Translations under genes and position numbers: made by a program | The notes under the pieces: model-generated | Databases searched by the model: none | The model's input: the letters and a program-made list of their open reading frames with translations, nothing else | Told to the model about the DNA's origin: nothing | Part shown: in pieces, positions 1 through 34,381 of the stretch | How positions within the stretch are numbered: position 1 is the first letter of the stretch | Layout: each line of letters begins with the position of its first letter | Source: an uncultured Bacteroides sp. | Lineage (GTDB): Bacteria; Bacteroidota; Bacteroidia; Bacteroidales; Bacteroidaceae | Direction of reading: 5' to 3' | DNA: 34,381 bases | NCBI GenBank assembly: GCA_947176775.1 | Contig: CAMWRY010000004.1 | Coordinates: 1-34,381, forward strand

Positions 1-212
1 TTGTTGTAGGTCTTGTTGATGTCTTTTAGCTGTATCACGTTTTTTCTATTTATAGCTTTACTCTTACAAATTTTTAGTATTAGACGAGGCTCTGTTACGA
101 AAAGTTGCAAGTGTCGTGAACTTTTTCCAAAAAAGATTTTGCAATGTCGTTTTTCTTTGTGACTTTTGTAACCATGAATGAGATTTACTAACCCTTTAAA
201 AAATGTAATATC

Positions 213-1193
213 ATGAATTCAAACATGGAAAAGCCCTACGTAGTGGGCATTGACATAGGCGGAACAAACACCGTCTTTGGTATTGTAGACGCACGCGGAA
301 CGATTATTGCAAGCAGTTCCATCAAGACAGGCGCTTATGAAGACGTTAACGTTTATGTAGACGAAGTCTGCAAGAATCTGTTGCCGCTCATCATAGCCAA
401 CGGTGGCGTGGACAAAATAAAAGGTATCGGTATCGGTGCTCCTAACGGAAACTATTACAGCGGTACTATTGAATTTGCTCCCAACCTTCCTTGGAAAGGC
501 GTAATTCCTTTGGCTACTATGTTCGAGGAGCGCTTGGGCATCCCTGCCGCTCTGACCAACGATGCCAACGCTGCCGGTATCGGAGAAATGACCTACGGTG
601 CTGCTCGCGGTATGAAGGATTTCATTATGATTACCCTGGGTACCGGTGTAGGTAGCGGTATTGTTATCAACGGCCAGATGGTGTACGGCCATGACGGTTT
701 TGCCGGAGAGTTGGGACACACCATCATCCGTCGCGAAAACGGTCGTCTCTGCGGATGCGGACGCCACGGCTGTCTGGAGACTTACTGTTCGGCTACAGGT
801 GTGGCCCGTTCTGCACGCGAGTTCCTGACCAAGAGTACCGAGCCGAGCTTGCTGCGCGAGATTCCTGCGGAGAATATCACTTCTAAGGATGTATATGATG
901 CAGCTGTGAAGGGCGACAAGATAGCTCAGGACATCTTCGAGTTTACGGGCACCATCCTGGGTGAAGCTTTGGCTGATTTTATCGCTTTCTCCAGTCCGGA
1001 AGCTATCGTGCTTTTCGGCGGTCTGGCAAAGGCAGGCGACTATATCTTCAAGCCTATCCAGAAAGCCATTGATGCGAATGTCTTGAATATCTACAAAGGC
1101 AAGACCAAATTGCTGGCTTCTGAGTTGAAGGACTCTGATGCTGCTGTGCTGGGTGCCAGTGCATTGGGCTGGGAACTGAGAGATGTCAAATGA
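213..1193 (+). CDS. ROK family sugar kinase (glucokinase-like)
   Basis: 326-aa ORF; N-terminal GIDIGGTNT phosphate motif; ROK zinc-type motif GCGRHGCLE; GELGH motif. Confidence 0.93.
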   Translation: MNSNMEKPYVVGIDIGGTNTVFGIVDARGTIIASSSIKTGAYEDVNVYVDEVCKNLLPLIIANGGVDKIKGIGIGAPNGNYYSGTIEFAPNLPWKGVIPLATMFEERLGIPAALTNDANAAGIGEMTYGAARGMKDFIMITLGTGVGSGIVINGQMVYGHDGFAGELGHTIIRRENGRLCGCGRHGCLETYCSATGVARSAREFLTKSTEPSLLREIPAENITSKDVYDAAVKGDKIAQDIFEFTGTILGEALADFIAFSSPEAIVLFGGLAKAGDYIFKPIQKAIDANVLNIYKGKTKLLASELKDSDAAVLGASALGWELRDVK

Positions 1194-1210
1194 CAGATAG
1201 TAGAAAACAT

Positions 1211-1241
1211 AAAAAAGGGGAGCCGAGAGCTTCCCTTTTTT
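1211..1241. terminator. Bidirectional intrinsic terminator between convergent ROK kinase and ABC ATPase genes
   Basis: AAAAAAGGGGAGC-CGAGA-GCTTCCCTTTTTT hairpin with A/T tracts on both sides, between convergent genes. Confidence 0.8.
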
Positions 1242-1268
1242 ATGGATATATTCATGGTTGCAGAGAGC

Positions 1269-1934
1269 CTATTCACGCACTATTTTGCCATCCAATAGGT
1301 AAATGATTCGATTGGCATAGTTGGCGTCTCTTTCTGAATGTGTAACCATTATAATGGTAGTTCCCTGTCTATTAAGATTCTGAAGTAAGGACATTACTTC
1401 GGTGCCGTTTGCCGAATCTAAGTTGCCTGTCGGTTCGTCTGCTAAAATCAGAGGGCACTCCGTCACTGTGGCACGGGCAATGGCTACCCGTTGTTGTTGT
1501 CCCCCCGACAACTGCTGTGGGAGATGCCGGGCACGGTGGCTGATATTCATTCGCTCCAATACATTCATCACCTTTTGTGTCCGTTCAGCTTTTCGCATCC
1601 CTAGGTAAATCAAGGGCAGTTCCACGTTTTCGAAGACGGTTAATTCATCTATCAAATTGAAACTCTGAAAAACAAAGCCGATGTTTTTCTTGCGGAAATT
1701 GCTTAGTTGGCTCTCATTCATCTTAGTCATTTCTTTCTCATGGATAAAGTACTTGCCGGAAGTAGGCGTATCCAGTGTCCCTAAAATATTCAGCAGGGTC
1801 GATTTGCCGCATCCGGACGGTCCCATGATGGCAACAAACTCACCTTGCTCAATCTGTAGATTTACATTGTTCAGGGCTCTGGTTTGTACGTCTTCTGTAG
1901 TGAAGACCATAGAGAGATTTTCTGTTTTAATCAT
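1269..1934 (-). CDS. ABC transporter ATP-binding protein (MacB/LolD type)
   Basis: Walker [10 protein letters not shown], signature [14 protein letters not shown], Walker [14 protein letters not shown]. Confidence 0.95.
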
Positions 1935-1951
1935 ATTGTTAACGATTTGAA

Positions 1952-4357
1952 TTATTCATTTCTTAAAATACGCATGGGTTTCAAGCGAATCACACGCCAA
2001 ACTTGGCGAGCCACGGTCAATAGGGCAACGCACATCATCCCTGCAAATGCCAGCATATATCCCCACCAAGGCAATGTAATGTGGAACGCATAACTCTTGA
2101 GCCATTCGTCCATCAGGAGCATGGATATAGGTGTCCCCAATGCTGTCGCCAATAGGGTAAGCAGTATCAATTCCCGTGTCAAAACCATGAAAAGACTTTT
2201 TTTGTTGGCTCCTAAAACCTTCCTGATGCCGATTTCCTTCACACGCGCCATTGTGGAAAAGAGCGTCATAATCCACAGCCCTAAGCAGGCTACAAATATC
2301 GCAAGCAGCGATGCGTAAGTGAAAATCCGGCTGAAATTGCGGTCGGACTTGTATAATTCATGATTGTAATCGCTCAGCCTGAAATAGGAGAAAACAGCTG
2401 TTGGAAAATAGGTCTTATATATGTGTTCTATTTCGGCAAGCCGTTTGGAGTCTATGTTACTCTTTAGCTTAATGGAGACGTAGGGCGTCGCAATAATAGG
2501 TACACGCTCTTTTATGAAAAACATGATGGGCTTATAGGGTTCGGCAAGCGATTGCTGATGGTAGTTTCTTACAACGCCAATGACCTCTAACGGCTCTTTG
2601 AGTACCTCCATGGCCAACTGCTTGCCCAAGGCTTCTTCCGAAGAGGTGTATCCGAGCAATCGGGCAGCTTCCTCATTCAGAACCACCTTATTCTGCTCAT
2701 TCCCATATTCTTCAGAGAAAAAACGGCCGCAAAGAAGTTCCGGAGTGTATAGGTCCAAATAATCAAAATCGACTGCAAACATTTGTATCAGTTTTATTTC
2801 GGAAATATCACTTCCATAAGGACGGTTCGTGAAGTAATTGGCAACTTCTATGCCCGGTACGGCACCCGATACGGCCACATGGCTTATGTAGGATTCCTGT
2901 TCCAACCTTTTTTTAAAGTTCCTCATTCGCACAGCCATGTTTTCTGTCAAGGCCGGATGCTTCAATACCAATACCCGGGCAAATGTATCCGAAGAGGTTG
3001 TCTGTTGCATGTAATCTATCTGTTTCATTACTACAAATGTACCCGAAACCAGCATGAATGAAGCCATGAATTGGCAGACAAGCAATAGCTTCCTTATCCT
3101 GTTTCCTTTACGACTATGCAGCAACTTGCCGCGCATGATGTCCGAAGGCTTAATACGGGTAAGTAGGAATGATGGATATAAACCGATGAAGAGAGTTCCG
3201 CAGGCAAATATCATGAATACCATGCCCCAACATTCCAATGACGTGAATACATCGAATGCAAAATCTTGCCCAACCCAACGGGAAACTACCGGCAGCAAGA
3301 CCTCTATCCACCCGAATGCCAGAATGAGTGCCAGTAGATTGAATAATCCGGCTTCCAATAATCCTTGTATGATAATTTGGCGGCGAGACGCCCCGAACAC
3401 TTTGCGCAGCCCAAATTCTCTTCCCCGTTCCAAATAGCGAGCAATAGTCAAGTTCAAAGCATTGCCCCAACCGATTAACAGTAGAGCCACCACCATGATT
3501 GAAAGAATATGAATGGCGCTTCTGCTTCCTTTTTCCTCTTTCTCATAAGATTTGCGAGGAGTCAAGTGTATATCTTTTAAAGGAATCAGCTCGATTCTCC
3601 AATCTTTATGTTTTAATGCGGCTGTTTTGTACTTCTGCGAGATTGCCCGAAAGGCCTCCTCGATGTCGTGGGGATCTTTGTCCGCTTCAAGGCGGATGTA
3701 TGTATATACGCCATGGATATACCAGATGTCGCGCCGCGCTTCCGGAATAGAGGCATACGACAGCAAGAAGTCATAGCGAAGATGAGAGTTGTACGGCATA
3801 TCGGCAATAACTCCCGTGACTTCAAAATGCTGTTCCGATGAAGGAGTCTTGAAGGTTAAGATTTTACCGATAGGGTCGCTATCTGCAAAATAACGATGGG
3901 CGGCACTTGCTGTAATCACAACAGTGTTAGGACGAACCAGTTGGCCGCTCTTTTCTCCTTTGATTATAGGAAAGTTGAACAGGTCGAAAAAGGAAGGTTC
4001 CGTATAGCAATAACGTTCTTCTATAAACTGGCGGTCGTTATAGGTCACTTCTTGTTCGCGATCTTGCGCGGTCACTCTGACGTACTGTTCGATGCCGGGA
4101 ATCTCGCGTGCCATGACAGGAGCGTGGCCGAATGTCGTTGTCGCCCAGTTGTCCGTCAACAGTTCCCCTTCATAAAGGCGGCTCTCTGCACGATACATCC
4201 GGTTCCCCTCATGAAACGAGTCGAAACTTAATTCAAATCTCACATAAAATAGGATGAATAAAGCCGCACCGATACACACGGAAAGGCCCAATACATTAAG
4301 AGCAGAAAGGGATTTCTTCGCTCGCTGACTTTTGATAATCTGTGAAAAATACTCCAT
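1952..4357 (-). CDS. ABC transporter permease, FtsX/MacB-like with periplasmic core domains
   Basis: 801-aa ORF; two FtsX-like segments (REFGLRKVFGASRRQI and KEIGIRKVLGANKKSL), multiple TM stretches; in operon with ATPase and adaptor. Start overlaps the upstream stop (TAATG). Confidence 0.92.
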   Translation of the reverse strand: MEYFSQIIKSQRAKKSLSALNVLGLSVCIGAALFILFYVRFELSFDSFHEGNRMYRAESRLYEGELLTDNWATTTFGHAPVMAREIPGIEQYVRVTAQDREQEVTYNDRQFIEERYCYTEPSFFDLFNFPIIKGEKSGQLVRPNTVVITASAAHRYFADSDPIGKILTFKTPSSEQHFEVTGVIADMPYNSHLRYDFLLSYASIPEARRDIWYIHGVYTYIRLEADKDPHDIEEAFRAISQKYKTAALKHKDWRIELIPLKDIHLTPRKSYEKEEKGSRSAIHILSIMVVALLLIGWGNALNLTIARYLERGREFGLRKVFGASRRQIIIQGLLEAGLFNLLALILAFGWIEVLLPVVSRWVGQDFAFDVFTSLECWGMVFMIFACGTLFIGLYPSFLLTRIKPSDIMRGKLLHSRKGNRIRKLLLVCQFMASFMLVSGTFVVMKQIDYMQQTTSSDTFARVLVLKHPALTENMAVRMRNFKKRLEQESYISHVAVSGAVPGIEVANYFTNRPYGSDISEIKLIQMFAVDFDYLDLYTPELLCGRFFSEEYGNEQNKVVLNEEAARLLGYTSSEEALGKQLAMEVLKEPLEVIGVVRNYHQQSLAEPYKPIMFFIKERVPIIATPYVSIKLKSNIDSKRLAEIEHIYKTYFPTAVFSYFRLSDYNHELYKSDRNFSRIFTYASLLAIFVACLGLWIMTLFSTMARVKEIGIRKVLGANKKSLFMVLTRELILLTLLATALGTPISMLLMDEWLKSYAFHITLPWWGYMLAFAGMMCVALLTVARQVWRVIRLKPMRILRNE

Positions 4358-5631
4358 TATTGTAAATTTAGACGTTCGTTTTTTCCAAATAAATCATATC
4401 CGGAAATAATAATTTTCTCACCGGGATGCAAACCTTCCAATACTTCGTAGTGCAAAGGATTCTGGCGGCCTAAGCTTACGCGACGGCGATGCGCAGTGCT
4501 TTCTTTTTCATCGACTACATACACATACTCGCCGCCACTCGACTGATAAAAACTTCCACGTGGAATAAGGACCGCCTGTACCGGATCGCCAAGTTGCAAA
4601 TCTAAGTGATAAGTTTGTCCGGAACGAATATTTGCCGGTCTATTCGAAATAAAATGCAAATCGGTCCGGAATTGTCCATTTTGTACTTCCGGGTACACTT
4701 TGGTCATTTTCATGTTGTATGTTTGCCCTTCACGCTCAAAGCTGGCAGAAAGTCCGGGGTGAATGCGCTCTACATAGTGTTCGTCTATGGAAGCTTCGAC
4801 TTTCAGCTCCGGGGTAATAATCTGCCCAATGCGTTCGCCTTGGGATATCGATTGCCCTACTTGCGCTTCTATATTTCCTACTTGCCCGTCGACGGGGGCT
4901 TTTATCTTTAGGTTTTCCAAACGCTCGCGCACGAGCCAAAGGCTTTTCTTTATATTTTGGATATTTTCGTTTAGACTTTGAAGCTGGTTGTCGCGCAGCT
5001 GCACGTCCTGTTCTATTCTTTCATCCAAGACCTTCAGTTGTTCGGATGCAGAACTGTACTCTTCCTGAGCTTGCAGGTGGTCTTCGCGCGACACTAGGTG
5101 CTTCTTGTATAAATGCGAATACTGTTCAAAACGGCGTTTCTTCTGCACTAGGTCTTTGTGTAATGCAATACGTTCTTGTTTCAGGCGAAGATGTTCTTGT
5201 TCCATATAGAGGCGCGTATTGCGAAGTTCATTTTCTTGATAAGCCAAGTTTGCCTCACTTTGTAAAATCCCGATATTCAGTAGCGGATTGCTGAGGCGAA
5301 TAATGACATCTCCGGCCTTTACGTGTGCGCCTTCCTCTATTAAACGCTCTTCCACGCGTCCGCCCTCTATGGCATCAAGGTAAATGATATGGTCAGGGAT
5401 GACCTGTCCCACTACCCGGATGTAATCGTTAAATTCTCCTTTTTTTACAGTGGCAATGGTTATGTTATTCTTGTTTACGTTCATGGAAGAAGAGGTATCA
5501 CGGAATACGAGCCACAGCAGACCCATAAAAGCGATAACCGTCCCCATTGTGATATAGATGAATCTTCTCGAAAACCGGGATGTTGGTTCGATTCTCGTAT
5601 CCATGCCGTTATAATCTATCTGCTTCATCAT
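4357..5631 (-). CDS. HlyD/MacA-like periplasmic adaptor (membrane fusion) protein
   Basis: 424 aa; single N-terminal TM, barrel-sandwich motifs (IKAPVDGQVGNIEAQVGQSISQGERIG), long coiled coil. Confidence 0.92.
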   Translation of the reverse strand: MMKQIDYNGMDTRIEPTSRFSRRFIYITMGTVIAFMGLLWLVFRDTSSSMNVNKNNITIATVKKGEFNDYIRVVGQVIPDHIIYLDAIEGGRVEERLIEEGAHVKAGDVIIRLSNPLLNIGILQSEANLAYQENELRNTRLYMEQEHLRLKQERIALHKDLVQKKRRFEQYSHLYKKHLVSREDHLQAQEEYSSASEQLKVLDERIEQDVQLRDNQLQSLNENIQNIKKSLWLVRERLENLKIKAPVDGQVGNIEAQVGQSISQGERIGQIITPELKVEASIDEHYVERIHPGLSASFEREGQTYNMKMTKVYPEVQNGQFRTDLHFISNRPANIRSGQTYHLDLQLGDPVQAVLIPRGSFYQSSGGEYVYVVDEKESTAHRRRVSLGRQNPLHYEVLEGLHPGEKIIISGYDLFGKNERLNLQ

Positions 5632-5663
5632 TCTCTTTTTTGGGATTTGATAGTGGGTTGTGG

Positions 5664-7016
5664 TTATAGGAATGTCCCCTTTTGATAGAACCGTATCATT
5701 CTCTTTTTCAATTTATATTGTAGCTTGGTGCGTACCATTTCTGTTTTACCTCGTATGTACCGGTTACGCTTTTCTAACAATTCAAACACGGATATCATAC
5801 CTTCTTTCCATTTTTCTTCCCCCTCTTTCCAGGTGATAGAATCTGCGCGAAGCTGTTCTTTTGCCAATTGATGTTCCTGATGTGCAGCCATAAAAGAAAG
5901 ATGCGCTTCATGAATTCTTTCATAGAGTGATAAACGCTTTTGTTCGTTTTCGTTCTCTACTTGTTGCAAGCGAAGTTTTCCTTTCCTTATACTTCCAAAG
6001 TGGGATAAGCCGCTGAATAAGGGTAAAGATACGCATATTCCAATATACTTATTCATGTTGCGATTTAATTGTTCTCGAAATGGAGCCATACTTCCATAAT
6101 CATTTTTCTCTGTATCATAATACCCTGTATTCAAGTTAAACTCCATACGAATAGATGGATATAAAGCCCCATTGGCCATGGATGCTGATTCGCGAGAAGC
6201 CTTCTCTTTCATTTTCATGATGTGAAATTCTGGAAGAATTGCTTCGGAAGCAGAATAAAGCTCATCAAAATTCAAAGGACATGCGGTTGTTTCCATAGCT
6301 TCGTCTGCTATAAGTACAGACAGTGTATCGGCTTCTTTCATGTTCATGAGTTCTTTAAGCGCCCATAAAGAAAGATGCCGGCTGTTTGATTTCACAGTTT
6401 CTTGGTAGATGTCTGATTGCAGCCTTGCTTTTACTTCTTGTAGGTCAGCATGAGAACGCATCCCTAATTCTACATATTCCCTTATCTGTTCGCAATAATA
6501 TTCACTAAGCTTTCGTTGTTCAATGGCGAGTCCGTGTATTTCTTTATCAAAACAGTAGCGATAGAATGCTTCGAGTACTTCAAATGCCAAGCGGTTTTCT
6601 TCCACTTTGCTTGCAAGTTTACTGATTCTCTTATTCCATTTGTAAAACTGCAATCTATGAATACGTGAAAACCCTTCAAATATGGGAAGGGAAATGTTCA
6701 GGGCAATTGTACCTTCTAAAAAGGATTCAGAAGTGTATTGGTTCGTTCGCGGATCTATGGAATGCCCGAACTGCTTGCCCAATGCACCGATGGTATGGAT
6801 GGAAGGCAGGAAACTCCCATAGGCAGTTACTATATCCGCATTAGCCATCTTCGCGTCTAATTGCTTGTTTCGTATCCGGAGGTTGTGTTCAATGGCATAA
6901 ACTATACATTCATCTTCAGTCCATCCGGATTGAGCTTTACAGTTTTCGGGCGCGGCCGAACAACAGGTTGATAAAAAAATCAATAAACTTTGTTTGATGG
7001 ATGTTTTAGCATTCAT
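5664..7016 (-). CDS. TolC-like outer membrane efflux protein
   Basis: 450 aa, signal peptide, alpha-helical OEP-like repeats; first gene of the efflux operon. Confidence 0.88.
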   Translation of the reverse strand: MNAKTSIKQSLLIFLSTCCSAAPENCKAQSGWTEDECIVYAIEHNLRIRNKQLDAKMANADIVTAYGSFLPSIHTIGALGKQFGHSIDPRTNQYTSESFLEGTIALNISLPIFEGFSRIHRLQFYKWNKRISKLASKVEENRLAFEVLEAFYRYCFDKEIHGLAIEQRKLSEYYCEQIREYVELGMRSHADLQEVKARLQSDIYQETVKSNSRHLSLWALKELMNMKEADTLSVLIADEAMETTACPLNFDELYSASEAILPEFHIMKMKEKASRESASMANGALYPSIRMEFNLNTGYYDTEKNDYGSMAPFREQLNRNMNKYIGICVSLPLFSGLSHFGSIRKGKLRLQQVENENEQKRLSLYERIHEAHLSFMAAHQEHQLAKEQLRADSITWKEGEEKWKEGMISVFELLEKRNRYIRGKTEMVRTKLQYKLKKRMIRFYQKGTFL

Positions 7017-7054
7017 ATCAGTTACTTCACAGGATTATGTTTCTCCTTTCATTA

Positions 7055-7070
7055 AGCAAATCGTATGCCA
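7055..7070 (-). promoter_or_regulatory. Sigma-54 (RpoN) -24/-12 promoter of the efflux operon
   Basis: Minus strand reads TGGCATACGATTTGCT, matching TGGCAYR-N4-TTGCW with correct spacing, ~40 bp upstream of the TolC-like ATG and next to an NtrC-type activator gene. Confidence 0.85.
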
Positions 7071-7121
7071 GTATTTTAATTAATTGATAGTGAATGAACT
7101 ATTGGTTTATCAAAAGATGAA

Positions 7122-7162
7122 ATGTCCATTTTGTTGACGCTGAAACGTCCACCTTTTTGACG
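7122..7162. promoter_or_regulatory. Candidate upstream activator sequences (two tandem sites) for the adjacent NtrC-type regulator
   Basis: ATGTCCATTTTGTTGACG (7122-7139) and ACGTCCACCTTTTTGACG (7145-7162): 14/18 identical, starts 23 bp apart, ~50-95 bp upstream of the -24 element. Confidence 0.6.
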
Positions 7163-7372
7163 TTACAGGGTTTGTTCTCTCATCTTGGTTTCTCCTCCCT
7201 CAATCTGTTCCATCGGACATCGGAAATTGGGTTTCCACCGCTGCCAATGTACGATGTATTGCCACGCAAACAGAGTAGGGGAGAATAATAAAATTCCGAA
7301 TGTGTCAAATAATTAGGCGTTTTTTTTGTTCGCTACCTATAAAACCGATACTTTTACTCTTAAAAAAAGCGT

Positions 7373-8707
7373 ATGCAAGCCCGTACAATCTTAATTGTGG
7401 ATGACAATAAAAGTGTATTAACTTCTCTGGAATTGCTTTTGGAAAGGGAATTTGAAAAGATAGAAACAGTATCCGACCCCAATCGGATATTTCCTATGTT
7501 AGAAAAGTCCGTAGTTGATCTAATCATCTTGGATATGAATTTTTCCGTAGGTTTCAATACAGGCAACGAAGGCTTGTTTTGGCTTCAGCGCATACACGAG
7601 GTTAAACCGGAACTGCCTGTTATCATGCTGACGGCTTATGGGGATGTGGACCTTGCAGTGAAATCCTTGAAAAGTGGAGCGGCGGATTTTATATTGAAGC
7701 CTTGGAATAATGACAGCCTGATAGAAAAAGTACGTGCCACGCTCCGTGAAACAAAAAATAAGCTACCAGGCAAACCCTTTAAAGGCTCCGGTGGACCGGC
7801 AATGATTGTGGGCCATTCTCCGGCAATGATGAAAATCATTAAACTTATGACCAAAGTTGCAAAGACAGATGCCAACCTCTTGATTTATGGTGAAAATGGC
7901 ACAGGCAAAGAAATGCTGGCCCGTGAGATTCATCGTCTGTCGCTTCGCGGCCGCCATGAAATGTTGCATGTAGATATGGGGGCTATCAGCGAGTCGCTAT
8001 TTGAAAGTGAACTGTTTGGGCATGAGAAAGGGGCTTTTACGGATGCCTACGAGAGCAGGATGGGTAAGTTTGAGGCGGCAAATGGCAGTACGCTTTTCCT
8101 TGACGAAATAGGAAATCTGTCGTTAGGGATGCAGGCAAAGCTACTGGTTGCTTTGCAAAACAGAGAAATAACCCGTCTTGGAAGCAACAAAAGAATTCCC
8201 ATTGACATACGGTTGATTGCTGCCACCAATCGTGATTTGCATGAGATGGTGAAGCAGGCTCGTTTTCGCGAAGATTTGTTTTATCGTATCAACACGATAC
8301 AGATAGAAATTCCTCCTTTGCGGCATCGGAAGGAGGACATCGCTATTCTTGCAGATTATTTCTTGAAAAAATATGCCAATCAGTATAAACGGCCGGGGCT
8401 GACCTTGCATCCTAAAACCATCCAAAAGTTGGAGAGCCATCACTGGCCGGGAAATATCCGGGAATTGCAATATACGATTGAAAAGGCTGTGATTTTAGCG
8501 GAAAAGGAGGTCATTAAATCCTCTGAGCTATCCTTGCACTCCGACAAAACAGGCTCCTTTGATAAAGTCCCGAATTTGAAAGAGGTGGAAAGAAAAGCGA
8601 TATTGACAGCCATATCCCAAAATGCGGAGAACTTGACAGCCACGGCCGAACAGTTGGGCATCAGCAGGCAAACTTTGTATAACAAATTGAAGCGTTTTAA
8701 TTTCTAA
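7373..8707 (+). CDS. Sigma-54-dependent NtrC-family response regulator (REC-AAA+-HTH_8)
   Basis: Receiver domain (LIVDDNKSVL...LIILDMNF), AAA+ Walker A GENGTGKE, GAFTDA loop, LFLDEIGNL, C-terminal Fis-type HTH (ENLTATAEQLGISRQTLYNKLKRF). Confidence 0.96.
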   Translation: MQARTILIVDDNKSVLTSLELLLEREFEKIETVSDPNRIFPMLEKSVVDLIILDMNFSVGFNTGNEGLFWLQRIHEVKPELPVIMLTAYGDVDLAVKSLKSGAADFILKPWNNDSLIEKVRATLRETKNKLPGKPFKGSGGPAMIVGHSPAMMKIIKLMTKVAKTDANLLIYGENGTGKEMLAREIHRLSLRGRHEMLHVDMGAISESLFESELFGHEKGAFTDAYESRMGKFEAANGSTLFLDEIGNLSLGMQAKLLVALQNREITRLGSNKRIPIDIRLIAATNRDLHEMVKQARFREDLFYRINTIQIEIPPLRHRKEDIAILADYFLKKYANQYKRPGLTLHPKTIQKLESHHWPGNIRELQYTIEKAVILAEKEVIKSSELSLHSDKTGSFDKVPNLKEVERKAILTAISQNAENLTATAEQLGISRQTLYNKLKRFNF

Positions 8708-8713
8708 GAGCCG

Positions 8714-9769
8714 ATGTTCAGTACTCGTTTATACATACATGTTCTTTTATTCGTAGTGCTTATTGTCCTGACGTTCGGACTTGGGCTGGCCGGTATTATC
8801 TCAAAACGAGCCATCATACTGGGAACGGTTACTCTTCTAATGGCTCTTTGGCTTATCGGTCTGCTCGTCCGCTACCTGAATACCTACAATCGGAAAATAA
8901 AACTCTTTTTTGATTCGATAGAAGACAGTGAATCCATGCTTTATTTCCCGGAAAATAGAGGTACCCAAGAACAGCGTTATCTATATGCCTCTTTCAACAG
9001 GATATACGCATTGCTGGCGGAACATAAGAAAAATGAGTTTGAGCGCAGGCTGCATCAGAAAGAATATGAGTCTTGGGAAAAGCTTATTCGGGTATTGACC
9101 CATGAAATCATGAATTCCATCACTCCTATCGTCTCACTCTCTGAGACGCTTCTTTCTTATTTTCCGACGTCACACTCCAACGACCGGATAGACCTTACTA
9201 TCGCAAAAACCATACGTGGCCTGGAAGCTATTAGAAGCCAAGGGCAAAACTTAATCAGTTTTACGGAGTCATACAGACAATTCACTGGTTTGAAGCAGCC
9301 GGAATTCACTTATTTCTCTTTAACGGATTTGTTACAAAACATTCAGATACTGTATCAGGAAGATTTGTTGCGCCGGCACATTGACTTTTCTGTCGATCTT
9401 TTTCAACCGGATATACAAGTTTATGCCGACGAGAAAATGCTATCGCAAGTTTTAATCAATCTACTAAAAAACTCCATACAAGCCTTTGCAGAGCAACCAG
9501 ATAAGAAGATATGCATCCATGTACACCGCAGCGGAATGATGCTGTTTATAAAAGTGGCCGACAATGGCCCTGGCATTCCGTCCGGTTTGCTTGAAGATAT
9601 TTTTATTCCTTTTTTTACAACGAAAGCGAAAGGTAGCGGCATCGGTCTTAGTCTGTCTCGGCAGATGGTACGCATGCACGGTGGAGAGTTGTTCGTAGTC
9701 TCTCAGCCCTATTGTGAAACCTCGTTTACCATTTCCTTGCCATTGCATGGCGGTCGCCATGTGGTGTAG
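8714..9769 (+). CDS. NtrY-like sensor histidine kinase
   Basis: Two N-terminal TM segments, H-box LTHEIMNSITPI, HATPase motifs NLLKNSIQA, DNGPGIP, GSGIGLSLSRQMV; directly follows the response regulator. Confidence 0.95.
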   Translation: MFSTRLYIHVLLFVVLIVLTFGLGLAGIISKRAIILGTVTLLMALWLIGLLVRYLNTYNRKIKLFFDSIEDSESMLYFPENRGTQEQRYLYASFNRIYALLAEHKKNEFERRLHQKEYESWEKLIRVLTHEIMNSITPIVSLSETLLSYFPTSHSNDRIDLTIAKTIRGLEAIRSQGQNLISFTESYRQFTGLKQPEFTYFSLTDLLQNIQILYQEDLLRRHIDFSVDLFQPDIQVYADEKMLSQVLINLLKNSIQAFAEQPDKKICIHVHRSGMMLFIKVADNGPGIPSGLLEDIFIPFFTTKAKGSGIGLSLSRQMVRMHGGELFVVSQPYCETSFTISLPLHGGRHVV

Positions 9770-9795
9770 TTCGTCTCTTTTGGGGGGGGAAACGT

Positions 9796-9833
9796 AAAAA
9801 AGGGAAACCGACAACTGTCAGCTTCCCTTTTTT
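9796..9833. terminator. Bidirectional intrinsic terminator between sensor kinase and rplS
   Basis: AAAAAAGGGAA ... CTTCCCTTTTTT stem between convergent genes. Confidence 0.75.
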
Positions 9834-9855
9834 ATTTCGAAATAGGAGTCCGGTA

Positions 9856-10209
9856 TTAACCGTTAACTCTTTTTTCTTTGATTCTTGCTTTCTTACCGGT
9901 AAGAGCGCGCAGGTAGTACAGTTTAGCGCGACGAACCTTACCCACTTTGTTCACTTCGATGCTGTCGATAGCCGGTGATTCAATCGGGAAGATACGTTCT
10001 ACGCCTACGGTTCCTGACATCTTACGTACTGTAAAACGCTTCTTTTCTCCGTGGCCGGAAATCTTGATAACAACACCGCGGTACAACTGTACACGTTCCT
10101 TGTTACCTTCGACAATACGATATGCTACTGTCACAGTGTCACCTGCCTTGAAGCTCGGATGCTGCTTGCCGGTAGCAAATGCTTCTTCTGCAATTTTAAT
10201 TAAATCCAT
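9856..10209 (-). CDS. rplS: 50S ribosomal protein L19
   Basis: 117 aa; canonical L19 sequence ([13 protein letters not shown]...[10 protein letters not shown]...[16 protein letters not shown]...RRAKLYYLR). Confidence 0.98.
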
Positions 10210-10479
10210 TGTTTTTATTATTAAACTGTTTTATCGTTACAACGCAACATACCAGGCTTCTCTCTTGTGTCCTGACAGCGATTGCGCGAAAGCGGTGCAA
10301 AGGAACGAATTATTTGCCAGATACACAAACGTTTCAAGTATTTTTCTTGCATAAGCCCTGATAAATTCCCGTTTGTAGTATGCGCTAATTGCAAAAGAAG
10401 AAGTATATTTGTAACCTGTTGGCAGAACCGGATATGGGGCAAGTTTATGGTTAGTACCGTGTCGGCACCCTGTCTGGGG

Positions 10480-10607
10480 CGTACCCGATCCGTGCCTGCT
10501 CCGCATCTATAGGAACGGAGATTATCCGGAGCTGATCCGGAGCTGATCCGGAGTTGGTACGGAGCGGGTACGGAGATCATCCGGAGATGATACGGTTCGG
10601 GTACGGC
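10480..10607. repeat. Intergenic array of 11-bp units (CGGAG+N6), bracketed by a 13-bp near-perfect inverted repeat
   Basis: CGGAG at 10516, 10527, 10538, 10549, 10560, 10571, 10582 and degenerate CGGTT at 10593: exact 11-bp spacing. Arms CGTACCCGATCCG (10480-10492) and CGGTTCGGGTACG (10593-10605), one mismatch. Confidence 0.9.
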
Positions 10608-10670
10608 GTACGGCCTGTGTGGGATCTATAAGCATGCTGCCAACGGATATTTGTAGCCATTTAAACCCCA

Positions 10671-11447
10671 ATGAATATGAAGAAACAAACTTTCAGCCTC
10701 CTTTCGGGGGCGGTACTGTCTGTCGCGCTACTATTCTCTTCCTGCCACTCTGCCTATGAAGTGGTCAAGGTGGAGGGAGGCCGGATTCCTGTAAATTCCG
10801 TCTGGGATGTCGAACCGGATGCCGAAGCTGTGGCTCTGCTGGCACCTTATAAAGCCCGGATGGATAGTATTATGTATCGTGTGGTGGGCACGGCGGAACT
10901 GTCGATGGACAGGTTCAGGCCCGAAAGCCCTCTGTCTAACCTGATTGCCGACGTATTGCGCGAGGCGGCGGCCGAAGTGTTGGGCCGGCCGGCCGACATG
11001 GGACTGGTCAACATCGGAGGCATCCGCAACTCCTTGGCGGAAGGCTCCGTCACTACCGGCAACATCTACGAGATACTGCCTTTTGAAAACTCGCTCTGCG
11101 TGCTGACGATGAAGGGCTCCGCCATGAAGCACCTGTTTGAGAACATCGCAGCGCGATTGGGGGAAGGCGTGAGTGGCATACAACTGGAAATCAGTAGGGA
11201 CGGTAAACTGCAGCAAGCCTCCATCGCCGGCAAGCCGGTGGAGGACGACCGCGACTATACCGTTGCCACAATAGACTACCTGGCCGACGGAAACGACGGA
11301 ATGACGGCTCTTCTGCAAGCCGATAAAAGGGAGTGCCCGGAGGGAGCCACCCTGCGCAACCTGTTCATGAAGCATGTAGAAGGACAGACGGCGGCCGGCC
11401 GGAAGGTGAGCGCGCGTATGGAAGGAAGAGTGGTCGTTAAAGATTAA
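10671..11447 (+). CDS. 5'-nucleotidase C-terminal domain protein (probable lipoprotein)
   Basis: 258 aa; lipobox-like LLFSSC; 5_nucleotid_C motifs (ESPLSNLIADVLREAA, VNIGGIRNSLAEGSVTTGNIYEILPFENSL, VATIDYLADGNDGM). Confidence 0.9.
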   Translation: MNMKKQTFSLLSGAVLSVALLFSSCHSAYEVVKVEGGRIPVNSVWDVEPDAEAVALLAPYKARMDSIMYRVVGTAELSMDRFRPESPLSNLIADVLREAAAEVLGRPADMGLVNIGGIRNSLAEGSVTTGNIYEILPFENSLCVLTMKGSAMKHLFENIAARLGEGVSGIQLEISRDGKLQQASIAGKPVEDDRDYTVATIDYLADGNDGMTALLQADKRECPEGATLRNLFMKHVEGQTAAGRKVSARMEGRVVVKD

Positions 11448-11472
11448 GCATAACCCAAAAACAGAAGTTCTT

Positions 11473-12339
11473 ATGAAACAGATATATTCCTTGGCAGCCT
11501 TGCTGCTTTTTATGCTCCCGGTATCGGCGCAACAGACGGAGCGTGCGGTGACCGGCAAACAGCTCTTTATCCTGCACACCAGCGATACGCACAGCCGTAT
11601 AGAACCCATCAGTGCCGAGGCTGCCGACAAGTATGCCGGGATGGGCGGCGTGGTGCGTCGTGCCAGCTTCGTAAAGCAGTATCGCAGTGAGCACCCGGAG
11701 GTATTGCTGCTGGATTGCGGAGACATTTCGCAGGGTACTCCCTATTATAATTTTTTCAAAGGAGAGTTGGAGGTCAAGATGATGAATCACATGCGCTACG
11801 ATGCCATGACGATAGGTAACCACGAGTTCGACTTCGGCCTTGAGAATATGGCCCGTCTGTTCCGTATGGCCCACTTTCCCGTAGTCTGTTCCAACTACGA
11901 CGTGACGGGCACGGTGCTCGAAGGGCTGGTGAAGCCCTATATCACCCTGATGCGTCAGGGGATGAAGGTGGGTATCTTCGGCTTGGCCCCCAAGATGGAA
12001 GGATTGGTGCAGGCAGAGAAATGTGCAGGCATTGTCTACAACGACCCGATACGGGTGGCTCAGGAAATGGCCGACCTCCTTCGGGAGAAAGAGGCGTGCG
12101 ATGTCGTGATTTGCCTGTCTCATCTGGGCTTCAGCAGCGCCAGCCCCGAGGGTGTTTCCGACGAGAACCTGATTCGTAAGACGCGTGGCATTGATGTCAT
12201 TCTGGGCGGACATTCGCATACCTTTATGGAGGAGCCGGCCGTTTACCTGAATGCAGACGGCCAAAGCGTTCCTCTGTTGCATAGCGGCAAGAGCGGTATC
12301 TATGTAGGGGAAATGGTGCTGACTTTAACGGAGAGATAG
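11473..12339 (+). CDS. Metallophosphatase / 5'-nucleotidase catalytic (N-terminal) domain protein
   Basis: 288 aa; signal peptide; metallophosphoesterase motifs HTSDTHSR, DCGDISQGTP, GNHEFD, GGHSH. Confidence 0.93.
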   Translation: MKQIYSLAALLLFMLPVSAQQTERAVTGKQLFILHTSDTHSRIEPISAEAADKYAGMGGVVRRASFVKQYRSEHPEVLLLDCGDISQGTPYYNFFKGELEVKMMNHMRYDAMTIGNHEFDFGLENMARLFRMAHFPVVCSNYDVTGTVLEGLVKPYITLMRQGMKVGIFGLAPKMEGLVQAEKCAGIVYNDPIRVAQEMADLLREKEACDVVICLSHLGFSSASPEGVSDENLIRKTRGIDVILGGHSHTFMEEPAVYLNADGQSVPLLHSGKSGIYVGEMVLTLTER

Positions 12340-12340
12340 C

Positions 12341-14911
12341 ATGATGAAGAGATTCCCCCTTTTTTTACTTGTTTTAGGATTGCTGGTACTGGAACCGGCT
12401 TCGCTTCGTGCCCGGGCGGAAGGCTTGTTACTGCCTCCTTCGGCCGAGGGGCAGTGCCGGCAGTGGGCCGACTCCGTATTGTCCGGCTTGAGTCTGCACG
12501 AAAAGGTGGGGCAGCTTATCATCGCCACCCTTCCGGCACGAGCAGATAAGGCGGCGAAGAAGCAGATGTTAGAGTTGGTAAAGCGATACAAGATAGGCGG
12601 CCTGCTGTTTTCCGAGGGCACTCCGGAGGAGCAGGCCATACTGATCAACATGGCACGGAAGGAGGCCTCCATTCCCGTCATGGTGGCGGCCGATTTTCCC
12701 CACAGCACAGCCTTGGGGTGTGTCAGAGATGAGGCGCTGGTAGAAGCATACGGGCGCGAAGTGGCTCGTCAGCATCGCGAGTTGGGAGTAGATGTCTGCC
12801 TGGTCTCCCCGGCAGACCCCTCTGTCGACCCGTTGAAGCCGCTGATACGTATAGCTTCGAAGGAAGAACTTGGCTTTGAAGTCTTGGTGCCCTCTGAAAC
12901 CATAAAGAAGACCGTGCAGGAATGGACCGATGCCGTAGAGTCGGGACAACTGGGCAAAGAGGTACTTGATGCCCGGTGCCGCAAGGTCTTGATGAATAAA
13001 TACCTGATGGGCTTGCAGCAACGCCAGCCGCGGCTTCGGGTCAGTGGAATGAGCCATCGCATCCACACGGAAGAGGCTCGGGCACTGGCTGCCCGGTTGC
13101 GCAGGTCGGCGGTGACTGTGCTGAGCAATTATTTCGATGTCCTCCCGTTGGCACCGATGGAAGGCGGCATAGCCGTGCTTAGCATCGGCGAGAAAGAGGC
13201 GGATACCCCCTTTGTGGAGGCGATGAGGAAGCAGGCCGGTATCAGCCGTTTCCACTTGCCTTGGAATGCCGACGATGCACTCCGTCAGGAGGTGCTGGGG
13301 CAGCTGGCCAATTTTCGCCGGGTGGTTGTCAGTGCCACCGGTCCGGCTTATGTCAGCAACCGCGATGCGGCTTTTCTGGAAAACCTGAATCTGCGTGCTT
13401 CGTTGGTCTATGTCTTTTTTACCTCTCACCACACCTTGCAGCTACTGGTGCCTGCTCTTGCCAAGTCCGGTGCCGTGGTGCTGGCCCATTCGGCAGAAGC
13501 CGATTTGCAGTCGCACGTGGCTGATGTACTTTTTGCCAAAGAGCCTGCCGACGGCCGGATGCCGGTAAGTATCGGAAGGTTGTTCCCGGTAGGGACGGGC
13601 TGTACGATCAGGCCGGGAGCGAAACCGGTAGAGGCGCTTCCGGAAGACTACGGCATGCGGTCGTATGTGTTGCAAGGCATCGATGCCATTGCGCGGCAAG
13701 GGATAGAGGCAGGCGCCTATCCCGGTTGCCGCGTGCTGGTATGGAAAGACGGACTGCCGGTGTACGACAAGAGTTTCGGTACGCATTCTGACAGAGATAC
13801 CATGGCTGTCCGTCCCTCGGACCTCTTCGACCTGGCTGCGTTGACCAAGACCACGGCTACGTTGCTGGCCGTGATGAAACTGTATGATGAAGGTAGAATA
13901 AAGCTGGATGACAAGGTTTCCATCTACCTGCCCCTGTTGCGCAACGGAGACAAGCGGAACATTACCCTTCGCGAATTGTTGTTCCACGAGTCGGGACTCC
14001 CTCCTTACATCCGTTTCTACCTGGATATTATCGACCCGAATTCCGTGCACGGCCCTTATTCGCAAAGTTGGAAAGATGAGTGGCACCGCACACGGGTGAG
14101 CGAGCACGGCTACTACAGCTCCGATTTCAAGTTTAGGAAGGGGATGGTGTCCGACAAAAGCACTTCTACACATACCCTGCACATGGCCGACGGGCTGTGG
14201 CTGGACAAGCGTTTCACAAGCTCCCTCCTTCAGCGGATAGCCAAGTGCGAACTGGAAAGCAAGCGCTATGTGTACAGTGACCTCGGCTTCATCCTGCTGC
14301 AACAGGTGGTGGAGAAGGTGACGGGGTTGCCGATGGACTTGTACCTTGCCCGTGAGTTCTATGCCCCGATGGGGCTGCAGCGCACCCTGTTCCAGCCGCT
14401 GGCAAAGTTTGCCGAGACGGAAATCATGCCGACGGCCTCCGACGACTTTCTGCGTCGTCAGGACCTCTGCGGATATGTGCACGACGAGACGGCCGCTTGC
14501 ATGGGCGGAGTGTCCGGCCATGCAGGGCTTTTCTCTACGGCCGAGGAGGTGGCAGCGATTTACCAAATGCTGCTGAACGGCGGCGAGCTGAACGGCAAGC
14601 GTCTGCTGAGTGAGTCTACCTGTCGCCTGTTTACGACAGAGCGCTCTGCCATTAGTCGCCGTGGTTTGGGATTCGATAAGCCGGATGTGTACAGCGTGCA
14701 GTACAGTCCTTGTGCCCCTTCGGCTTCGGAGGCGGTCTATGGCCATACCGGTTTTACCGGCACTTGCGTTTGGGCGGATCCGGTCAATAAGACGGTGTAC
14801 GTATTCCTTAGCAACACGCTGTGTCCTCATGTCTGGAACACAAAGCTGGGCGACATGGATATTCGGAGAAAAATTCAGGAACTGGTTTACAGGAGTATTA
14901 TTCCACTCTAA
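12341..14911 (+). CDS. GH3(NagZ-like)/serine beta-lactamase fusion paralog 1; GH3 core deleted and SxxK Ser replaced by Ala (putative pseudoenzyme)
   Basis: 856 aa intact ORF. Collinear with the next ORF (KVGQLIIATLP, YKIGGLLFSEG, DARCRKVLMNKYLMGLQ, GYMRSYVLQGI-type linker, GHTGFTGT) but lacks KHFPGHGDTDVDSH and the FTDALAMKG region; SxxK position reads AALTK. Confidence 0.88.
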   Translation: MMKRFPLFLLVLGLLVLEPASLRARAEGLLLPPSAEGQCRQWADSVLSGLSLHEKVGQLIIATLPARADKAAKKQMLELVKRYKIGGLLFSEGTPEEQAILINMARKEASIPVMVAADFPHSTALGCVRDEALVEAYGREVARQHRELGVDVCLVSPADPSVDPLKPLIRIASKEELGFEVLVPSETIKKTVQEWTDAVESGQLGKEVLDARCRKVLMNKYLMGLQQRQPRLRVSGMSHRIHTEEARALAARLRRSAVTVLSNYFDVLPLAPMEGGIAVLSIGEKEADTPFVEAMRKQAGISRFHLPWNADDALRQEVLGQLANFRRVVVSATGPAYVSNRDAAFLENLNLRASLVYVFFTSHHTLQLLVPALAKSGAVVLAHSAEADLQSHVADVLFAKEPADGRMPVSIGRLFPVGTGCTIRPGAKPVEALPEDYGMRSYVLQGIDAIARQGIEAGAYPGCRVLVWKDGLPVYDKSFGTHSDRDTMAVRPSDLFDLAALTKTTATLLAVMKLYDEGRIKLDDKVSIYLPLLRNGDKRNITLRELLFHESGLPPYIRFYLDIIDPNSVHGPYSQSWKDEWHRTRVSEHGYYSSDFKFRKGMVSDKSTSTHTLHMADGLWLDKRFTSSLLQRIAKCELESKRYVYSDLGFILLQQVVEKVTGLPMDLYLAREFYAPMGLQRTLFQPLAKFAETEIMPTASDDFLRRQDLCGYVHDETAACMGGVSGHAGLFSTAEEVAAIYQMLLNGGELNGKRLLSESTCRLFTTERSAISRRGLGFDKPDVYSVQYSPCAPSASEAVYGHTGFTGTCVWADPVNKTVYVFLSNTLCPHVWNTKLGDMDIRRKIQELVYRSIIPL

Positions 14912-14937
14912 CAAACATCAATCTGTCAGAATAAAGA

Positions 14938-17900
14938 ATGAAGCGAATACATCAACTTACCTGCCTTATCCTATTGTGTTGTTTTTGTCCGGCTTTGAAA
15001 GCGCAGCTCGGCCCGATGCCGTTGACCCCGATGCCGCTGGACGAACCTTCACTTGTACGCCTTCTGCATAGCGATGTCCGTTGCAAGCAGTGGGTGGACT
15101 CCGTCATGCGGCGTATGACCTTGAAAGAGCGCATTGGCCAACTATTCATCTATACGATTGCCCCCCAGCAGGACAAGGCCAACAAGGAGCTGCTCCGCAA
15201 GGTGGTGGAGGAGTACAAAGTTGGCGGTCTGCTCTTCTCCGGCGGCTTGATGCAAAACCAGGTGATGCTGACCAATGAGGCACAGCGGATGGCAAAGGTG
15301 CCGCTGATGATAACCTTTGATGGCGAGTGGGGATTGGCCATGCGCCTGCGCGGTACGCCGAGCTTCCCGAAAAACCGGGTGCTGGGGTGCATACAGAATG
15401 ATACTTTGATTTATGAATACGGGCGCGAGGTGGCCCGTCAGTGTCGCGAGTTGGGAGTGCAGGTGAACTTCGCTCCCGTGGCAGACGTGAACATCAATCC
15501 CAAGAATCCGGTGATTAATACCCGTTCCTTCGGTGAAAGTCCGTTCCAGGTGGCGAACAAGGTCGTTGCCTATGCCAAAGGGCTGGAAGATGGCGGCGTG
15601 CTCTCCGTCTGCAAGCACTTCCCGGGCCATGGAGACACGGATGTGGATTCCCACAAGGCGCTGCCCTTCCTGCCCTTTACCCGTGCCCGTCTGGACAGCG
15701 TAGAGCTATATCCCTTTCGGAGGGCCATTCGTGCCGGACTGGGCGGAATGATGGTAGGCCACTTGGAAGTGCCTGCCATCGAGCCGAAAAAGGGAGTTCC
15801 CTCTTCGCTTTCGCGCAAGGTGGTTTCCGACCTGCTGGTGGATGAACTGGGATTCCAGGGATTGGTCTTTACGGATGCCCTTGCCATGAAGGGGGTATCG
15901 GCCCATGAAAGCCTCTGCTTGCAGGCGCTGAAAGCCGGGAACGACCTGCTGCTGGTTCCCCGGCGCCTCAAGGAGGAGGTGGAGGCCGTGCTTGCCGCCG
16001 TGAAGAGCGGCGAGCTGACGGAGAAGGAGATAGAGGCCAAATGCCGGAAAGTACTAAAGTATAAGTATGCTCTTGGTCTGGAGAAGAAGCCTCATATACA
16101 GCTTTCGGGCTTGGACGCGCGCATCTGTACGTCGAAGACGCGCGACCTGATGAGGCGGCTGAACCAGGCGGCTATCACCGTGCTGAGCAACCGGGACGAA
16201 GTGCTTCCGTTGGATCCTTCCATCGGCGAGGTGGCCGTGCTCCATGTAGGAGAGGCACAGGGGCTTCAGCCCTTTTTGAAAGAGCTCTCCAAATACACCC
16301 GTCCCGTAGAGTTCCGCTTGGGCAAGGAGTTGCCGGAGGCGGAAGGAAACCGCTTGAAGAGTACGCTGTCCAAGTACAAACGCATTCTGGTCTGCGTCAC
16401 CGAACATCGCTTGGCGCCTTATCAGAACTTCCTTTCCAAGTTTACTCCCGATGTGCCGGTGGTTTATCTGCTCTTTATTCCCGGCAATCAGGTGTTGCAG
16501 GTGAGGAAAGGGGTTGCTTCGGCCGGATCGGTGGTGTTGGCACACGCTTCCGCTGACGAGGTGCAGCAGCAGGTGGCCCGGATTGTCTATGGTGGTGCCG
16601 GTTCGGAGGGCCGGTTGTCTGCCAGCATCGGTACGCTCTTTACTACCGGGACGGGCGTGACGCTGACTCCGCAGAGTGTCCCCCATTTTGTACCCGAAGA
16701 GCATGGCATGAACGCCCGTATGCTGGCGGAAATAGACAAGATAGCCGAAGAGGGCATCCGCGAAGGAGCCTATCCCGGTTGCCAGGTAGTGGTGCTGAAG
16801 GATGGCAAGGAGATGTATAACAAGGCTTTCGGTACCCACATCGGGACGAGGGCCGGAAGCAAATCTCTGCCGGTAAAGAAGACGGACGTATATGACCTCG
16901 CTTCGCTGACCAAGACCACCGCTACTCTGCTGGCCGTAATGAAGCTTTACGACAGCGGTCGTCTCAGCCTGACGGACCGCGTATCGGATTATCTGCCTTA
17001 TCTGCAAGATACGGACAAGAAGCATATTACGGTACGCGAACTGCTGATGCACGAATCCGGGTTGCCCTCTACGCTGATGTTCTATCAAGAGGCCATCGAC
17101 AAGGAGAGCTATACGGGGCCTTTGTTCAAGGCGCGACCCGATGCCTTGCACAAGGTACGCATCGGGCGGCAAACGTGGGCCAATCCGGCCTTCCATTTCC
17201 GACAAGGAGTGACGTCGAAGGTGAGGACACCGGAACATACCATGCAGGTGACGGACAGCCTTTGGCTGAACCGCTCTTTCAAGGAGGACTATTTGCAGAA
17301 GATAGTGGATACTCCGCTTCGCGACAAGCGCTATCGGTATAGCTGTGTGGGCTTCATCCTGTTGCAGCAGGTGGTCGAGGCGCGTGCTGGTATGACGATG
17401 GATGAATACCTTGCCCGGGAGTTTTATACCCCGATGGGGCTGAAGCGTACCGGTTATCTTCCTTTGCGTTTCGTGAAGAGGGAAGAGATAGTGCCTTCCT
17501 CCGTAGATCCCTTTTTGCGCAAGACTACCCTACAGGGCTTTGTGCACGATGAATCTGCCGCTTTTCAAGGTGGCGTTTCCGGTAATGCCGGACTCTTCTC
17601 CACTGCCGGGGAGGTGGCGAAAGTCTATCAGATGTTGCTGAATGGAGGCGAGTTGGACGGAAAGCGCTATCTGAGCAAGGAGACTTGCCGGCTCTTTACG
17701 ACCACCGTCTCGAAGATAAGCCGCCGGGGACTGGGCTTTGACAAGCCGGACCGTCGCAATCTGCAGAAGAGCCCGTGTGCCGAGTCGGCTCCTGCTTCGG
17801 TCTACGGGCATACCGGCTTTACAGGTACTTGTGCCTGGGTAGACCCGGAGAACAAGCTGGTTTATGTGTTTCTGAGCAACCGCATCTATCCGGATGTGTG

Positions 17901-17982
17901 GAACAACAAGTTGATGCAGTCGGGGATAAGGACGAGGGTTCAGGAGGCGGTGTATAAAAGTCTGGTTTCTCCGAAGCCTTGA
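14938..17982 (+). CDS. GH3 beta-N-acetylglucosaminidase (NagZ-like) fused to class C-like beta-lactamase domain, paralog 2
   Basis: 1014 aa; KHFPGHGDTDVDSHKALP and LVFTDALAMKGV (GH3), ASLTKTTATLL (SxxK), GHTGFTGT (KTG-like) motifs. Confidence 0.93.
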   Translation: MKRIHQLTCLILLCCFCPALKAQLGPMPLTPMPLDEPSLVRLLHSDVRCKQWVDSVMRRMTLKERIGQLFIYTIAPQQDKANKELLRKVVEEYKVGGLLFSGGLMQNQVMLTNEAQRMAKVPLMITFDGEWGLAMRLRGTPSFPKNRVLGCIQNDTLIYEYGREVARQCRELGVQVNFAPVADVNINPKNPVINTRSFGESPFQVANKVVAYAKGLEDGGVLSVCKHFPGHGDTDVDSHKALPFLPFTRARLDSVELYPFRRAIRAGLGGMMVGHLEVPAIEPKKGVPSSLSRKVVSDLLVDELGFQGLVFTDALAMKGVSAHESLCLQALKAGNDLLLVPRRLKEEVEAVLAAVKSGELTEKEIEAKCRKVLKYKYALGLEKKPHIQLSGLDARICTSKTRDLMRRLNQAAITVLSNRDEVLPLDPSIGEVAVLHVGEAQGLQPFLKELSKYTRPVEFRLGKELPEAEGNRLKSTLSKYKRILVCVTEHRLAPYQNFLSKFTPDVPVVYLLFIPGNQVLQVRKGVASAGSVVLAHASADEVQQQVARIVYGGAGSEGRLSASIGTLFTTGTGVTLTPQSVPHFVPEEHGMNARMLAEIDKIAEEGIREGAYPGCQVVVLKDGKEMYNKAFGTHIGTRAGSKSLPVKKTDVYDLASLTKTTATLLAVMKLYDSGRLSLTDRVSDYLPYLQDTDKKHITVRELLMHESGLPSTLMFYQEAIDKESYTGPLFKARPDALHKVRIGRQTWANPAFHFRQGVTSKVRTPEHTMQVTDSLWLNRSFKEDYLQKIVDTPLRDKRYRYSCVGFILLQQVVEARAGMTMDEYLAREFYTPMGLKRTGYLPLRFVKREEIVPSSVDPFLRKTTLQGFVHDESAAFQGGVSGNAGLFSTAGEVAKVYQMLLNGGELDGKRYLSKETCRLFTTTVSKISRRGLGFDKPDRRNLQKSPCAESAPASVYGHTGFTGTCAWVDPENKLVYVFLSNRIYPDVWNNKLMQSGIRTRVQEAVYKSLVSPKP

Positions 17983-18052
17983 ATAGTTTTCGGGGCAGAA
18001 AACTTTTTCCTTAAAAAACGTCCCGGCTCTACTCTCCTCCGCCCGAAATTCC

Positions 18053-18060
18053 TATCTTTG
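18053..18060 (+). promoter_or_regulatory. Bacteroides-type -7 promoter element upstream of SGNH gene
   Basis: TATCTTTG matches TAnnTTTG, 27 bp upstream of the ATG at 18088. Confidence 0.6.
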
Positions 18061-18087
18061 CAGCCGCTAAAAACAGTACTGCCCATT

Positions 18088-19452
18088 ATGGAAAAAAGTG
18101 TACTTCGACATACCGCCCTTTGGGTCTTCCTCGTCATCGGCCTCCTGCTTCTGGTTGGTCGGTTGCCCCAACTGACGTGGCACGGACATATCTTGCGTCG
18201 TGTGGACCTCCTGGCCGATGTCCACCCTCTGCCGTCTGTTGTTTGCGATTCCGACACTTTGCCACCGCCCCCTCGTCCGGCCTTCGTTGATACCTGTCGC
18301 ACAGGTATGACTTGCATTGAGGACTATGGTGACTCCACCCTGCGTGGTATGACCCTTTTCTACCGTGCGTTGGACGACTTAGCTCGCCGTCCGCGAACTG
18401 TACGTATTGCTTATTTCGGCGACTCCTTCATTGAGGGTGACATCCTTACTGCCGACCTCCGCGAGCAGCTCCAGTGTCGCTACGGCGGCTGTGGTGTGGG
18501 GTTCGTCCCTGTCACTTCGCTTACCAGCGGTTTTCGCCCTACTGTGCGTCATTCCTTCAGGGGCTGGGAGAGTCACTCCGCCATGGATTCCGCTCGCTTC
18601 GACCGCACCCTGCTGGGCCCCTCCGGGCACTATTTCCGCCCCTTATCCGGCGCCTCCGTCGAACTACGTGGACAGGCGACCTACGCTTCGCGTCTCGACA
18701 CCTGCCGTCGAGCTACCGTCTACTTCCGCAGCCGCGGCTCCCTCAGGCTTGCTATACAAATGAATCGTGACTCTGTACGGACCCGTGAACTGCCTCCCTC
18801 CGGTGACCTGCGCGCCCTGCATGTGGACGGACGCATCGGTTCTCTTCGCCTTGCCGTGGAACGCGCCGATTCCGCCCTGTTCTATGGCCTTGCTTTGGAT
18901 GATACCTGTGGTCTCGCCTTGGACAATTTTTCTCTGCGCGGCAGCTCCGGCTTGACTCTGCGCTCCGTTCCCGTTGAGACCTTGCGCCAGTTCAACCGCC
19001 TCCGTCCTTATGACCTCGTCATCCTGCACTACGGCCTGAACGTCGCCTCGCCCGGAGTCAGCAACTACGACTATTACACCTCGGGTATGCAGACCGTCAT
19101 TCGTCGCCTCAAGGAGGCTTTTCCTCAGGCTGCCATTCTTTTGGTCAGTGTCCCCGATCGTGACCGCCGTGCCGGCGACGGCTCCCTGCAAACCATGCCG
19201 GGCATCCGGCATCTGGTGCGCGGCCAGCAGCGTCTCGCTGCCGATGAGTCCATCGCTTTCTGGAACCTCTTTGAGGCTATGGGAGGCGAGGGCAGTATGG
19301 CTACCCTTGTCAATGCCCGTCCGCCTATGGCCAACCATGATTATACACATATTAACTTCCGCGGCGGCCGACGACTTGCCGCGCTGCTCTACGACGCCCT
19401 TGTCTATGGAAAGGAGCAGTATGACCGTCGACGAGCTTATGAAATGGAATGA
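18088..19452 (+). CDS. SGNH/GDSL-type hydrolase/esterase-like protein, N-terminal TM anchor
   Basis: GDSFIEGDIL block I, ILHYGLNVAS, DYTHINFRGG (DxxH). The ORF track start (TTG 18058) overlaps the -7 element, so in-frame ATG 18088 (MEKSVLRH...) is preferred. Confidence 0.85.
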   Translation: MEKSVLRHTALWVFLVIGLLLLVGRLPQLTWHGHILRRVDLLADVHPLPSVVCDSDTLPPPPRPAFVDTCRTGMTCIEDYGDSTLRGMTLFYRALDDLARRPRTVRIAYFGDSFIEGDILTADLREQLQCRYGGCGVGFVPVTSLTSGFRPTVRHSFRGWESHSAMDSARFDRTLLGPSGHYFRPLSGASVELRGQATYASRLDTCRRATVYFRSRGSLRLAIQMNRDSVRTRELPPSGDLRALHVDGRIGSLRLAVERADSALFYGLALDDTCGLALDNFSLRGSSGLTLRSVPVETLRQFNRLRPYDLVILHYGLNVASPGVSNYDYYTSGMQTVIRRLKEAFPQAAILLVSVPDRDRRAGDGSLQTMPGIRHLVRGQQRLAADESIAFWNLFEAMGGEGSMATLVNARPPMANHDYTHINFRGGRRLAALLYDALVYGKEQYDRRRAYEME

Positions 19453-19456
19453 CAGT

Positions 19457-20404
19457 ATGAAGAGTCTTTTTTTACAAAAGGACGTTTGTTCCGGAGATGG
19501 CTTTCAGAAGAAGCTGTTCTGCTTTCTTTTTCTATACCTTCTCCTGTGTCCCCTCGTTCCCTTGGTTGCCCAAGATCGTATTCCCGATCTTCCTTCCCCC
19601 CAGCCTCTGCTTGCCGATGCCGACACCCTCCTTTCCCCCGGCCAACGCACAGACACCCTCTCCCTGCCGCCTCTTTTGCTTCCCACCGCTTTTCGCGGCC
19701 TGCAAGAGAATTGCCTTGACGACCCTTCCGGTGCTCTTCACCCCTTCTGGGAGAAACTCCGTCTGCTCCGTCTCGGCCTTTCTACTGACACTGTACGCGT
19801 GGTTCACGTAGGTGACAGTCACATTCGTGGTCACATCTTTCCCCGTACCGCCGGCCAGCTGATGCAGCAGGTTTTCGGTCCTCTGGCTCATACGGACATG
19901 GGCATCAACGGTGCTTTCTGTTTCACCTTTGCCCGTCCGGACCGCGTTGATGCTATCGCCGCCCTCCGTCCGGATCTTCTCATTCTCTCCTTCGGCACCA
20001 ACGAGAGTCATAACCGTCGCTACGATCCCCAGCTCCATCGTCGTCAGATGGACGAACTCGTCAGGCTCTTGCGCCAGAGTCTACCCGGGGTACCGATGCT
20101 CGTTACTACGCCCCCCGGTTCCTACGAGTCGTTGCGGCAACGCGGACGCCGCCGTACCTATAAGATAAATCTCCGTACCGCTGCCGCCGTTCAGGTTATC
20201 CGGTCCTCTGCCGATGCCAATGGCCTCGCTCTGTGGGACCTCTACCACATTCTCGGCGGACCCTCCAGAGCCTGTCTTAACTGGCAGGAAGCCGGACTTC
20301 TCCGCCCTGACCACGTACACTATATGCCTGACGGTTACCGCCTCCAAGGCGAACTGCTCTTCCAAGCCTTACTAAAAGACTATAATGATTATGTGCAACA
20401 TTGA
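19457..20404 (+). CDS. SGNH/GDSL-type hydrolase/esterase-like protein
   Basis: GDSHIRGHIFP, LSFGTNESHN, DHVHYMPDGY motifs; hydrophobic N-terminus after ATG 19457 (alternative ATG 19421). The longer ORF from 19148 overlaps the previous gene heavily. Confidence 0.83.
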   Translation: MKSLFLQKDVCSGDGFQKKLFCFLFLYLLLCPLVPLVAQDRIPDLPSPQPLLADADTLLSPGQRTDTLSLPPLLLPTAFRGLQENCLDDPSGALHPFWEKLRLLRLGLSTDTVRVVHVGDSHIRGHIFPRTAGQLMQQVFGPLAHTDMGINGAFCFTFARPDRVDAIAALRPDLLILSFGTNESHNRRYDPQLHRRQMDELVRLLRQSLPGVPMLVTTPPGSYESLRQRGRRRTYKINLRTAAAVQVIRSSADANGLALWDLYHILGGPSRACLNWQEAGLLRPDHVHYMPDGYRLQGELLFQALLKDYNDYVQH

Positions 20405-21947
20405 TATGCTCTTTACTATCTTTGGCATTGACTTCGACTGCTTGTGCCATACGCTCAGGCTTGCCTTCGGCCGTCTCTTTGATTTTCTTGACATCGACCC
20501 CGACCGTCTGCGCGATGTGTTTCTTTATCACTCCGACGAACCGATGATTTTCAGCAGCGGCCTCTTTCTTTGGCTTTTTGCCGCCTTTCTGCTGGTCTAT
20601 GTCGCTCTTCAGCGTCGCCAGACTTTACGTCTGCTCTTTGTCACTGTCTTCTCTTATTACTTCTACTATAAAAGTAGCGGCCTTTGCTTCCTTCTCCTTG
20701 CTCTTGTCACCCTCTGCGACTTCACATTCGCCCTGTGCATGTCGCGTACCTCCTCGCCTTGTCGCCGCAAGGCTTGGGTTGTTCTCAGCCTTGCCGTCAA
20801 CTTGGGCCTGCTTTGCTACTTCAAGTACACCAACTTCCTTGGGCAGTGCCTCGCCTCTCTCACCGGAGCCACCTTCACACCGCTGGATATCTTCCTTCCC
20901 GTGGGTATCTCTTTCTTCACTTTCCAGTCCCTCAGCTATACCATTGATGTCTATCGTCGCCAGATTCCCCCTTTGCGTTCGCTGCTGGACTATGCCTTCT
21001 ACGTCTCTTTCTTTCCCCAGCTCGTAGCCGGCCCTATCGTGCGTGCACGCGATTTCATTCCCCAGATTCGCCAGCCCCTGTTTCTCTCGAACGAGATGTT
21101 GGGCCGAGGTATATTCCTTATTCTTAGTGGTCTCTTTAAGAAGGCGGTTATCTCGGACTACATCAGCGTCAATTTCGTGGAACGCATCTTCGACAATCCC
21201 ACGCTCTACTCCGGTCTGGAGAACCTTCTCGGCGTCTATGGCTATGCCCTGCAGATATATTGCGACTTTTCAGGTTACAGCGACATGGCTATCGGCCTTG
21301 CCTTGTTGCTGGGCTTCCGCTTCCCCGTCAACTTTGACTCGCCCTACAAGTCTGCCTCCATCACTGAGTTCTGGCGCCGTTGGCACATCTCTCTCTCCAG
21401 CTGGCTGCGCGACTACCTTTACATTTCTCTCGGCGGCAATCGCAAGGGGCGTTTTCGTCAGTACGTGAATCTTATCATTACTATGTTTCTTGGTGGCTTG
21501 TGGCACGGCGCTTCGTGGAACTTCGTCCTTTGGGGGGTGCTGCATGGCTTCGCCTTGGCTGCGCACAAGGTCTGGATGGGTCTTATGGGGAAGCATGGCC
21601 TCTTCCGCCTCCCCGGTATTTTGCTTACGTTTCATTTCGTCTGTTTCTGCTGGATATTCTTCCGCCTTGCCGATTTCTCCACTGCTGTAGACATGTTGCG
21701 TCAGATATTCACCGCTTTCCATCCTCAGCTCCTTCCCCAGCTTCTGACGGGCTACTGGGCTGTTTTCTTCTTGATGTTCCTGGGCTACTTGCTACATTTC
21801 CTGCCCGACAGTTGGGAGCGTGCTTGCATCCGTAGCTTCGTCCGTCTCCCCCTGCTCGGCAAGGCTTTGCTGACGGTTTTGCTGATTTATTTGGTTGTTC
21901 AGATGAAGAGTTCGGAGATACAGCCTTTCATCTATTTCCAGTTCTGA
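20385..21947 (+). CDS. MBOAT-family O-acyltransferase (AlgI/DltB-like)
   Basis: 520 aa multi-TM; FPQLVAGPIVRARDFIPQI, YCDFSGYSDMAIG, EFWRRWHISLSSWLRDYLYISLGGNRKG, GLWHGASWNFVLWG. Confidence 0.95.
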   Translation: MIMCNIDMLFTIFGIDFDCLCHTLRLAFGRLFDFLDIDPDRLRDVFLYHSDEPMIFSSGLFLWLFAAFLLVYVALQRRQTLRLLFVTVFSYYFYYKSSGLCFLLLALVTLCDFTFALCMSRTSSPCRRKAWVVLSLAVNLGLLCYFKYTNFLGQCLASLTGATFTPLDIFLPVGISFFTFQSLSYTIDVYRRQIPPLRSLLDYAFYVSFFPQLVAGPIVRARDFIPQIRQPLFLSNEMLGRGIFLILSGLFKKAVISDYISVNFVERIFDNPTLYSGLENLLGVYGYALQIYCDFSGYSDMAIGLALLLGFRFPVNFDSPYKSASITEFWRRWHISLSSWLRDYLYISLGGNRKGRFRQYVNLIITMFLGGLWHGASWNFVLWGVLHGFALAAHKVWMGLMGKHGLFRLPGILLTFHFVCFCWIFFRLADFSTAVDMLRQIFTAFHPQLLPQLLTGYWAVFFLMFLGYLLHFLPDSWERACIRSFVRLPLLGKALLTVLLIYLVVQMKSSEIQPFIYFQF

Positions 21948-22047
21948 GCTGTGCTCCCGTTACAGTGTGACTGATTTTTGCAGACGGGTGGAGCGGATGA
22001 CGTCGAAAAAAAACGTCTTCCTCTGCTCATAAACCGTACAAACTCGT

Positions 22048-22055
22048 TATCTTTG
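22048..22055 (+). promoter_or_regulatory. Bacteroides-type -7 promoter element upstream of third SGNH gene
   Basis: TATCTTTG, matching TAnnTTTG, just before the gene; argues the real start is ATG 22081 rather than 22060. Confidence 0.6.
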
Positions 22056-22080
22056 TCGCATGTACTATAAAAAAAACTTT

Positions 22081-22773
22081 ATGAAGAACCGCAAAACCTT
22101 ATTTCTCCTTTTCCTCCTTTTCCTAGCTCCCTTGTGTGGAGTGTCTGCCCAGAAACGTGTCTCCATTCTCGGTGATTCATATTCCACTTTCCACGATTAT
22201 GTCTCTCCTGCCTCCAACCTTTGTTGGTACGGGGTTCCCGGAGAGAAGAAGGAGAATGACGTGATGAGAGTAGGAGAGACCTGGTGGCACCGTTTTATCT
22301 ACGACCACGGCTTTTTGCTGGAACGTAACAACTCCTATTCAGGCTCCACTGTTTGCCATACCGGTTACAGGCAAGCCGACTTTTCCGACCGCTCTTTCAT
22401 CACCCGTATCCACAACCTCGGTAACCCAGACCTCATTCTTGTTTTCGGCGGTACCAACGATAGTTGGGCAGGCGTCCCTCTCGGCGGATATCAATACGCA
22501 GACTGGACTAAGGCCGATTTATGCAATTTTCGTCCTGCTTTCGCCTACCTGCTTGCCTCCCTCAGGCAGCTCTATCCACTTGCTCGCATCTGCAACCTGA
22601 CTAATACCGAACTTTCAACAGAGATTACCGAGTCTATGGCTACCATCTGCCGTCACTATGGTATAGAAAATGTCCGTTTGCATGATGTGGATAAACAGTG
22701 GGGACATCCCTCCGTGCAAGGAATGAAGGCTATCAGCAGCCAGTTATGGGAGGTTTTGAGGGATAGCCTCTGA
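22081..22773 (+). CDS. Secreted SGNH/GDSL hydrolase
   Basis: Signal peptide MKNRKTLFLLFLLFLAPLCGVSAQ; GDSYSTF, VFGGTNDSW, WGHPSVQGM motifs. Confidence 0.87.
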   Translation: MKNRKTLFLLFLLFLAPLCGVSAQKRVSILGDSYSTFHDYVSPASNLCWYGVPGEKKENDVMRVGETWWHRFIYDHGFLLERNNSYSGSTVCHTGYRQADFSDRSFITRIHNLGNPDLILVFGGTNDSWAGVPLGGYQYADWTKADLCNFRPAFAYLLASLRQLYPLARICNLTNTELSTEITESMATICRHYGIENVRLHDVDKQWGHPSVQGMKAISSQLWEVLRDSL

Positions 22774-22812
22774 GTCTGCACGGAAAGCTTAAAGTATTTT
22801 CCGAACTTCTTC

Positions 22813-22840
22813 AGGAGGCTTTTTGCCTCCTTTCTATCTT
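22813..22840 (+). terminator. Intrinsic terminator after SGNH gene
   Basis: AGGAGGC-TTTTT-GCCTCCT stem followed by a T/C-rich tract. Confidence 0.7.
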
Positions 22841-23027
22841 TTTCTTCAGTATTTGTCTTTTTGCGTAATTCGTGTTTCTTTATCGGTTTTGCCTTCTTTT
22901 TTCCGTTCGCTTTGTCTGTAAATGAAATCGGCAAGCAAGATACTTGCAAGAAGTTTGCCTTGAAACAGCAGACTACTTGTTCTAAAGTTCTTTTTTACTT
23001 GTTGTGAAAAGGATTAGTAGTGGAATT

Positions 23028-23111
23028 GGTTTCTGTTCTCAGCTTTGGAACAGACATCCGTAACCTTGGAACGTTTGTTCCAAACCTTGGAGTATACGTC
23101 CGTAAACTGGG
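23028..23111. repeat. Four imperfect 21-bp tandem units (minus-strand consensus about CCAAGGTTACGGACGTCTGTT)
   Basis: Units 23111-23091, 23090-23070, 23069-23049, 23048-23028 on the minus strand; the translation of that frame shows a 7-aa repeat PSLRTYT/PRFGTNV/PRLRMSV/PKLRTET. Confidence 0.75.
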
Positions 23112-23136
23112 GATGGGTTTTAACTTTAGTTTGGGA

Positions 23137-23523
23137 TAAGTTCCGTGAGAACTTGGTCTACATCTGCCACTTTCCAACTGATGGAAATAGAACAACTATA
23201 CAACCTCAATAGAACAATGATTCTTACGGCAGCTGAAAGCAGGGGGACTGACTATAGTAAAGGAGCTGGCAGAAGTGCATTGGACAAACGGTAGAACGAA
23301 CGGGACATTTTCGGGACCTAGACAGACGATTTTTGTCGGTAAAAAAACGAACTTTTTCCGGATAGAATTGAGGAATAAACAGAAAATTTGGAAAGATTAT
23401 TCTGGTAGAACCACTTGTTTTTAAGAAATATCCTATCCAAAAGTACCGTTATTTTAAAATAATACCTATATTTGCCTTCGTTATTTTAAAAGTTGTTATA
23501 TAACCAAGTTCTCACGGAACTTA
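23137..23523. promoter_or_regulatory. Candidate invertible promoter segment upstream of SusC
   Basis: Perfect 21-bp inverted repeat TAAGTTCCGTGAGAACTTGGT (23137-23157) / ACCAAGTTCTCACGGAACTTA (23503-23523), each arm with internal dyad AAGTTC-N5-GAACTT; contains rightward TATATTTG (23467-23474). Confidence 0.8.
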
Positions 23524-23693
23524 AAGAAGGAAAGGTGGAACGTGGTTTTATTGTAGAGATGTGAACTTAAATCTGAATGAAATATTAAGATCAGTGAAGT
23601 ATTAATGGGTGAAAGAATCCAAGGAAAGCACTTTATTTTTACTGTTCCCTTTAAGAATATAACCTATAATATCTATTAATAAAATGTCTAAGT

Positions 23694-26600
23694 ATGAAAA
23701 TTAACCTTTTATGGAATCACAAGAGAACTCGATCCATGAGTTTTCTTAAAGCCGTGGGCATGGGCTGTACGTTGTTCTGCTGTGTTCCGGTAAATGCTAT
23801 TTCAGGAACATTGGGTGACAGTTTGTTACCAACTGTCTTGCAAGAAAAAACAATCAAAGGAACGGTGCTTGATGCACAAGGAGAACCGCTGATTGGAGTT
23901 TCTATCCTCGTCGAAGGAAGCACTGTGGGTACCATAACAAACATCGACGGTAACTTTGAACTGACTGCTGATAAGGGAGCCGTACTGATAGTTTCTTATA
24001 TCGGTTATCAGACCCAGAGGCTGACTGCCGGCGACTCGCCTTTGAGAGTCGTGCTGAAGGAAGACTCGCAGTTGCTGGACGAAGTGGTGGTCGTGGGTTA
24101 CGGTACTACTTCCAAGCGCAAGACCACTTCGGCCGTATCTCAGGTGAAAGCGGAAGAACTGGCCAAAGTGCCGGTGCCCAATATTACCCAGAGTTTGGCA
24201 GGACGTGCGCCGGGACTTATTGTCACTCAGTCCGGTGGTGGTGTCAATGCTAAGGCATCCATCTCCATCCGTGGTGGCGGCACCCCTCTGTATGTAATAG
24301 ACAACATCATCTGCGAGGAGCGTGACTTCCAGAATCTGAATCCAGAAGACATCGATCAGATGTCCATCCTGAAGGATGCTTCTGCCACAGCCGTCTACGG
24401 TGCCCGGGCCGCCAACGGTATTGTAATGGTGACTACCAAGAGCGGAAAGACTGGCAAACTGAACGTGGACTACAGCTTTAACTATACGCTGAGCCAGCCT
24501 GCCGATTTGCAGGACAAGGTAGATGCCTATACAGCTGCCAGCTACGTGAACCGTGGATTGGAATATGACGGACGTGCACCACAATATACCCAAGAGGATT
24601 TGGATCTCTTTCGAAATGGCAAAGATCCGCAAGGCCATCCTAATGTGGACTGGCACAACCTCACTATGCGGACATTCGCTCCCGAAATGCGCCATAATCT
24701 GACGCTGACTGGAGGTAGCGAGACCATGAAGATATATACAGGCCTAGGTTATTATAACCAAGGATCAATCTATCGCACCAACTCCAACAACATGCAACGT
24801 TACAACTTCCGTACCAATCTGGAAGCGAATCTGAAGAGCATCGGATTGAAGATGGTAGCCGGTGTGGATGCCTACATCGTGGATCTGAATGAGCCTGCCA
24901 CGGCCAATGGACGTGGTTATTACACCACTTGGTCGCATATTCAGAACAAGAGACCGTGGGAGGCCGCATACAATCCCTACGGACAGATTTATAGTGGTAC
25001 CACCGACAATCCTCTGGTAGATATTAGTGATTTGGGCGGTTACTACAAGGAGTCAAAGTCTTCTGTACGGGGCAACCTGAATCTGGAATGGGCGGTTCCT
25101 TGGGTGGAAGGACTGACGTTGAAAGCCTTAGGCAGTTACACGATTGCCAATGACCGCAACAAGTCGTGGAACAAATCAGCACAGACTTATGACTGGGAGG
25201 GCAATCCGGCAACTTCCAATAAACCTAACCTAAGTAAGGAGACCTATTATCATCGTAACTTCAACGCACAATTCTTTGCCGATTATGTCCGTACCTTCCA
25301 GGAAGTGCACACGGTAGGTGCCACTTTCGGTATCGAGGCGAGCGGTCAGGATTATGACAACTCTGGCTTGTCGCGCAAGGAATACATTTTTGATGTGGAC
25401 CAGATAGGCTCCGGTCCAGTAGACACCTCTGAAAACTGGTCGAGCGAAGGAATAGGCTATCGGCGTGCTGCCTTGATTGGGCGTGTGAAGTACGACTATG
25501 CCGCCAAGTACATGGTGGAAGCCAATGTCCGTTACGACGGTAGCGACTATTTCCCCTCGGGCGAACGCTGGGGAGCTTTTTTCTCTGGTTCTGTGGCATG
25601 GGCCGTATCTGAGGAAAACTTCTGGAAGAACTGGAATATGGACAAGATTTTCGACCAGTTCAAGTTGCGTGCCTCCTATGGCGAGATTGGTCAGGACTTC
25701 CTCGACCTGAACGGTGACGGGGCAGCCGACCGTTTCGCTTATATCTCCTCTTATACCTTATATACACGTGGCGCCTTTCTGGGTGAGAAGTGGTACCCAA
25801 GTTTTGCCGAGGGTTCTCTCATCAGCCCGGACATGACGTGGTACACCACCAAGGACTTCAATATCGGAATTGACTTTGCCTCATTGAACAGCCGTCTGTC
25901 CGGTTCTGTAGACTATTTTGCTAAGGTGACCACCGGTTATCTGGCCACTCCCTCTAATGTGGGATATACCTCTCCGTTGGGTAAAAATCTGCCGGTAGTG
26001 AAATCAAACGGTGAGAGTATCCGCCGCGGTTTTGAGTTTGTATTGCAATGGAAGGATCAGATAGGTGACCTGCACTATGGAGTTTCTGCCAACATGACTT
26101 GCTACGATGACCGCTGGAACATCAATCCCAACGAGGCTGAAACCTCTTTGAAGAACCCTTATAAACGCGGAACGCAGGTAGGTGCCTACACCGGTTCTTA
26201 TTATAAAAATTTGGGTTATTACACCGATTACCAAGATGTGATGAACAATCCGAAACGCAACGGCTCAACAAAACTGATGGCTGGTGACTTGAAGTATTAT
26301 GACTTCAATGGCGACGGTAAGATTGACGGTGACGACCAGTATCGTATGGGTAACGGTACTAGCCCGAGAGCCAATTATGGTATCAATGTAGATATGAGCT
26401 ATAAGGGATGGTCTTTTAACATGTTGTGGCAAGGTGCTACCAATTACAACATCTATGTGGATGCTATACTGATGGGTGGTAACAGCAATTATCTCCCTGT
26501 CATCTACGATTTCCAGACGGATATCTGGTCGCCGGACAACCGCGATGCGCTCTATCCTCGTCAGCATGCGTCAGCCGGATTCAATGGCAACAACAACTTT

Positions 26601-26858
26601 GTGGGAACTGACTTCTGGCTGGTGGATGCACGTTACATCCGTCTGAAAAATATGTCTATCGGATATGATTTCAAGCACAAACTGTTGAAGAACGTCTCTT
26701 GGATGACCAAGTGTAATCTTTCTTTGGCCGGTTATAATCTGCTGACGTTCAGCCCTGCAAAAAAATGGGGATTCGACCCGGAATCCGGCTCTAGCGGCAG
26801 TGGATATACATACCCCATTTCGCGAGTTTATACAGTAAGTTTGAACATTGGATTCTAA
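23694..26858 (+). CDS. SusC/RagA-family TonB-linked outer membrane protein
   Basis: 1054 aa; carboxypeptidase-like regulatory domain (IKGTVLDAQGEPLIGVSILVEGSTVGTITNIDGNF), plug (VVVVGYGTTSKRKTTSAVSQV), SILKDASATAVYGARAANGIVMVTTKSGK. Confidence 0.97.
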   Translation: MKINLLWNHKRTRSMSFLKAVGMGCTLFCCVPVNAISGTLGDSLLPTVLQEKTIKGTVLDAQGEPLIGVSILVEGSTVGTITNIDGNFELTADKGAVLIVSYIGYQTQRLTAGDSPLRVVLKEDSQLLDEVVVVGYGTTSKRKTTSAVSQVKAEELAKVPVPNITQSLAGRAPGLIVTQSGGGVNAKASISIRGGGTPLYVIDNIICEERDFQNLNPEDIDQMSILKDASATAVYGARAANGIVMVTTKSGKTGKLNVDYSFNYTLSQPADLQDKVDAYTAASYVNRGLEYDGRAPQYTQEDLDLFRNGKDPQGHPNVDWHNLTMRTFAPEMRHNLTLTGGSETMKIYTGLGYYNQGSIYRTNSNNMQRYNFRTNLEANLKSIGLKMVAGVDAYIVDLNEPATANGRGYYTTWSHIQNKRPWEAAYNPYGQIYSGTTDNPLVDISDLGGYYKESKSSVRGNLNLEWAVPWVEGLTLKALGSYTIANDRNKSWNKSAQTYDWEGNPATSNKPNLSKETYYHRNFNAQFFADYVRTFQEVHTVGATFGIEASGQDYDNSGLSRKEYIFDVDQIGSGPVDTSENWSSEGIGYRRAALIGRVKYDYAAKYMVEANVRYDGSDYFPSGERWGAFFSGSVAWAVSEENFWKNWNMDKIFDQFKLRASYGEIGQDFLDLNGDGAADRFAYISSYTLYTRGAFLGEKWYPSFAEGSLISPDMTWYTTKDFNIGIDFASLNSRLSGSVDYFAKVTTGYLATPSNVGYTSPLGKNLPVVKSNGESIRRGFEFVLQWKDQIGDLHYGVSANMTCYDDRWNINPNEAETSLKNPYKRGTQVGAYTGSYYKNLGYYTDYQDVMNNPKRNGSTKLMAGDLKYYDFNGDGKIDGDDQYRMGNGTSPRANYGINVDMSYKGWSFNMLWQGATNYNIYVDAILMGGNSNYLPVIYDFQTDIWSPDNRDALYPRQHASAGFNGNNNFVGTDFWLVDARYIRLKNMSIGYDFKHKLLKNVSWMTKCNLSLAGYNLLTFSPAKKWGFDPESGSSGSGYTYPISRVYTVSLNIGF

Positions 26859-26891
26859 TATCATAATTCACATTCAAAAAAGAAAATCAAT

Positions 26892-28751
26892 ATGAAAAGT
26901 AAATATATACTGCCTATCTTCTTGATGGGAACTGTCGGTTTACAAAGCTGCGGTGATTTCTTGGATACAGAACCGACAGAAGGTTTTCCCGAAACTGTAG
27001 TCTGGGAAACGCAAAGCACGGTAGATGCATTTGTCATCGGCAATTACGGAAATGCTTATAGCCCCTATGAAGCTTTTTCCACATGGGACAAGACTTTCAG
27101 CAACAACATGGTGAACTGCCGTGCCACTTGCCCGGGGGAGGTGCGCGGACTGATGGAGAATACTTATGGATGGGGACTGAACGACCGTTTTACGGCTATT
27201 CGTAACTGCAACCTGATTATAGAGAAAATGGCTGCTTCTAGTCTGGCCGATGTGCAAAAGGCGCAGTTTGTGGCCGAGGCCAAAATGATGCGTGCCATGA
27301 TTTATTATGATTTGGCCCGTAAGGGTGGACGGTATATCTGGGTGGACCATGTATTGAGTACGGAAGACGAGTTCAACCTCCCGTTGACTAAAGATATTAC
27401 GGAAAGTTACCAACATGTGCTGACGGATATTCGCGAAGCTATTCCGGGATTGCCGGAAACGGCAGTCAGCGGTCGTCTGACCCGTAATGCAGCGTATGCT
27501 TTTCTTTCGGAAGTGTGTCTGACGGCTGCCGCCTATACCGATGATGCCGCCGCTTTGCAGCAGGGTGGAAAAAGTTTGTATCAGGAGGCCGTGGATGCTG
27601 TGGATGCGCTGAAAGGCGTTTCGCTTGATCCTGATTATGAGGATATGTTCAATCAGAATGGAGCTTACTCTTCTTCTGAAATCATCTTGGCTCATTATTG
27701 GAGTAAGGATGCGACCACAGTGCAGGGTACCGATATGATTAACCTGATTCCCAACTTGCTGAACAGCAATCTGTCCATCACTAACTGTGGCCCGTTGTTC
27801 AAAATTGCGGATATCTTCGAATGCTGGTTGGACCATACTCCCAGCCAGAACTTGGTGGATGATTATCTGGTGATAGACCAGACAACAGGAAAAGCGGTGC
27901 GTTGGGATGAATCCTCTCAGTTTGTCAATAATACCCGTCCGTTAAGCCGTGAGGAGGCCATGACTAAAATAGACCACAAGGAGGATGCCGAATTTAACGG
28001 CGCTCCGTATTTTAAGGCATTTGAGGTGACAACTCCCGGAACTAGCATCAGCGACTTGATGTACCAGCATCGTGATAAGCGTTTCGATGCTTCTATCATT
28101 CATGATGGGTCTGTCTTCCTGGGTGAGAACATCACGACCTATTCTTATGGAAACATGAGCCGTTGGGCCACTCAGCGCTATGCTTCGGACCACGTACCCT
28201 TGACCAACTATAGCACTCGCAAGTATATATATACTGAATGGAGTCCTCGTCCTTTCTATAATGTATATACGGATTATCACAAGATTCTGTTCCGTTACGG
28301 ACGTGCGTTGCTGAATAAGGCTGAGGCTCTTCTTCGTTTGAATAAGGTGTCGGAGGCAGTAGCTGTGTTGAATCAGACTCGCGTGACTCACGGAGGTCTT
28401 CCTGCTTCGGAAGCCGCTACATTAGCTGATGCTTGGAAGGATTACAAAATAGAGCGTCGTGTGGAGCTGTTTTGGGAAGGTGACTGGTACTTCAGTCTGT
28501 TGCGTTGGGGCAAATATGGCAAGGAGGCCAATGATGGAAAAGAGCCAGGAAGTGTCATTGACGAATTGACCGAACCGGCAACCTTTATTGAGATTAAGAC
28601 AGACCGTACCGCTGCGTATGTGGGCAATGTGCAGTTGTCTAATGATGACCGCAAGTTCGATGTACGTTCTTACCTGTTCCCGATTACCAAATCCGTCATT
28701 CAGGCTAATTCGGCCATCAGCGAATCGGATCAGAATCCGGGCTGGGAATAA
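26892..28751 (+). CDS. SusD/RagB-family nutrient-binding outer membrane lipoprotein
   Basis: 619 aa; lipobox LQSCGDFLDTEPTE; SusD C-terminal motifs (RRVELFWEGDWYFSLLRWG, YLFPI); directly after SusC. Confidence 0.96.
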   Translation: MKSKYILPIFLMGTVGLQSCGDFLDTEPTEGFPETVVWETQSTVDAFVIGNYGNAYSPYEAFSTWDKTFSNNMVNCRATCPGEVRGLMENTYGWGLNDRFTAIRNCNLIIEKMAASSLADVQKAQFVAEAKMMRAMIYYDLARKGGRYIWVDHVLSTEDEFNLPLTKDITESYQHVLTDIREAIPGLPETAVSGRLTRNAAYAFLSEVCLTAAAYTDDAAALQQGGKSLYQEAVDAVDALKGVSLDPDYEDMFNQNGAYSSSEIILAHYWSKDATTVQGTDMINLIPNLLNSNLSITNCGPLFKIADIFECWLDHTPSQNLVDDYLVIDQTTGKAVRWDESSQFVNNTRPLSREEAMTKIDHKEDAEFNGAPYFKAFEVTTPGTSISDLMYQHRDKRFDASIIHDGSVFLGENITTYSYGNMSRWATQRYASDHVPLTNYSTRKYIYTEWSPRPFYNVYTDYHKILFRYGRALLNKAEALLRLNKVSEAVAVLNQTRVTHGGLPASEAATLADAWKDYKIERRVELFWEGDWYFSLLRWGKYGKEANDGKEPGSVIDELTEPATFIEIKTDRTAAYVGNVQLSNDDRKFDVRSYLFPITKSVIQANSAISESDQNPGWE

Positions 28752-28783
28752 TTGTATTAACTTTAATAAAACAGAAATAAGAT

Positions 28784-29260
28784 ATGAAGAAAATAATATT
28801 TTCAACCGTAAAATGGGTGCTTTTATTGATTTGTCTTCCGTTCGTGAGTGCATGTGACTGGGAAGACCTGCCTGCATATGAAGAGGCGGAAATCAGTGCG
28901 GTCCAATTGTATTATCGTTGGGCAAGTAATGAAAAAGACCCTGTGACGCAAGAACCTATCGTAAAGGAACAGCGTTTGAATGTCAGTAGTGATGTGAATT
29001 CCGAGTCCGGTTTGATTCAATTGACAGTAACTGTGCCTGCCGCCGGAGGCGACTTTACGGAAGCTGTCCGCAACGGAGTTACTACGAATCCATTGTGGGG
29101 ACAGGTGACTGTATCGACTGCTGCTCGGATTACTCCTATGAAGGGAACTGCTGCTTTGGGTACTCCTGATGATTGGAGCAGTGAACGGAAATTCAGTGTG
29201 AAAGCTGCTAATGGAAACACCAAGACATGGACAATCAAGATTGTCCAGTTCAATAAATGA
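28784..29260 (+). CDS. Small PUL-associated surface lipoprotein, putative glycan-binding (SusE-position)
   Basis: 158 aa; lipobox FVSACDWEDLP; third gene of the SusCD operon; family not certain. Confidence 0.75.
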   Translation: MKKIIFSTVKWVLLLICLPFVSACDWEDLPAYEEAEISAVQLYYRWASNEKDPVTQEPIVKEQRLNVSSDVNSESGLIQLTVTVPAAGGDFTEAVRNGVTTNPLWGQVTVSTAARITPMKGTAALGTPDDWSSERKFSVKAANGNTKTWTIKIVQFNK

Positions 29261-29306
29261 TAAGAAAAGATGTTGAACTAATTGGTTTTAACATAATAAT
29301 TTGTAC

Positions 29307-29342
29307 GATACCTGAGTTTGAGAAAATTCAGGTATCTTTTTT
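29307..29342 (+). terminator. Intrinsic terminator after SusCD-lipoprotein unit
   Basis: GATACCTGA-N12-TCAGGTATC followed by TTTTTT. Confidence 0.85.
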
Positions 29343-29431
29343 ATGGGGTGAATGTATGGATATGTTAATAGAAACCATTATCTTTATCCCCTCCTTTGAT
29401 AAATGAATGAATAACCTGATAATTTGATAAG

Positions 29432-31237
29432 ATGATGAAAATCTATTTGCCTTTATTCTTCTTTTTGTGCTTGGCTTGTGGCTTCCAGGCGCACCCCCGG
29501 CAGATTGACACGTTGTGTGTCGCCGCTTACGGCTTCCGTCCCTATTCCTACGAAAACCAGACCGGCAGGATGCAGTCCGTGATAGAAGATTGCAAGAAGT
29601 TCAAAACCAAAGTGCTGGTGCTCGAGAAGGGACGTTACGACTTTTGGCCCGAAGGGGCAGTGCGCAAGGAGTATTTTATCACCAATACCTCCACTGAGCA
29701 GGAGTGCCCCTCGAAAATGAAAACCATCGGCCTCTTTCTGGAGAATGTAGAGGGACTAACGGTCGAGGGGAACGGTGCCACCTTGATGTTTCATGGAAAA
29801 ATGACCATGTTGGCCATGGCACATTGCCGGGAGGTGAAACTGAGAAATTTACATCTGGATGCCGAACGTCCGGGAGGGTCGGAGTTGACCTATACGCGTG
29901 TGGACAGCCAAAGCGTGGAAGTCGCTTTTCACCGCGATTCCCGTTATGAAATAGCGGATGGGAAAATTCATCTGTATGGCGAGGGATGGCGTTCCAACAG
30001 GACACATTGCATCGAGTATGATTCTCAGGACGAACATTTCTTTTATAGTAACGGATGGAACAAGCTGGCGGCTTCGGAGGCTAAGGAAGTGGCACCCGGA
30101 GTGGTTCGTTTTACCACACCGTTAGGTTTCCAGCCCAAAGTGGGCAACACGTTGACGGTGCGCGACATCATCAGGGACCAGGTAGGAATGTTCATCTACG
30201 AAAGTCAGGATATAACACTGGACCGGATAGGGATGCACTATATGCACGGTCTGGGAATTGTTAGCCAATACAGCCGTAACCTGACCATGGACCGGGTGGA
30301 GTGTACACCTCGTCAGGGAAGTGGACGCCTGCTGGCTTCCTCGGCCGATTTCATGCACTTCTCAGGTTGCAGTGGAAAAATCAGCATTTTGGGCTGCCGT
30401 TATGCCGGAGCACAGGATGACCCGATAAATGTACACGGTACCAATCTGCGTGCCATCCGGCAGATAAATGATCGGACTTTGGAGCTGCGGTTCATGCATG
30501 GTCAGAGCTATGGCTTCAATGCCTACTTTGAGCAAGACACTGTCGCCTTTGTCAAGGCATCCACTATGGAACGTTTCGCTTTAGCTACGGTGAAGTCCGT
30601 GAAGCGTCTCACCGACCGGACTCTGGAAGTAGAGTTTGACCGTGCGATTCCGAAAGAGTTGGAGTTGGGACATGATTGTGTAGAGAATATGAGCTGTACG
30701 CCTGAAGTGGAAATACGTCATTGTTATTTTACTCGAACCAGCACGCGTGGTACGCTGATGACCACTCCTCGTAAAGTGGTGATAGCCGACAATACGTATT
30801 ACAAAACGGGGATGAGTGCCATCCTGATAGAGGGTGATGCGGAGGGGTGGTATGAGTCCGGTCCGGTCAGGGATGTCCTGATACAGAACAATACGTTCAT
30901 CGACTGCGCCTACAACGGCGGACCGGGTAACGCTGTCATCGCTCTGCATCCTTCGAATACCGTAGTAGATGCCGACCGTCCGGTGCATCGCAATGTGCGT
31001 ATCATCGGCAACAAGTTCCAGACGTGGGGCAATCCGGTTCTGTATGCCAAGAGCACCGAAGGACTGGTGTTTAAAGATAACGAAGTAGTGCCGATATCCG
31101 GTAGGGAAGTTCCGTCGAAGGAACAGTTCATTCTGAATGGATGCAAGAACGTGGAGATAAAGAATAATATTTTTGCCGCTCCGTTCTCGAAAGAGGCCAT
31201 CCGTTTTGAGAACATGAAAAAGAAGTATAAGAAATAA
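29432..31237 (+). CDS. GH110-family alpha-1,3-galactosidase
   Basis: 601 aa, signal sequence, parallel beta-helix architecture; resembles Bacteroides GlaA/GlaB proteins from memory (AAYGFRPYSYEN, GGAQDDPINVHGT-like CRYAGAQDDPINVHGTNLR, TPEVEIRHCYFTRTSTRGTLMTTPRKVVI). Confidence 0.85.
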   Translation: MMKIYLPLFFFLCLACGFQAHPRQIDTLCVAAYGFRPYSYENQTGRMQSVIEDCKKFKTKVLVLEKGRYDFWPEGAVRKEYFITNTSTEQECPSKMKTIGLFLENVEGLTVEGNGATLMFHGKMTMLAMAHCREVKLRNLHLDAERPGGSELTYTRVDSQSVEVAFHRDSRYEIADGKIHLYGEGWRSNRTHCIEYDSQDEHFFYSNGWNKLAASEAKEVAPGVVRFTTPLGFQPKVGNTLTVRDIIRDQVGMFIYESQDITLDRIGMHYMHGLGIVSQYSRNLTMDRVECTPRQGSGRLLASSADFMHFSGCSGKISILGCRYAGAQDDPINVHGTNLRAIRQINDRTLELRFMHGQSYGFNAYFEQDTVAFVKASTMERFALATVKSVKRLTDRTLEVEFDRAIPKELELGHDCVENMSCTPEVEIRHCYFTRTSTRGTLMTTPRKVVIADNTYYKTGMSAILIEGDAEGWYESGPVRDVLIQNNTFIDCAYNGGPGNAVIALHPSNTVVDADRPVHRNVRIIGNKFQTWGNPVLYAKSTEGLVFKDNEVVPISGREVPSKEQFILNGCKNVEIKNNIFAAPFSKEAIRFENMKKKYKK

Positions 31238-31462
31238 AGATGAAATTCATGACATGTTCTTCTCTTGTTCCTTCTTCTTCTTTTTTGGTGAACATTACTC
31301 TGTCTGGCTGGCGTTTGTCAACTTTCTCATAGTATTAAGTTTATGTATAGGCGGAAGTTTTTCCTGAAGGTTTAGGTATTGTTTTGAATTTTGTGACAGT
31401 CTCTCACTCATGTGTTTATCTGATATTATATTAAGTCTAATTACTTACTTATCAAAGTGTAT

Positions 31463-33958
31463 ATGAAAAGATTATTAATCTTGATGTTGGGGCTTTGTCC
31501 CCTGTGTCCCTCCTTAGTGAAGGCGGACGATAAGGTTCCTCCTTCTCGTGATCTCACCTTCTGGTTTGACACTCCTACCACATTGCGTGGGATGGCCGTT
31601 TGGTACGGCGGTCGTCCTGATATGTGGGACGGTGAGAAGAAGCCCGAGTTTGCCGGCAACTCCGCGGAGAACCCGGATTCGGACTGGGAGTCCCGTTCTC
31701 TTCCTGTCGGTAACGGCAGTATCGGCGGTAATATCTTAGGTTCTGTGGAGGCCGAGCGCATAACCTTCAACGAGAAGACCCTTTGGCGCGGCGGTCCTAA
31801 TACGGCTAAAGGGGCTGCCTACTATTGGGATGTGAACAAGCAGTCGGCACATGTGCTGGATGACATTCGGCAAGCCTTCACGGAGGGTGATTCGGAGAAG
31901 GCGGCATTGTTGACGCGCAAGCACTTCAATAGCACGGTACCCTATGAGGCATACGCAGAGAATCCCTTCCGTTTCGGTAATTTCACAACAATGGGCGAGT
32001 TCTATATAGAAACAGGGCTTAGTACGGTCGGCATGAGCCGTTATCGGCGTGCACTTTCCCTCGACTCCGCTTTGGCCACGGTGAGCTTCCGGAAGGATGG
32101 AGTGTTCTATAAGCGCTCTTACTTCGTTTCCTATCCGGCCAATGTCATGGTTGTACGTTTCGGTGCCGATACTCCTGGTATGCAGAACTTGACCTTCAGT
32201 TATTCCCCAAATCCGGTGTCCACGGGCGTCATTTCCGCCGACGGCTCCGATGGTTTGGTATATACCGGGCGTCTAGACAACAATAATATGGAATACGTGG
32301 TCCGCATCCGTGCCATTTCCCGGGGTGGTTCGCTCTCCAATGTCAATGGAAAGTTGTGTGTGAAAGGCGCTGACGAGGTTGTGTTCCTGATTACAGCCGA
32401 CACCGATTACAAGATAAACTTTGTCCCCGACTTTGCCGACCCTCGTGCCTATGTTGGCGTCAATCCTTCGGAGACCACCTCTGCATGGATGCGTGATGCG
32501 CACTCCAAGGGCTATGACCGTCTTTTCTCGGAGCATTATTCTGACTACTCCTCTCTGTTTGGTAAGGTAAAGCTCAATCTCGGTGCCTCCTCCGGTTATG
32601 AGGACATTCCCGTCACTCGCCGGCTTGCGAATTACCGCAAGGGTCTTCCGGACCTCTATCTGGAGGAACTCTATTACCAGTTCGGCCGTTATCTACTCAT
32701 CGCCAGCTCCCGTCCTGGTAATCTTCCGGCTAACCTTCAGGGAATCTGGCACAACAATGTAGACGGTCCTTGGAGAGTGGACTACCACAATAACATTAAT
32801 GTACAGATGAACTATTGGCCTGCCTGCTCCACCAACCTGGATGAGTGTGTTCTGCCCTTGGTTGACTTCATCCGTACGCTGGTGAAGCCTGGTAGCCAGA
32901 CTGCGCGTTCTTATTTTGGTGCCCGTGGTTGGACTGCCTCCATTTCTGGCAACATCTTCGGTTTCACCGCGCCTTTGAGCAGTGAGGACATGTCTTGGAA
33001 CTTCAACCCGATGGCAGGTCCGTGGCTTGCCACGCATGTGTGGGAATACTACGACTATACGCGCGACCGTAAGTTCTTGAAGGAAGTGGGCTATGATTTG
33101 ATTAAAAGCAGTGCTAACTTTGCCGTGGACTATCTCTGGCATAAGCCGGACGGGAGCTACACCGCCGCACCGTCAACCTCTCCCGAGCACGGTCCAGTAG
33201 ACCAGGGCGCTACGTTTGTACATGCTGTTGTGAGGGAGATTCTGCTTGACGCCATCGAGGCGAGCAAAGTACTGGGTGTGGATGTCAAGGAGCGCAAGCA
33301 GTGGCAGCATGTGCTGGAGCATCTTGCCCCTTACCGTATCGGTCGCTACGGCCAGCTGATGGAGTGGTCGTCCGACATTGATGATCCCAAGGACGAGCAC
33401 CGGCACGTCAACCATCTTTTCGGCCTGCATCCCGGTCATACACTTTCTCCTGTCACCACTCCCGAGTTGGCGCAGGCAGCCCGAGTTGTTTTGGAACACC
33501 GCGGTGACGGCGCTACTGGCTGGAGCATGGGCTGGAAGCTAAACCAGTGGGCTCGCCTCCATGACGGTAACCACGCCTACAAGCTTTTCGGCAATCTGCT
33601 CAAGAACGGTACTTTGGATAATCTATGGGACACGCATCCCCCCTTTCAGATAGATGGTAACTTCGGCGGTACAGCCGGAATCACTGAGATGCTCCTTCAG
33701 AGCCACATGGGTTTCATCCAGCTTCTTCCGGCTCTTCCGGATGCTTGGAAGGAGGGTTCTGTAAGCGGCCTCCGTGCTAGGGGCAACTTCGAAGTAGACA
33801 TCCGTTGGGAGGATGGCTCTCTGAAGTCCGCTTCTGTCCTCTCGCTTTCGGGAACTCCCTGTATCATACGGTATAATGGGGAAGAACTTTCCTTCAAGAC
33901 AGTGAAGGGCAGGAGTTATGAAATCTGTTTTGAGAAGGGGAAATTGAGTCTGAAATAG
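31463..33958 (+). CDS. GH95-family alpha-L-fucosidase
   Basis: About 832 aa; W-x-SxxLPVGNGSIGGNILG..ERITFNEKTLWRGGP N-terminal domain motif; NLQGIWHNNVDGPWRVDYHNNINVQMNYWPA; SPEHGP. ATG 31463 preferred over GTG 31457. Confidence 0.92.
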   Translation: MKRLLILMLGLCPLCPSLVKADDKVPPSRDLTFWFDTPTTLRGMAVWYGGRPDMWDGEKKPEFAGNSAENPDSDWESRSLPVGNGSIGGNILGSVEAERITFNEKTLWRGGPNTAKGAAYYWDVNKQSAHVLDDIRQAFTEGDSEKAALLTRKHFNSTVPYEAYAENPFRFGNFTTMGEFYIETGLSTVGMSRYRRALSLDSALATVSFRKDGVFYKRSYFVSYPANVMVVRFGADTPGMQNLTFSYSPNPVSTGVISADGSDGLVYTGRLDNNNMEYVVRIRAISRGGSLSNVNGKLCVKGADEVVFLITADTDYKINFVPDFADPRAYVGVNPSETTSAWMRDAHSKGYDRLFSEHYSDYSSLFGKVKLNLGASSGYEDIPVTRRLANYRKGLPDLYLEELYYQFGRYLLIASSRPGNLPANLQGIWHNNVDGPWRVDYHNNINVQMNYWPACSTNLDECVLPLVDFIRTLVKPGSQTARSYFGARGWTASISGNIFGFTAPLSSEDMSWNFNPMAGPWLATHVWEYYDYTRDRKFLKEVGYDLIKSSANFAVDYLWHKPDGSYTAAPSTSPEHGPVDQGATFVHAVVREILLDAIEASKVLGVDVKERKQWQHVLEHLAPYRIGRYGQLMEWSSDIDDPKDEHRHVNHLFGLHPGHTLSPVTTPELAQAARVVLEHRGDGATGWSMGWKLNQWARLHDGNHAYKLFGNLLKNGTLDNLWDTHPPFQIDGNFGGTAGITEMLLQSHMGFIQLLPALPDAWKEGSVSGLRARGNFEVDIRWEDGSLKSASVLSLSGTPCIIRYNGEELSFKTVKGRSYEICFEKGKLSLK

Positions 33959-34028
33959 AAGGCGTTTTCTGAAAGGTATTCTTTTCTACTTGCCACCTTC
34001 CCCTTCAGGAGGTGTGTCGCAATAGATT

Positions 34029-34122
34029 TTCACCACAGATTACACAAATTTTCACAGATTATTTAATCTGCTTATTAGGCATCAAAAAAAATCTGTGCTA
34101 ATCCTGAGTAATCTGTGGTGAA
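34029..34122. repeat. Intergenic inverted repeat, 'atctgtg(gt)' type
   Basis: TTCACCACAGATTAC (34029-34043) and GTAATCTGTGGTGAA (34108-34122) are perfect inverted 15-mers with additional nested TTCACAGATT/AATCTGTG copies. Confidence 0.8.
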
Positions 34123-34243
34123 TTTCTGGCTTCTTTCATTTTTTGTCCATAGCTATCTTTCCTCAAAGCGTCTTATTCGTGGCAGATAGCGCCTGCCTAT
34201 TTCGTTTACATATCCTTTATGGGCTTTGTTTTGGTTGTAGTAT

Positions 34244-34342
34244 CTCCGTAGTATCTCCGGATGATCTCCGTACCCGCTCCGTACCATCTCCGTACCATCT
34301 CCGTATCATCTCCGGATCATCTCCGTATCATCTCCGGATGTA
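34244..34342. repeat. Second array of 11-bp units (CTCCG+N6), reverse orientation relative to the array at 10516
   Basis: CTCCG at 34244, 34255, 34266, 34277, 34288, 34299, 34310, 34321, 34332: nine units at exact 11-bp spacing; shares a 34-nt identical stretch (reverse complement) with array 1. Confidence 0.92.
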
Positions 34343-34381
34343 TGGGTCCGGAGCAGCCCCGTTCCTGGTACGTTTCGGGTA

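Follow-up and report, generated by a model that had tools for sequence, protein, structure and literature searches.

The segment at positions 23137-23523 of the window, by which the whole analysed stretch of 34,381 nucleotides is meant, is very probably an invertible promoter (inverton) of a SusC/SusD cluster. The window represents contig C4 of a 2.2-Mb assembly (MAG) that consists of 285 contigs and is 64.5% complete. Switches of this kind are known in Bacteroides, and it is well supported that the segment is a new example, one of three in the genome. A preliminary description of the window had proposed a candidate invertible promoter driving the SusC/SusD polysaccharide utilization locus (PUL), and this proposal is supported by the site class, the geometry, the recurrence of such segments, the matched spacers and the orientations found in B. 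fragilis.

Structure of the segment and the downstream locus

The features of the region are as follows.

22813..22831, plus strand: terminator-like hairpin 3' of the upstream GDSL gene
23137..23157, plus strand: SusC-distal arm TAAGTTCCGTGAGAACTTGGT, core site AAGTTC-CGTGA-GAACTT at 23138-23154
23158..23502, strand not applicable: putatively invertible interior between the arms, 345 bp, noncoding
23467..23474, plus strand: -7 element TATATTTG (Bacteroides TAnnTTTG), facing susC and ending 31 bp before the proximal core site
23503..23523, minus strand: SusC-proximal arm ACCAAGTTCTCACGGAACTTA, core site at 23506-23522, spacer identical but inverted
23694..26858, plus strand: susC, SusC/RagA family TonB-linked outer membrane protein (TIGR04056, 857 bits), presumed first driven gene
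26892..28751, plus strand: susD
28784..29260, plus strand: DUF5018-related protein, probable lipoprotein
29432..31237, plus strand: GLAA-B (GH110-like) beta-helix enzyme
31463..33958, plus strand: GH95 glycosidase

The geometry given in the preliminary description was borne out in each particular. The arms, 21 nt each and 345 nt apart, are 100% complementary, the dyad is exact in either arm, the interior is AT-rich (36% GC), and the segment, which measures 387 bp including the arms, ends 170 bp before the susC ATG. The arms constitute the sole exact 21-mer inverted pair less than 2 kb apart in the window; the chance expectation for such a pair is about 1e-5 by simple arithmetic (34381 x 2000 / 4^21). 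Both arms contain AGTTCCGTGAGAACT, which fits the pattern AGTYYYN4GAACT. The suggested search for other copies of the repeat was carried out: an exact 20-mer of the arm had no copies in the MAG beyond the two arms, and the dyad led to two further inverted pairs. A search with the window DNA found no homologue of the switch DNA itself in 151 genomes of the genus.

The motif TAnnTTTG is the Bacteroides -7 consensus (PMC4747536). The match described near the right arm and aimed at SusC was confirmed as TATATTTG, 31 bp inside the proximal core site, and transcription would proceed from this element. An ON state of the window copy, predicted from the direction of TATATTTG, is supported. No clear -33 element was identified for the TATATTTG promoter. 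A second match to TAnnTTTG, TACTTTTG, absent from the preliminary description, lies on the minus strand at 23438-23445, points in the opposite direction and is 283 bp from the distal core site. The -7 element is flanked by a direct repeat, GTTATTTTAAAA, at 23448-23459 and 23480-23491 (32 bp apart), which could be a regulator site. The terminator-like hairpin presumably insulates the switch from upstream transcription. Just beyond the distal arm, at 23041-23105, there are about three imperfect units of about 21 bp (TTTGGAACAGACATCCGTAAC, CTTGGAACGTTTGTTCCAAAC and CTTGGAGTATACGTCCGTAAAC); Tandem Repeats Finder reported no array there, and the units were partly seen as the inverted repeat I4.

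The PUL with its GH110-like and GH95 enzymes, which presumably targets galactosylated or fucosylated host glycans, as family knowledge suggests, would be put under stochastic on/off control by the switch. Elsewhere in the window, at 12341-14911 and 14938-17982, two adjacent paralogous-looking long ORFs (856 and 1014 aa) were observed that, judged by eye, resemble GH3 enzymes carrying a beta-lactamase-like domain at the C-terminus.

Sites of the same class in the genome and the genus

The dyad AAGTTC-N5-GAACTT is represented in the MAG by five exact sites and by a further arm that deviates at one position, and the exact copies are confined to three inverted pairs, each located upstream of a SusC-type gene. 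The spacers, CGTGA in the window, CTTTA at C6 and C29 and CTGTA/TACAG at C256, are the same within a locus and different between loci. The match within a locus fits strand exchange by a site-specific recombinase, which requires matching spacers. In all three pairs TATATTTG faces the adjoining susC, at 31, 31 and 43 bp. As same-class switches are found at two further susC genes, a single enzyme probably generates diversity at several glycan-uptake loci.

The second of these switches, with a 26-bp inverted repeat and its promoter ON, is split by the assembly between the ends of C6 and C29, the joining of which rests on an 89-bp end overlap with 2 mismatches. The third, on C256, belongs to a SusC that is 92% identical to a SusC of G084 with a promoter facing away. 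Whether the C256 segment is homologous to the inverted G084 segment was also considered; the alignment up to the -7 element was suggestive, its score was within the shuffle range, and the case was not counted.

All three switches of the MAG, an incomplete and fragmented genome, appear to be ON. Elsewhere in the genus, the segments of this class that could be scored and had one clear direction, eight in number, are all OFF; these are different loci. It is quite unlikely that one recombinase sets several glycan-uptake switches jointly in a manner dependent on habitat; the habitat contrast assumes a metagenomic origin of the window genome and, for most of the other genomes, an origin from cultured isolates.

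In the 52 genomes of the genus with listed sites, same-spacer pairs less than 15 kb apart were inverted in 42 cases and direct in none; the count of 42 is partly redundant through close relatives and corresponds to 28 distinct paired spacers. Nearly all inspected segments adjoin or run into susC. Outward-facing -7 elements near an arm were observed 12 times against a shuffle mean of 3.3, a number that 0 of 1000 shuffles reached, and the exact TATATTTG occurred outward-facing near an arm 9 times against 0.39 in shuffles. The segments of some relatives contain no TAnnTTTG match. A search for the exact 17-mer across genome contigs returned 44 stretches, mostly from unrelated organisms with a single site, as expected by chance. 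Sites of the class were also observed within susC coding sequences (L093 on G001:C48, L233, L235 and L237), where inversion would exchange the N-terminal part between two receptors with no promoter flip.

Orthologous loci and inversions in B. fragilis

The B. fragilis-type genomes G081 and S82 possess an orthologous PUL (57% identity for SusC, 52% for SusD, 50-51% for the DUF5018-related protein and 75% for GH95; the GH110-like protein of G081 is 65% identical to that of the window). Upstream of its susC this PUL has a pair of sites of the class, with the spacer TTTCA and at most 2 mismatches per arm. The interior is unrelated in sequence to that of the window, and the -7 element faces away from susC, which corresponds to the OFF state. 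The G081 and S82 segments, when compared for inversion, had the same orientation. Three further genomes, G148, G039 and G090, encode orthologous PULs with SusC proteins 57-73% identical to the window SusC, and no inverted site pair was found upstream of the orthologous susC in any of them. In G148 the gene stands behind sigma-factor and FecR genes, whereas the window susC stands behind the inverted site pair; the SusC of G039 has an STN domain. It seems that one PUL can stand behind a putative invertible promoter in some species and behind a sigma-factor/FecR pair in another.

The site class is active in B. fragilis. In strain Q1F2, a 13.43-kb interior occurs both on the chromosome and on a 45-kb contig (99.99% identity) in the same orientation, and the left and right flanks of this segment are swapped between the contigs with 99.9-100% identity. 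The breakpoints sit at AAGTTC-TAAAC-GAACTT. The B. fragilis genomes have the same site class at nested SusC segments. In strain S82, a 1,623-bp contig starts and ends with an arm, two other contigs terminate exactly at an arm, and the sequence common to the contig ends is merely 17 bp. As a 17-bp repeat by itself would not usually interrupt an assembly, the S82 reads probably contained both orientations.

The two orientations of the nested SusC/SusD segment of Q1F2 occupy C1:401500-419000 and C2:16400-33900. Further near-species pairs compared for inversion were collinear, and Q1F2 C1 against C2 was the first inverted one.

Relation to described systems and the candidate recombinase

The published site consensus of the B. 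fragilis recombinase Tsr0667 is reportedly AGTYYYN4GAACT. The likeness of the window sites to this system lies in their fit to that consensus, and the recombinase family of about 390 aa considered below may be that of BF0667. According to PMC4747536, Tsr0667 controls inversions at SusC/SusD clusters; the invertible regions of B. fragilis YCH46 controlled by Tsr0667 (BF0667; Nakayama-Imaohji, 2009) are cited in PMC4747536 and PMC12632263. That system combines SusC/SusD loci, a tyrosine recombinase and both local and distant sites, as does the class of the window with its candidate enzyme, and the association with susC/susD is found at the window too. Compared with the YCH46 regions, the window comes from another species and has other spacers.

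PhaseFinder surveys describe inverton groups of Bacteroidota, such as group 131, located close to genes for TonB receptors and RagB/SusD (PMC11892184). As presented there, these groups are intergenic, contain the Bacteroides promoter motif and lie beside TonB/SusD genes, as at the window; however, they were found with reads, while the window switch was found from sequence and is likened to group 131 by gene context. The capsule promoters of B. fragilis governed by Mpi are likewise invertible and have a TAnnTTTG -7 element (PMC4747536). Mpi, however, is a serine recombinase acting at capsule loci, whereas the site class of the window is tied to a tyrosine recombinase, and susC, susD and glycosidases, not a capsule locus, lie downstream of the window segment.

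Promoter inversion in trans by a Tsr0667-type tyrosine recombinase is the most likely mechanism. This enzyme, encoded at another place in the chromosome, would pair the two AGTYYYN4GAACT sites, and strand exchange within the matching spacers would invert the 345-bp interior. With the segment oriented as read, TATATTTG would drive transcription of the SusC-SusD-lipoprotein-GH110-GH95 cluster through the proximal arm. After a flip, the promoter would point in the opposite direction, toward 22773, leaving the cluster silent.

The enzyme family likely to flip the switch is a tyrosine recombinase family of about 390 aa, present in 94 of 151 genomes of the genus, the genes of which adjoin susC/D pairs or sit between them. 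Sites matching AGTYYYN4GAACT occur at 24 of 30 loci of this family against 0 of 93 loci of other tyrosine recombinases. At 17 of the 30 loci an inverted same-spacer pair encloses the gene, as found by a 15-mer test; the strict 17-mer test gave no pairs, one arm being without the outer base. Exact pairs were found in 18 of 28 near-complete genomes with an intact gene and in 1 of 14 where it was missing or broken (Fisher p = 0.0007), a count confounded by phylogeny and drawn from genomes selected for having sites. Across the genus, a single site class is tied in this way to a single conserved family of tyrosine recombinases, a connection that can be tested in the context of inverton catalogues.

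In agreement with the preliminary description, which placed no recombinase gene in the window, a search of the contig for tyrosine recombinases found none. The genome-wide search it had suggested, carried out for tyrosine recombinases, succeeded in part: five non-Xer tyrosine recombinases were detected in the MAG, but the candidate family was not found in this 64.5% complete assembly, an absence that may be due to incompleteness. Two of the families considered, those of C94 and C230, were rejected as the enzyme because their distribution does not follow the sites.

A real inversion performed by one of the five recombinases present or by a serine invertase is regarded as unlikely. At the 93 loci of other tyrosine recombinases that were examined, no site of the class was nearby, and relatives of the C94 gene are 36-41% identical in the site-rich B. 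fragilis and G087, while a 60% match is in the site-less G007. A matched spacer of 5 bp, such as the inverted arms have, fits a tyrosine recombinase.

It is very unlikely that the segment is a relic of past recombination, now locked ON after the loss of the recombinase by the strain. The lack of the candidate family in the MAG and the broken copies of its gene in other genomes of the genus would agree with such a loss. However, the incompleteness of the MAG makes the absence weak evidence, the arms are perfect over 21 bp, whereas disused arms should drift, and genomes with a missing or broken gene rarely retain exact pairs, as the above counts indicate. That the repeat is an operator, with a regulator binding the dyad in both arms, or an RNA/DNA structure is hardly credible: the presence of a dyad within each arm recalls many operators, but the spacers are matched by locus, differ between loci and are always inverted and never direct, none of which an operator needs, and the inversions seen in assemblies have their breakpoints exactly at sites of this kind.
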